Assembly: GCF_029882185.1 (NCBI RefSeq)
Contig: NZ_JAOULD010000009.1
Location: 1-47,768 of the forward strand
DNA from: Candidatus Nitrosopumilus sp.
Lineage (GTDB): Archaea; Thermoproteota; Nitrososphaeria; Nitrososphaerales; Nitrosopumilaceae
DNA length: 47,768 nt
Reading direction: 5' to 3'
The notes beneath the pieces are model-generated. The model was not told the origin of the DNA, did no database searches, and saw only the letters and a program-made list of their open reading frames with translations. The position numbers and the translations under genes are program-made. This document shows, in pieces, positions 1-47,768 of this stretch (positions are counted from its first letter, which is position 1; every line of letters begins with the position of its first letter).

Positions 1-114
1 CTCCTCAAATCCTCCCGGCCCCTCCAAATTCTCAAACAATTCTCTTGCCAATTTTTCTATATGTGTATCAAGATTATCCAAAATTTCATCTAACATTTTG
101 ACTGTTAAAACCAT
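1..114 (-). CDS. Hypothetical protein, N-terminal part only
   Basis: The gene runs off the left edge of the window and only its first 38 codons are visible. It starts at the ATG at 114, with a second in-frame ATG at 96. The visible part is a charged amphipathic helix followed by a Gly/Pro-rich turn (EGPGG). No family can be named from so little sequence. It is transcribed in the same direction as the parvulin gene at 354-629 but is separated from it by a short plus-strand reading frame. Confidence 0.45.
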   Translation of the reverse strand, partial: MVLTVKMLDEILDNLDTHIEKLARELFENLEGPGGFEE

Positions 115-222
115 GTTAATTTTGATTTAGTTACTGCAAAAAATGTTGTGTATTTTATTTTGGTTTTTAGGCATTGAAATTGACAATACTGTTGAAAGTC
201 TTTTCCTTTACATGATAATTCA

Positions 223-333
223 TTGATAAATATTGACAAATCTAAAGAAATGAAAGATCTTATCCAAAAAGAGAAAAAACTTCATAAAGAAATCACTAAA
301 GACAGAAAATCAATGATGATTTTGAGAAGATAA
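223..333 (+). CDS. Small charged hypothetical protein (36 aa)
   Basis: A 36-residue reading frame starts at TTG 223 and ends with TAA at 331-333. The product is very rich in Lys and Glu and would form one basic helix, ending in MMILRR. It lies alone between two minus-strand genes. Codon use looks protein-like, but at this length it could be chance; no function is suggested. Confidence 0.25.
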   Translation: MINIDKSKEMKDLIQKEKKLHKEITKDRKSMMILRR

Positions 334-353
334 AACAATTAAAATCATCTAAA

Positions 354-629
354 TTATCCTAGTCTTTTGATGATATGATATCCAAATTCTGTTTTTACTG
401 GATCTGAAATTTCTCCAACTTGAAGTTTGAACGCTGCATCTTCAAATGGTTTGACCATCATTCCTTTGGTAAAATATCCTAAATTCCCTTCTTTTTTACC
501 ACTTCCTTTATCTGTTGAAAACTCTTTAGCTAATTTTCCAAATTTTTCACCATTTTTGATTTTCTCTAAAATTGCCAATGATTCACTTTGTTTCTCAACC
601 AGTATGTGCGAGCACTTTATTTTGTTCAT
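354..629 (-). CDS. Parvulin-type peptidyl-prolyl cis-trans isomerase
   Basis: The 91-residue protein is a bare single-domain parvulin (PpiC/rotamase family) that catalyses cis-trans isomerisation of Xaa-Pro bonds during folding. The domain fills the chain: the early CSHILV strand, the KEFS turn, the GNLGYF motif near the middle, FEDAAF, and the terminal FGYHIIK strand with its conserved His. There is no signal peptide or membrane anchor, so it should act in the cytoplasm. Stand-alone parvulins of this size are known from ammonia-oxidising archaea (the Cenarchaeum and Nitrosopumilus Pin-like proteins). It is apparently monocistronic; an A/T box (TATATCAC on the coding strand, 652-659) lies 26-27 nt before the ATG. 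Confidence 0.93.
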   Translation of the reverse strand: MNKIKCSHILVEKQSESLAILEKIKNGEKFGKLAKEFSTDKGSGKKEGNLGYFTKGMMVKPFEDAAFKLQVGEISDPVKTEFGYHIIKRLG

Positions 630-721
630 GGTTTTTCACGGATCAATTATTGTGATATATCTTTCCATGCTATCAAAAACCTTGCATGGCTTTTTTCACA
701 AATAAAACAGAAAACTATCCT

Positions 722-1120
722 CTAATCTAAACCCCAACTAATTTTCGTTCTAGGTATAATTTTTAAAAAAGGAGCTTCATTTTCTTTCCAAGGGTCTTTT
801 CTTACCCATTGAAATTTTTTGTAAAAAATATTGTAATTTTTTTTAAATTCTTCTCCATCTTCGATGACTTTTGCTTTACCTTGAATGCATATTGCCTTAT
901 GTCCTCCTGATTTGTAAATGTCAATCACAATTCCTACATTCTGATTAAATTTGATATTGGCATATGTCCTTGTGTAGTAATCTGTTGCAACGATTATCTC
1001 GTTCTCTACTCTTACAAATGAAACTGGCTTGACATGTGGAATGTCTCTATGCGATGTTGCTATTCTTGCTTCTTCTAATGAATCTAGAAAATTTATTTCG
1101 TTTTGGTTAAATTCGATCAA
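722..1120 (-). CDS. Pyridoxamine 5'-phosphate oxidase-like flavin-binding protein
   Basis: The 132-residue protein has the split-barrel pattern of the PNPOx-like family, which binds FMN or F420 and usually reduces or oxidises small substrates. Visible marks are an N-terminal LEEARIATSH strand, the PHVKPVSFV strand, and the central VGIVIDIY and AICIQGKAKVI strands. The substrate cannot be told from sequence. Its start codon overlaps the stop of the upstream 92-residue gene by 4 nt (1117-1120), so the two are probably co-translated. Confidence 0.8.
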   Translation of the reverse strand: MIEFNQNEINFLDSLEEARIATSHRDIPHVKPVSFVRVENEIIVATDYYTRTYANIKFNQNVGIVIDIYKSGGHKAICIQGKAKVIEDGEEFKKNYNIFYKKFQWVRKDPWKENEAPFLKIIPRTKISWGLD

Positions 1121-1395
1121 TTGAAAATTCGTTCTCTAATTTCTGGAATGTGTTTGTATACTATATCTCTGACTTTAATTTGATCTTCTGCAGTTGGCAT
1201 CTCTTTTTGTGCACTGAGTATAGCTCCACTCATCCCTAATGCCATTCCCATAACAATTCCGTAAACGAATTCTTTGGGATCTTCTACCTTGAGCGTTTCT
1301 TTATTTTGATTAATTTCTTCCATATATGCAGGAATTGTTGCAACAGCCCCGTTAATTGTCTGTATAATTATTTCTTCTAACTGTTCTTCACTCAT
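1117..1395 (-). CDS. Hypothetical protein (92 aa), coupled to the PPOX-like gene
   Basis: I do not recognise this 92-residue protein. It is acidic and helical, with a Gly/Met/Ala-rich segment around residues 45-63 (GIVMGMALGMSGAIL) that could be a buried helix but is short and weak for a membrane span. There are no cysteines or obvious catalytic motifs. It is the upstream member of a two-gene unit with the flavin-binding PPOX-like protein, with a 4-nt stop/start overlap; that coupling is the only hint of a shared role. Confidence 0.7.
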   Translation of the reverse strand: MSEEQLEEIIIQTINGAVATIPAYMEEINQNKETLKVEDPKEFVYGIVMGMALGMSGAILSAQKEMPTAEDQIKVRDIVYKHIPEIRERIFN

Positions 1396-1467
1396 ATTAT
1401 TTCTAATGAAATATTTCTTAATAAATCTGCACCTAAGATTTTTAATCTCTCTTTTTGAAGAATACCT

Positions 1468-1869
1468 ATGTTCGCTTTTTTTACCCCAAATGAGGCAAAT
1501 GATGCATTACCTGATGTAATAAAAAAATTTGAATATGCTTTAGCAAAAAATAATGAAGTTAAGAAAATAGAGCAAGAATTGCAAATTAGCATATCTACTA
1601 CAAATTCATTAGAATCTTATGTCGACATCAAACAACGTCTAAACACTGCAATTACAAAATTCTATGAGTCTGTTGAAATATTGGAAAACACAGGTGTGGT
1701 GGTCAAAAGTATAGAACAGGGATTGCTGGATTTCCCCTCGAAACGATTTGAAGACGAAGTTTGGTTATGCTGGAAATATGGCGAAACTGAAATCAAATTC
1801 TGGCATGAGAAAGATTCTGGTTTTATGGGAAGAAAACCAATAGAAGTTAGCGATGATTCATTGGTTTAA
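1468..1869 (+). CDS. DUF2203 family protein
   Basis: This 133-residue protein matches the DUF2203 pattern. An N-terminal FTPNEANDALP segment is followed by a helical middle. Then come an IEQGLLDFPSKR motif and a C-terminal WLCWKYGETEIKFWH block ending with a GFMGRKP turn. The family is widespread in bacteria and archaea but its function is unknown. The conserved Cys-Trp and Trp-His residues near the end are the usual family signature. It starts at ATG 1468 and is divergent from the 1117-1395 gene. Confidence 0.8.
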   Translation: MFAFFTPNEANDALPDVIKKFEYALAKNNEVKKIEQELQISISTTNSLESYVDIKQRLNTAITKFYESVEILENTGVVVKSIEQGLLDFPSKRFEDEVWLCWKYGETEIKFWHEKDSGFMGRKPIEVSDDSLV

Positions 1870-1964
1870 TAATTTAATTTCATGATAACTCTAAGTTCAT
1901 TCCAAGATTCAGATATGTTGTGGCAAAAATATCATTACATGTTGTATCGTGTCTGCAACTACAC

Positions 1965-2458
1965 TCACTCACTGAAAATCTCTACGTCTAATTCTGTCTT
2001 TGACCAAATGTTGTTAAACAACAATGCTTTAGAATAGATTATCGTTTCAGAATTTGTCCATATTGCTCGCATCTCTTTATTGTTTTCTTCATTTTTAATA
2101 AAGAATAACACTTCATCATCGTCTTTGATTAAAAACACAAGTCTTCTTTTACTGGTGAGTAGAATTTTTTAATTTTTATTTTATCTATGTCGTCAAAAAT
2201 TCCTTTTGATTTTTTTATAATCGATGTTAGTAATTTGTAATCTATTTTTTGTTCTTCTATTGCATCTAGAAAATTTGCGTGATAAAACTCGATGAACTCT
2301 TTTTCAGAACCTAAGATCCAGCATTCTTTTTTAGAATTAAGAATCATGTCAAATATTTTACTGTTGACATGATTACCTCTTTGTAAAACTTTGAATGTAT
2401 CTTCATTCTCTTCATCCTCATCTGATGTGACTCTTGGAATTTTTTTCCCACATTCCTT
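1965..2458 (-). pseudogene. Decayed C-terminal half of a TrmB-like regulator
   Basis: This stretch encodes the C-terminal effector-type domain seen in thaumarchaeal TrmB-like proteins, recalled by its pattern: a KKECWILGSEKEF segment, FYHANFLDAI, and then, one frame over, LIKDDDEVLFFIKN and an IWSKTELDVEIF tail ending at TGA 1965-1967. The reading frame is broken by a single-base change in the A5 run at 2131-2135 (T5 on the coding strand; six T would restore the frame). A TAG at 2459-2461 closes the frame upstream, and no N-terminal HTH domain is present. It is therefore a truncated, frameshifted remnant, although the homopolymer break alone could be a sequencing error. Confidence 0.6.
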
Positions 2459-2675
2459 CTAATTCTGGATCTGATGTCTTGTTTGAAATTATTCCAACTG
2501 CTGAAGTATGTATTGAAGGTAAGGATTCTTTTATAATAAACGTCGATGCTCCTGATAAAGTATTTGACTTTATTGATTAGGATTGTCTGAATGGATTGTC
2601 TATATTGTAATTGGAGGTATTTTACTAGTCGGTGTTGTGGTCTTTATGTTCTTGAAAAAATCTAAAATAATTTAG
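2442..2675 (+). pseudogene. Remnant of a membrane-anchored protein C-terminus
   Basis: A plus-strand frame without a start codon reads an acidic soluble segment (VDAPDKVFDFID) up to TAG 2578-2580. Shifting the frame by one base continues it as LGLSEWIVYIV, a hydrophobic span of about 20 residues, and a KKSK tail ending at TAG 2673-2675. This is the layout of a surface protein with a C-terminal membrane anchor. It has lost its start, its N-terminal part and its frame. It overlaps the head of the minus-strand TrmB-like remnant, so this site joins two decayed fragments. Confidence 0.4.
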
Positions 2676-2694
2676 TAGAATGGAAAGGGAAATT

Positions 2695-2934
2695 CTAACT
2701 CTTTAGTTTTGTTACTCTTTTTTTATCTCTGCAAATTCCACAAAGATAATTTCTCATAAATTCTTCTAACTCTATTTTGAATTGATCCGTTTTTGAGAAT
2801 ACTTCTCCTGTTTTTAGTCCACTTGGAACCTTTTTACCGCAATTTGTACAGTAAATTTCTATCCCTAATTCTATTTTTTTGTCTTTATCTGAAATTTTCC
2901 CTATAATCACACTCATTTTACATCTTATTTTCAT
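2695..2934 (-). CDS. Small zinc-ribbon protein (79 aa)
   Basis: The 79-residue protein carries two CxxC knuckles (CTNC near residue 29 and CGIC near residue 68) in a largely beta and charged chain, which indicates a structural zinc ribbon. The family is not recognised. The first residues (MKIRCK) may be untranslated, since an in-frame ATG at 2916 gives a cleaner start (MSVIIGK). It is divergent from the UbiA-type gene. Confidence 0.6.
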   Translation of the reverse strand: MKIRCKMSVIIGKISDKDKKIELGIEIYCTNCGKKVPSGLKTGEVFSKTDQFKIELEEFMRNYLCGICRDKKRVTKLKS

Positions 2935-2991
2935 ATAAACAGGTCTATTCCTAAACTCATGAATATTATACTAAAAATTGCTAGTATTGAT

Positions 2992-3876
2992 ATGCTATCT
3001 GTTTGGTTTCGTGTTATACGTGTAAGATTTCTATTGGCATCTGTGATTGCCGTTTCAGTTGGACTGTCATTAAATTGGTGGCATACCTCATCATTGGATG
3101 TATTTGATTTGATCTTGACTTTTGTTGGTGTAATAGCACTACATGCAAGTGTTGATTTGCTAAATGATTTTTGGGATTTCAAACGAGGTATTGACACTAA
3201 AACAACAAGAACAAAAATGAGTGGTGGCACTGGCGTACTTCCTGAAGGATTACTCAAACCATCTTCTGTTTATCGTGCAGGAGTTGCATTTTTAATTCTG
3301 GGTAGTGTTATTGGAGGATATTTTGTAATCACTGATGGAATTACTATAGCAATCATTCTGGGATTTGCAATACTGTCTATCTATTTCTATTCTACAAAAA
3401 TTGTCGACTCTGGATTGGGTGAATTTTTTGTTGCTGTAAAAGGTGCACTGATTGTTGTTGGAACTTTTTTCATTCAGTCAGGACAAATATCTTCTGAATC
3501 TGTTTTGGCAGGGATTGTTGTGGGTTCTTTGTCTTCTTTAGTGCTTTTTATCGCGTCTTTTCCTGATCATGATGCTGATAAATTAAAAGGTAGGAAAACT
3601 TTGGTAATCATAGTTGGCAAACAAAAAGGAGTAAAATTATTTTGGATTTTTCCGACAATCTCTTACTTGGCAATTATTTTTGGAGTTGTTGCCCACATGT
3701 TTCCAATTTTATCTTTGATGAGTTTTTTTGCTATTCCATTAATGATAAAGTCTGGTTTTGGTCTACAGAAAAATTATGATTCTATTGACAATCTGATCCC
3801 TCATATGTCTACGACATTATTGTTTGGAAGAATTACTGGTCTTTTGTTTATTCTTGGATTTTTAATTCCTATTTGA
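2992..3876 (+). CDS. UbiA-family prenyltransferase, MenA-like
   Basis: This integral membrane enzyme is of the UbiA superfamily, which transfers a polyprenyl chain from its diphosphate to an acceptor. The first Asp-rich motif is clear (LLNDFWDFKRGID), followed by the SGGTGVLPEGLL block typical of MenA-type 1,4-dihydroxy-2-naphthoate prenyltransferases. The second Asp motif is FPDHDADKLKGRKTL. About eight hydrophobic spans surround them. Ammonia-oxidising archaea contain menaquinones, so a role in quinone synthesis is the best guess, but other acceptors are possible. I prefer ATG 2992 over ATG 2959: an AATATTAT box lies 26-27 nt upstream and the product then begins with the usual short cytoplasmic helix. 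Confidence 0.85.
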   Translation: MLSVWFRVIRVRFLLASVIAVSVGLSLNWWHTSSLDVFDLILTFVGVIALHASVDLLNDFWDFKRGIDTKTTRTKMSGGTGVLPEGLLKPSSVYRAGVAFLILGSVIGGYFVITDGITIAIILGFAILSIYFYSTKIVDSGLGEFFVAVKGALIVVGTFFIQSGQISSESVLAGIVVGSLSSLVLFIASFPDHDADKLKGRKTLVIIVGKQKGVKLFWIFPTISYLAIIFGVVAHMFPILSLMSFFAIPLMIKSGFGLQKNYDSIDNLIPHMSTTLLFGRITGLLFILGFLIPI

Positions 3877-3914
3877 TACTTTAGACATAAATTTAGTAAC
3901 TGATTACAAAAATT

Positions 3915-5015
3915 ATGATTTCAGGTTGTGTCAGCTCTAAAGGCACACAAAAATTTCTTGAAAATTTAGGCGTAAATCCTGTTAATTTTAGAACTTTTCA
4001 AAATCTACATCTCTCCAATATTGGTGTTGGTACATATCTTGGTGATCCAGATTCTAAAACTGATGAATTAGTTACATCTGCAGTAAAGCAATCTGTTTTA
4101 TCTGGAGTCAACGTAATTGATACTGCAATAAATTATCGTTCTCAAAAAGCAGAGCGTTCTGTTGGAAAGGCAATTAACGAGTTAATTAAAGATGGTAAAA
4201 TTACACGTGATCAAATTTTCCTGAGTTCAAAAAACGGCTATCTTACTAATGATGCTGATGTCGAATTAGGTTTTTGGGAGTATGTTAAACAGGAATATGC
4301 TGACAAGGGAATTCTCAAGGAAGGTGATGTGACCTCTGGTTATCATTGTATGACTGTCCCATATCTTTCAGATCAGATTGATAGAAGTCTAGATAATCTT
4401 GGAATGGAAACAATTGATTTAATGTATTTGCACAATGCAGTTGAAGGACAAATAAAAGATGTATCAAAAGAACAATTCATGAAAAATCTCGAGTCTGTCT
4501 TTGAAATGTATGAACAAAAAAGAAAAGAAGGAAAAATTAAATTTTATGGAATGGCAACTTGGGAATGTTTTCGAGTTACAAAAGAGAACCCTCAATATCT
4601 TTCACTAGAGGAAACTGTCAGTTTGGCAAAAAAAGTTGGTGGGGAGAATCATGGTTTTAGATTTATTCAATTGCCTTACAACATGAATTTTGATCAAGCA
4701 CTACTTTCAAAAAATCAAACCCTTGATGATAAGCAAGTTTCAATTTTAGAGTCTGCAGTGATATTGGGAATTGGTGTTTTTACTAGTGTACCTTTCATGC
4801 AAGGTCGATTACTGCAACCTGGTGTGATGCCTGAATTCAATGATTTGAAACCCTCATTACGTGCATTACAGTTTATTCGCTCAACTCCTGGAGTTTTAGC
4901 CCCTCTTGTAGGTCAGAAATCTTCTGAACATGTATCTGAAAATCTGGAAATTCTAAAAATTGCTCCTATGTCTGAAGTTGATTTTCTTGCATTAGTAAAA
5001 CAATTAACTACATAA
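3915..5015 (+). CDS. Aldo/keto reductase
   Basis: The 366-residue protein is an NAD(P)H-dependent aldo/keto reductase, a TIM-barrel oxidoreductase of the cytoplasm. Visible marks are SNIGVGTYLGD at the first strand, NVIDTAINYR with the catalytic Asp and Tyr, the catalytic Lys in SSKNGY, and IDLMYLHN with the active-site His. The terminal APLVGQKSSEHVSEN segment binds the cofactor phosphate. A segment of roughly 30 residues after the Lys strand (WEYVKQEYADKGILK) is longer than in typical members. Substrate is unknown. It follows the prenyltransferase by 38 nt but has its own A/T box (ACATAAAT, 3885-3892), so it need not be co-transcribed. Confidence 0.88.
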   Translation: MISGCVSSKGTQKFLENLGVNPVNFRTFQNLHLSNIGVGTYLGDPDSKTDELVTSAVKQSVLSGVNVIDTAINYRSQKAERSVGKAINELIKDGKITRDQIFLSSKNGYLTNDADVELGFWEYVKQEYADKGILKEGDVTSGYHCMTVPYLSDQIDRSLDNLGMETIDLMYLHNAVEGQIKDVSKEQFMKNLESVFEMYEQKRKEGKIKFYGMATWECFRVTKENPQYLSLEETVSLAKKVGGENHGFRFIQLPYNMNFDQALLSKNQTLDDKQVSILESAVILGIGVFTSVPFMQGRLLQPGVMPEFNDLKPSLRALQFIRSTPGVLAPLVGQKSSEHVSENLEILKIAPMSEVDFLALVKQLTT

Positions 5016-5082
5016 TTACTAGCCATAAAAAATTGTATAAAGATAATAAATAAGTGATATTTAGATTCAAACAGAGTTAAAT

Positions 5083-5448
5083 TTGTCTTCAAAAATTTAT
5101 GATTATGCCAAAATTTGTAATTCTGTGTTGACAATAGATCCTAAAATTCGATTTGCTGGTGTTATCAATGAACGGGGCCGTTTAGTTGCAGGTGGAATGA
5201 AAGAAAATGTCGAACCCTTGGAAAGTGAAAAAGATGATGAAATGATTTTCATGGAACTTGCATTACGTGTCAAAATGAGAAAGGAATTTGATAAACAACT
5301 TGGACCTGTAAATTTTGCAATGGCTTCCCGTGAACGTGCACTTGCAATAAGTGTGATAATTAATGATGATATTTTATATGTCGTATCAGAACCTGACACT
5401 GATTATGGTGCATTACCCAAAAAAATTCTAAAAATAGTTCAATCATAA
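5083..5448 (+). CDS. Thaumarchaeal conserved protein, DUF6659-like
   Basis: This 121-residue protein starts at TTG 5083. Its pattern (IDPKIRFAGVINERGRLVAGG near the start, then a central MELALRVKMR helix and an AISVIINDDILYVVSEP strand pair) fits a small alpha/beta fold of the profilin or roadblock type and resembles the family I know as DUF6659, common in this lineage. No catalytic residues are evident. The fold assignment is inference from the beta-alpha pattern. In this lineage such proteins occur in several copies, but only one is present here. Confidence 0.6.
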   Translation: MSSKIYDYAKICNSVLTIDPKIRFAGVINERGRLVAGGMKENVEPLESEKDDEMIFMELALRVKMRKEFDKQLGPVNFAMASRERALAISVIINDDILYVVSEPDTDYGALPKKILKIVQS

Positions 5449-5811
5449 ACAGATTTCATTTCCAGTTTTGGAACATTCTGATCTTCTTAATTAATAATGT
5501 TACAAGTTGACTAGATGCAATTTGACAAGAAACTTGAGTTATGATTGTTTAGCAATGTTTGAATTGAAGAGATTTACTCCATCGTTGAGAATTTCTTTAA
5601 TCAAGAAATGGATGCTTTAATCCCTTCTGGCGTTGAACATATTTTAAAAATTCTCTCTGGTGTTATACATAAAATAAAATCTTCTCTTCCCGAATTGACA
5701 GTGTGATACTATCCGTCTCGATATTTTATGATCCAATACATCATTTACAAGCGTCTATAGGTTCCCTTCTCTTAGATGAATCTATAAATAGAATTTGAAA
5801 GTGGAAATCTT
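5449..5811. other. Gene-poor interval with a possible decayed ORF
   Basis: This interval of about 360 bases holds no convincing gene. From 5563 to 5706 the plus strand is open for 47 codons and reads as a helical peptide (VENFFNQEMDALIPSG). However, a stop lies immediately before it and the first ATG is internal at 5608, leaving 32 codons at most. It may be a degraded gene end. The last 30 bases contain the TATA box of the YHS gene. Confidence 0.3.
5782..5789 (+). promoter_or_regulatory. TATA box of the YHS gene
   Basis: CTATAAAT is centred 26.5 nt before the GTG at 5812. That spacing puts transcription start on the start codon itself, so a leaderless mRNA is expected. Confidence 0.6.
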
Positions 5812-5955
5812 GTGCCAATAGATCCTGTATGTGGAATTGAACTTGATGAGGAACTAGCATTAATTCATGATCATGGTGGAAAAAAATTCTATTTTTGCTG
5901 TAACGGATGCAGAAAAATTTTCATCAAAAAACCACGTAAATATAAAAACAATTAG
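5812..5955 (+). CDS. Mini YHS-domain protein (47 aa)
   Basis: This 47-residue protein consists of a YHS domain and little else. It opens with the DPVCGIELDEE motif, then has YFCCNGCRKIF and a final KKPRKY tail. The cysteines (one in DPVCG, two in FCC, one in GCR) are those thought to bind metal in this family, which is found alone or attached to copper ATPases and other enzymes. A role in copper or other metal handling is inference only. The GTG start is supported by a TATA box 26.5 nt upstream. Its stop TAG (5953-5955) interleaves with the stop of the opposing asparagine-synthase-like gene. Confidence 0.75.
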   Translation: MPIDPVCGIELDEELALIHDHGGKKFYFCCNGCRKIFIKKPRKYKNN

Positions 5956-6899
5956 ATGGGGAAGGCTCCACACATCCTGCAAAATTTTGATTTTCCTACA
6001 TTATGTTTACAATATGGACAAACTTCTTCTGATTCATGATCTACTGGACTCCCAAATAGTTTTTTAAAAATTTCATAATAATGCATTGATTCTCTGCTTC
6101 TAATAACGACATTGTCTGTTTTCTCAACTGTTAATTTCTTTTCAACAAATTTTTCTTCGCCGACTATTGAATCAAATAAATCTGTCAATCCTGCAGTCCC
6201 TGATCCTTCTTGCATTGGAGCTTTCTCTCTCCATGCAATTTTTTGTGGAATATATTTTTCAAAAGTTTTACGCAGAATCCATTTTCCATATCTCTTTTCA
6301 TTTTCGTTTTTGACTTTGAGATTTGCTGGGATTTCTTCAGCTAACTCTATCATTTGTTTATCTAGAAAGGGTGATTCTATAGAAACTCCTAATGCCTTAC
6401 CTATTTTTTGTGTAGGAAAATGCATAATAGAGCAAATTCTTTTAATTTCTCCTGTTAGTTCTTCTTCTGATTTATTTTTTAGAAAATTGTATCCTGCAAA
6501 TAATTCATCAGCCCCATCCCCTGTGATGATTGATTTCTCTCCTTTTTCTTTTGCCCATTTTATTGCTAAATACATGACCACATTATTACGAATTTCAATA
6601 TCGTTAAAGTTTTTTAGAATTTTGATGGTTTCTTCTACTGCTTCTAATATTTCAGACGTTTTTACACTGTAGATTGTTAGTGGCAATCCCATTTGTTTTG
6701 AAATCATTTGACAATATGTCAAATCTGTTGAAACAAAATCTTCTGCAATCACTGTGACCGTTTTTGGTTTTCTTTGTCTTAGAAAATATGCTATGATTGA
6801 ACTGTCTAACCCCCCTGACAGTGAAATCAAATCTGATTTGGTTTCGTTACATGCTTTTTCCATAACTTTGTAAATTTTATCAGAAATTTTTTCCAACAT
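5952..6899 (-). CDS. Asparagine-synthase-like PP-loop enzyme without glutaminase domain
   Basis: The protein contains the ATP-pyrophosphatase half of AsnB-type asparagine synthetases. It has the PP-loop SLSGGLDSS early on, then the IITGDGADELFAGY motif and an IESPFLD segment. The N-terminal Cys-nucleophile amidotransferase domain of true AsnB is absent. Instead the C-terminus carries two CxxC knuckles (CPYC and CRMC), a zinc ribbon. It may use free ammonia or a partner, or adenylate a different substrate; the product is uncertain. I prefer the ATG at 6899 because the upstream extension to 6950 is not family-like and a TATTTTAA box sits about 23 nt before 6899. Confidence 0.75.
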   Translation of the reverse strand: MLEKISDKIYKVMEKACNETKSDLISLSGGLDSSIIAYFLRQRKPKTVTVIAEDFVSTDLTYCQMISKQMGLPLTIYSVKTSEILEAVEETIKILKNFNDIEIRNNVVMYLAIKWAKEKGEKSIITGDGADELFAGYNFLKNKSEEELTGEIKRICSIMHFPTQKIGKALGVSIESPFLDKQMIELAEEIPANLKVKNENEKRYGKWILRKTFEKYIPQKIAWREKAPMQEGSGTAGLTDLFDSIVGEEKFVEKKLTVEKTDNVVIRSRESMHYYEIFKKLFGSPVDHESEEVCPYCKHNVGKSKFCRMCGAFPI

Positions 6900-7006
6900 C
6901 TTCCTGATATTTTTGAAATTAAAATAGATATGCCTGATAGAATGGGGCATAAATGCAAAATATCTTATTGCAAACTTTAAATTCTTTATCCGATTGTTGA
7001 GGATTA

Positions 7007-7423
7007 ATGCTACTTCCTGCTGAAATTGAATCTAAAACTTTGATTCCTGCATTACGAGCAATTCTTGCTAAAAAGCTTGCAGAAGATCATAACATTCGAG
7101 AAGATGTAATTTCTAAAATGCTTGGAGTTACACAAGCTGCAATCAGTAATTATATTCGTGGAACACGAGGTGATCCTTCACTAATTGCAAAACTCTTAGC
7201 AGAAAAACAAGTTGCAACAATGATTGATGAGTTAAGTGACAGTCTTTCTTCTGACATGGCCTACACTCCATCTAGTCTGTCTAAATTTATTGGGCTTTGC
7301 AATTATATCAAATCGAGTTTATTAATTTGTGAGATACATCACAATTTGGAATCTAATATAGATGAACAAGTTTGTAAAGAATGTGAAAACATGCTTCTTA
7401 AAGGTCCTGGCAGTGTTTATTAA
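7007..7423 (+). CDS. XRE-type transcriptional regulator with Cys/His C-terminal domain
   Basis: The 138-residue protein starts with a helix-turn-helix DNA-binding domain (VISKMLGVTQAAISNYIRG, residues about 35-55). A C-terminal region follows with ordered Cys and His residues: C in FIGLCNY, C and HH in LICEIHH, and a CKEC pair. This is the layout of the archaeal regulators of COG2522, predicted to bind DNA and a metal or Fe-S cluster. Target genes are unknown. A TTTAAATT box lies about 26 nt upstream of the ATG. The 3' end interleaves stops with the Alba gene (7420-7423). Confidence 0.8.
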   Translation: MLLPAEIESKTLIPALRAILAKKLAEDHNIREDVISKMLGVTQAAISNYIRGTRGDPSLIAKLLAEKQVATMIDELSDSLSSDMAYTPSSLSKFIGLCNYIKSSLLICEIHHNLESNIDEQVCKECENMLLKGPGSVY

Positions 7424-7731
7424 TTTTTAATCAAAATAATTTCTATAGTTGAGGTCATATTTCCAATCCCTGCAGTTTCGGTGGTATCTAATTTGATTTT
7501 CTCTACTTTGGAATTCCCTTTGAGCATTTTTTCTGTAATTATGTTTGCAACTGCTACTGCATTTGGTATATTGTTTCCTTTTGATTTAAGAACCACTCTT
7601 GTTTTTTTGCCCAAAATTGTCAAGACATCAAGAGCTGCCTCCATCACAGGATAATTTCCAATTTGTATTGTGGTCTCAGACTTTTCGGTCTGCTCTTGAC
7701 CACGCAGTTCAGTTGTCTCTTCCATGAGCAT
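7420..7731 (-). CDS. albA: Alba-family DNA/RNA-binding protein
   Basis: The protein is about 100 residues, with a short charged, disordered N-terminus (about 20 residues) followed by an Alba domain. The domain shows IQIGNYPVMEAALDVLTIL, the basic VVLKSKGNNIPNAV segment that contacts nucleic acid, and a final beta strand. Alba proteins coat chromosomal DNA and bind RNA in archaea. The Lys that is acetylated in Sulfolobus Alba lies in a different context here, so regulation cannot be transferred. Start may be ATG 7731 or ATG 7725; a CATAAAAT box fits the latter with 26-27 nt spacing. Confidence 0.85.
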   Translation of the reverse strand: MLMEETTELRGQEQTEKSETTIQIGNYPVMEAALDVLTILGKKTRVVLKSKGNNIPNAVAVANIITEKMLKGNSKVEKIKLDTTETAGIGNMTSTIEIILIKN

Positions 7732-7782
7732 TATTCAATATTTAGAAATTTTATGTTCTTTTAAGTTTTATCGACCATTAAT

Positions 7783-8277
7783 TCATTTTTCAAAGTAATC
7801 GATTGGGATGTTTTGATAATCTCCATTTGGTAATACTCTTCTGATTGTAATTGGAATTACTCTTTGTTCTAATTCTTCCATTGAAATATCTAATGATATT
7901 CGTGCCGTTTTTGGAATTGGGATGAATGGTGGTGCTCCTAAAGATAATTGTAAAGCTCTTGCTCCCATAATTCTTGCCTTTTCAAATCTTGTTAGTGTTG
8001 GTGGTCCAATTGTGATCTTGTTTTTTTCACAAGGAATTTCAACTGGTTCATGTTCTTCTATTTTTTCAACAATTTCTCTTTCTTCAATTTCTTTAATTCT
8101 TTTTTCTAGAACCTCTTGTTCTTTTTCAGTTAATGGCTCAGATAGATCTTTTCTATCTATTAATTTTCGATAAGTATCTAATGCTTTGTTTAATCCTGTG
8201 TTTTCTTCAATCTCTGAATCCATATCCTCCCCCGGTTGTGAAGCTTCAATTAATTCAGGTTCTTTGACATCAGGCAA
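7783..8277 (-). CDS. rpoK: RNA polymerase subunit K (Rpb6/omega homologue)
   Basis: The C-terminal 75 residues are the RpoK/Rpb6 domain, which latches the largest RNA polymerase subunit during assembly: LTRFEKARIMGARALQLS, GAPPFIPIP, and the terminal ITIRRVLPNG strand. Before it lies an acidic, Glu-rich region of roughly 85 residues, longer than in most archaeal RpoK and probably disordered or coiled. I choose TTG 8277 as start. The farther ATG at 8316 would sit between the TATA box and this start, and the palindromic TATA box at 8300-8307 is centred 26.5 nt before the TTG. The gene diverges from the cyclophilin-like gene using the same box. Confidence 0.88.
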   Translation of the reverse strand: MPDVKEPELIEASQPGEDMDSEIEENTGLNKALDTYRKLIDRKDLSEPLTEKEQEVLEKRIKEIEEREIVEKIEEHEPVEIPCEKNKITIGPPTLTRFEKARIMGARALQLSLGAPPFIPIPKTARISLDISMEELEQRVIPITIRRVLPNGDYQNIPIDYFEK

Positions 8278-8299
8278 GTAACAAATTTTTCTTAAAACG

Positions 8300-8307
8300 T
8301 TATATAA
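8300..8307. promoter_or_regulatory. Palindromic, shared TATA box
   Basis: TTATATAA is its own reverse complement. Its centre (8303.5) is exactly 26.5 nt from the TTG at 8330 on the plus strand and from the TTG at 8277 on the minus strand. One TBP site could therefore serve both the cyclophilin-like gene and rpoK, each as a leaderless transcript. Confidence 0.6.
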
Positions 8308-8329
8308 TCTAATCATTTTAATGTACGAA

Positions 8330-8716
8330 TTGAGTACATCGTCAGTCTCTAGAAAACAACTAATTTTAGAAATTCGTGGAAAGGCAAAAATTACATGTGA
8401 TCTAAAACGCCACCTTTCTCCAAGGACTGTTGGAACTATTATGAGATCCTTGCCTTTGGAAGGACATGCTCACGTTTTAGGAAAAAGTATCTTGTATTTT
8501 GAAACAAATGTTGATTCTGGAATTGAAAGATCAAGAACTGAATTCAAAAAAGGCGATGTGGCATTTTTACCATCTACTGGAAGTGTTTGTTTTTTTCTAA
8601 ATGATGCTGTGTTTGCTAAAACTATGACTCCTATTGGTAAACTAAGTGGAAATGTTGAATCACTAAAGGATGCAAAGTCTGGTGATGTATTATGTATCTA
8701 TGAAGAAATTGCTTGA
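8330..8716 (+). CDS. Cyclophilin-like fold protein (TM1367/DUF369 type)
   Basis: The product (128 residues from TTG 8330) has the pattern of the small cyclophilin-like family found in archaea and Thermotoga. It reads LILEIRGKAKITCDLKRHL, LPLEGHAHVLG with a conserved His, a FKKGDVAFLPSTGSVCFF strand pair, and a C-terminal SGDVLCIYEE. It resembles the cyclophilin barrel but isomerase activity is not established for the family. The 3' end overlaps that of the S25e gene by 19 nt (8698-8716). An ATG at 8321 also exists in frame but lies upstream of the expected transcription start. Confidence 0.7.
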   Translation: MSTSSVSRKQLILEIRGKAKITCDLKRHLSPRTVGTIMRSLPLEGHAHVLGKSILYFETNVDSGIERSRTEFKKGDVAFLPSTGSVCFFLNDAVFAKTMTPIGKLSGNVESLKDAKSGDVLCIYEEIA

Positions 8717-9006
8717 TACAAATGGTGACCTGAATATCCTCCAACTCTTTTAACAATTCCTTTGTTTGTAGACTCTTTTAGAAATGCATTTGCTGCAGAA
8801 ATTTTAACGCCTGTTTGTCTTGCAAGATCTTGCACTGTGACAACTTTGGAATTTTGAATAATTTTCAATGCTTGCTGTTCGTTTACTTTGACTGTAATCT
8901 CTGCCTTCTTTGGTCCTCCTTCTCCCTTGTCTTTCTTTTTCTTTGTTTCTTTAGACCCTGCAGACTTGTCTTTGTTTGCAGCAGTTGGTTTTTTAGCTCC
9001 ACCCAT
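8698..9006 (-). CDS. rps25e: 30S ribosomal protein S25e
   Basis: The 102-residue protein has the lysine-rich, disordered N-terminal tail (about 35 residues) of S25e, followed by its winged-helix-like domain. That domain reads VNEQQALKIIQNSKVVTVQDLA, then GVKISAANAFLKE, and ends with HHLYQ. S25e is a small-subunit protein shared by archaea and eukaryotes. A TTTATAAG box (9029-9036 on the plus coordinate) is centred 26.5 nt before the ATG, so a leaderless message is expected. Confidence 0.93.
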   Translation of the reverse strand: MGGAKKPTAANKDKSAGSKETKKKKDKGEGGPKKAEITVKVNEQQALKIIQNSKVVTVQDLARQTGVKISAANAFLKESTNKGIVKRVGGYSGHHLYQAISS

Positions 9007-9028
9007 GAATTAAGAAAAAAATATTCCT

Positions 9029-9036
9029 CTTATAAA
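9029..9036 (-). promoter_or_regulatory. TATA box of rps25e
   Basis: TTTATAAG on the coding strand, centred 26.5 nt before the ATG at 9006. Confidence 0.6.
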
Positions 9037-9099
9037 CGATGAACCATTATTTGACTTTTCATTAATAATTCGCTAAAGAATCTGAAAATTATTTTCAAG

Positions 9100-9107
9100 T
9101 ATAAATA
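9100..9107 (+). promoter_or_regulatory. TATA box of the 70-aa zinc-finger gene
   Basis: TATAAATA, centred 26.5 nt before the ATG at 9130; divergent from the rps25e promoter about 70 nt away. Confidence 0.65.
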
Positions 9108-9129
9108 ACATCTTTATCACATAATCTGT

Positions 9130-9342
9130 ATGGGAATAGTATCTAAAGGTGCAAAATGCAATTTTGAAGGTTGTGATCAAGATGGTGCACGTTCTCTTAA
9201 TACAAGCAAAGTTGAAAACGCTGGATTGCGTGTAAATTCAACTGGAAAAAAAACAGTTCTTTGTAAAGAGCATTATAAAGAATACAAGAAGGAATCTAAA
9301 GACGATCGTGATCTTGAACGCGCTAGGTTTGATAAATTCTAG
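9130..9342 (+). CDS. Small zinc-finger protein (70 aa)
   Basis: The 70-residue basic protein has a CNFEGC knuckle near the N-terminus and a CKEHYKEYKK segment near residue 45, a Cys2-CysHis arrangement suited to zinc. The rest is lysine- and aspartate-rich. It is not assigned to a named family. The neighbourhood (S25e, deoxyhypusine synthase) hints at translation, but that is only context. Its stop TAG interleaves with the stop of the opposite gene at CTAG 9339-9342. Confidence 0.7.
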   Translation: MGIVSKGAKCNFEGCDQDGARSLNTSKVENAGLRVNSTGKKTVLCKEHYKEYKKESKDDRDLERARFDKF

Positions 9343-10433
9343 TCCTTCTTTTTTGATTTACCTATTTTATTATCTGGATTTTTGAAATAGTCTTCGCTTA
9401 ATTTATCATATAATTTGTTTAATTTTTTGTAGAGTCTTTTTGGCTTTCTTGTTTTTTGATTGCTAAGAACATATAATGCAAGAATTGGAAAAGCTATGGT
9501 GGCATCGGCATAAACTGTTATTATTCCCTCATGAGCATCTTGAACTTTTCCCCAACTTTTACCTTCTTGTAACGTGGCCCCTGACAATCCTCCTGTGTCT
9601 GGACGTGCATCTGTAATCTGAATGATATAATCTTGTCCTCCGTCGTCTCTCTTCAGAATTTGATCTAATAGTGGTCCTGTCTGCTGAGCTGTATTCTTTG
9701 GCACTCCTCCACCCAATTCCAAAATTCCTGATTTTTTTGAATCATACAGAATTGCAGCTTGTTCTATGATTTCTCGTACAAAATCTATGTTGTATATTTT
9801 ACCGCGTAACCGATGCACTGCTAAATTTAATGCTAATGACGAATCCTTCATAGTTGAAATGTATACTGGGACATCATAATCGTATGCAGAAGTAATGAAA
9901 CTTTTTTCTGGATATTTGGATTTTTCTTTACTGATTTTTCCCATTAAATTACAAAACTCTGCAGTTGTAAATGGTTTGTCTGGAAAATCTTCTCCGAACA
10001 TTTTTTGAACTAATTCATCTTGTGCCTCTAATGTTTCATGGAATTTAATATACACATCTCTAATTCTAACGATTTCATTCTCAAAGAGTTTCATATCGTC
10101 GACATCAAAACTACCTTGTTTTATTGGCAATCCCCATGCAAAATGATCTTCATGATAGACATTGGCTCCAGTTGTAACTATCCAATCCACAAATCCTCTT
10201 TCAATGAGTGTTTTAATTATCCCTCCAAATCCTACAGGTGTCATTGCTCCTGAAACTGTAAGACAAATTGTTGCATCTTCTTTGATCATTTCTGCATAAA
10301 GTTTCGCTGCTTCCCCAAGCTGTCTTCCGTTATATCCTGAACTTGCAAAAACATTTACCAAATCTTCTATGGTCATTTTTGGATCTAGTTTGATGTGTGG
10401 AATATCTTTGCCATGAAATTTATGAGGATCCAT
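9339..10433 (-). CDS. dys: Deoxyhypusine synthase
   Basis: The 364-residue protein is a deoxyhypusine synthase family member. In archaea and eukaryotes this enzyme uses NAD and spermidine to modify a lysine of translation factor IF5A. Visible marks are LTVSGAMTPVGFGG, the NVYHEDHFAWG motif, FITSAYDYDVPVY, LGGGVPKNTAQQ for NAD, and SGATLQEGKSWGKV, where the Lys after Trp-Gly is the residue that forms the enzyme-butylimine intermediate. YADATIAFPI completes the signature. Related homospermidine-synthase-like paralogues exist, so the acceptor is inferred. An ATTATTTA box lies 26-27 nt before the ATG. Confidence 0.88.
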   Translation of the reverse strand: MDPHKFHGKDIPHIKLDPKMTIEDLVNVFASSGYNGRQLGEAAKLYAEMIKEDATICLTVSGAMTPVGFGGIIKTLIERGFVDWIVTTGANVYHEDHFAWGLPIKQGSFDVDDMKLFENEIVRIRDVYIKFHETLEAQDELVQKMFGEDFPDKPFTTAEFCNLMGKISKEKSKYPEKSFITSAYDYDVPVYISTMKDSSLALNLAVHRLRGKIYNIDFVREIIEQAAILYDSKKSGILELGGGVPKNTAQQTGPLLDQILKRDDGGQDYIIQITDARPDTGGLSGATLQEGKSWGKVQDAHEGIITVYADATIAFPILALYVLSNQKTRKPKRLYKKLNKLYDKLSEDYFKNPDNKIGKSKKKD

Positions 10434-10547
10434 GTCTGAAAAAACAATTTTTCAGTAAATAATACTATCGCAAGAGTCTTTTTGAAATTCCTTTAATTGT
10501 CTGCTAGTAATCATTACTTATTTAGGAACAGTATGAAATAATACAAC

Positions 10548-10883
10548 ATGAAAATTATTGACTTACATGATCCTCGGAGAGTAAACCGATTTCCTGATTC
10601 TATTGAAGTATTGTTTTCTTCTGGGAATTTTATACAAGATGATTTTAAAATCTCCCGAGTTGAATTGAGGCTCTACAATGAACGAATTGATGATAAATTA
10701 GGTGTGTTTTCATTGATCACATCTTTTGTAGAGACTGACAAAGGTTCAATTGAAATGATTTATGATGAAGGTTTTAGAGGAGAAGATTCTTTGTTGAGGG
10801 CAACACAATTTCTTACATCGAACTTGGGGCTATCTGGTTTGATTTTACGTTCAGTTATTGCACTTGAAGAAAAATTAAAATAA
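10548..10883 (+). CDS. Hypothetical protein (111 aa)
   Basis: I do not recognise this 111-residue protein. It alternates strands and helices, begins MKIIDLHDPRRVNRFPDSIEV and ends in a hydrophobic helix (LGLSGLILRSVIALEEKL). There are no cysteines, signal peptide or clear motif. It has a well-placed CTTATTTAG promoter element (10517-10525) about 26 nt before the ATG, which supports the start. It converges on the pentapeptide-repeat gene with 6 nt between the stops. Confidence 0.65.
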   Translation: MKIIDLHDPRRVNRFPDSIEVLFSSGNFIQDDFKISRVELRLYNERIDDKLGVFSLITSFVETDKGSIEMIYDEGFRGEDSLLRATQFLTSNLGLSGLILRSVIALEEKLK

Positions 10884-10889
10884 TTTGTT

Positions 10890-11387
10890 TCACCATCGGC
10901 TCCCTTGACTCTCTAAAATTTTTCTCATGTCTTTTGAGATTGTCTGCAAAGTATCTTGATCATAATTTGCACCTGCAAAGTCTGCCGATGTTAAAATTGC
11001 TCCAGTAAAATTTGCATGTCTTAGATTTACTCCTCTCATGTTGGCTTTTTCCAAATCTGAATTTCTTAAATCTGTATAAAACAAATCAGCTCCGCTAATA
11101 TTTGCGTTTCTTAAATCTACCCCATACAATTCTGCATCCCACAGTTTTGCATTTGAGAGATTTACTCCTCGCATGTCTGCCCCTCTAAATTTGACATGAA
11201 AAAGAATGGTTTCACTTAAATCTGATTCGCTGAGATCTGAACAACTCAAATCTGCATTATGGATATCTCGATTCTTAAGATTAACTCCGTGCATGTTGGA
11301 ATCTGAAAAATCTCTTCCAACCAAATCTTCATAATCAAAATTGACTTTTGTAAGATTTCTCTTTCTAAACACATCTGATGGATTCAT
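10890..11387 (-). CDS. Pentapeptide-repeat protein
   Basis: The 165-residue protein is built from consecutive pentapeptide repeats of the A(D/N)LXX type (for example NADLS, GVNLS, GADLF), covering roughly residues 30-150. Such repeats form a right-handed quadrilateral beta helix. Known members include DNA mimics that protect gyrase, but most have no assigned function, and nothing here identifies a target. There is no signal peptide. It stands alone on the minus strand. Confidence 0.85.
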   Translation of the reverse strand: MNPSDVFRKRNLTKVNFDYEDLVGRDFSDSNMHGVNLKNRDIHNADLSCSDLSESDLSETILFHVKFRGADMRGVNLSNAKLWDAELYGVDLRNANISGADLFYTDLRNSDLEKANMRGVNLRHANFTGAILTSADFAGANYDQDTLQTISKDMRKILESQGSRW

Positions 11388-11449
11388 CCTGTGATCAATT
11401 CACATCTAACACATTTGAATTTAGATCTAATTTGTTTCTAAATTAATTC

Positions 11450-11599
11450 TTAATTGTATAATTCCAATTCTTGTAAAATCTTACCCATCGTGTGCTTCCA
11501 CCTTCGCATTTCGTCGATTTCATGAGGTCTGTTTTTTTCTAACTCTTTTTTTTCTTTTAGTAATTCTTGATGTCTCTTTTCACTTTTTTTGATGCGCAT
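11450..11599 (-). CDS. Small charged coiled-coil protein (49 aa)
   Basis: A 49-residue reading frame from ATG 11599 to TAA 11450. It is dominated by Lys, Glu and Arg and would form a helical hairpin: a KRHQELLKEKKELEK helix, a short PHEIDEM turn, and a second helix ending LELYN. It fills most of the gap between the pentapeptide gene and thrS. No family is recognised; the regular heptad-like spacing favours a real gene. Confidence 0.5.
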   Translation of the reverse strand: MRIKKSEKRHQELLKEKKELEKNRPHEIDEMRRWKHTMGKILQELELYN

Positions 11600-11702
11600 A
11601 TGGGACTATAATTCACAAATAAATTTCAATATTGCTATAATCTGTCTTTATTCATTCACAAAAATATCTGATTTGTAGATGATTGGTACTTTTGAGAATC
11701 GT

Positions 11703-11710
11703 ATATTTAT
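11703..11710 (+). promoter_or_regulatory. TATA box of thrS
   Basis: ATATTTAT, centred 26.5 nt before the ATG at 11733; it overlaps the more upstream in-frame ATGs, which argues against those being used. Confidence 0.5.
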
Positions 11711-11732
11711 GCCCGTTTTAACATGTCTTAAC

Positions 11733-13601
11733 ATGCGTATATTGCAACTTCATTGTGACAATATCGAGTATACTCCAACAAAAAAGGAGATAAAATCTGC
11801 TGAGGATATAGTTGATCTTCAAACACAAAGATTGGAGGAACTTGTAGTAGTTTTTGTTGCAATCGAAAACGGCGATGACTCTTCAGTGGCTCAAAATGCC
11901 ATATCTCAGATTAAAGCATCTATGGAAAAAATTGGATGTAAAAAATTATTGTTATATCCTTATGCTCATCTGAGTTCCAATCTTGCAAAACCTTCTACTG
12001 CTATGAATTTACTTAAAGAGATGGAGGATGGCGCATCAGAACTTGAAGTATCTCATTCCCCATTTGGTTGGACAAAGTCATATAAAATTCAGGTAAAGGG
12101 ACACCCTCTTGCAGAAAGCTCTAAAGTTGTAACTAAAGATTCATCTGGTTTAAAGGATGATAATGAAATTACCTCAGATGCTCTCAAAGGTGAATCCAAA
12201 ATTCGTTCCTATTGGAAAATACTTTCCACTGATGGCACAATGACAAACATTGGTGATTTTGATTTTTCAAAACATAAAAAATTAGAAGTTTTAGCAAAAT
12301 ATGAATCTGCAAAGATTCGTAAAGTGGATCAACCTCCCCCACATGTTGCATTGATGAAGAAAATGGGTATCGCTGATTATGAACCAGCATCTGATTCTGG
12401 CAACATGAGATTTTATCCAAATGGACGTCTAATCAAATCTTTGATAGAGAGATATGTTACTGACAGAGTCAAAGAATATGGGGGATATGAAGTTGAAACT
12501 CCTATCATGTATGATTCTGAACATCCAAGCATGGTGAGTTACTTTAATCGATTTCCGGCCAGACAATACAATATAGATTCAGAAGGAAAAAAACTCTTTT
12601 TGAGATTTGCTGCATGTTTCGGCCAATTTCTTATGGCAAATGAATATCAATTATCCTACAAAACATTACCATACAAGCTCTACGAACTTACACGATATAG
12701 TTTCAGAAGAGAACAATCTGGTGAACTAGTTGGATTAAGACGTTTAAGGGCATTTACTATGCCTGACTGTCATGCATTTTGCAAAGATATGCCTCAGGCC
12801 ATAGATGAAATTAAGACTCGATTTGACCTTTCTCAAAGTGTTCTTAAAGAACTTGGAATAGATGAAACTGATTATGATATGGCAATTAGATTTACTGAGG
12901 ACTTTTACAATGAAAACAAATCATCCATTGAAGAATTGGTCAAAAAACATGGACGACCTGTTCTAGTTGAAATGTGGAAAGAGAAGTTCTTTTACTTTGT
13001 ATTGAAATGGGAGTTTAATTTTATTGACGGTCTTGGAAAAGCATCTGCTTTATCAACAGATCAAATTGATGTAGAAAATGGAAAAAGATATGGCATTGAC
13101 TTTGTTGATGAAAACAACGTGAAACAAAATCCGATCATACTGCACAACTCCCCTAGCGGTGCAATTGAGCGAATCATATATGCATTATTAGAAAAAGCAG
13201 CTAAAGATTCCCGTGAAGGACGCAAACCACAATTCCCTCTTTGGTTATCTCCTACCCAGGTCAGAATTATCCCCATTAAAGAAGAATTTGATGAATTTGT
13301 TGAAATTCTTGCCGAAAGAATTTCTATAAACAATGTACGTGTTGACATTGATGATCGAAATGAAAGTATAGGGAAAAGAATTCGTGAAGCTGAAAAAGAA
13401 TGGATTAGGTACATTCTGGTAATTGGTGAAAAAGAAGCAAATTCACAGAATCTTAACATTCGTGACAGGCAAACTGGCGATGTTCGAGAAATATCTTTTG
13501 ATGATTTTATTACAGAAATAAATGAGCAAACTAGAGGAAAACCTTTCACTGGTTTGAATTTGCCAAAATATCTCTCAAAGAGACCAAATTTGATGGTGTA
13601 A
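11733..13601 (+). CDS. thrS: Threonyl-tRNA synthetase (archaeal type)
   Basis: The 622-residue enzyme charges tRNA-Thr. The N-terminal 140 or so residues are the archaeal editing domain, related to D-aminoacyl-tRNA deacylase (MRILQLHCDNIEY at the start, then SPFGWTKSYKI and VKGHPLAE). The class II catalytic core follows, with motif 2 as YSFRREQSGELVGLRRLRAF. The zinc ligands are Cys in FAACFGQF, His in MPDCHAF and His in ILHNSPSG. The anticodon-binding domain ends the chain (PTQVRIIPI onward). ATG 11733 is chosen because archaeal ThrRS starts here and the promoter spacing fits. Agmatinase starts 3 nt after its stop, so the two form an operon. Confidence 0.95.
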   Translation: MRILQLHCDNIEYTPTKKEIKSAEDIVDLQTQRLEELVVVFVAIENGDDSSVAQNAISQIKASMEKIGCKKLLLYPYAHLSSNLAKPSTAMNLLKEMEDGASELEVSHSPFGWTKSYKIQVKGHPLAESSKVVTKDSSGLKDDNEITSDALKGESKIRSYWKILSTDGTMTNIGDFDFSKHKKLEVLAKYESAKIRKVDQPPPHVALMKKMGIADYEPASDSGNMRFYPNGRLIKSLIERYVTDRVKEYGGYEVETPIMYDSEHPSMVSYFNRFPARQYNIDSEGKKLFLRFAACFGQFLMANEYQLSYKTLPYKLYELTRYSFRREQSGELVGLRRLRAFTMPDCHAFCKDMPQAIDEIKTRFDLSQSVLKELGIDETDYDMAIRFTEDFYNENKSSIEELVKKHGRPVLVEMWKEKFFYFVLKWEFNFIDGLGKASALSTDQIDVENGKRYGIDFVDENNVKQNPIILHNSPSGAIERIIYALLEKAAKDSREGRKPQFPLWLSPTQVRIIPIKEEFDEFVEILAERISINNVRVDIDDRNESIGKRIREAEKEWIRYILVIGEKEANSQNLNIRDRQTGDVREISFDDFITEINEQTRGKPFTGLNLPKYLSKRPNLMV

Positions 13602-13604
13602 AAA

Positions 13605-14477
13605 ATGAGCTTTCTTGACTTATACATGAACAAAAATCCTCTAATTACTGCATCGGATAATGATTCTGAGCCTGTAGCTACAATCTTTGGAATTCCATTT
13701 GATGCAACACACTCTTACAAACCTGGATGCAGATTTGGCCCTGACTCTATTCGTGATTCGTTTAACAATATTGAGATATTTCATCCTGAACTAGGAATTG
13801 ATTTAGAAACTGTAAATATTGAAGATTTGGGAAATACTCGCCATACTGTTGTCGCATCAGAAATGATTGATATGGTAAAAAAAATCACTACTGAACTTGT
13901 TTCAAAACAAAGACAATTGTTTATTTTAGGTGGAGAACATTCCATCACATATGGAACATACACAAGTTTTCCAAAGGAAACTGGATATGTTGTTTTTGAC
14001 GCACATTATGATTTAAGAGATGAATTTGCTGACATTAAACTAAGTCATGCATCATATTTGAGAAGAATCGTGGAAGAGAGGGGCTCTGAAAATATTCTAC
14101 ATGTTGGCGCACGTGCTTTTGTGAAAGAAGAATTGGAATTTCTTATTGAAAACAAAATCAAAACTATTTCTGATAAAGAAATAAGGGCTGGAAAAGGACC
14201 TGTCCTGCTAAAAGATTATGTTTCGACATTTGATTCTATTTACTCTAGTTTTGATCTTGATGTTTTAGATCCTGCGTATGCTCCTGGTGTTGGAAATCCA
14301 GAAGCTGTTGGTGTTACGTCGAGAGAACTTTTTGATATGATTCATGTTTTTAAAGACACCAAAGTAACCGGGGTTGACATTGTGGAACTAAATCCATACC
14401 ATGATAATGGATCAACTGCATCCCTTGCAGCAAAAATCATCTCTACTCTGATTGCCATTAATTTATCTCAAAAATAA
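13605..14477 (+). CDS. speB: Agmatinase / ureohydrolase family
   Basis: The 290-residue protein is a binuclear Mn ureohydrolase. The metal ligands are visible as the His of GGEHS, the Asp and His of FDAHYDLRDE, and the Asp pair of SFDLDVLDPAYAPG. Family members hydrolyse agmatine to putrescine and urea, arginine, or related guanidino compounds. The GVGNPEAVGVTSREL segment fits agmatinases. It starts 3 nt after thrS and should be co-transcribed with it. Polyamine made here could feed the deoxyhypusine synthase 3 kb away, which is inference. Confidence 0.88.
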   Translation: MSFLDLYMNKNPLITASDNDSEPVATIFGIPFDATHSYKPGCRFGPDSIRDSFNNIEIFHPELGIDLETVNIEDLGNTRHTVVASEMIDMVKKITTELVSKQRQLFILGGEHSITYGTYTSFPKETGYVVFDAHYDLRDEFADIKLSHASYLRRIVEERGSENILHVGARAFVKEELEFLIENKIKTISDKEIRAGKGPVLLKDYVSTFDSIYSSFDLDVLDPAYAPGVGNPEAVGVTSRELFDMIHVFKDTKVTGVDIVELNPYHDNGSTASLAAKIISTLIAINLSQK

Positions 14478-14564
14478 TATAAAATTTTTAAATCTGTAAA
14501 TAATTGCATGTCTTTGTTCCTCTGACTAATTTTTACTCTTTTTTACCTTACTTCTTTCTGTTCA

Positions 14565-14572
14565 CTTTATTA
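14565..14572 (+). promoter_or_regulatory. TATA box of the CDP-alcohol phosphatidyltransferase gene
   Basis: CTTTATTA, centred 26.5 nt before GTG 14595; this decides the start over ATG 14574, which would lie at the box. Confidence 0.5.
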
Positions 14573-14594
14573 GATGGTATTTTGGGTGTATTTC

Positions 14595-15167
14595 GTGTTA
14601 AACAATCTTCGTGGTGCTCTTAAACCGACCCTTGAAAAAATAGGCAAAGGATTTGCGGCAACGGGACTGTCTGCAAATTTTTGGACTTTTGTTGGTCTTG
14701 GATTTGCACTTGTTTCTGCAGTTGTTTATGGAATGGGAATTGAATCTGGATTGATTATTGGTGGCATATTGCTACTTGTTTCAGGATTTTTTGATATGGT
14801 TGATGGTCAAGTAGCACGTGTAACAGGAAAAACATCGAAAAAAGGTGAATATCTTGATTCAATGTTTGATAAAATCGCTGAAGTTGCAATATTTTTAGGC
14901 ATTTTAATTGGTGGATATGCCGAGCCATACCTTGTTTTACTTGCAATTACATTATCTTTGCTAGTTAGCTATGCAAGAGCAAAATCAGACATTATCAATA
15001 TCAAACTTCAAGGTATTGGAATTGGTGAAAGGGCTGAAAGACTTTTGGTGATTGCGATAATTGGAATTATAGGTTTTATGGATTACGCAGTTATTATCGT
15101 GGTAATTATTGCTGGAATGACATTGATTCAAAGAATGATCTTCACTGCAAAAAATATCAAAGAATAA
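14595..15167 (+). CDS. CDP-alcohol phosphatidyltransferase (archaeal phospholipid synthesis)
   Basis: This integral membrane enzyme of 190 residues carries the full family motif D-x2-DG-x2-AR-x8-G-x3-D-x3-D, seen as DMVDGQVAR, then KKGEYLD and SMFDK. Six hydrophobic spans can be placed. Members join a CDP-activated lipid to an alcohol. In archaea the usual substrates are CDP-archaeol and an inositol phosphate, serine or glycerol phosphate; the inositol type is likely here but not proven. I chose GTG 14595 from promoter spacing; the product then begins MLNNLRGALKP. Confidence 0.85.
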   Translation: MLNNLRGALKPTLEKIGKGFAATGLSANFWTFVGLGFALVSAVVYGMGIESGLIIGGILLLVSGFFDMVDGQVARVTGKTSKKGEYLDSMFDKIAEVAIFLGILIGGYAEPYLVLLAITLSLLVSYARAKSDIINIKLQGIGIGERAERLLVIAIIGIIGFMDYAVIIVVIIAGMTLIQRMIFTAKNIKE

Positions 15168-15250
15168 TTCTTATTTTACACTCTCCGAATTCATCATATT
15201 TTTTGGAATAAACAACAATGCTAATTTACTAGATTAATAATCAAATAATA

Positions 15251-15439
15251 TTGGCTAACTCGGAAGCTAAATCTGATAGATATGAAACGATAATGATTGA
15301 ATCAAAAATCAGAGAAGGTGTTTTCCATAAAGTTATTAAAAATTTGGAAAGTGGTAAAGCCGTTTCTTGTTCTTGTAAATGTTGGAGTAAAGGAAACAAG
15401 CCATGTATTGGTATGAGAACTATTGGCTATTCCGGTTGA
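15251..15439 (+). CDS. Small Cys-rich protein (62 aa)
   Basis: The 62-residue protein starts at TTG 15251, with a CTAATTTA box 26-27 nt upstream. The first 38 residues form a charged helix (IMIESKIREGVFHKVIKNL). The end has four clustered cysteines (CSCKCWSKGNKPC) and then a short GMRTIGYSG tail. The cluster suggests a metal site. No family is recognised. It is a stand-alone gene between the phosphatidyltransferase and S26e. Confidence 0.6.
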   Translation: MANSEAKSDRYETIMIESKIREGVFHKVIKNLESGKAVSCSCKCWSKGNKPCIGMRTIGYSG

Positions 15440-15515
15440 TTCATTCTATCTAAATTTGTGCAACAAAACTTGGTTTAGTAATTATGATTTCAAAGGTTTA
15501 TTTTTAAAAATAATA

Positions 15516-15803
15516 CTAACGTAGTTTACCACGTTTTCTTCTACTGTCTGCTGATCTGATTTTAAGAATCTTAAAATGAATTGCACATGATATACAGTAG
15601 TGTTTCAGAACTGTTGGTGATGCAATGTATGCCCCCTGTGCACGTAGCTCTTTTGCTAATGTATGCTCAACCAGATTTAATCTAGATGTGACTTTTTTTG
15701 CTTTGTCTTTTGGAACCGTTTGTCCGCAGTTTGTACATTGTACGACTCCTGAGGAACCTTTTCCTCCTTTTGTACGACCTCTGCTTGCACGTTTAAGTGG
15801 CAT
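15516..15803 (-). CDS. rps26e: 30S ribosomal protein S26e
   Basis: The 95-residue protein matches S26e: MPLKRASRGRTKGG start, zinc knuckle VQCTNCGQTVP, the AKKVTSRLNLVE strand, a second pair of cysteines in HYCISCAIH, and the basic KIRSADSRRKRG tail. S26e sits at the mRNA exit channel of the small subunit in archaea and eukaryotes. The start at 15803 rather than 15815 is given by the conserved MPLKR beginning and by a GAATATAA box (15826-15833) 26.5 nt upstream. Confidence 0.93.
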   Translation of the reverse strand: MPLKRASRGRTKGGKGSSGVVQCTNCGQTVPKDKAKKVTSRLNLVEHTLAKELRAQGAYIASPTVLKHYCISCAIHFKILKIRSADSRRKRGKLR

Positions 15804-15828
15804 GAACATGAGCAAATTTGCCTACTTA

Positions 15829-15841
15829 TATTCTTGTATAA
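15829..15841 (+). repeat. 13-bp direct repeat, left copy
   Basis: TATTCTTGTATAA, 6 nt before the integrase GTG. It is identical to 18734-18746 and is a candidate attachment-site core. It also overlaps the rps26e promoter. Confidence 0.4.
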
Positions 15842-15846
15842 CATAA

Positions 15847-16407
15847 GTGAACCCTACTTATATCGGTCAGGGATCTTATTTCTCCTATGGCAAAGCAGAC
15901 CCAGTAGAGATCTTGAAACTATTCCTAAACGCAATAGGATCAGAAGTTACAAAAAAGGCCTACAAGTACCATCTTGATCGCTTTTTAAAATGGAATAAAA
16001 TCAAATCTGGTAACTATGATAATTTGTTAAAGGCTGACGAGAAAGTCATACAAAGAAATCTAGAGGATTATCTAATTCACCTAAAAGACAAAAACGCCTC
16101 TCCAAACTACATTCCTGTAATTCTTGCTCTTGTAGAATTATTCTATTTGATGAATGAATTTAACATTAATTCAAAGAGATTGCACAAGATGTACCCAAAC
16201 AAGGTAGAAGGGGGCTATGGGGCTTTCCCGTTTTGGCAAAATCATTTGACGTTCAGGGTGACAATGATTTCAGAACTGTCAAGGGCCTCATCATCCGTCC
16301 ATCTGACATCTTTTTTGACCAATTCGTATGACTCTAACAAAGAGCCGTCGGCGTTAAATATTTCAACTATGTTTGTTTTTGGATGCACGATGACTTCCCT
16401 TGGGTGA
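15847..16407 (+). pseudogene. Truncated tyrosine recombinase/integrase (N-terminal domain only)
   Basis: The first 120 or so residues are the helical core-binding (SAM-like) domain of archaeal tyrosine integrases: ADPVEILKLFLNAIGSEVTKKAY, then a YKYHLDRFLKW helix and an NYIPVILALVELFYLMNE helix, ending at HKMYPNKVEGG around 16215. The catalytic domain with Arg-His-Arg-Tyr should follow but is missing. From there the frame stays open only by chance, reading antisense through the 71-residue gene at 16242-16457. The GTG at 15847 is the likely original start. Truncated integrases of this form are typical leftovers of integrated viruses or plasmids. Confidence 0.65.
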
Positions 16408-16457
16408 TGATACACTCTGATCGGATTGCCGTTGTCTATGAGAATTTTCATAAACAT
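16242..16457 (-). CDS. Hypothetical protein (71 aa)
   Basis: The 71-residue protein (or 69 from ATG 16451, MKILIDNG) is beta-rich: VIVHPKTNIVEIFNADGSL, then a VKKDVRWTDDE turn and a final IIVTLNV strand. It has no cysteines and no membrane span. Similar single-domain beta proteins are common in archaeal accessory DNA, but I cannot name a family. It abuts the point where the integrase homology stops. Confidence 0.5.
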   Translation of the reverse strand: MFMKILIDNGNPIRVYHHPREVIVHPKTNIVEIFNADGSLLESYELVKKDVRWTDDEALDSSEIIVTLNVK

Positions 16458-16483
16458 AATAGCACATTCATCGTATTAGTAGG

Positions 16484-16642
16484 ATGCGCATAGATCTCAA
16501 AATCAAACCAGAGACAAGAGAGTTTAATTTGAATGCAGATAGGAAGAGGTTATGGTTGGGAAGGATTAAGAATATGGATGATGGAACGGTGAATGAGTCT
16601 ATGCCGTTATCACTAAACTATTTAGAAAAAAATACTCTGTGA
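16484..16642 (+). CDS. Small hypothetical protein (52 aa)
   Basis: A 52-codon frame from ATG 16484 to TGA 16640-16642. The product is basic and helical (RKRLWLGRIKNMDDG). Its stop overlaps a GTG in the next frame (GTGA, 16639-16642), which could be translational coupling, but the following frames look broken, so this may be the intact front of a decayed gene. An ACATAATA element lies 26-27 nt before the ATG. Confidence 0.4.
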   Translation: MRIDLKIKPETREFNLNADRKRLWLGRIKNMDDGTVNESMPLSLNYLEKNTL

Positions 16643-16966
16643 AATATTATTTTGATAAAGATGATTGGTATGTTTCAAGATCTTTTACAACCAAAGGAAT
16701 TGATTCTTTCAATTCATTCATCGATTCTTCAAATTTTCAAGAAGCATGAAATTCTTGACTCTGTTCCGTTTTCATATTACAGAGCGTTAAAAAGGAAAAA
16801 AACAGATTTGATAAAATTGGGACTTTTTGAAAATGAAAAAAAACGTCTCAATAAAATGGGTGAAAAAAACATACTTCCAGGACGTGAAAAATACAAGATT
16901 CAAATAATTGATTTAATTAATTCTGAAAAATCAAAGAGAAAAAAGAAAACAATACGGGGAAATTGA
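16639..16966 (+). pseudogene. Frame-broken ORF pair in the islet
   Basis: Two overlapping frames carry protein-like sequence. GTG 16639 reads YYFDKDDWYVSRSF and runs to TGA 16747-16749. The adjacent frame, open from TTG 16652 to TGA 16964-16966, looks coding mainly in its second half (PFSYYRALKRKKTDLIKLG, then a Lys/Arg-rich tail). The most economical reading is one gene with a frameshift between 16740 and 16750. I recognise no family. Confidence 0.35.
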
Positions 16967-16967
16967 T

Positions 16968-17639
16968 TTGTTCACTCATCTAGAACCTCCCCTTCCGCCA
17001 CTAAATTTAAAAACTAAAACCATGGATGGCAGGCGTTATTATTCTATAAATGGATCCTTCTACCCTTCAGTTACATCTGTTTTGTCTATTTTAAGCAGAG
17101 ACGGAATCATGGCTTGGAGAAATTCTGTGGGATACGAGGTGGCCAATTTTGAGGCTAGAAGAGCAGCAAACAGAGGAACCCATTTTCATAAAATTTGCGA
17201 AGATTATCTTTTTAACAGAAATATTTCAAAACATAGAAAAAAAGTTCTTCCTTTCGGCTTATTTTCATTAGTGAAAAATGAAATAGATAGAATTGACAAT
17301 ATTCGAATTTTAGAAAAAACTTTGTTTAGTCATGACCTGAAATTAGCTGGTAGAGTAGACTGTATAGCAGAATTTGATAATCAATTATCTGTGATAGATT
17401 TTAAGAGTGCTAATAAGGAAAAATCTCAAGAGATACTTGAAAACCATTTTTTGCAAGAGACTGCTTACGCAATTATGTGGGAGGAGCACACATCGCAATC
17501 CATAGAACAAATTGTAACAATTGTTGCATGTGAAGATGGAGAAACTCAGATTGCTATTGAAAAACCTCGATTTTTTAAAAGTAAACTGAATGACACAATA
17601 ACCAAATTTTATCAAATGAATAATAATTTAATTAAATAA
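16968..17639 (+). CDS. PD-(D/E)XK superfamily nuclease (RecB/Cas4/MGME1-like)
   Basis: The 223-residue protein has the nuclease motifs in order. These are a RGTHFHKICEDYL helix (His and Glu of motif I), a GRVDCIAEF strand with the metal-binding Asp, IDFKSANK with the Asp-x-Lys pair, and a QETAYAIMWEE helix. The N-terminal YPSVTSVLS segment is typical of the phage and mitochondrial MGME1-like exonucleases. It should cut DNA in a metal-dependent way; no Fe-S cysteine cluster of the Cas4 type is present. It begins at TTG 16968, just after the previous stop. A divergent paralogue lies at 32509-33174. Confidence 0.75.
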   Translation: MFTHLEPPLPPLNLKTKTMDGRRYYSINGSFYPSVTSVLSILSRDGIMAWRNSVGYEVANFEARRAANRGTHFHKICEDYLFNRNISKHRKKVLPFGLFSLVKNEIDRIDNIRILEKTLFSHDLKLAGRVDCIAEFDNQLSVIDFKSANKEKSQEILENHFLQETAYAIMWEEHTSQSIEQIVTIVACEDGETQIAIEKPRFFKSKLNDTITKFYQMNNNLIK

Positions 17640-17695
17640 AAAAATGTATCATATTAAATAAAAAATATTTTTTATCATTTAATGACAAAATGAAA

Positions 17696-18013
17696 TTATT
17701 CTTTGTTCTTTTTTGCTAAAAAATCCATAAACAATTCTCCTTCATACTCTACATACTCATCTATGACTTTAGTTTTGATATCTGTAAAAAACTGATTGTA
17801 TACAGTTTCACGTTCATGCTTTAAAGGAGGTGAACAAAAACACATCTCTGACCATTGAATTACATTTGATTTGGTTATCTTGGCACGTTTCATTGAATTA
17901 ATTATTTCTTGTCCATCTGGCTTTTGGTTCTGAATTGTTTCATCAGTCAGTTTTTGATAAAATTCTTTCATTTTTCCTTCAATGCACCTAGCTTTGACTG
18001 AATAAATTGCCAC
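17696..18013 (-). CDS. Hypothetical protein (105 aa)
   Basis: The 105-residue protein begins MAIYSVKARCIEGKMKEFYQ and is mixed alpha/beta, with three cysteines (one in KARCIEG, two in EMCFCSPP). The first half resembles small proteins with a ferredoxin-like strand-helix pattern, but no family is recognised. It lies convergent with the nuclease gene across 56 nt of A/T-rich sequence. Confidence 0.55.
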   Translation of the reverse strand: MAIYSVKARCIEGKMKEFYQKLTDETIQNQKPDGQEIINSMKRAKITKSNVIQWSEMCFCSPPLKHERETVYNQFFTDIKTKVIDEYVEYEGELFMDFLAKKNKE

Positions 18014-18149
18014 GAATTTGTGTTGTGTTGGATATTATTATTTTTAATTGATATTACCAATTTAGTGCAAAATCTCGCAAAAGAAAACTAAATCTTATTT
18101 TAGATACTATCTTTTGGAGATATATTACAAACATGATGTTTCATTACTG

Positions 18150-18596
18150 TTGAAAATATTTCACCATTCTTTTGTTGTAGATGTACCTATTGACAAGGTA
18201 TGGGATTTCTATACAGATTTACATCATTTAGAAATAATTACTCCTAAAAGATTGGATTTTAAGATAATTGAATCAAGCAGTAATAAGATAACACTAGGGC
18301 AAACTGCTTATTTTTCAAGCAAGATACTGACCAGAATGACCTGGAAAACCAAGATTACAGCCTGCAAGCCATACACGTATGTCGATGAAATGAACAATGC
18401 ATTATTCAAACGCTGGAGGCATACACATGTCTTTCATAAAATAAATGAAAATCAGACCAAGGTAACAGATGAGGTTGAATTTGAACTGCAGTATGGGCTT
18501 ATTGGAAAAATGTTTGAATGGTATGCTCTGGATAAACTCAAAAAAATCTTTGCACATAGACAGCAAGCAACTATTGAATATTTGAGTAATCCTTAA
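18150..18596 (+). CDS. SRPBCC/START-type ligand-binding protein
   Basis: The protein has the pattern of the SRPBCC (Bet v1-like) fold: FHHSFVVDVPIDKVWDFYTD at the start, HHLEIITPKRLDF, and a C-terminal long helix (KKIFAHRQQATIEYL). These proteins hold hydrophobic ligands in a deep pocket, and some are cyclases or dehydratases. The ligand here is unknown. I take TTG 18150 as the start (148 residues). A GATATATT box (18119-18126) lies 27-28 nt upstream, and the extension back to TTG 18114 would overlap the box. Confidence 0.7.
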   Translation: MKIFHHSFVVDVPIDKVWDFYTDLHHLEIITPKRLDFKIIESSSNKITLGQTAYFSSKILTRMTWKTKITACKPYTYVDEMNNALFKRWRHTHVFHKINENQTKVTDEVEFELQYGLIGKMFEWYALDKLKKIFAHRQQATIEYLSNP

Positions 18597-18733
18597 ACTA
18601 AATTATTTTTAGATCAAATACTTTACAAGAAACATTGGATTTCTACTCACAAATGGGGGGATTTCTATTTTTACTGACAGTCGATAAACTCGTTAACCCC
18701 TGATAATTAATTACCTAGGATTTTCTTAAGCTG

Positions 18734-18746
18734 TATTCTTGTATAA
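18734..18746 (+). repeat. 13-bp direct repeat, right copy
   Basis: TATTCTTGTATAA, identical to 15829-15841 in front of the truncated integrase; candidate right border of the islet. Confidence 0.4.
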
Positions 18747-18836
18747 TTTGATCAATTTTCCTTGTTTTGTGCCTGTATTTTTGGAAAAAATCCTACACGT
18801 TTTAATCTTAGATCGAATTATTTCCGTTGGTATCTT

Positions 18837-18944
18837 ATGCGTGGGCTGTGTCATGTTTGCTTTAGATCTGGAGTTGAATTGGAGATCCTCAAAGGTCAGA
18901 TTCTTTGTCGAGAATGCAAATCCAAAATCAATACAAAAAACTAA
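18837..18944 (+). CDS. Mini zinc-ribbon protein (35 aa)
   Basis: A 35-residue reading frame from ATG 18837 to TAA 18942-18944. It is almost only two CxxC knuckles (CHVC and CREC) separated by 17 residues, a complete minimal zinc ribbon followed by a KSKINTKN tail. It ends 25 nt before the PfkB kinase start, so it may be the first gene of that unit. In-frame codons extend upstream to 18762, but the sequence there is not family-like. Confidence 0.55.
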   Translation: MRGLCHVCFRSGVELEILKGQILCRECKSKINTKN

Positions 18945-18969
18945 ATCCTCACTAGTAAAATCAAGAGAA

Positions 18970-19839
18970 ATGAAATTAGCCGTTATATCTCACTGTGCAA
19001 TTGACACTATTACTCTCAATGGGAATAATTTTGAACAAATTGGTGGTGCATCTTGTTATTGTGGAATAACTGCAAGACAATTCAAATTTGATGTCGATTT
19101 ATTTACAAAATTCGGTCCTGATTTTCCTAAACAATATCTATCTGAACATGACATCAATTTCCCAAATTCTGAATCTGTAAAAAATACTACAAAATTTGCT
19201 ATTTCTATTAATGGCTCTGATAGAACACTCAGACTAGAAAATGAATGTGAACAAATAGACTATTCTTCTTCTAATGCAGACGGTCATATTGCCAGTCCAA
19301 TATATCATGAGATCTCTGATGAAACATTAAAAAAAATAAAACATGATTCAAATTTTCTTTTTGTTGATCCTCAAGGATTTCTGAGAAGAAAGGACTCTTC
19401 AAATAATATTTTTTTAGAAAAAACTAATCTTGATTTATCTGATGTTAATGCAATCAAAGTTAATCCGGAAGAATCTGCACAACTTGTCAATGGAACTTCT
19501 GATGAAATGATGTTGGCTTTGCAAAAAAAAGGAATTCAATATGTTATTTTGACAAACAAAACAGATGTGTCAATGTTAGTTAAAGATAAAATTTACTCTA
19601 TTACGTTGCCAAATAGGCAAATTAATGACACTACTGGAATTGGAGATATTTTCTGCGCTTCTTTTACTTGTGCCATGATAAAGGAGAAAGACTTTTTGTG
19701 GGCTCTATGTTTTGCTGGTGGGGCTGCTCAAGCTGCATTGGAATCTAAAAATATTGGCTTACAAAAAATCCCCAAAAAAGGTGCTATTGAAAATAATGCC
19801 TCATATTTTTACAATCTAGTAAAATTTCGAGATTTGTGA
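18970..19839 (+). CDS. PfkB-family carbohydrate/nucleoside kinase
   Basis: The 289-residue protein belongs to the ribokinase-PfkB superfamily. It has the early IGGASCYCGITARQF motif, a KVNPEESAQL segment, and the C-terminal phosphate-binding motif DTTGIGDIFCASF with the catalytic Asp. Most members have Ala where this one has Ile (GIGD rather than GAGD). The substrate could be a sugar, a nucleoside or inositol and is not determined. ATG 18970 (MKLAVISHC) is chosen over the longer frame from 18739 because PfkB proteins begin at this strand. It is followed by the NAD kinase gene 40 nt later. Confidence 0.8.
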   Translation: MKLAVISHCAIDTITLNGNNFEQIGGASCYCGITARQFKFDVDLFTKFGPDFPKQYLSEHDINFPNSESVKNTTKFAISINGSDRTLRLENECEQIDYSSSNADGHIASPIYHEISDETLKKIKHDSNFLFVDPQGFLRRKDSSNNIFLEKTNLDLSDVNAIKVNPEESAQLVNGTSDEMMLALQKKGIQYVILTNKTDVSMLVKDKIYSITLPNRQINDTTGIGDIFCASFTCAMIKEKDFLWALCFAGGAAQAALESKNIGLQKIPKKGAIENNASYFYNLVKFRDL

Positions 19840-19849
19840 TGCATTATTC

Positions 19850-19857
19850 TTTTATTG
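19850..19857 (+). promoter_or_regulatory. TATA box of the NAD kinase gene
   Basis: TTTTATTG, centred 26.5 nt before the ATG at 19880, in the short gap after the PfkB gene. It suggests a separate transcript and decides the start. Confidence 0.45.
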
Positions 19858-19879
19858 AAGCAAATTGACTGTTTCTTCT

Positions 19880-20878
19880 ATGCAAATAGGTATCTATGGA
19901 ACTGGAAGTACTATAAATGCTGCAAAAATTGTAAAAAAAATTCTAGATGATTCAGATATTGACTCTTTTCCAATATCAAAATCAAAAAACAAGCAAACTA
20001 ATTGTATTATTGTTCTTGGTGGTGATAAGGGGGTTCGTAACTATTTTCACAGGACCTTTGATTCTACTTTGCCTATTCTTGGTATTAGTGAAGGCGAATC
20101 AAGTGGATTTTTGGCACAAATTGATCTTAAAGAATTTTCATCTTATGTCAATGTGTTAAAAAAACAAAAGTACACTGTTGAAGAAGTTCCAAGACTAGGA
20201 GTAAAAATTGATGGAAAAAATGTTTATCCCGTACTAAACGATGTCGCTGTGTTTTCATCTAAAAGTGCAATGCTCATGGAGCACACTTTACGTGTCAATG
20301 GTGAAGAAGTATGGCACGATAACAGTGATGGAATTATTGTATCTACTCCAATTGGCTCTTCTGCTTATTCCATGTCTGCTGGTGGCCCAGTATTGTTTCA
20401 AGATTCTGCTGTCTTTGAAATAATTTCTGTCAATTCTCTAGATGTGACAAGAAGACCAATCATTGTATCAAATGACAGCTCAATTGAGATTGATGATATT
20501 TCAGCAAGATTGCATTGTGAGGTAGTTTTAGATGGATTGGACAGATACAAGGTTAACAAGACGGTAGAGTGTTCTCAGTTTTTCCCTCCTGCAAAAATAA
20601 TCCGTCTCAAAAAACATTCTACTGCAATTTCTGCACTTGCAAAAAAGGTTCACTTGGCTGAGGAGTTACTTAGCATGCCACCAAGCTCTAAACTTTTACT
20701 TAAAACTCTAGAATACGAAGGTGCACTAACTCAAAAGGACTTGGCAAACAAGACATTGCTACCTGATAGAACTGTACGATTGGCATTGAGTCACTTACTC
20801 AAAAAAGGGTATGTCAAAAAGAAAATCTCGATTCGAGATGCAAGACAGAAAATTTATGAGATATCTAAAATAGAATAG
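19880..20878 (+). CDS. NAD kinase fused to a C-terminal winged helix
   Basis: The first 255 or so residues are an NAD kinase, which makes NADP from NAD and ATP. Marks are VLGGDKGVRNYF (the usual GGDGT motif, altered after GGD), the long NDVAVFSSKSAML segment, and TPIGSSAYSMSAGGPVLF for the canonical TPTGSTAY-SAGGP block. The last 75 residues are a winged helix-turn-helix (EYEGALTQKDLANKTLLPDR, then RLALSHLLKKGYVKKK). Such a fusion suggests DNA binding or an oligomerisation role tied to NAD(P) state, which is inference. ATG 19880 gives the strand MQIGIYGTG and the best promoter spacing. Confidence 0.82.
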   Translation: MQIGIYGTGSTINAAKIVKKILDDSDIDSFPISKSKNKQTNCIIVLGGDKGVRNYFHRTFDSTLPILGISEGESSGFLAQIDLKEFSSYVNVLKKQKYTVEEVPRLGVKIDGKNVYPVLNDVAVFSSKSAMLMEHTLRVNGEEVWHDNSDGIIVSTPIGSSAYSMSAGGPVLFQDSAVFEIISVNSLDVTRRPIIVSNDSSIEIDDISARLHCEVVLDGLDRYKVNKTVECSQFFPPAKIIRLKKHSTAISALAKKVHLAEELLSMPPSSKLLLKTLEYEGALTQKDLANKTLLPDRTVRLALSHLLKKGYVKKKISIRDARQKIYEISKIE

Positions 20879-20896
20879 TTTCAGGTTGACTTTAGA

Positions 20897-22498
20897 TCAC
20901 TTCTCAGATGCAGATTTGATAAACGCTGCAAATGATTCTTCAGGAAATCCCGGTCTACTGTTAAACTCTGGATGGAATTGAACTCCTAAGTAGAATTTAT
21001 GCCTTGGAATCTCAAGTATTTCCATTCTTTTTCCTCCATCACTATCTGCCGAAAATATTAATCCGTTTTTCTCAAATTCTGGAATATAGTCTTGATTTAT
21101 CTCATATCTGTGTCTGTGACGCTTACTGATAATTGAGGCATTGTATATTTTCTTAGCGTTTGTATTTTCCTTAATCATTACATCATTTGCTCCTAATCTC
21201 AATGATCCTCCCATATCTGAAACATCTTTTTGTTCTGGTAGTAAATCAACAATTGGGTTTTTTGTATCTGCTTTGATTTCTGTCGAGTTTGCATCCTCTA
21301 ATTTCATTACATTTCTTCCAAATGCTATTGCTGCTAATTGAAATCCAAAACAAATTCCTAGATATGGTATGTTCTTCTCTCGTGCATAATTTGCAGTTTG
21401 AATAATCCCTTCAGATCCTCTGGTGCCGAATCCTCCTGGAACTAAAATCCCATCATAGTTTGATAATATGCTATAATCTGTTATTGACTCAGAGTCTATC
21501 CAATCAATATCTATTGATTTGCCAATTGCTGCCCCTGCATGTTTCAGTGCATGATTTACACTTACGTAACTATCTGTTAATGTAACATATTTGCCTATCA
21601 TTGCTATTTTGACTTTATCGCTTTCATGATTTACCATGGTTTGGGCAATTTTATTCCATCTGTCCCAATTGGATGATGCATTAACCATTCCAACCTTTCC
21701 AAATTTTGTAAATATTGAATCCATTATCCCTTGGTCGTACAACATCTGCGGAACTTCAAAAATTGATTTTGCATCATGACATGATAGAACATCTCTTGTT
21801 GTGACATTTGTAAACATTGCAATCTTTTTCTTTGTCTTCTCTTCTAATGGCAATGTACATCTGACTGCCAAAAAATCGGGCTGAATACCTATTCTTCTAA
21901 GTTCTTGAACGCTGTGTTGAGTTGGTTTTGTTTTTTGTTCTCCTACTACATCTAAAGATGGTGCTAATGTCACATGTACAAAAATCACATTTTCTGATCC
22001 CTTTTCAACTCTCATTTGTCTTAATGCTTCTAAAAATGGCAGTGATTCAATATCACCTACAGTTCCACCACATTCTACTATCAAAAAGTCTAGTTTTTCA
22101 TATTCTGCAATTTTTGTAATTCTATTTTTAATTTCATCTGTAATATGGGGGATGATTTGGACACATGCTCCTAGATATTCTCCTTTTCGTTCTGCTTCTA
22201 TGACTGATGAATAAACTTGGGCTGTCGTAATATTGTGGCTTTTAGGAATGTTTTGGTTTAGGAATCTTTCATAGTTTCCAATATCCATATCACATTCTCC
22301 TCCGTCGTCTGTGACGAAGACTTCTCCATGGGCAACAGGATTCATTGTTCCTGCATCGTAATTCAGATATGGATCTATTTTGATACAGGATACTTTTTGA
22401 TCCGCTAATTGTAATAATTTTGCAATTGAAGAAGTTGTTACGCCTTTACCAAGGCCAGACATCACACCACCTGTGACAAAAATAAACTTCGTCTGCAC
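20897..22498 (-). CDS. pyrG: CTP synthase
   Basis: The 533-residue enzyme makes CTP from UTP, ATP and glutamine. The N-terminal synthase domain begins [15 protein letters not shown] and contains [15 protein letters not shown] and the [10 protein letters not shown] motif. The class I glutaminase domain has the nucleophile Cys in [11 protein letters not shown] and the His-Glu pair in VQFHPEF. Length is normal for the family. It is transcribed away from the trpA end and preceded by a 223-nt gap that contains a strong stem-loop (22641-22705), which would lie upstream of this gene. An ATACAAAA element is 26-27 nt before the ATG. Confidence 0.97.
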
Positions 22499-22640
22499 AT
22501 TAATGAAACGAGTATCTGGTTTTTGTATGTTTTGTCGATCTTTACACTTGTAAATTTATTTCTCAGTTTCTAAATGATTTTTAGAGATCTCTGACATTGC
22601 TCTTTTATTTTTCTACGTGTAGTGTTTCATGAGAACTTCT

Positions 22641-22705
22641 AGTTAGGCGGTCATAACTGAAATCAAGTTCCCCTCCATGAAAGTTAGTATACTTGACCGC
22701 CAACT
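22641..22705 (-). repeat. Imperfect inverted repeat, possible structured RNA or operator
   Basis: AGTTAGGCGGTCA (22641-22653) pairs with TGACCGCCAACT (22694-22705): 12 base pairs with one bulged A. An inner stem can form between TAACT (22654-22658) and AGTTA (22682-22686). The GC-rich arms stand out in the A/T-rich background. It lies 16 nt beyond the trpA stop and about 145 nt upstream of pyrG. It could be a terminator-like structure, an operator or a small RNA; nothing decides between these. Confidence 0.55.
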
Positions 22706-22721
22706 TTAACGGATATTTCCA

Positions 22722-23522
22722 TTAAAGAATAGTTTGTTTTTTGAGACTTTTTGTAAATGTTGCAACTTTAGATTCAAGTTGATTTTGAGGTGTTTTCTCT
22801 ATTAGTTTCAAATATGCACTTCCAACTATTACTGCGTCAGCTCCTGCTCTGATGTATTTTTTTACATCGTCTGGAGTTGAAATTCCAAATCCTACGCCTA
22901 TTGGAATTTTACCTTTGGTCTGTTTTTTAACTTGTTTGATTGCATCTATTGTGTATTTTTTAATTCCTGTTTTTACTCCTGTAGTACCAAATACTGCAAC
23001 AAGATACAAAAATCCTGTCGATGCCTTTGATATTTTCTGAATTCTGGTATTGCTGGTATTTGGTGATATTAGAAATATTGTATCTGCATTGTTCTTTGCT
23101 GCCTGCAAGTATTCTTTTGATTCTTCTACAGACATGTCTGGAAGTATAAATCCATCAATGCCTGCTTTTTTTGCTTCTGCAATAAATTCTGAATATCCTC
23201 TATGATATAGAATATTGGTATATGTCATTAGAACAAGTGGAGTGTCTGTTTCTTTTCTTATTTTTTTTACAAGGGTGAAAAAATTTGCAATCTTTGTTCC
23301 TTTTTCTAGTGATACTGTGCTTGCATTTTGAATTACAGGACCATCAGCTAGTGGATCTGAAAATGGAAATCCTAATTCTATAATGTCTATACCTCCTTTG
23401 ATTAATCCTTTAACCGTAGACATGGTTGATTTTTCATTTGGAAATCCTGCCATGATATATGAAATTAGGGCCTTTTGGTTCTTTGCCTCCAGTTCTGCAA
23501 ATTTTTCTTTAATTCTTGACAT
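22722..23522 (-). CDS. trpA: Tryptophan synthase alpha chain
   Basis: The 266-residue TIM-barrel subunit cleaves indole-3-glycerol phosphate and passes indole to TrpB through the subunit tunnel. The catalytic Glu49 and Asp60 of the Escherichia coli enzyme fall at the same numbers here in [15 protein letters not shown]. The phosphate-binding GFGIST and ADAVIVGS motifs are intact. It is the last gene of the trp operon, overlapping trpB by 14 nt. A GC-rich stem-loop follows its stop. Confidence 0.96.
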
Positions 23523-24699
23523 GTTTACTCAAATAATTTTGTACTTCTTCAATGTCTTTGTCTCCTCTCCCTGAAAGAGTAACTACTATTGACTCTGATT
23601 TTTTACTTTTTTTTGCAACTTTCATAGCTTCTGCAATTGCATGCGATGATTCCAAAGCCGGAATAATTCCTTCGGTTCTAGTCAATGTAAGAAATGCTTC
23701 AATGACTTCTGAATCTGTAGCTGAATGGTATTTTACTCGTTTATTGTCTTTATAGTATGAGTGCTCTGGGCCAACTCCTGGGTAGTCTAACCCTGCTGAA
23801 ATACTGTGTGTTTCTGTAACTTGACCTTCTTTGTCTTGCAACAAATATGTCATCATTCCATGTAGCACTCCTTTGCTTCCTGCTGACAATGTTGCTGAAT
23901 GCATTTTTGATTTTAATCCGTGACCTGCAGCTTCTACTCCGATAATCTCTGAATTTGTATCAACTAATGGATAAAAGGTACCGATTGCATTAGAGCCTCC
24001 CCCAACACATGCAATTACAGTATCTGGTGTTTTATTGTTAATTTTTTTCATCTGTGATTTTATTTCTTTTCCAATAACACTTTGAAAGTCTCTGACCATT
24101 ACAGGATATGGATGTGGTCCCACTGCAGATCCTAGCAGATAGTATGTATTTTCCACGTTTGTAATCCAATCTCGAATTGCTTCATTGATTGCATCTTTGA
24201 GAGTTTTAGAGCCTGCTTTTACAGGATGTACTTCACAACCTAGCATATTCATTCGAAATACGTTTTGTTTTTGTCTAATCGTGTCTCTATATCCCATGTA
24301 TACTTCTGCCTTCATTCCTAATGCTGCACATGCCATTGCTGTCGCTACTCCGTGTTGACCTGCTCCTGTTTCTGCAATGATTCTTTTTTTATTCATTTTT
24401 TTTGCTAAAAGTGCTTGTCCCAATGTATTGTTGATTTTATGAGCTCCCCCATGAAGCAAGTCTTCTCGTTTGAGATAGATTTTAGCACCTCCTATTTTTT
24501 CAGATAGGTTCTTTGCATAGTATAACGGTGTGGGTCTTCCTGCATAGACTTTGAGATAATAATCTAATTCTTTTTTGAATTTTTTATCATTTTTGAATTT
24601 AAGATAATTTTCTTCCAACTCTTCTATTGCAGGTACTAGTGTTTCTGGAATGTATTTTCCACCAAATTCTCCAAATCTGCCGTTTTTAGGATATTTCAA
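23509..24699 (-). CDS. trpB: Tryptophan synthase beta chain
   Basis: The 396-residue PLP enzyme condenses indole with serine. The PLP Lys is K88 in [12 protein letters not shown], the phosphate-binding loop is [10 protein letters not shown], and the [16 protein letters not shown]-terminus is that of the standard TrpB1 form that pairs with TrpA. The catalytic Glu lies in AETGAGQHG. It overlaps trpC by 4 nt upstream and trpA by 14 nt downstream, consistent with coupled translation of the complex subunits. Confidence 0.97.
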
Positions 24700-25472
24700 T
24701 ATGCATTCACCAATTTTCTTACTTGTTCTTCAATGTTGTCACTTTTCATAATGCTTGAGCCTATTAGAAATGCATCTGCTCCGCACTTTTTTAGATATTG
24801 TATGTCTTCAGGTGTATTAATTCCGCTTTCTGATAATATTGGCCTTGTTTTCTCTTCTCCTGAAAGAATGTTTTCTGTAGTTTTCAGATCAATCTCTAAT
24901 GTGTCTAGATTTCTGTTGTTAATTCCGATTAAATCTGCTTTCGTGTTTAATGCATTCTTGAGTTCTTGTTTTGTATGTACTTCTAACAAAATTTTCAATC
25001 CTTGTTTATGTCCATAGTCTATAAACTCATCAATTTCTGAGAGAAATTTTTGATCATATAGTGATTGAATGACTAGCATGAAATCTGCTCCTATTTTCTT
25101 TGCTGCATCGATTTGGATTTTGTCAATCATAATGTCCTTCATGAGCATTGGAACTTTTACTGTTTCCCTTACTTTCATGAAATATTCTGGTGAGCCATGA
25201 AAAAGATGTGGCTGAGTCAAAACTGACAAGGCCTTTGAGCCTCCTGCAATCATTTGATTTGCTATGCTGACAGGATCAGTTAATGTTCTGATTTTTCCTA
25301 AAGATGGAGATGCAAATTTCACTTCTGTTAGTAATGTTGCATGAGTATTTGTCTTAATAATCTGAATAAAATCTTGATCTGATTTTTCTAAATTTGCATT
25401 AATATCATATACTCCATCATCAATTGCCATTTGAGAATTGTTTACAAGTTTTCGTAGAATATTTTCAGCCAT
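24696..25472 (-). CDS. trpC: Indole-3-glycerol-phosphate synthase
   Basis: The 258-residue TIM-barrel enzyme closes the indole ring from carboxyphenylamino-deoxyribulose phosphate. Recognisable parts are [15 protein letters not shown] (catalytic Glu and Lys at strand 1), [11 protein letters not shown], the [12 protein letters not shown] strand and the phosphate loop [12 protein letters not shown]. It is a single-function protein, not fused to trpF. It overlaps trpD by 8 nt and trpB by 4 nt. Confidence 0.95.
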
Positions 25473-26511
25473 TGGTTATCTCCTTTAGTTTTGCAATGTC
25501 TCCTGTATCTTGAACAAATTTTTCCAATAATGAAAATGCTTTTCCATTTTTTATTGTGTTTAGTGCTAATTCTACACCTTCTTCAAAATTTTTGGCAATG
25601 TTTGCAACAATTAATCCTCCGGCTGCATTTAATGCGGTGGTTTCAATCATGGATTGATTTGCAGTATTGTTTAACACTCCTACAAATGATTTCACAGCTT
25701 CTTCTTTTGTTTTAATTTGTATGTCTTGAAGTGACGATTTGTGTAATCCTAACACTTCTGGATCTATTGCATTCATTAACACTTTGTCATTTTTTAATAT
25801 GCATACACGATTTGTTGCACTGGTAGAAAATTCATCCATTCCATCATCTGATCTTACTGTCATGATATTTTCTGCGCCTTTTCTTTTTAGAATCAATGGC
25901 AGTCTGTCCAAATATTCTATAGAGAATACTCCGACTAGCTGATTCTTTACCCCTGCGGGGTTTGATAACGGTCCTAGCAAATTAAATGCAGTTCTCTTAC
26001 CTAGTTGTTTTCTGGCTACAGATACATGTCTCATTGCAGGATGAAATTTTTGAGCAAACATAAAACAAATGTTGTGTTTTTCTAAAATATCTGCAATTTT
26101 TGGAGGTTCTAAATTCAAATCATAGCCAAAATATTCAAAAATATCTGCACTTCCAGAAACTCCTGAACTTGAACGGTTACCGTGTTTGGCAACAATTCCT
26201 CCCACTGCTGCTACTACAAATGATGCTGTAGTTGAGATGTTGAATGTTTGGAGTTTGTCTCCTCCAGTTCCGCACATATCTATGACTGTCCCTTGATTTT
26301 TAGGCTCAATTTTGAGTGAAAATTCTTGCATTTTATCAAGCATTCCTAATAGCTCATCATCTGTTTCTCCTTTTTCTGAGAGACTGGATAGAAAATCTGC
26401 ATTTTGAATATCGTTTGTTTTTCCTGACAGAACCTCTATCATCACTTGATTCATTTCATCATATGTTAGATCTGTTTTTTCTTGTAATTTTGTAATAAGA
26501 TCTGAAATCAA
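25465..26511 (-). CDS. trpD: Anthranilate phosphoribosyltransferase
   Basis: The 348-residue enzyme transfers the phosphoribosyl group from PRPP to anthranilate. The PRPP-binding CGTGGDKLQTFNIST motif, the KHGNRSSSGVSGSAD loop and the RHVSVARKQLGKRTAFN segment are present, with the helical N-terminal dimer domain before them. Length is normal. It overlaps trpG by 4 nt and trpC by 8 nt. Confidence 0.96.
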   Translation of the reverse strand: MISDLITKLQEKTDLTYDEMNQVMIEVLSGKTNDIQNADFLSSLSEKGETDDELLGMLDKMQEFSLKIEPKNQGTVIDMCGTGGDKLQTFNISTTASFVVAAVGGIVAKHGNRSSSGVSGSADIFEYFGYDLNLEPPKIADILEKHNICFMFAQKFHPAMRHVSVARKQLGKRTAFNLLGPLSNPAGVKNQLVGVFSIEYLDRLPLILKRKGAENIMTVRSDDGMDEFSTSATNRVCILKNDKVLMNAIDPEVLGLHKSSLQDIQIKTKEEAVKSFVGVLNNTANQSMIETTALNAAGGLIVANIAKNFEEGVELALNTIKNGKAFSLLEKFVQDTGDIAKLKEITNG

Positions 26512-27104
26512 TTTTTTCTCTCCTTTACTTGTTTGATAAAATTATTTAGAATTTTTTTACCATCTTCTGTCATTATCGACTCTGGATGAAATTGCACTCC
26601 TTGAATCAAGAACTCTTTATGTTGAACCGCCATGACTTCTCCATCATCTGAAGCAGTTGCTGTTATTTCTAAACTGTCTGGAATTACGGTTTTGTCTCCA
26701 ACTAAACTATGGTATCTGGTTGCTCTAAATGGATTTTTTACACCTGTAAATAATTTTGAATTTGTATGATCTACAGGACTGGTCTTTCCGTGTCTTACAC
26801 ATCCTGCGTTAGTTACTTTGCCTCCAAATGCATCTATGATTCCTTGATGTCCAAGACAAACTCCTAAAATTGGAGTTTTTTCTCCCATGTTTTTGATTAC
26901 ATCTGAACATACTCCAAAGTATTTTTTATCTTCAGGAGTGCCTGGACCTGGAGATATAATTATTGCATCATACTTTCTTTCTTTAATCTCTGATAATGTA
27001 ATTTTGTCATTACGTATTACATCACATTCTACTCCCAGTTCTCCTAAATATTGAGCAATGTTGTAAACAAATGAATCATAGTTATCTATAATCAAAAATT
27101 TCAA
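26508..27104 (-). CDS. trpG: Anthranilate synthase glutaminase subunit
   Basis: The 198-residue class I amidotransferase supplies ammonia to TrpE. The start FLIIDNYDSFVYNI is typical, the nucleophile is C83 in GVCLGHQGI, and the His-Glu pair is in GVQFHPES. The SPGPGTPED loop shapes the oxyanion site. It overlaps trpE by 4 nt upstream. A 4-aminobenzoate role (PabA) is possible in archaea with one shared subunit, but its place in the operon points to tryptophan. Confidence 0.95.
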   Translation of the reverse strand: MKFLIIDNYDSFVYNIAQYLGELGVECDVIRNDKITLSEIKERKYDAIIISPGPGTPEDKKYFGVCSDVIKNMGEKTPILGVCLGHQGIIDAFGGKVTNAGCVRHGKTSPVDHTNSKLFTGVKNPFRATRYHSLVGDKTVIPDSLEITATASDDGEVMAVQHKEFLIQGVQFHPESIMTEDGKKILNNFIKQVKERKN

Positions 27105-28450
27105 CTAGATGCCTCCTTTAATGCCTGAAGCATAGCTCCTGCCTTGTGCTCTGTTTCTTTGAATTCATTTTCTGCAACTGAATCTGAAACTATGCCTGCC
27201 CCTGATTGAATAAATCCCTTGTTGTTCTCAATGAATATACTTCTGATTGCAATTGCAAAATCACAGCATCCGTTGTAAGAAAAATAACCCACTGCACCTG
27301 CATATGGTCCTCTGGCTTCTGTTTCTAATTCTTCAATGATTTCCATGGCTCTAACCTTTGGCGCACCTGATACGGTTCCTGCTGGAAATACTGCTTGAAA
27401 CGCATCAAACATATCGTTTTCAGGTGCTAAATTACCTACAACATGACTAACAATATGTTGTACATGACTGAATCTTTTAATCTCCATTAGTGATTCTGGA
27501 TGAACGGTTCCATATTTGCATACTCGGCCTATATCATTTCTTCCTAAATCTACTAGCATTGTGTGCTCCGCTAATTCCTTTTCATCATTGATTAGTTCTT
27601 CTGCTAATGTCTTGTTTTTTTCTTCATCATCTGTAATTTTTCTGGTTCCTGCAATTGGAAATGTTTCTACTTTGTCATCTGTAATTCTTACTAGCATTTC
27701 TGGTGATGCTCCTATGATTGTTTTTGTTCCTTGTTTTAGATGATACATGTATGGGGATGGATTTAATTTTCTTAATGTCTTGTATAATGTTAAATCATCC
27801 CCATCCATGTCAAATGCAAATTTTCTAGATAACACAACTTGGAAAATATCTCCGTCATGAATGTATTTTTTTGCCTTGTTTACTATTTCAGAATATTTTT
27901 TTTCACCCATGTTCGGTGTTACTTCACTTGAATGAAATTCTCCAAAAGAACCTTCACCTATCACTAATTTATCAAATCTGTTTTCGTCATGATAAAAGTA
28001 GAATAATTTTTCATGTATTTTATCATACATTATTCCATCATCATAAATTCCAAATTCCATTAATGGTTGAGGAGAATTGTGAGTATCTGAAATATTTTCA
28101 ACTAGTCTTATTGCATCATAGTTTACTACTCCTACTGCACCTCCTAGATATCTATAACTTTGATCATTTGATTTTCCTAATAATTTTTTTAATTCTATAA
28201 ATGGCTCTGTCGTTTGAATGGTTTTAGTTTCATTATTTTCAATAATTTCTACTTTATCTGAATATCCTTTGAGAATTATTTTAGGATCAAAACCCATCAC
28301 TGAAGTTTCAGCTAGAACTTCGGGACCTGTAAGAGATTCAAAGAGAAATGAGTGTGAATAGTTTCTTGAAATTTTATTATAAATTTGAAATTGATTTCCA
28401 GATAAATCTAGAGGTATTACTTTTGCTTGAGTCTTTCCAAAGGTGTCCAC
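27101..28450 (-). CDS. trpE: Anthranilate synthase component I
   Basis: The 449-residue chorismate-binding enzyme makes anthranilate. The C-terminal catalytic domain has IFQVVLSRKF, the PSPYMYHL segment, FPIAGTRKI, the GRNDIGRV motif and the FPAGTVSGAPK block. The N-terminal FLFESLTG resembles the LLES tryptophan-binding element, so feedback inhibition by tryptophan is likely. It starts with GTG 28450 and heads the trpEGDCBA operon; the ATG at about 28456 is out of frame. A/T-rich sequence at 28473-28484 is the probable TATA region. Confidence 0.95.
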   Translation of the reverse strand: MDTFGKTQAKVIPLDLSGNQFQIYNKISRNYSHSFLFESLTGPEVLAETSVMGFDPKIILKGYSDKVEIIENNETKTIQTTEPFIELKKLLGKSNDQSYRYLGGAVGVVNYDAIRLVENISDTHNSPQPLMEFGIYDDGIMYDKIHEKLFYFYHDENRFDKLVIGEGSFGEFHSSEVTPNMGEKKYSEIVNKAKKYIHDGDIFQVVLSRKFAFDMDGDDLTLYKTLRKLNPSPYMYHLKQGTKTIIGASPEMLVRITDDKVETFPIAGTRKITDDEEKNKTLAEELINDEKELAEHTMLVDLGRNDIGRVCKYGTVHPESLMEIKRFSHVQHIVSHVVGNLAPENDMFDAFQAVFPAGTVSGAPKVRAMEIIEELETEARGPYAGAVGYFSYNGCCDFAIAIRSIFIENNKGFIQSGAGIVSDSVAENEFKETEHKAGAMLQALKEASS

Positions 28451-28472
28451 CCATAAACAAAATTCTGGTGGT

Positions 28473-28484
28473 TTATTATTTAAA
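28473..28484 (-). promoter_or_regulatory. Probable TATA region of the trp operon
   Basis: The coding strand reads TTTAAATAATAA here, about 24-34 nt before GTG 28450. It is the only strong A/T box between trpE and the divergent gene and would give a leaderless or nearly leaderless trp message. Confidence 0.45.
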
Positions 28485-28550
28485 GTGATGAGGTGATTCT
28501 GATCTGTTTGTTTTTGTGTGAAATTATTGATTTCTCAGGCTTCCGCATGT

Positions 28551-28567
28551 TACGGTATAGTACGGTA
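28551..28567 (+). promoter_or_regulatory. Tandem TACGGTA repeats, candidate operator
   Basis: TACGGTA occurs at 28551-28557 and again at 28561-28567, a 10-nt period that places both on one face of the helix, directly before the TATA box at 28569-28576. This is a typical activator or repressor position in archaea. It could serve the 28599 gene, and possibly the divergent trp operon about 70 nt away. Confidence 0.4.
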
Positions 28568-28568
28568 C

Positions 28569-28576
28569 CTTTATAG
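28569..28576 (+). promoter_or_regulatory. TATA box of the 54-aa zinc-finger gene
   Basis: CTTTATAG, centred 26.5 nt before the ATG at 28599; supports that start over the longer frame from 28518. Confidence 0.6.
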
Positions 28577-28598
28577 TCTAGCTGATCGTATAATAATC

Positions 28599-28763
28599 AT
28601 GCATAACATGCAGATTCTCAAAACTCGAAAAATATCCACTTCAGTCAGTAAAGTTGAGTGCTATGTTTGTGGAAAGGGTTTACAGGATGGGCATTCTATA
28701 ATTGCAAAAACATTGCCTAATGGTATTGTTTTATTCTGTGATCTACATTATTCATTACAGTGA
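28599..28763 (+). CDS. Small zinc-finger protein (54 aa)
   Basis: The 54-residue protein has a CYVCGKGLQDGHS knuckle and a CDLHYSLQ end, a Cys3-His zinc site closing a small beta sheet (IIAKTLPNGIVLF between them). The basic start (MQILKTRKIS) may touch nucleic acid. It is divergent from trpE. No family name can be given; the general form is common in this lineage. Confidence 0.6.
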   Translation: MHNMQILKTRKISTSVSKVECYVCGKGLQDGHSIIAKTLPNGIVLFCDLHYSLQ

Positions 28764-28820
28764 ATGTGTCATATCTAAATGAGACAAATGTTCAATTATG
28801 AAATTTCGTTAATATGATAC

Positions 28821-29174
28821 ATGGTGTTAGTTGGTTCAGAAACTATTAATGGTGAAATCAATGAAATTTCAGATTCAATAAAATCAGTTCTAAAAAAATT
28901 TGGATTGACTGAAAATGAACTTAAGGTATATCGTCATCTGATAAGAAATGGCCCTCAACATGCAAATGAAATCGGAAAAAAATTAAAAATTTACAGAACA
29001 GAAACTTATCGTCTATTGAATTCATTACAACAAAAAGGCATGGTGAATATGATCTTTGATAAACCTACAAAGTTTGTAAGAATAGATTATGTTAAGGCAC
29101 TAGATCATATCATTAACACACAGATTAACACACTAAACGAACTTGTAAGAAATTCTTTGTTACAAAACCTTTAA
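28821..29174 (+). CDS. TrmB-like HTH protein, short form
   Basis: The 117-residue protein is the winged helix-turn-helix of the TrmB family: KKFGLTENELKVYRHLI, then GPQHANEIGKKLKIYRTETY and RLLNSLQQKGMV. A short dimerisation helix ends the chain (THE INTQINTLNELVRN region). Thaumarchaeal TrmB-like regulators often carry a longer C-terminal effector domain, absent here; its counterpart appears as a remnant at 1965-2458. It may bind DNA as a small dimer. The stop interleaves with the stop of the opposing helicase gene. Confidence 0.75.
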   Translation: MVLVGSETINGEINEISDSIKSVLKKFGLTENELKVYRHLIRNGPQHANEIGKKLKIYRTETYRLLNSLQQKGMVNMIFDKPTKFVRIDYVKALDHIINTQINTLNELVRNSLLQNL

Positions 29175-31804
29175 ACTTTTTGAAAAGACATAAGAAATTC
29201 TTTTGCTCCTTTCTTTGATAGTTCCTTATTTTTGGTTTGACAATAACCTGTAGTAAATGTACATTTGGGACATCCTCCCCAATCATCATCCTGATTTTTT
29301 TCTGTTGAACAATCACAATCATTTATCAAAGAGAAAGATGTATTGAGAACTTTTTCAAATTCGTCAAAAACAATTTTACTGCATCCATTAAATCCATCTG
29401 ACGAATTGTCGTACAAGTAGATTATCCCTTTGTCATAGTATGAATCAATGTCGCTAGATTCTGATTTTGTTAGGATTTTGCTTGCGTTTACTAGTACGTG
29501 AGCAATCGTATGTACTCTGGAATCATTGGCAATTGGACTCTTGGAATTTGGGATTGATTTTGATAGGAATTCTGAAGGTATGGTTATGCTTACTGCTGAG
29601 TGTTTTGATTTCCAGTGGAAATTTCTCCAGCCCGATATGCTACTTCCATTATGCATTGTGAATTTGTCTGCTGATTCATTATAGTTTCCTTTCATATATC
29701 CCGTAATTGTTCTGTCTAGAGAAATTATTCCATATCTTAAAGATATTTTTTTATTCTTTACTGTGATATCTCTATGCTTTGCCTTGCCTTCGGAGGTCTG
29801 AATGATGTTTGTTTTGACAATGGGCATTGTCCTCTTGCCTTTTTCGTTTGTTCTTACAAGGTATGCTCTTGCCCCGTTTTGAGATTTAATTAGAGAATTT
29901 ACTTCATAATTTTGCTTGTTAAAGTGATAAATTGCCTTTTGGTGTAGTTGATAATATCCTACAGGAACTCCTCTGGTGCCTATTTTTCTAGAATTATAAT
30001 AAATGCTAATTTCTCCTGATGTCCCACGTAAGTTAATGCTATTTGCAAAATCAAAAAATTGGGATTTATCTGATTCTGTGGCAGATATTTCTTCTATCTC
30101 TGCTGACTCTATATGCTTCTCAGAGATGATGGGGTTTTTCTTGTTGATTGGTATGATATGATCTTGTTTTAGATATTCATCAATATGGCGTGCAAAATAA
30201 TGACATGCTGCATCATCAGGATCAAATACACATATGGCATATGATTTCTGACCCATACGTCCTGCTCTTCCAATTCTTTGAATAAATGAATCAAATTCAT
30301 TTTTGAATGCAGATATTACCACATCTACATGTCCTATGTCAATTCCCAATTCTAATGTTGGTGTACATGAAAGAACATCAAGTTCACCTGCCTTCATTTG
30401 AGATTCGTATAATTTTCTATCTCTCTGATCTAGCCCTCCTCTGTGAATTTGAATTCTTATTCCATCATTTGCATTTTCAACATTTGATGCAAGAAATTCA
30501 GCATCATTATGAGAATTGCTAAAAACTAACTGGGTTGATTTGTTTTTGTAACATATGGATGATAACATCTCCATTGTTGTCCTCTGTTTGAATTTTCTAG
30601 GCATTATGAAAAACATGTGCATATTTTGTTTTCTTCTAAATTCACTTTTGATATATGAAAATGAACTTTCAGGTAAATCAAACATGTTTGAAAAAAATTC
30701 TTTTGAATTATCTAATGTCGCTGATGACCCTATGAATTGAACTTTGCCCATGTATCGCTTCATTCTTTTTAGAACGTGATATACGTTTGATCCATGAAAA
30801 CTTGTATAGGAGTGGGCCTCATCCATTACTATGATTTTTGCATTCTTGAATAATTCATTCCATTTCTTATCTTGTAAAATTAGGTGATAATTGATAAAAT
30901 CAAAATTTGTTGCAATGATTAATGATTTTTCATTTGCATCTGAGATTATCCTGTCTTTGTATTCTGTACTCTGACCTCCATGAATGGAGTATATTCCCAC
31001 TCTGTTGTCTAGTTTGCATTTTCGAATTAAATTTGATATTTTTGATACTTGATCATCAATTAGTGCATTTAGTGGGTATACTAGCAAAGTGAAAACTCCT
31101 GGTGTTGGATCTTCTGAAATTTTTTGAAGAATCGGTATGGCAAATGCTTCTGTCTTTCCTGATCCTGTAGGAGCTGAAATTATTGAATTATTTCCTTTGA
31201 GAATTTTCCTGATGGATTCTTCCTGAAACGGCAAAAGTCCTGTGAATCCATATTTTTCTAATCCTTTGATGATATTTTCTGATAGTATATCCTTTAAGGA
31301 CTCAATTGGAATTTTATCTGCTTCTGGTGCAATCAATCTTTCGTAATGAATAAGCGCAAGAGACTCTTCTTTGTGACCTTGAACTATTTCTCTTATGATG
31401 TAGTCATTGTCGATTAGTGATTTTGGAATCTTATTTATGTCAAAAAGAATACTTTGTGGTATTGGAATTTTTGTGACTGGTTCTTTTTTCTCTGGTCTTA
31501 CATATTTTTTAATTTCGTCTGGAAAATATTCTCCTGATTCTGATGGACCTTCACATCTATGTGGCTCATCTGTTCTTGAATCAATTGGAATGAACTTTCC
31601 GCTGTCTGACTTGAATCCTTCATCCCAATAAATTTCCGCACCACATCCTTTGGAGCATTGTTTTGTTCTGCCAGAGTAATTTACTCCATATGTTGGAGTT
31701 TTGATCTGAATTTTTTCTGGATTGCATTTTGGGCATACCCATGGACCTCCAACATCTTCGTAACTCTGCACCAATCTGGCATCGCAATTTTGACAAAATT
31801 TCAT
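29171..31804 (-). CDS. DEAH-box helicase with DUF1998 domain (MrfA/Hrq1-like)
   Basis: This large superfamily 2 helicase has Walker A SAPTGSGKTEAFAIP, the DEAH box in VMDEAHSY, motif III SSATLDN, and a second RecA domain with QRIGRAGRMG. A C-terminal DUF1998-like region carries cysteines (CDCSTEK, CPKC, GYC) that are a zinc site in bacterial MrfA, a 3'-5' helicase of mitomycin repair. Residues 1-90 add two more cysteine knuckles (FCQNC, CPKC, then KGC). A DNA-repair role is likely. ATG 31804 (MKFCQNC) fits better than ATG 31831. Confidence 0.85.
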   Translation of the reverse strand: MKFCQNCDARLVQSYEDVGGPWVCPKCNPEKIQIKTPTYGVNYSGRTKQCSKGCGAEIYWDEGFKSDSGKFIPIDSRTDEPHRCEGPSESGEYFPDEIKKYVRPEKKEPVTKIPIPQSILFDINKIPKSLIDNDYIIREIVQGHKEESLALIHYERLIAPEADKIPIESLKDILSENIIKGLEKYGFTGLLPFQEESIRKILKGNNSIISAPTGSGKTEAFAIPILQKISEDPTPGVFTLLVYPLNALIDDQVSKISNLIRKCKLDNRVGIYSIHGGQSTEYKDRIISDANEKSLIIATNFDFINYHLILQDKKWNELFKNAKIIVMDEAHSYTSFHGSNVYHVLKRMKRYMGKVQFIGSSATLDNSKEFFSNMFDLPESSFSYIKSEFRRKQNMHMFFIMPRKFKQRTTMEMLSSICYKNKSTQLVFSNSHNDAEFLASNVENANDGIRIQIHRGGLDQRDRKLYESQMKAGELDVLSCTPTLELGIDIGHVDVVISAFKNEFDSFIQRIGRAGRMGQKSYAICVFDPDDAACHYFARHIDEYLKQDHIIPINKKNPIISEKHIESAEIEEISATESDKSQFFDFANSINLRGTSGEISIYYNSRKIGTRGVPVGYYQLHQKAIYHFNKQNYEVNSLIKSQNGARAYLVRTNEKGKRTMPIVKTNIIQTSEGKAKHRDITVKNKKISLRYGIISLDRTITGYMKGNYNESADKFTMHNGSSISGWRNFHWKSKHSAVSITIPSEFLSKSIPNSKSPIANDSRVHTIAHVLVNASKILTKSESSDIDSYYDKGIIYLYDNSSDGFNGCSKIVFDEFEKVLNTSFSLINDCDCSTEKNQDDDWGGCPKCTFTTGYCQTKNKELSKKGAKEFLMSFQKV

Positions 31805-31910
31805 GAATGAAATCTTTAACTCATTTACCATTAATGAACATATGATATTCTATGATTACCAATGAGATCTTTTCAAACATACTTAAGACTCTGTATTGTG
31901 TATGTATCAT

Positions 31911-32000
31911 ATGGGATGGAAAAAAACACTGAGTAAATTTTGTGTAATGAAAAAGGTTAGAGACAAGGCTAATGAGCCTGATGACCAAGAAGAATCTTGA
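31911..32000 (+). CDS. Tiny hypothetical protein (29 aa)
   Basis: A 29-codon frame from ATG 31911 to TGA 31998-32000, with a basic front (MGWKKTLSKFCVMKK) and an acidic tail (DDQEES). It sits in the gap between the helicase and the 138-residue gene. It could be chance; there is no family match. Confidence 0.2.
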   Translation: MGWKKTLSKFCVMKKVRDKANEPDDQEES

Positions 32001-32042
32001 ATTTTTATTAAAAATTATTAATAAAATCTACAAAGTTTTGTT

Positions 32043-32459
32043 ATGCCGTTAGATAAAATGACAAACCCTGAGGAGTTTGTATTAACACATGATTCTACTG
32101 TTTTGCATACTAAAGGCAAGCCTGTTGCTTGCATAATTGATAAAAATCTTGACAATGAGTCAAGATATGCATCTCTTCCAAACGATCCTAGTCTTAAGGC
32201 TAGCTTGATGGGTTTTTTGAACAAACATGATGATTTGGGATTGTTAATGGGATTCAAACTAAAAATACAAACTAATACTGATTTTTTTGAGTATACTGTT
32301 TATCCAAATGATGAATTCATAGATTGTGTAATTTTCGATGAATCTATTTTCATTATCAATGAGAAAATGGAAAATCTCTTTAGTTTGAGAAGAATAGTTA
32401 CTGATCAATTTGTTAAAACTAGATCTGAATTTGAAAAATTTAAACAAATGATGAAATGA
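32043..32459 (+). CDS. Hypothetical protein (138 aa)
   Basis: I do not recognise this 138-residue protein. It is mixed alpha/beta, with a VACIIDKNLDNES strand-turn near residue 30, an FFEYTVYPNDEFIDCVIF beta pair and a C-terminal charged helix (RSEFEKFKQMMK). It has no signal peptide or metal motif. An AATTATTA element lies 26-27 nt before the ATG. It precedes the second PD-(D/E)XK nuclease by about 50 nt on the same strand. Confidence 0.6.
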   Translation: MPLDKMTNPEEFVLTHDSTVLHTKGKPVACIIDKNLDNESRYASLPNDPSLKASLMGFLNKHDDLGLLMGFKLKIQTNTDFFEYTVYPNDEFIDCVIFDESIFIINEKMENLFSLRRIVTDQFVKTRSEFEKFKQMMK

Positions 32460-32508
32460 TCTGTATTTTTCCAAATGATTCAATAACTGCTAATCTCTGA
32501 AATTTTTA

Positions 32509-33174
32509 TTGGTAAATTTTGCACAAATGCTAAAGATTAGGGAGCCTGTGCTTTTGGACAGAGAAGATGGACATTGGTATCAAACAAAATTCGATAAAAT
32601 TTATCCTTCAATTAGTACGATTTTGTCTGCTACTGCACCTGAACATAAAAAAAATGGATTAGCGATTTGGAAAGAAAATGAGCCTGCCCATGAATACATA
32701 ACCAAACAAGCTCAGGATGTTGGCACACAATCCCATAAAATTATTGAAGATTATTTGAGCAATAATTTATCTTTAGAAGAATTTGATTTGCTGCCTATTG
32801 CTCATTTTGATAATCTCAAACCTTTTTTGGAGAACATCTCTGATGTAACCTGTATAGAACAAAGAATGTATTCAGACAAATTACGGGTGGCAGGAACTAG
32901 TGATTTAATTGCTGAATACAATGGAGAACTTTCAATTATTGATTATAAAACAAAAAGAAAGCCTCAGGTTGATGAATACATGTATGAATATTATTTACAA
33001 ACTACATGTTATGCTCAGATGTTTGAGGAAGTAACAGGCCGTAAAATCAACCAAGTTGTGATTCTAGTCAGCAGTGAGAAGAATACTAGACAAGAATTTA
33101 TCAAATCGTGTGATGATTATGTTCAACCAATGCTAGAGCGTGTAGAGAAATATTATTTGAATAGTTTGCAATAA
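32509..33174 (+). CDS. PD-(D/E)XK superfamily nuclease, second copy
   Basis: The 221-residue protein shares its layout with the nuclease at 16968-17639: an IYPSISTILSAT start, VGTQSHKIIEDYL (motif I His and Glu), VAGTSDLIAEY with the metal-binding Asp, SIIDYKTKRKP with the Asp-x-Lys pair, and a YLQTTCYAQMFEE helix. No Cas4-type cysteine cluster is present. It is expected to be a metal-dependent exonuclease of the MGME1/RecB type. The start is TTG 32509 or ATG 32527 (MLKIREP). Unlike its paralogue it has no integrase next to it. Confidence 0.75.
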   Translation: MVNFAQMLKIREPVLLDREDGHWYQTKFDKIYPSISTILSATAPEHKKNGLAIWKENEPAHEYITKQAQDVGTQSHKIIEDYLSNNLSLEEFDLLPIAHFDNLKPFLENISDVTCIEQRMYSDKLRVAGTSDLIAEYNGELSIIDYKTKRKPQVDEYMYEYYLQTTCYAQMFEEVTGRKINQVVILVSSEKNTRQEFIKSCDDYVQPMLERVEKYYLNSLQ

Positions 33175-33185
33175 CTTAGGCTAAT

Positions 33186-33500
33186 TTATCGAGTTTTTTG
33201 TCTAACGCCTGTACCTGCTTTGTCAAGTCTTTGAATGTCATCTATCCTTTCTGGTTTTTCATTGAGAGTTCTTATTTTTCCGTTTGACCAATCAAGCATG
33301 GCCTCGAGAATCTCTGTTGCTTGCCTTGATCTGCCTGCCAAATCTTTGATATTCAATATATTTTTCATTTTCGCATTATCTGGATGAATTATCATTTCCC
33401 CGGATTTGAAGATTCTATACTGTTGCTGGGTGACTGCATCACTAAAATTTAACAAAAATAATCCATGTATGGCGTTTTCCATTTTTTCAGAATAATTCAT
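33186..33500 (-). CDS. Hypothetical protein (104 aa)
   Basis: The 104-residue protein is mainly helical and charged, with a NFSDAVTQQQYRIFKSGEM stretch and a LAGRSRQATEILEAMLDW helix. It ends with a basic tail (VRQKTR). There are no cysteines and no membrane span. It converges with the nuclease gene across 11 nt. No family is recognised. Confidence 0.55.
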   Translation of the reverse strand: MNYSEKMENAIHGLFLLNFSDAVTQQQYRIFKSGEMIIHPDNAKMKNILNIKDLAGRSRQATEILEAMLDWSNGKIRTLNEKPERIDDIQRLDKAGTGVRQKTR

Positions 33501-33641
33501 TTTTTACAGATTTTTTTATCATTTGTTCTAATGTAGTGTTTTTATTAAAACCATCTTCAAGTTTTAATGGGTTTATTATTATTTTCAGAAATTTCTTTAT
33601 TGCGTCTAAATGTAAGTTGATATAAGATGATTCAGAAAAAG

Positions 33642-33851
33642 TCAAAAAAGATTAATCTCGTCTTGTTTAGTTTGAAATAAATCTAGTTTAGAAATTAATT
33701 CACTAATTGAATGTGAAAATGCTTTTTTGATTTGCATAAAATTTCTAAAAAATTCTTCATCGTGATATTCTTTGTTAAATCGAATTAGTCCTTTTGACTC
33801 TGTATCGTTTAAAATCAACCGCGTTGCTTTGTAATTTGGATCAAAACTCAT
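33642..33851 (-). CDS. Hypothetical protein (69 aa)
   Basis: A 69-residue, mostly helical protein with an N-terminal LNDTESKGLIRFN segment and a terminal helix (SHSISELISKLDLF). It has no cysteines. No family is recognised. It is a stand-alone minus-strand gene in a region of short genes. Confidence 0.45.
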   Translation of the reverse strand: MSFDPNYKATRLILNDTESKGLIRFNKEYHDEEFFRNFMQIKKAFSHSISELISKLDLFQTKQDEINLF

Positions 33852-33992
33852 TATTTTTTTGAATTTTCTGTAAACTTAAGCATATTGCTTGATTTTGATT
33901 ATTAGATTATAAAAAAATGAATTGATCCCGAGCTGTTACTTTGTAGAAATTAAAAGGAGATGATTATCTCTTAGGTTTCTTATTTCAATAAT

Positions 33993-34106
33993 ATGAAAAC
34001 TCAAAAAGAAATACAATTGCTGAAAATGGAATTGATGAATACATTGAAATCTGCAGATAATGGATACTATGGATTATCCCTTGAAAATTTAGTTCAAAAT
34101 AATTAA
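33993..34106 (+). CDS. Tiny hypothetical protein (37 aa)
   Basis: A 37-residue frame from ATG 33993 to TAA 34104-34106. It is an amphipathic helix (KEIQLLKMELMNTLKS) with a short YYGLSLENL tail. Real coding is possible, but only its amino-acid regularity supports it. Confidence 0.3.
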   Translation: MKTQKEIQLLKMELMNTLKSADNGYYGLSLENLVQNN

Positions 34107-34133
34107 TAAAATTGCATTCTTCAAAAATATTTA

Positions 34134-34367
34134 TCAATTAACGCCTTTTCTTCTTACTCTTTTTTCATTTGAAAGAGGAGTGGTTTTTTCAAATTCTTCT
34201 TGTTTCCTTCTTACTTCATCTCTTTCTTTATCTGTTTGTTCACGTAAGATGACATCATCCATATCTGCAAAATTTTTACATTTTTTGCATAGCCACATAG
34301 TCTGTTTTTCTGCTTCATGGTGTTCTGGTAATCGTCGACTGTTACATTGTTTGCAAAATAATGGCAT
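34134..34367 (-). CDS. Zinc-ribbon protein (77 aa)
   Basis: The 77-residue protein starts MPLFCKQCNSRRLPEHHEAE and has a second knuckle CKKC at residue 28-31, giving a Cys4 zinc ribbon in the first 35 residues. The rest is a highly charged helix (TDKERDEVRRKQEEFEK) ending in RRKG. The layout resembles small nucleic-acid-binding ribbons. It is one of many such genes between 34 and 47 kb. Confidence 0.6.
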   Translation of the reverse strand: MPLFCKQCNSRRLPEHHEAEKQTMWLCKKCKNFADMDDVILREQTDKERDEVRRKQEEFEKTTPLSNEKRVRRKGVN

Positions 34368-34501
34368 AATGATACTGTAAGAATTGTTAACTTAAGCGTA
34401 TTGGCTCTGAATTTCTTTTTGATTTTTTCTGATTCTTTTGCTGTGATAAATTACAACATCTTTAAGTTCACTGTCTTTATAGAATCAAAAGGTTCTATAG
34501 C

Positions 34502-34609
34502 ATGGATAAAGAATGGTTAAGAGTAAAAAGCGGTAGGAGCAAAGGCTGTAAAGATTGCATTAATCATAGATGTATTCCAAGTAGTTGTACATGTGACTGC
34601 CATAAATGA
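34502..34609 (+). CDS. Cys-rich mini protein (35 aa)
   Basis: A 35-residue protein with six cysteines and two histidines in its second half (CKDC, then INHRC, SSCTCDCHK). That density suggests a metal-binding peptide such as a zinc knuckle or small metallothionein-like protein. A TTTATAGA box lies about 23 nt before the ATG, slightly closer than at other genes in the window. It is too short to classify. Confidence 0.5.
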   Translation: MDKEWLRVKSGRSKGCKDCINHRCIPSSCTCDCHK

Positions 34610-34695
34610 TTTTAAAATCAAATTGTTTATTGTAAAAAATTTGCTTTCCTTGGCATATTAGCACAAGCTAATTAGGATAATCTAATTTTCATACC

Positions 34696-34703
34696 GTTTA
34701 AAT
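34696..34703 (+). promoter_or_regulatory. TATA box of the 57-aa double-zinc gene
   Basis: GTTTAAAT, centred 26.5 nt before the ATG at 34726. Confidence 0.5.
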
Positions 34704-34725
34704 CCTATTTTATGCAAACTAATTC

Positions 34726-34899
34726 ATGAAACAAGATTCATGCAGACGCTGTGGACATGAATTAGAAGTTAATACAAAATGTAAGATTTGTAATGAGGCA
34801 AATCAATTTTTTTGTCATGAATGTGGATACCTTACTGAAGAACAGATTCACTTCAAATGTATGATGATCAACATGGACAATTCATTGCTTTCAAATTAA
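34726..34899 (+). CDS. Double zinc-knuckle protein (57 aa)
   Basis: The 57-residue protein has three Cys pairs in order (SCRRCGHE, KCKICNE, CHECGY), followed by a HFKC end, enough for two zinc sites of ribbon type. The cysteine pairs are evenly spaced at about 12-15 residues. The pattern resembles small rubredoxin-like or treble-clef domains but matches no single named family that I can identify. Promoter spacing supports the ATG. Confidence 0.6.
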   Translation: MKQDSCRRCGHELEVNTKCKICNEANQFFCHECGYLTEEQIHFKCMMINMDNSLLSN

Positions 34900-34936
34900 A
34901 ATACAGAAATAAATTATAGTTTATGGTTTATGATGT

Positions 34937-35233
34937 ATGGCAAATAAAATTACTGCAAATGTACTAAAATCACAAAAAAATGATTTTGTAATAATTGATG
35001 TCCGAGAGTCTGATGAACTTGAAAATGGAAAAATTGAGAACTCTATCCACATGCCTTTGGGATTGAGCATTAGAAATGCAAAGAAAAAACAGATTGAAGA
35101 TCTAAAGGACAAGAAAATCTGTACTTATTGTGGAACTGGTTATAGGGGAAACATTGCAGCTGATGAACTAGTAAAAGAAGGATTTAATGCAGTTACCTTG
35201 GAAGGTGGCTACCCTTCATGGAATCAATCCTAA
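34937..35233 (+). CDS. Single-domain rhodanese-like sulfurtransferase
   Basis: The 98-residue protein is a compact rhodanese domain: DFVIIDVRESDELENGKI at the first strand, the NSIHMPLG turn, the active-site loop YCGTGYRG with the catalytic Cys, and a final LEGGYPSWNQ. Such proteins move sulfur between persulfide carriers in the cytoplasm. It lies 3 nt from the convergent 116-residue gene. An AAATAAAT box is 26.5 nt upstream of the ATG. Confidence 0.9.
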   Translation: MANKITANVLKSQKNDFVIIDVRESDELENGKIENSIHMPLGLSIRNAKKKQIEDLKDKKICTYCGTGYRGNIAADELVKEGFNAVTLEGGYPSWNQS

Positions 35234-35236
35234 TTT

Positions 35237-35587
35237 TTATTCATTCCAAATTGGCTGTGTTTTTAGCCATTTAATTAAATCTCTATACAAATTACTTTTT
35301 TGCATATTTAGAACCCCAATCTCAAGATTGGTGGATGATTTTACGGTCTTTGTATAATTGTCATAAACTGCAAAAATAATTTTGTCCAAGAACATTTCAT
35401 TTTGCATCTCTTTTTTAGCCAACTCTTCTGATTCTGTCATGGCAAAACTGGCAAATAGCACTCCGTCAACCCAGTAGGCATTTGCTGCTTCTAATGATGA
35501 CATCATGCCGATTAGATCATCCAGATTAAGTTTAATCATGTCTCTAACGTATATTCTGTCATATGGTTTATGGACAAATTCTGTCAT
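35237..35587 (-). CDS. Hypothetical protein (116 aa)
   Basis: The 116-residue protein begins with a segment of alternating strand and helix (DRIYVRDMIKLNLDDLIGMM). It carries a DGVLFASFAMTESEEL middle and a C-terminal helix ending WLKTQPIW. There are no cysteines. The second segment resembles the small thaumarchaeal proteins of unknown function. It is convergent with the rhodanese gene. Confidence 0.55.
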   Translation of the reverse strand: MTEFVHKPYDRIYVRDMIKLNLDDLIGMMSSLEAANAYWVDGVLFASFAMTESEELAKKEMQNEMFLDKIIFAVYDNYTKTVKSSTNLEIGVLNMQKSNLYRDLIKWLKTQPIWNE

Positions 35588-35625
35588 GATGTTTCAATTT
35601 GATATCTACTAATAAATTATGGAAA

Positions 35626-35633
35626 TTTTATAT
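35626..35633 (+). promoter_or_regulatory. TATA box of the 76-aa gene
   Basis: TTTTATAT, centred 26.5 nt before the GTG at 35656. Confidence 0.55.
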
Positions 35634-35655
35634 CTGGTTTTTATGAAATTGCATT

Positions 35656-35886
35656 GTGAGTGAAAAATCTGAAGAATTATCCGAACATGATATGTTTGTA
35701 ACTGAATTCCCAAAAAAAGGATTTGGGCTAGTTGATTATCTTCAAGGCAGGGTTCATTTTTCTTTAATGGATCAAATGAAACTGATGCACAAATCTGGAA
35801 TGTCTCAAACTCAAATCAAAGAAACAATACTTGCAAGTGTATCTGAGATACTAGATAACTTTGAACCTGAATCAAAAAGTCCTTGA
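35656..35886 (+). CDS. Hypothetical protein (76 aa)
   Basis: A GTG-started protein of 76 residues with an acidic N-terminus and a C-terminal helix pair (LMDQMKLMHKSGMSQTQIKE, then a SVSEILDNF helix). The middle HKSGMSQTQIKETI looks like a helix-turn-helix but is short. No family is recognised. The promoter spacing makes the gene likely to be real. Confidence 0.55.
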   Translation: MSEKSEELSEHDMFVTEFPKKGFGLVDYLQGRVHFSLMDQMKLMHKSGMSQTQIKETILASVSEILDNFEPESKSP

Positions 35887-36077
35887 TTCCATTTTTAAAG
35901 ATTCTACCATGATTATCTTGTGACATTGACAATGACAATTAGCATGTGGCATATCCTTATACATTCTGTATTTGCATTCTTTCGTATGTTCTAACATTGT
36001 CAATTTGAGTAATCTTCAATATTTTCTTTTGAATTTAAAAATTTATTAATGAATTTTTTGTCGCATAAGGCCTGTAA

Positions 36078-36233
36078 TTACGATGCTGATTTACATTCAA
36101 AATATTCTACGATTGCAGTATTGAGATCTTCAAGTATCTGCTGATCTGTAAAACCTGATTCTTCAAGTAGTTTCCAAGATTTTTCTATCTGTTCTTTAAG
36201 AACATACAGAGTTCTTTTGTCATCGCAGTGCAT
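36078..36233 (-). CDS. Small helical protein (51 aa)
   Basis: A 51-residue frame from ATG 36233 to TAA 36078-36080. It has two cysteines (MHCDDK at the start, FECKSA at the end) and a helical body (YVLKEQIEKSWKLLEESGF, then QQILEDLNTAIVEYF). The end-to-end cysteines could pair as a disulfide or metal site. It lies just beyond the 3' end of the membrane-protein gene. Confidence 0.45.
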   Translation of the reverse strand: MHCDDKRTLYVLKEQIEKSWKLLEESGFTDQQILEDLNTAIVEYFECKSAS

Positions 36234-36271
36234 GTTTATCTAATTTGAAAATAGAATTTAATCTTTGAATT

Positions 36272-37318
36272 CTATATTGTTGACTCAGCAGGAATGGAAA
36301 TCTTCTTTTTTGCAATTTTTACTGCTATTATGCCTGTAATTGCACTTGGTATACTCAACACTGCAAACCATATTGCCAAAGTTTCTGAAAATTCTGTAAG
36401 CAATGAGTATCCTGAGACTTCGCTGAATACATAAAATTGAATAAAAGACATTCCTACAAGAGGCATACTGTTTACAATAAATACTGCTCCTACTATTCCT
36501 CCTGCAATTTCTTCCTTGAATTTGTTGATTCTGATTTTATTATTCATTATTGCATCTCCGATAATCGCAGTAATCATAGGTACTACAAACCACGATATGA
36601 ATCCCCAAAGATCTTCATTTGGTATCACATTTGCTGTAATGTTCATGATGATTAATCCTGCAACTGCCATACTTGCCCACCCAAACCCTTTCATTGATTT
36701 TACTGCTCCCCAAAAAATCAAAGTGCAAAAAAATGGTATTGTTATACCCAGAATAATTACTCCGGCGTATGGATCAGGATTTAGATTGATTGTTTCTCCA
36801 TTGGAAATTGGTAAACCAAATTGAAATGCAAACGCAATCACAATAAACCATAATGCCGAAAATCCTACAGTCAATGATGGTTTTACTGCTTTGAAATTGT
36901 GTGGAGTCAACCTTGTCAATCCTACAATTATGCCGACTGACTGAATCAAAATACCTGTAATTAGTGTGAGATGTGTTGGACTAAGTAATCCATCCGTTCC
37001 AAATAGTTCGTGCCATAAATAATCTGAAGGCCCTGCAACAATTTGGATCATACTTCCAATGATGATTAATTTTAAACCCAACGCAAATGATTTATGGCGA
37101 ATTTCTTTGTCCTTGCCAATAATTCCCAATGCTATGATTGCTGCAATCAATGATATTCCAACTCCTGAATACAGTACACCATGTGGAGGCGTAAAAAATG
37201 ACTCAGGGGCTCCTATCGCATGACTAGTGATGTCCCAACTTCCGCCCCAAATCTCTAAAACACTACCAAATAATGATACGATTAAAACGATTAAAACAAT
37301 CTTTGACGTTAATTTCAT
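36272..37318 (-). CDS. Polytopic membrane protein with conserved His motifs
   Basis: The protein has about nine or ten hydrophobic spans and no N-terminal soluble domain. Four membrane-flanking His motifs stand out: WDITSHAIG, FTPPHGVLY, YLWHELFG and SPTHLTL. A similar W-D-x-x-H and TPPH pattern occurs in uncharacterised bacterial and archaeal membrane proteins, so a metal- or heme-binding role is possible, but none is shown. ATG 37318 is preferred over 37330: an ATTCATAA box lies 26.5 nt before it. Confidence 0.7.
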   Translation of the reverse strand: MKLTSKIVLIVLIVSLFGSVLEIWGGSWDITSHAIGAPESFFTPPHGVLYSGVGISLIAAIIALGIIGKDKEIRHKSFALGLKLIIIGSMIQIVAGPSDYLWHELFGTDGLLSPTHLTLITGILIQSVGIIVGLTRLTPHNFKAVKPSLTVGFSALWFIVIAFAFQFGLPISNGETINLNPDPYAGVIILGITIPFFCTLIFWGAVKSMKGFGWASMAVAGLIIMNITANVIPNEDLWGFISWFVVPMITAIIGDAIMNNKIRINKFKEEIAGGIVGAVFIVNSMPLVGMSFIQFYVFSEVSGYSLLTEFSETLAIWFAVLSIPSAITGIIAVKIAKKKISIPAESTI

Positions 37319-37699
37319 ACAGCAAGACAAAAAAATTACTTTATGAATATTGTGAATTAAAAATTAAATCTTTGGAAATTCCTAAATCTGGTCACTGATG
37401 GTTTTAGATTTCTCTATTTTATACCAATGATTTGGATTGCAAATTGAATTAAAATTAGTTATTTTATTCATCTGAAACAAGCCATGAGAGGCCAATTGCT
37501 TCTCACCAGTTTAATTGATTGTTATTATCTTCATGTTTTCTTTTGGCAAAATTTCTATTTAATAACAATGAATGATTTATCAGTACGATTTCTTAGTACA
37601 AATTAGTAGTGATTCTTTATATTGAATTTGAATTATGATAGTTACCCGACCATACCTGGTGACGATTCAAATCCTAGATTCATTTTGAATCTCACCTTT
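37319..37699. other. Gene-free A/T-rich interval with an inverted repeat
   Basis: No protein frame longer than about 20 codons looks real here. GATTCAAA (37664-37671) and TTTGAATC (37684-37691) form an 8-bp inverted repeat beside the 3' end of the minus-strand gene at 37700, perhaps a terminator-type structure. I looked for a tRNA here because of a GATTCAAATCC string and found no acceptor or anticodon stem. Confidence 0.35.
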
Positions 37700-38257
37700 T
37701 TAATTTTGAGAATTTACGGTTTTTTCGTAATAGTATTCTTGTTTCTTCAAATCTTTCTCAGAAATAATTCTGCATTTTCGAATTGGGACTAACCGTGAAA
37801 TTTGTTCGTATGTATTCATATCCCTTACATCTGCAGCATATGCAATTTGCAACAGTGGTGATTTTTCTTCAATCATTGGTTTTGCTTGCTCATATCCTCC
37901 ACTTTGCCTCATTCCTGTTCTAAATAATCCTAAATGGCTATTGTTTTTTGAAATTAATGGATCTTGATATACGCAAATTGCAAACTCGTCATTTTCTTTC
38001 TCAATAATTGTCAACCTGGTAAATTTATCACTCCATTCCTCGATTTCTTTAGCAATAGAAATTGCCTCTTTTTTATCCTCAAATACAGTGGATATGACTA
38101 ACCTGTCTTTTTCATATGCCCATGATATTCCGTAGAAATTTTTTTTCCAATCAATATCTAATGACATACTTCTTATCAAAAAATTATCAAAATAATGCTT
38201 TCTAATTAATTTCCTATTTTGGTCTGATATTATGATAGAATCTTCGCACAACATCAA
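37700..38257 (-). CDS. Hypothetical protein (185 aa)
   Basis: I do not recognise this 185-residue protein. It is mixed alpha/beta with strong strands (RLVISTVFEDKKEA and DEFAICVYQDPLI). A C-terminal segment containing LVPIRKCRIISEKDLKKQ ends in a charged tail. It has two cysteines and no membrane span. The start could be either of the first two Met codons. Confidence 0.6.
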   Translation of the reverse strand: MMLCEDSIIISDQNRKLIRKHYFDNFLIRSMSLDIDWKKNFYGISWAYEKDRLVISTVFEDKKEAISIAKEIEEWSDKFTRLTIIEKENDEFAICVYQDPLISKNNSHLGLFRTGMRQSGGYEQAKPMIEEKSPLLQIAYAADVRDMNTYEQISRLVPIRKCRIISEKDLKKQEYYYEKTVNSQN

Positions 38258-38320
38258 AATCTATATTGACTATGATTCTAACAGAAATCTCTGACACTTC
38301 TTTTGTGATTAAAAAATAAT

Positions 38321-38455
38321 CTATGGTACATTAATGGGCATCCTTTCACAATTACACTCATCTCTTTTTCCACAGTATGGACAATTGCAATCACAATATA
38401 GCAATGCCTGATTACACGAGTCACATTTTGTGTATTCTGCAAAATCTTCTCTCAT
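38321..38455 (-). CDS. Eight-cysteine mini protein (44 aa)
   Basis: The 44-residue protein contains eight cysteines: a CDSC pair, four in YCDCNCPYCGK, and two in DECNCE. Two zinc sites, or one larger cluster, are possible. An ACTTATCA element is 26-27 nt before the ATG. It ends with MPINVP. No named family fits; the density is the feature that makes it worth noting. Confidence 0.55.
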   Translation of the reverse strand: MREDFAEYTKCDSCNQALLYCDCNCPYCGKRDECNCERMPINVP

Positions 38456-38649
38456 GTTGTATATTTGTAAAAATCATTGATAAGTGTCCTTTTGAAAAAT
38501 CTGAATATTAATTATCTTTTTTCTTTCAAATTAAACAAATGTTTGAAGAATATCTGATTCTTTTTTTATATCTCAAGCCTGTATGATTATTGACGCCTTC
38601 GATTAGTGGTCTCGGCATGCTATAAATGACTGCTATTCCAAGACGTTGA

Positions 38650-38796
38650 TTAATGTTTCTTCAATAGTGCGTCTTGAGGAGATTTATCTTTATTTGCCTC
38701 CCAATGCCAATTATGATGTTTTTTCCAATGGGATTCTAATTCTTCAGTTGTAGGTTCTTTTCCTAAAGGAGTACCACATAATTTACACTGAATCAT
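38650..38796 (-). CDS. Small C2H2-like zinc-finger protein (48 aa)
   Basis: A 48-residue protein with an N-terminal CKLC knuckle, a 20-residue spacer and histidines in SHWKKHHNWHWE. Cys2 plus two of these His residues can make a C2H2 finger. A charged tail (NKDKSPQDALLKKH) follows. A possible 29-codon upstream frame (38783-38872, MNDDNLPVQCHP start) overlaps its first codons by 14 nt and is less certain. Confidence 0.5.
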   Translation of the reverse strand: MIQCKLCGTPLGKEPTTEELESHWKKHHNWHWEANKDKSPQDALLKKH

Positions 38797-38897
38797 TTTT
38801 TACCTCTTTATGTTTTTTCTTTTTTGATTTTAAAATTGGATGACATTGTACAGGTAAATTATCATCATTCATAATTCAATTATAAATTAAATTTAAA

Positions 38898-39251
38898 TTA
38901 AGAGTTTGCTTTTTGTGCTGGCTTTTTTTTAGAATGTTTTTTCGTTTCTCTTGATTTGACTCTTTTTCTTTTTCTTTCTAAATCTAAAATTGAATATGTC
39001 TTTCCAGTTTCACAAAGTTTCATTTCTCCAGAATATTCGTCATGAATTGAATCAAATAATCCACTTGAAAGTAATTCTCCCACAATACCCCATGCCATGT
39101 CTTCAGAAATTTCAAATTTGTATGATATGGTTGAAACTTTTGTAAAATAACCATTTTTAGAATTTCTTAAAACAAATTGCTCGACTTTTTGCTCTGTAGT
39201 CAAACTGGGTTCTCTTTTTTTGAAATTTCTGTATGGTTTTCTTTCTGACAT
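38898..39251 (-). CDS. Hypothetical protein with wHTH-like middle (117 aa)
   Basis: The 117-residue protein has a basic N-terminus (KPYRNFKKRE), a central winged-helix-like segment (KVEQFVLRNSKNGYFTKVS, then KFEISEDMAWGIVGELLSS) and a strongly basic tail (RKRKRVKSRETKKHSKKK). It is probably a nucleic-acid-binding protein. It lies close to the 195-residue gene (20 nt) on the same strand and may share its transcript. Confidence 0.55.
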   Translation of the reverse strand: MSERKPYRNFKKREPSLTTEQKVEQFVLRNSKNGYFTKVSTISYKFEISEDMAWGIVGELLSSGLFDSIHDEYSGEMKLCETGKTYSILDLERKRKRVKSRETKKHSKKKPAQKANS

Positions 39252-39271
39252 TATTATCCTATTTTCTTGTT

Positions 39272-39859
39272 TTATTCCTTAGCATTAAGTGTGTCCGGAT
39301 CATTGTTACCTGGCATATATTTGTCTCCTAACTTGTTTTTCATTTCCTCATCAAACTCTTCTTGTAATCTGGTGAGATAGATTTCTGCTTCTGTTTCATC
39401 TTCTGGAATTCCTGTGTCTATATCGAAATTAAATCCTGTTGCCAAATGATAAAATTCTTCAAAAAATTCCTTACAGTCTATCACATCTGCTTTTTCATCA
39501 ATTATTGTTACTAAGCAATCATTTTCCATTCTAAAATTAAGGCAAATTTCTTCTTCTATCATTACATCTACTATGACTGACATAAGATACGCAACGAATT
39601 TTTTCTCTAATTTTCCCTTGCCTTTATTTGCAATCCATAACTCTTTTCCCTCTAAAAAATTCTCAAATGTTCTAACGATCATGCCTCGAATTTCTGAATC
39701 CTGATATGATAATTTAGATTTCCATGATTCAAATTTTCCTGGTTCTGCATATGCTGCATCAAATGTAAGTTCTTCATTAATTTGTTCAAATTCCCAAATT
39801 TCCTTATTGGTCCACATTGGTGAGAATTCTGCAATTAGATTTCTTGTAGTCAGATTCAA
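39272..39859 (-). CDS. Hypothetical protein (195 aa)
   Basis: An acidic 195-residue protein, largely helical, with EIWEFEQINEELTFDAAYAE near the front and a FFEEFYHLATGF segment before an acidic tail (EEFDEEMKNKLGDKY). No family is recognised. An AATAAACT element sits 26-27 nt before the ATG. It heads a probable two-gene unit with the basic winged-helix-like protein; the opposite charges would allow them to pair, which is inference. Confidence 0.6.
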   Translation of the reverse strand: MNLTTRNLIAEFSPMWTNKEIWEFEQINEELTFDAAYAEPGKFESWKSKLSYQDSEIRGMIVRTFENFLEGKELWIANKGKGKLEKKFVAYLMSVIVDVMIEEEICLNFRMENDCLVTIIDEKADVIDCKEFFEEFYHLATGFNFDIDTGIPEDETEAEIYLTRLQEEFDEEMKNKLGDKYMPGNNDPDTLNAKE

Positions 39860-39899
39860 TAAAATTCCTATTCTTCTCTATAGTTTATTCTTATCTTGA

Positions 39900-40106
39900 T
39901 CAGTTACTTATTCCTGATTTCAGAAATTCAAGTGTGCATTCTGCTAATTCTTTACTTGAATGTTTTTTTATGTCATGTTTACAGTTTGGACAAATACCTG
40001 TTTCTTCTTCAGATAATCCTCCTCCTACTTGTTTCATACAACATTCCATTAATTCATCTGTTGAATGAGATTCCATTGCAAGCTTACATGTGGGACATTC
40101 AGTCAA
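39900..40106 (-). CDS. Tandem zinc-knuckle protein with internal duplication (68 aa)
   Basis: The chain contains the same module twice: ECPTCKLAMESHSTDELMEC and ICPNCKHDIKKHSSKELAEC, about 37 residues apart. Each has CPxCK, then H-S, then E-L-x-E-C, a Cys3-His set that could bind one zinc. The linker is Gly-rich (GGGLSEEETG). This is an internal duplication with clear residue-level match, so it is very likely a real protein. Its partner or target is unknown. Confidence 0.65.
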   Translation of the reverse strand: MTECPTCKLAMESHSTDELMECCMKQVGGGLSEEETGICPNCKHDIKKHSSKELAECTLEFLKSGISN

Positions 40107-40171
40107 ATTGATATAGTTTAATGAAAATTACATTATTAATAAATTATATTTAATTCAAGATTAACTCTTGT

Positions 40172-40426
40172 GTGAATAATCAAGAAAAATTTCAAAATAA
40201 ATTACTTTGTACTTGTAATGAAAATGTCTATTTTGAGATTATTGGCGATATAGAATGTGATTGGGGAAACCATGTTGTTATTCAATGTCCTAAATGTGAA
40301 GAATTGTTTTCAGTGGATTGTGAATGTCCTGCGTTTCAAAACATTTCAAATCTGTTAAAAAATAACCCTTCTTTGTTTTCTAATTCAGAAAAATTAGATT
40401 ATATGAAAAATTCTCATCCAAAATAA
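40172..40426 (+). CDS. Small Cys-rich protein (84 aa)
   Basis: This GTG-started 84-residue protein has LLCTCNE, then a CDWGNH segment, CPKCEEL and DCECP, seven cysteines in all. The middle can form a zinc ribbon. An AATTATAT box is centred 26.5 nt before the GTG. The C-terminal third is polar and helical. It is divergent from the duplicated zinc-knuckle gene, with their TATA elements in the 65-nt gap. Confidence 0.6.
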   Translation: MNNQEKFQNKLLCTCNENVYFEIIGDIECDWGNHVVIQCPKCEELFSVDCECPAFQNISNLLKNNPSLFSNSEKLDYMKNSHPK

Positions 40427-40533
40427 AAGTTACTCATGAATAAAATCAGCAATTAATATTGAACAATAAAATCCTCTGATTAAAAAATTAATCAGATTTT
40501 AAATTGTATTGTCTATAATTTTGAAATCTTTTC

Positions 40534-40611
40534 TTAACTGAATAATAAAACCAATCCTATGACTAATGCAGTTACTGAAATTCCCATCCATATGTAAAAT
40601 TTTGTCATCAT
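40534..40611 (-). CDS. Single-span membrane peptide (25 aa)
   Basis: A 25-residue frame (MMTKFYIWMGISVTALVIGL then VLLFS) is a bare transmembrane helix with a short positive front. Such peptides are often missed. The length leaves the possibility of chance, but the composition is strongly membrane-like in a gap without other genes. Confidence 0.35.
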   Translation of the reverse strand: MMTKFYIWMGISVTALVIGLVLLFS

Positions 40612-40682
40612 CAATATCCTTTATTTTTATCGAAATTAATAGTTTGGAATTAAGAAAGCAAGCAAGTTTTCTATCCATTTTC

Positions 40683-40736
40683 ATCGACCCTTTGGGGGTT
40701 ACGTGTGGATACCAAACCCGCAAACACCTTGCTTTC
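40683..40736. repeat. GC-rich patch with hairpin potential
   Basis: This short stretch is far richer in G and C than its surroundings. GGGTT and AACCC enclose TGG-ATA-CCA, so a nested hairpin can form. The minus strand also allows an 18-codon frame (MFAGLVSTRNPQRVDENG). It may be a structured RNA element or a fragment of an older gene. Confidence 0.3.
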
Positions 40737-40955
40737 GTAATTCTTACTGCTTGATGTCTTCAAAAATTCTTAAAATAAAACATGTCTTGAATTCTTATCA
40801 AAAAGGGTTGAAAAAATGATCCATTTCCAATTCTTGATATGTCCGAACCTGTGATTTTATAAATGTCAGGGTTGCCTGAATCTGTATGCCTAATACTGCA
40901 AACTAATCTCAAATCACACACGAATAATTTTATTCTCAATGAGCTAGACTTTGGC

Positions 40956-41489
40956 ATGGCTGATAACACATTGCAATGGTCTCCTGATTTTGCTTTAAAA
41001 TGGTCTGACTTTCAAGCCGAATCCAATCCTGCAGTTTTTGAGGATTCTCACAGTGTCATAAAATACAGATTTACTTGGACTGTAAATTCTGAAAAAATTG
41101 ATGATCAGATCGTTTTTCTTATTGAGGATATTCGCCTTTTTGCCGAGTTTAATCCCTTGCTCTCTTGGGTGAGATTATCTGCAGCCACTGATTTGTTACT
41201 ACATCACGAACAAGGAAATTTTGACCTTGCTGAATTGATTAAAAATGAAAACATGTTCAAATTACAAGAACAATTCAACGGAAAATATTTTCCGACTAGA
41301 GGCAAAAATGAAGAACAAAGAAGACAGTTTGCAAAAGAAGATTCTGGAAAAATGATTAATGCAGAGGTAGAAAAATTACAACAATTATACGATGAAAAAT
41401 CTTTACAATATCACAAGGAAACAAATTATGGTGTTGATACTAAACGCCAATTTGAGTATGATTTGACGTTTAAACAATTAAGACAATAA
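40956..41489 (+). CDS. DUF922-like protein with altered metal motif
   Basis: The 177-residue protein follows the DUF922 layout (predicted Zn-dependent protease): LKWSDFQAES at the start, an aromatic SWVRLSAATDLLLHHEQGNFDLAEL block, then a long helix and a final TNYGVDTKRQFEYD. In the family the metal motif is HEQGH and the last element is usually T-x-H-G. Here the second His is Asn and the later His is Tyr, so protease activity is doubtful. No signal peptide is seen. ATG 40956 is chosen; the AATTTTAT box is 26.5 nt upstream. A broken copy follows at 41538. Confidence 0.65.
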   Translation: MADNTLQWSPDFALKWSDFQAESNPAVFEDSHSVIKYRFTWTVNSEKIDDQIVFLIEDIRLFAEFNPLLSWVRLSAATDLLLHHEQGNFDLAELIKNENMFKLQEQFNGKYFPTRGKNEEQRRQFAKEDSGKMINAEVEKLQQLYDEKSLQYHKETNYGVDTKRQFEYDLTFKQLRQ

Positions 41490-41537
41490 TTTGCATTGCC
41501 GTCTGATTTCTTATATGCTTACCTTATAATTTTAGTT

Positions 41538-41679
41538 ATGGAAACTGCAAAAATTCCAAAATTCAAGTGGTCTGAACTGTCTGATCTTAATTCTGGGCAC
41601 ACTCCAAATGAATGGGGGATGAAAAAAAGAAAATCAAATCAATTCAAATGTGTCATATACTGTATCTTGGGATGATTAA
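41538..41679 (+). pseudogene. Frameshifted, truncated DUF922-like copy
   Basis: The first frame reads KFKWSELSDLNSGHTPNEWG and stops at 41673-41675 as a 45-residue ORF. Shifting by one base inside the A7 run near 41620 continues instead as KKENQINSN and VSYTVSWDD up to TAA 41677-41679. The two parts match the front of the DUF922-like gene just upstream (KWSDF, then KYRFTWTV). It is therefore a tandem copy that has lost its catalytic half. Confidence 0.45.
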
Positions 41680-41942
41680 GTTCTATTTTCAATTATTTTA
41701 TTTTCAGGAATTGAATTAATGTAATTTACTAAACTTCTATAATATTTTAAATGAAATTCCAAATCTCTGATTTCTGTTTGTTTTAATTCTTCAAGTTCTG
41801 GACCGAAATCTGTATTGTTTGTTTGTATGTGGTTTAGTGTAGTTTCATTAACCTCAATCATGTGAAAAAGACTATGTAATACTTCTCCTTTGGTAAGTGT
41901 TCTGTCGCATGATTTTTGTAATATTTTTTCAACCCAATCCAT
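41676..41942 (-). CDS. Hypothetical helical protein (88 aa)
   Basis: A mostly helical 88-residue protein: WVEKILQKSCDRTLTKGEVL, then HSLFHMIEVNETTLNHI and an EFHLKYYRSLVNYINSI helix. One cysteine only. It looks like a four-helix bundle but no family is recognised. Its 3' end overlaps the decayed DUF922 copy. Confidence 0.5.
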   Translation of the reverse strand: MDWVEKILQKSCDRTLTKGEVLHSLFHMIEVNETTLNHIQTNNTDFGPELEELKQTEIRDLEFHLKYYRSLVNYINSIPENKIIENRT

Positions 41943-42029
41943 ACTTCATGCTAAAATAATTCTTATATCCACTCCAGAATTGGAAAAAGTCTTACCTTTA
42001 CTCTATTTTTTTTGTCTATTCTAAAACGT

Positions 42030-42161
42030 TTATTTTTTTTGAGCCTGTTTTTTCCTATCCATTACTTCCTTGTTTCGTTCGATATCTGAATGCACTTCGA
42101 CATGTTCGTATAGTTCTTCTTTTGATTGAAATAATTGTTCACAGTAATAACATTGATGCAT
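42030..42161 (-). CDS. Classical C2H2 zinc-finger protein (43 aa)
   Basis: This 43-residue protein has the exact C-x2-C-x12-H-x3-H spacing of the classical zinc finger (CYYCEQLFQSKEELYEHVEV then H), including the hydrophobic Phe and Leu at the expected core positions. A charged tail of 19 residues follows. C2H2 fingers of this form are usual in eukaryotes and less common in archaea. It is not fused to anything and could bind nucleic acid or a protein. Confidence 0.7.
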   Translation of the reverse strand: MHQCYYCEQLFQSKEELYEHVEVHSDIERNKEVMDRKKQAQKK

Positions 42162-42287
42162 TGCTGTAATACGGATATCTAAGATAAATTGCTTTACTTG
42201 AAGAATTCAAAACTCATTCCTAGATTACTCTTCTAAATTTAATATCTAAGAATTTTGAAAATAATATGGTTGATAATCTAAAGTAGA

Positions 42288-42527
42288 CTATCTACCATTT
42301 TCTGCTTTAACTTTTGCTGCAAGATCTCCGAAAGGATCCTCGTGCCATTGCTCTTTGTTCAATTTGACCATTCCTAATTCTGATTCAAAGACCCCTTGTT
42401 CTGCAGCTGGTGCCCGTACTGCATCATCTCGAAGATAATTCTCTTGGTTATCGTGTGCATAAACCATTATTCCTGCTAATGCAGCTACTCCGATTGCAAT
42501 ACCGGCATATATTATTGCGTTTGACAT
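42288..42527 (-). CDS. Small N-anchored membrane protein (79 aa)
   Basis: Residues 4-24 are a transmembrane helix (AIIYAGIAIGVAALAGIMVYA). The remaining 55 are soluble and acidic, with ENYLRDDAVRAPAAE and a C-terminal DLAAKVKAENGR. There are no cysteines. It may be an accessory subunit of a membrane complex, but nothing shows which. A GATTAATA element is 26-27 nt before the ATG. Confidence 0.6.
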   Translation of the reverse strand: MSNAIIYAGIAIGVAALAGIMVYAHDNQENYLRDDAVRAPAAEQGVFESELGMVKLNKEQWHEDPFGDLAAKVKAENGR

Positions 42528-42589
42528 GAAAATCCATGGTGATTTTTTATATTAATCAAGTAAGACTACATTGCAATGCAGTGTAATTC

Positions 42590-42907
42590 TTAGTGTGTCT
42601 CAATTTTGATCTCTGAGTTACATCTGGGAATCTCTCCAGTCTCTTTCTTGAATTCTTCAATCAATCTTAATTGCACCTCTTTTGGATTTTCATCAAATAT
42701 TCTCTGGTACAGTGAAGTTTTTTGCATACATTCACTTCCATCAAATTCCGTATTCACATAATTTGCAAATGTTTCTTCTAGATTGTCTGTATATCCAATG
42801 TATATTGGATCTTTTTTTCTATTATACAGAACATATACTCCTGGACTTGGTTTAACATATTGTGCACTATCTGTCCATACTCGCATTTTGTCATCTAATA
42901 ATTCCAT
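42590..42907 (-). CDS. GIY-YIG domain protein
   Basis: The 105-residue protein carries the GIY-YIG core as PGVYVLYNRKKDPIYIGYT, followed by helices (NLEETFANYV) and a CNSE-containing tail. Family members cleave DNA or RNA, but the Arg and Glu of full nucleases are not obvious here, so it may only bind. It is a single-domain form. A GTTTAATA box sits 26.5 nt before the ATG at 42907. Confidence 0.7.
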   Translation of the reverse strand: MELLDDKMRVWTDSAQYVKPSPGVYVLYNRKKDPIYIGYTDNLEETFANYVNTEFDGSECMQKTSLYQRIFDENPKEVQLRLIEEFKKETGEIPRCNSEIKIETH

Positions 42908-43060
42908 ATCTTATCTTGTTGATACTAGATATTAAACAAGTTTCTCTTTTTGATATCAAGTACCATCAATCCTTATATTGATAATATAATGACAAGTTCA
43001 AAAATGAATTCAATGAGACGGGAATAGACAAGCTTAAGTTAACTCAGAATTTAGAGAAAC

Positions 43061-43219
43061 ATGATTCCCAAAGGAGGCATACCTGGAATATGTGAAGATT
43101 GCAGGGAACACATAACATATTCTAAAAAGTCCATGCAAAGTCATTCAGAATTATTGAAAAAACATCGATGTCCAAAGTGTGGACATTTTGCATTAAAAAC
43201 ACTGAGCACCGATTTGTGA
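43061..43219 (+). CDS. Small zinc-finger protein (52 aa)
   Basis: The 52-residue protein has CEDCREHI, a His-containing helix (MQSHSELLKKHR), and CPKCGHF. The two Cys pairs form a likely zinc site. Length and spacing differ from the other small ribbon genes in this region, so these are not simple copies of one another. Confidence 0.55.
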   Translation: MIPKGGIPGICEDCREHITYSKKSMQSHSELLKKHRCPKCGHFALKTLSTDL

Positions 43220-43262
43220 TTATCATGTGATTTCTTAACAATTTTGAAAATTCGTGTCAAAG

Positions 43263-43294
43263 GAGAGAATGACGTCTCGACGCTCTTTTCTCTC
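43263..43294. repeat. Short inverted repeat upstream of the 43388 gene
   Basis: GAGAGAA (43263-43269) and TTCTCTC (43288-43294) flank an 18-nt loop containing GACGTC. It lies about 65 nt before the TATA box at 43358. It could be a hairpin or operator, or chance. Confidence 0.3.
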
Positions 43295-43357
43295 ACTTAC
43301 ACTAATCTAGTATAACGAAATTTGTATTTAAGATCATGTGTGTTCTAAATTCTGATG

Positions 43358-43365
43358 TATAAATA
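43358..43365 (+). promoter_or_regulatory. TATA box of the 105-aa exported protein gene
   Basis: TATAAATA, centred 26.5 nt before ATG 43388; decides this start over ATG 43355, which overlaps the box. Confidence 0.7.
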
Positions 43366-43387
43366 TGGTCTAGTGAATTTCAAGATA

Positions 43388-43705
43388 ATGTCCACAATTA
43401 TGAAATCTAAATTAAAATTCCTTCTAATTCTCCCCCTACTTGCAGGGATAATTTATTTTGGAACTAGTGTATCTGATTTTGACATATTGGAAAGTATGGA
43501 TACGCAAAAATGGATGTTAGAGCAATTTGCAATAAACTATGAAGCAATGATGATTGCATGTAGTAAAGATAATCTTGATCCTGAAGAACTACAATCATGT
43601 CTTGATGCATTTGTCGAAGTAAAAGAATTCTGTGCAACTCAGAATGCGGATCAATGTGGAGATGAAAACATGGATCAATTGGAACAGAAATTGTTAGATA
43701 TTTAA
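43388..43705 (+). CDS. Exported or membrane-anchored protein with four cysteines
   Basis: The 105-residue product begins with a basic stretch and one hydrophobic segment (KSKLKFLLILPLLAGIIYFG), a signal peptide or anchor, then a helical acidic domain. Four cysteines in two pairs (MIACSKDN with ELQSCLDAF, then EFCATQNADQCGDE) suggest disulfides outside the membrane. The family is not recognised. The start follows from the promoter spacing. Confidence 0.6.
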   Translation: MSTIMKSKLKFLLILPLLAGIIYFGTSVSDFDILESMDTQKWMLEQFAINYEAMMIACSKDNLDPEELQSCLDAFVEVKEFCATQNADQCGDENMDQLEQKLLDI

Positions 43706-43743
43706 CGTCCTTATTTTTTCATGTTTTAATTCATAATGTCAAA

Positions 43744-43902
43744 TTATGGAAAACTACCATCATCTAGTAATTCTTTGTAAATTGTTTTTTCTAAACGTGT
43801 TTCTGCTGCCCCGCATTTACTGCACATCCCTGTATCTTCTGGGTTTGTTTTCTTTTTCTTTTCACATTCCACGCATTTGTGAATCCCTTTTTTGAATCCC
43901 AT
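43744..43902 (-). CDS. Small zinc-ribbon protein (52 aa)
   Basis: A 52-residue basic protein with KCVEC and CSKCG knuckles about 18 residues apart, a compact zinc ribbon, followed by a helical tail (ETRLEKTIYKELLDDG). One of the set of short Cys4 genes in this region. Confidence 0.55.
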   Translation of the reverse strand: MGFKKGIHKCVECEKKKKTNPEDTGMCSKCGAAETRLEKTIYKELLDDGSFP

Positions 43903-44022
43903 GTTGATTTTTTTAATATTGATAATAACTATATTTGGAATTTTTGATCGATGATCTTTTTTAAAGAAAACCTAGACATTGAATTGGTTACAAATACAAT
44001 GATATCACGAGAACCTTCATGC

Positions 44023-44030
44023 TTTTAATA
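44023..44030 (+). promoter_or_regulatory. TATA box of the XPD/DinG-type helicase gene
   Basis: TTTTAATA, centred 26.5 nt before CTG 44053. Together with the absence of any ATG, GTG or TTG codon in that frame before the Walker A motif, this points to a CTG start. Confidence 0.5.
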
Positions 44031-44052
44031 TTGAACATGAAGAGATGTAATC

Positions 44053-45732
44053 CTGTCTTTATTAGAAAAATTTCCAGATCAATTCACACCTAGAGATATT
44101 CAAAAAGAAATTTTATCACAAATTGAAGAAAAATTAAAGTCTGGATTCAAAAAAATCATTCTGTGTGCTCCAACAGGAGTTGGCAAATCTCTTGTAGGGG
44201 CAACTGTTTCTAATTATTTTGATAGTTCTTTTACGGTCACTGCATCAAAACACCTTCAAGATCAATACATCAAAGACATTCCGTTTTTAAAACCTGTAAA
44301 AGGAAAACAAAATTTTCCTTGTCTAAAATTAATGGCTTCAGAAAAAGTTGACAATGAAAGAAGAGCGATGAGATGGGGGTTAACTTGTGATAAGGGTGAA
44401 TGCCAGGAAAGAGTCAACAAAAATGGAAAAGAAGTCTTTGAAGTTTGCAAATTCAAGCCTACCATAAATCAGGTTGAAGAAAATACTCAGGATTCCCCTT
44501 CTTGTCATTATTATATGCAAAAGTACGATGCCCTAGTTTCAAAACACTCTCTTTGGAATTATCATGCATTTTTTACTATCATGAAATTTAACAAAAAACT
44601 CTTTGAAGAATACCTTGATAGAAAAATAACTGTATTTGATGAGGCTCACAAAATTGAAGACCAAATAATTCAGTTTGTTGGATTTGATATTTTTAGTGGT
44701 CAAATAGATGAATGTAATCTCAATTCAGAAAAATATGATTTCACTGATTTAGATTCAATGATACAGCTAACTGACGATATGGCTTTTTCTTATGCCAAAA
44801 AAATAAAAGATATCAAAGAAAGTGCTGCATTTCAAAATAATCCTGATTATGAATTGATTACAGGATTGGAGCGCAGACATGACAGATCTACCCAAGCAAA
44901 AATCGACATTATGTCTGACAAGGATAATTTTATTGTAAATAATCCTGTCAAAGATTTGAATGGTAATTTCAGAATAATTTCTGTAAAACCTATAGATGTT
45001 TCAAAGTTTGCAAATTCGTTTTTTGAAACGGAATATCAGATTTTCATGTCTGCCACTATAGACAAATCCAGTTTTTGTGAAAACATGGGATTGAGACAAG
45101 ATGATGTTGCATTTGTTGATACCCAAAAATCTCCATTTCCAATAGAAAATAGAAGCATTGAACTTCTTAACATTAGAAGATTAAGTTATGGTTCTACTGA
45201 AGAGGATGAACTTGAAGTAATTAAAACGATTGACCGAATTATGGATGAGCATTCTGATGAACGAGGATTGATTTTAACTTCATCTATCCCTCGCTGTCAA
45301 AAAATTATTAGATATCTGTCTCATAAAAACACTCAAAGAATCAGAATTTGTCACAGTAAAAACAAAGATGGGAAAACACAAGATGAGGTAATCTCAGAAC
45401 ATGCTACTGATCCTACAGGCGTTTTGCTTTCTTCTTCATTATGGGAAGGAGTTGATCTGAAAGATGATTTGTCCAGATTCCAGATCATCGCCAAGGTTCC
45501 ATATCCAAACTACACTGAAAAAAGAACAAGGGCAAAAATGGATAAATTTCCTTTGTGGTATACCTCCCAAACTCTTACAAAAATATTGCAAGGATTTGGT
45601 CGTTCGATTAGAAGTGAAGATGACTGGGCAAAAACATATGTTTTGGATACTGCAGTAAACAATGTATTTTTTAAAGGACAACAAATGATTCCAAAGGCAT
45701 ACTATGATGTTTTAGGAATGGACAATGTTTGA
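44053..45732 (+). CDS. XPD/DinG-type DNA helicase, apparent CTG start
   Basis: This superfamily 2 helicase of about 559 residues has Walker A APTGVGKSLVGATVS, the DEAH box (VFDEAHKIED), and a C-terminal SSLWEGVDLKDD and LQGFGRSIRSE. Cysteines between them (QNFPC, LTCDKGEC, EVCKF, PSCHYY) match an Fe-S cluster domain of the XPD/DinG group. The frame is open from just after TGA 44038-44040, but contains no ATG, GTG or TTG before ATG 44332, which lies after Walker A and would cut off the ATP site. Start is therefore CTG 44053, or the frame is shifted near its front. Confidence 0.8.
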   Translation: MSLLEKFPDQFTPRDIQKEILSQIEEKLKSGFKKIILCAPTGVGKSLVGATVSNYFDSSFTVTASKHLQDQYIKDIPFLKPVKGKQNFPCLKLMASEKVDNERRAMRWGLTCDKGECQERVNKNGKEVFEVCKFKPTINQVEENTQDSPSCHYYMQKYDALVSKHSLWNYHAFFTIMKFNKKLFEEYLDRKITVFDEAHKIEDQIIQFVGFDIFSGQIDECNLNSEKYDFTDLDSMIQLTDDMAFSYAKKIKDIKESAAFQNNPDYELITGLERRHDRSTQAKIDIMSDKDNFIVNNPVKDLNGNFRIISVKPIDVSKFANSFFETEYQIFMSATIDKSSFCENMGLRQDDVAFVDTQKSPFPIENRSIELLNIRRLSYGSTEEDELEVIKTIDRIMDEHSDERGLILTSSIPRCQKIIRYLSHKNTQRIRICHSKNKDGKTQDEVISEHATDPTGVLLSSSLWEGVDLKDDLSRFQIIAKVPYPNYTEKRTRAKMDKFPLWYTSQTLTKILQGFGRSIRSEDDWAKTYVLDTAVNNVFFKGQQMIPKAYYDVLGMDNV

Positions 45733-45736
45733 ACAA

Positions 45737-45934
45737 TTACTTTCTATCTGCACAAGCACATCTGACATATACCATTTTGAATTCCCCATTTGTTTTTACA
45801 TTGTGTGACATTGGTTTTCTGCATTGTTGACATTCTGTAAATCCAAAATACTCTTCTACTTTGATTAATTTGTAGTCCCAAGATTTCTTCTCTTCATTCC
45901 AAAAAACAGAATTTATTTCTGATGGGCCTTCCAT
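45737..45934 (-). CDS. Small zinc-ribbon protein (65 aa)
   Basis: The 65-residue protein has an acidic front (EEKKSWDYKLIKVEEYFGF), then CQQCRKPMSH and a final RCACADRK. Four cysteines could form one zinc site. A TAATTAAT element lies 26-27 nt before the ATG. Convergent with the helicase gene with 4 nt between them. Confidence 0.55.
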   Translation of the reverse strand: MEGPSEINSVFWNEEKKSWDYKLIKVEEYFGFTECQQCRKPMSHNVKTNGEFKMVYVRCACADRK

Positions 45935-45967
45935 GTTTTATTGAAACTATTTTCATTAATTAATTTT

Positions 45968-46180
45968 CTATGGGTTTAGATTTTTGAAATCTAGACATTT
46001 TTGATCAAACTCATTCAGGTATTTTTTTGCATTAATATGAGAGTCAATCACGTATATCTCACATGTTTCTGAATCAATTAACTGAGATGCGTTGTTGCTA
46101 TTTGTCACAACCTGTAATGCAAGGATGCTGACCAATGCGATTATTACAATAATGGCAAATTTGCTTGAGTAAATATCCAT
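45968..46180 (-). CDS. Small exported or anchored protein (70 aa)
   Basis: Residues 8-25 are hydrophobic (AIIVIIALVSILALQVV), a signal peptide or anchor. The rest is soluble, with two cysteines (ETCEIYV and QKCLDF) that could be a disulfide outside the cell. No family is recognised. Confidence 0.5.
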   Translation of the reverse strand: MDIYSSKFAIIVIIALVSILALQVVTNSNNASQLIDSETCEIYVIDSHINAKKYLNEFDQKCLDFKNLNP

Positions 46181-46321
46181 AATTATTATTCAGTGATTTT
46201 TAACTCAACTATAATCCTTGGGTAAATTCTTGATACACTTAACCTGTAGTAGGCCAAAGTATACAAAAAAGTAAACCTGTTCGCACTAAATTTTGTTTTT
46301 TAAAAAATATAAAAAATTAGA

Positions 46322-46576
46322 TTATTTTTCTAAGCATGATTTGCATAATTTTTCATTAATCATGCTATTTTTTGGAATAAATTCATTTTTACAATTTGTA
46401 CATACATTAAGTAACCTTAGTCCCTTGATTGTGCTTTGATTGTTTTTGGTATTAATTTTTAGTTCATTTGACTTTTCAATAGATTTTGAACTATCACTCA
46501 TTCCTCTAATTACATCATCTAATTTGTTGATATCTTCTACTGATAGTTGTATCTTAAACTCCTTATCTCTAGACAT
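46322..46576 (-). CDS. Small protein with C-terminal zinc ribbon (84 aa)
   Basis: The first half is polar and helical (VEDINKLDDVIRGMSDSS) and the end has CTNCKNEF and CKSCLEK, a Cys4 zinc site. The start at ATG 46576 (MSRDKEF) has a TTTAATTT element 26.5 nt upstream, while the extension to 46600 lies across it. Family unknown. Confidence 0.55.
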   Translation of the reverse strand: MSRDKEFKIQLSVEDINKLDDVIRGMSDSSKSIEKSNELKINTKNNQSTIKGLRLLNVCTNCKNEFIPKNSMINEKLCKSCLEK

Positions 46577-46686
46577 CTTATCTCTTTTCTTAACATCCAA
46601 ATTAAATTAATGTATAAAATAAATCCAATTTCATTTTAAATTCTTGTATTTTGTTTCTTATTGAAACTATACTAGTTCTTGCAGAC

Positions 46687-46815
46687 TCATATATTGCAAC
46701 GACTAGACGTGTTTTCATTTTTTGGCAGATGAATTTTTTCATGTTCTCGAACCTTATCAAAAGTATATGATGTTCCTTCCCATTGAAAACTACATTTGGC
46801 ACAATTGTATTTCAC
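46687..46815 (-). CDS. C2H2-like zinc-finger protein (42 aa), GTG start
   Basis: A 42-residue protein begins at GTG 46815 and has CAKCSFQWEGTSYTFDKVRE followed by HEKIH, a C-x2-C and H-x3-H pair separated by 16 residues. The GTG overlaps the stop of the preceding small gene (GTGA, 46812-46815), which suggests coupled translation. Confidence 0.5.
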   Translation of the reverse strand: MKYNCAKCSFQWEGTSYTFDKVREHEKIHLPKNENTSSRCNI

Positions 46816-46925
46816 TTTGTATTGCCTTCTTGTTTCTTTTCAGATTCTTTGACTGCATTTACATTGTCTGTGGTATTTGTTTTACAAGAACCAACTCTCA
46901 TTTTTTCAATTATTTTTTTAAACAT
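46812..46925 (-). CDS. Tiny basic protein (37 aa) coupled to the C2H2 protein
   Basis: A 37-residue lysine-rich frame from ATG 46925 to TGA 46812-46814 (MFKKIIEKMRVGSC start, EKKQEGNTK end). Its stop interleaves with the GTG of the next gene. The coupling is its best support; no function is suggested. Confidence 0.35.
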   Translation of the reverse strand: MFKKIIEKMRVGSCKTNTTDNVNAVKESEKKQEGNTK

Positions 46926-47025
46926 GCTGTTATTTGATTCTCTATGGTATATACTGACGTATTTGACAAATTTCATGCCTGAATATCTATAGATTTTTCA
47001 TTTTTCTATAATGATATTACATTAG

Positions 47026-47033
47026 TATATATT
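47026..47033 (+). promoter_or_regulatory. TATA box of the 32-aa gene
   Basis: TATATATT, centred 26.5 nt before the ATG at 47056. Confidence 0.6.
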
Positions 47034-47055
47034 GCGTGTGTCTATCTATATAGAC

Positions 47056-47154
47056 ATGACAAATCAAGAAAATAACCCAACAACAGTTGTCGCTGACGAC
47101 AAGAAAAAAGAAGAGCCAAAAAAAGAAGAAGCTCCTCCAAAATCTGACAAATAG
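47056..47154 (+). CDS. Small disordered Lys/Glu/Pro protein (32 aa)
   Basis: The 32-residue product is made almost only of Lys, Glu, Asp and Pro after a polar start (VADDKKKEEPKKEEAPPK) and should be disordered. It has a strong promoter with ideal spacing, which favours a real, leaderless gene. Function unknown. Confidence 0.5.
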   Translation: MTNQENNPTTVVADDKKKEEPKKEEAPPKSDK

Positions 47155-47230
47155 ATATCACCTTTCCCTTCTTTTCTAGGGTGATTATGTAACAAGAAAT
47201 AGAAATAATTTAGATTCAAATCCTAGATGT

Positions 47231-47380
47231 TTGAACCCTGTTGGAATTAAAACTACAAAGGTATACATGAACGATAGGGAAATAATTGATATGACTAAGA
47301 AATTACCTCATGGACATAACATTGGTGGCGGCAATAGACAGAAAAGACGTCAAGAGTTTAAAAAAAATAAATCTAATTAG
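47231..47380 (+). CDS. Small basic protein (up to 49 aa)
   Basis: The frame is open from before 47200; the usable start is TTG 47231 (49 residues) or ATG 47267 (37 residues). The product is basic and Gly-rich (KKLPHGHNIGGGNRQKRRQE), compatible with nucleic-acid binding. No clear promoter. Low certainty on the start. Confidence 0.4.
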   Translation: MNPVGIKTTKVYMNDREIIDMTKKLPHGHNIGGGNRQKRRQEFKKNKSN

Positions 47381-47617
47381 AATTAGCGATTTTTGTTAGA
47401 ATATTTTTTCATTTTTGCAATAGTGTTTTGATGATGCTTTTGTCCTGATTAATCCTCAAAAACTGATCACTGGAATCAAAGTATGATCAATAGAAACGTT
47501 AGAGAAGACCTGTAGTAGACAACAGTAATTTCATAAACAAAAGTTATTTTTTCTTTCTGTTATCTCTGATGTATATTGTAGATCGTGATCTATAAAGCTT
47601 GTGGATATATTGTTCAT

Positions 47618-47768
47618 CTATGGGTTTGCAGATGTGATTGCCCCATGTGCTGCCGAGCCTACAAGTGTTGCATATTTTGCAAGTGCACCTGATGTGTAAT
47701 TGGGCTTTGGTTTTTTCCATTCGAGTCTCCTTTTTGCCAATTCTTCTTCTGAAACATGAAGATCAATT
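47618..47768 (-). CDS. ilvD: Dihydroxy-acid dehydratase, C-terminal end
   Basis: The last 49 residues of IlvD are visible: [20 protein letters not shown], then the [17 protein letters not shown] motif and a short [10 protein letters not shown] tail before TAG 47618-47620. IlvD is the Fe-S enzyme that makes the 2-keto acids for valine, leucine and isoleucine. The rest of the gene lies beyond the right edge. Confidence 0.88.

Follow-up and report, generated by a model that had tools for sequence, protein, structure and literature searches.

Two questions are raised by the segment between 34 and 47 kb of the stretch of Nitrosopumilus DNA analyzed here (the window, 47,768 nucleotides of contig NZ_JAOULD010000009.1): (i) are the tiny cysteine-rich ORFs that crowd it real genes that have been kept together and (ii) what could such a collection of proteins do? 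The window is AT-rich (29–36% GC) and represents contig 49 of the 102 that make up a 1.66-Mb genome. The named relatives of its genes come from Nitrosopumilus and Nitrosarchaeum genomes and from metagenome bins, which marks the organism as an ammonia oxidizer of the Nitrosopumilus type. An initial annotation had listed 13 such ORFs, all of which we find where it placed them. To these we add 35872–36003 on the minus strand, which was perhaps overlooked because it begins with TTG and which is conserved at 36 of 66 homologous loci. The resulting 14 proteins are 35–92 aa long and are referred to below by their first coordinate.

We counted small Cys-rich ORFs with a loose criterion, a two-pair Cys/His rule applied to ORFs outside of long genes, and with a strict CPxCG-type rule. 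Using the loose rule, 14 are observed at 34–47 kb, whereas 200 shuffles of the long-ORF-free DNA average 1.55 and never exceed 6; for the strict rule, 6 are observed and 0.015 are found in shuffles of the same DNA. A Markov control that admits any frame gives a mean of 3.3 and a maximum of 7 in 100 replicates, against 16 observed. Thus, the random-sequence control, by which the initial annotation had proposed that its claim of a concentration be challenged, does not yield comparable counts. The rest of the genome provides a second reference. Twenty sampled stretches of the host (399 kb) contain 53 small Cys-rich ORFs, about 14 of which are expected by chance under the loose criterion, or 2.65 per 20 kb versus 14 in 13 kb at the locus. 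This corresponds to a density about eight times normal (Poisson P about 5e-9), and no 13-kb segment of three other host contigs has more than 6. Part of the excess arises because the locus has few long genes; when counts are normalized to long-ORF-free DNA the difference is smaller, with 18.9 per 10 kb at the locus versus 6.9 in the background. Samples from four further lineages within this archaeal order have 0.4 to 2.0 per 20 kb, a loose comparison because two of the four have much higher GC. The concentration is therefore real with respect to shuffled sequence, to the organism's own genome and to the samples of the four other lineages.

The second line of evidence is conservation. All 14 members have homologues in relatives, and the aligned homologues retain length, start and Cys/His positions. 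For the 12 members with matches in our set of 66 homologous loci, pN/pS is 0.14–0.39, values that are rough because synonymous changes are near saturation. Cysteine identity in these 12 is 0.97–1.00, except for 40172 (0.88); the averages for their other residues are 0.53–0.81. A further candidate, ORF 38526–38618, was rejected as a small gene (pN/pS 0.93) and served as a non-gene control. An absence of conservation in relatives, which had been named as a second way of refuting the concentration, was looked for and is not the case. Judged by these sequence comparisons, the members are real genes. Conservation is highest at the knuckle cysteines and, for the C2H2 types, at the histidines, and zinc binding is well supported by sequence on this basis; we regard all 14 proteins as presumably zinc-binding.

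Small genes of other kinds are also found here. Knuckle-free small proteins at 35656–35886, 36078–36233, 41676–41942, 42288–42527 and 45968–46180 are conserved as well (pN/pS 0.14–0.37), and the locus is therefore rich in small orphan genes generally. Another small conserved protein (42590–42907, minus strand) matches GIY-YIG weakly (E 6e-4), falling slightly short of the Pfam cut-off. A conserved non-coding hairpin element, TAGTGGTC...GACCACTA, occupies 38560–38650 (minus strand), with two stem mismatches in the window copy. It occurs in 7 of the 10 genus genomes that were searched, as a single copy in each and as two in one 9%-contaminated assembly, and a search for an Rfam match found none. 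An XPD-type helicase gene lies at about 44030–45732 (plus strand). Its reading frame extends without a stop far upstream of ATG 44332 and contains the Walker A motif, and both here and in a relative (L009) there is no ATG, GTG or TTG accepted by the ORF finder before Walker A; this helicase may use a rare start codon.

Two layers can be distinguished among the 14 families. Eight (34726 usually among them) form a core that is essentially single-copy and is present at the same locus in many relatives. At the center of this core is 39900 (39900–40106, minus strand), a 68-aa tandem module, 2 × (CPxCK..H..LxEC), found at 66 loci with pN/pS 0.18. It is divergent from 40172 (40172–40426, plus strand; 84 aa, CxC..C..CxxC..C; 45 of 66 loci), with a 65-bp gap between the two. 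The 48-aa C2H2-type finger 38650 (38650–38796, minus strand; CKLCG...HWKKHHxWHW; 58 of 66 loci, pN/pS 0.15) is the syntenic partner, in several genera, of 42030 (42030–42161, minus strand; 52 of 66 loci, pN/pS 0.15), a 43-aa protein with one finger of classical C2H2 spacing and a basic C-terminal tail. The remaining core members are the 57-aa double-knuckle protein 34726 (34726–34899, plus strand; SCRRCG..CxxC..CHxC..C; 23 of 66 loci, Cys identity 0.97), the 43-aa NCxCxCHK protein 35872 (pN/pS 0.23, Cys 100% conserved), the 44-aa, eight-cysteine protein 38321 (38321–38455, minus strand; CxxC..CxCxCPYCGK..CxC; 18 of 66 loci, Cys 100% conserved) and the 65-aa protein 45737 (45737–45934, minus strand; CQxCRKPMSHN...KCAC; 24 of 66 loci, Cys and His 100% conserved). 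Core order is broadly but not perfectly shared, in that 45737, 35872 and 34726 switch side or orientation in some genomes. Relatives of 34726, and probably of 38321, also occur outside the locus: a 34726 paralogue is found in stretch L183, and copies related to 38321 are found in two TFB-containing stretches (L185 and L189).

The synteny comparison that the initial annotation had suggested shows the locus to be kept, in recognizable order, in the 24 relatives that have a full 20-kb locus. The homologous 20 kb contain 5–14 small Cys-rich ORFs in these genomes (mean 9.6), indicating a lasting hotspot. A two-protein query with 38650 and 42030 finds matches in 9 of the family's 22 genera, although some of these genera match one protein only; in most genomes that have both, the two lie a few kilobases apart.

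The other six families are dispersed, with homologues at many other places. They comprise the 77-aa CxxC/CxxC protein 34134 (34134–34367, minus strand), which belongs to a partly multicopy family with homologues elsewhere in many genus-mates (E to 1e-30) and two homologous-locus matches (pN/pS 0.34); the 35-aa CxxC..CxCxCHK protein 34502 (34502–34609, plus strand), with a close paralogue at G000:C80:8431; and two 52-aa zinc-ribbon-like proteins whose positions vary between genomes, 43061 (43061–43219, plus strand; CxDC...CPKCG) and 43744 (43744–43902, minus strand; CxEC...CSKCG). The last two families are multicopy. The first is that of 46322 (46322–46600, minus strand), an 84–92-aa protein with a C-terminal CTNC...CxxC, whose true start is probably ATG 46576 (84 aa) rather than TTG 46600; its paralogues lie on G000:C80, on G000:C11 and in other genomes. 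The second is that of the 42-aa C2H2-type finger 46687 (46687–46815, minus strand; CxxCxFxW...HEKxH), with about seven copies in the host and members in 6 of the 22 genera sampled. The stop counts in the dispersed-family search come mostly from linkers, because the query was concatenated with X linkers. Recent tandem duplication within the cluster was rejected, since all-against-all clustering yields 14 separate families. The earlier statement that the genes are not recent copies is thus correct inside the cluster; outside of it, paralogues of several families exist. Similar packing is seen on one 4.9-kb contig of the host and at 45–60 kb of G002:C5. Further dense clusters of tiny Cys-rich ORFs (L079, L080 and L091) occur in the host and related genomes, with recurrent families such as CNKCYNxHHDQCM and KVRMAGxxxxYEC.

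The proteins had been described as lacking a named family, and this is borne out at curated cut-offs: none of the 14 has a Pfam match and none of the 10 scanned has an NCBIfam match. Our strict rule approximates that of Tarasov (2008) as CPxCG, CxxCG or CPxC followed at a set distance by a second [CH]x2-3[CH]. It is satisfied by 34726, 38321, 38650, 39900, 43061 and 43744, and the eight members outside of it include C2H2 and CxC types. Searches of solved structures by sequence gave no credible match for 39900, 38650 or 40172. The model of 39900 shows two knuckle-plus-helix units but is weak (pLDDT 70), and a fold search of the structure library with it returned no match. For 40172 the model is confident (pLDDT 89) and mostly beta, and its top fold matches, which include zinc-ribbon proteins and CK2-beta, are all non-significant (E 0.68 or worse). 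Several members had also been credited with strong leaderless promoters. A TATA-like peak at −29 across orthologues agrees with this for 34726 and 40172, and more weakly for 42030 and 38321; orthologues of 38650, 39900 and 45737 lack a peak at this leaderless position, their best position being further upstream, and those of 35872 show none either.

The locus is thus a conserved hotspot on the chromosome of Nitrosopumilus and its relatives for single-domain microproteins that presumably bind zinc, and with moderate confidence we interpret these microproteins as small regulators. Their likeliest role, by analogy with studied archaeal small zinc-finger proteins, would be the regulation of transcription through nucleic-acid or protein contact. 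Each protein would fold round one or two zinc ions, and the folded microprotein would contact DNA, RNA or the transcription machinery, where it could tune nearby or distant genes as does Brz in Halobacterium and as HVO_2753 and HVO_0758 apparently do in Haloferax. The core itself is inherited in recognizable order with some local rearrangement, and the families that duplicate and move are found both along its edges and in other parts of the genome. Of the various types, the C2H2 and ribbon-like ones appear best suited to a regulatory role; the CxC-rich proteins may differ and might hold metal. Direct nucleic-acid binding is not favored for 39900, 40172 and 38321, which are acidic, and this suggests protein contacts for some members. 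Two functions had been proposed by the initial annotation, nucleic-acid adaptors and metal buffers. Its zinc-type sequences, with ligands as the best conserved positions, and its concentration both stand, but metal buffers fit 34502, 35872 and 38321 at most. Nucleic-acid adaptors seem the better of the two guesses, given the analogy to studied proteins and a suggestive link between paralogues and TFB genes.

This link comes from paralogues of some dispersed families and of core 34726 that recur elsewhere, several times adjoining TFB genes. On G000:C80, paralogues of 46687, 34134, 34726 and 46322 flank one TFB gene, with that of 34726 directly upstream, and similar arrangements are found in G018:C4 and G016:C168. 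Around the TFB genes of two genomes there are 5.4 small Cys-rich ORFs per 20 kb versus 2.65 in the background, which was sampled in just one of these genomes, and some of the counted ORFs are spurious. These limits, the possibility that the cassettes are orthologous (the TFB cassette loci could all descend from a single ancestral one) and the location away from TFB genes of most multicopy C2H2 copies in G063, G119, G007 and G002 make the association suggestive only. A more elaborate and rather unlikely arrangement would be one of kits, in which certain TFB paralogues are combined with members of the dispersed families in the order C2H2 protein, 34134-like, 34726-like, TFB, 46322-like. Each such TFB with its own zinc microproteins would then make up a combinatorial promoter-selection system of ammonia-oxidizing archaea, for which the hotspot would be a parts reservoir.

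Several other explanations can be considered. It is possible, if doubtful, that the proteins are small protein–protein adaptors or accessory subunits of helicases, RNA polymerase, ribosomes or enzymes, with zinc serving for folding only and no nucleic-acid binding. The acidic members, the conservation of residues beyond the knuckles and the presence nearby of the XPD-type helicase and a DEAD/MZB helicase would fit this idea, but neither a fusion nor a fixed operon partner is seen and most core genes lie on mixed strands with their own gaps. Distinctly unlikely is a set of metallothionein-like buffers or sensors for zinc or copper, in what is a copper-demanding ammonia oxidizer. Metallothioneins are about one-third cysteine with many CxC motifs. 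CxCxC(H) motifs are present in 34502, 35872 and 38321, and 34502 and 38321 reach 17–18% Cys, but the range over the 13 members tallied is 4–18%, CxC is prominent in these three, the remaining tallied members have finger-like spacing and 4–12% Cys, and no metal transporter family was recognized among the scanned neighbors.

A remnant of a virus or other mobile element carrying small zinc-finger genes might be suspected from the six families that move or duplicate. This origin is very improbable and is largely refuted by synteny, with a core inherited in shared order throughout the genus and beyond it in other genera. Neither viral contigs nor PHROGs yielded useful matches: the viral collection has no relative of 38650 and just one, partial, of the C2H2 family, and the PHROGs matches are weak and of unknown function. 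Chance ORFs of an AT-rich genome, some of which our loose criteria do admit, are refuted as an explanation by the shuffle controls together with conservation.

A hotspot of presumed small regulators would have consequences beyond this locus. Ammonia-oxidizing archaea are among the most abundant marine cells and have compact genomes. Extrapolation from the sampled stretches suggests that a genome encodes roughly 80 (strict rule) to 160 (loose rule, corrected for noise) tiny proteins of the zinc type, very few of which have a name. Fourteen co-located families that persist across genera offer a natural entry to the function of this hidden class of small proteins, and the TFB-linked copies provide a testable connection to promoter choice in these organisms.

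How do these proteins compare with known systems? Within the partial coverage of the literature searched, we found nothing on Nitrosopumilus small zinc-finger proteins and no description of a hotspot of this type. Classical C2H2 proteins (zf-C2H2, zf-C2H2_4) are resembled by 42030, whose C-x2-C-x12-H-x3-H spacing is accompanied by hydrophobic positions and is 100% (Cys) and 99% (His) identical over 52 loci, and by 38650 and 46687, which are C2H2 with a longer loop. At the Pfam level, however, 42030 is a single finger that scores 21.0 bits against zf-C2H2_4 (E 5e-4), under the cut-off of 27. The mostly beta model of 40172, with its knuckle cysteines, recalls the zinc ribbons of RPB9 and casein kinase 2 beta, but the fold matches are non-significant and a sequence relation is absent. 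HVO_2753 and HVO_0758 of Haloferax volcanii are similar in size and in their paired CxxC knuckles, although 43061 scores 15.3 bits against HVO_2753_ZBP (PF07754; cut-off 33.2) and there is no sequence match at a curated cut-off. Mutants lacking HVO_0758 or HVO_2753 have reduced levels of motility-gene transcripts and are affected in biofilm (PMC10716476), and 5 of 14 produced Haloferax proteins of the predicted small zinc-finger kind were zinc-free (PMC11241148). In the available part of the report on Halobacterium salinarum Brz, this protein is needed for bop transcription and requires its Cys and His residues, and packing at one conserved locus, as seen in the window, is not described for proteins of its type (PMC2253796). 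The closest likeness is to the archaeal CPxCG-related small zinc-finger proteins, which are likewise under 100 aa and single-domain, have two Cys/His pairs and are many per genome and mostly unnamed, although only 6 of the 14 window proteins fit the strict motif as approximated here. The locus is a variation on this archaeal small zinc-finger kind, one that is real, conserved and unusually concentrated.
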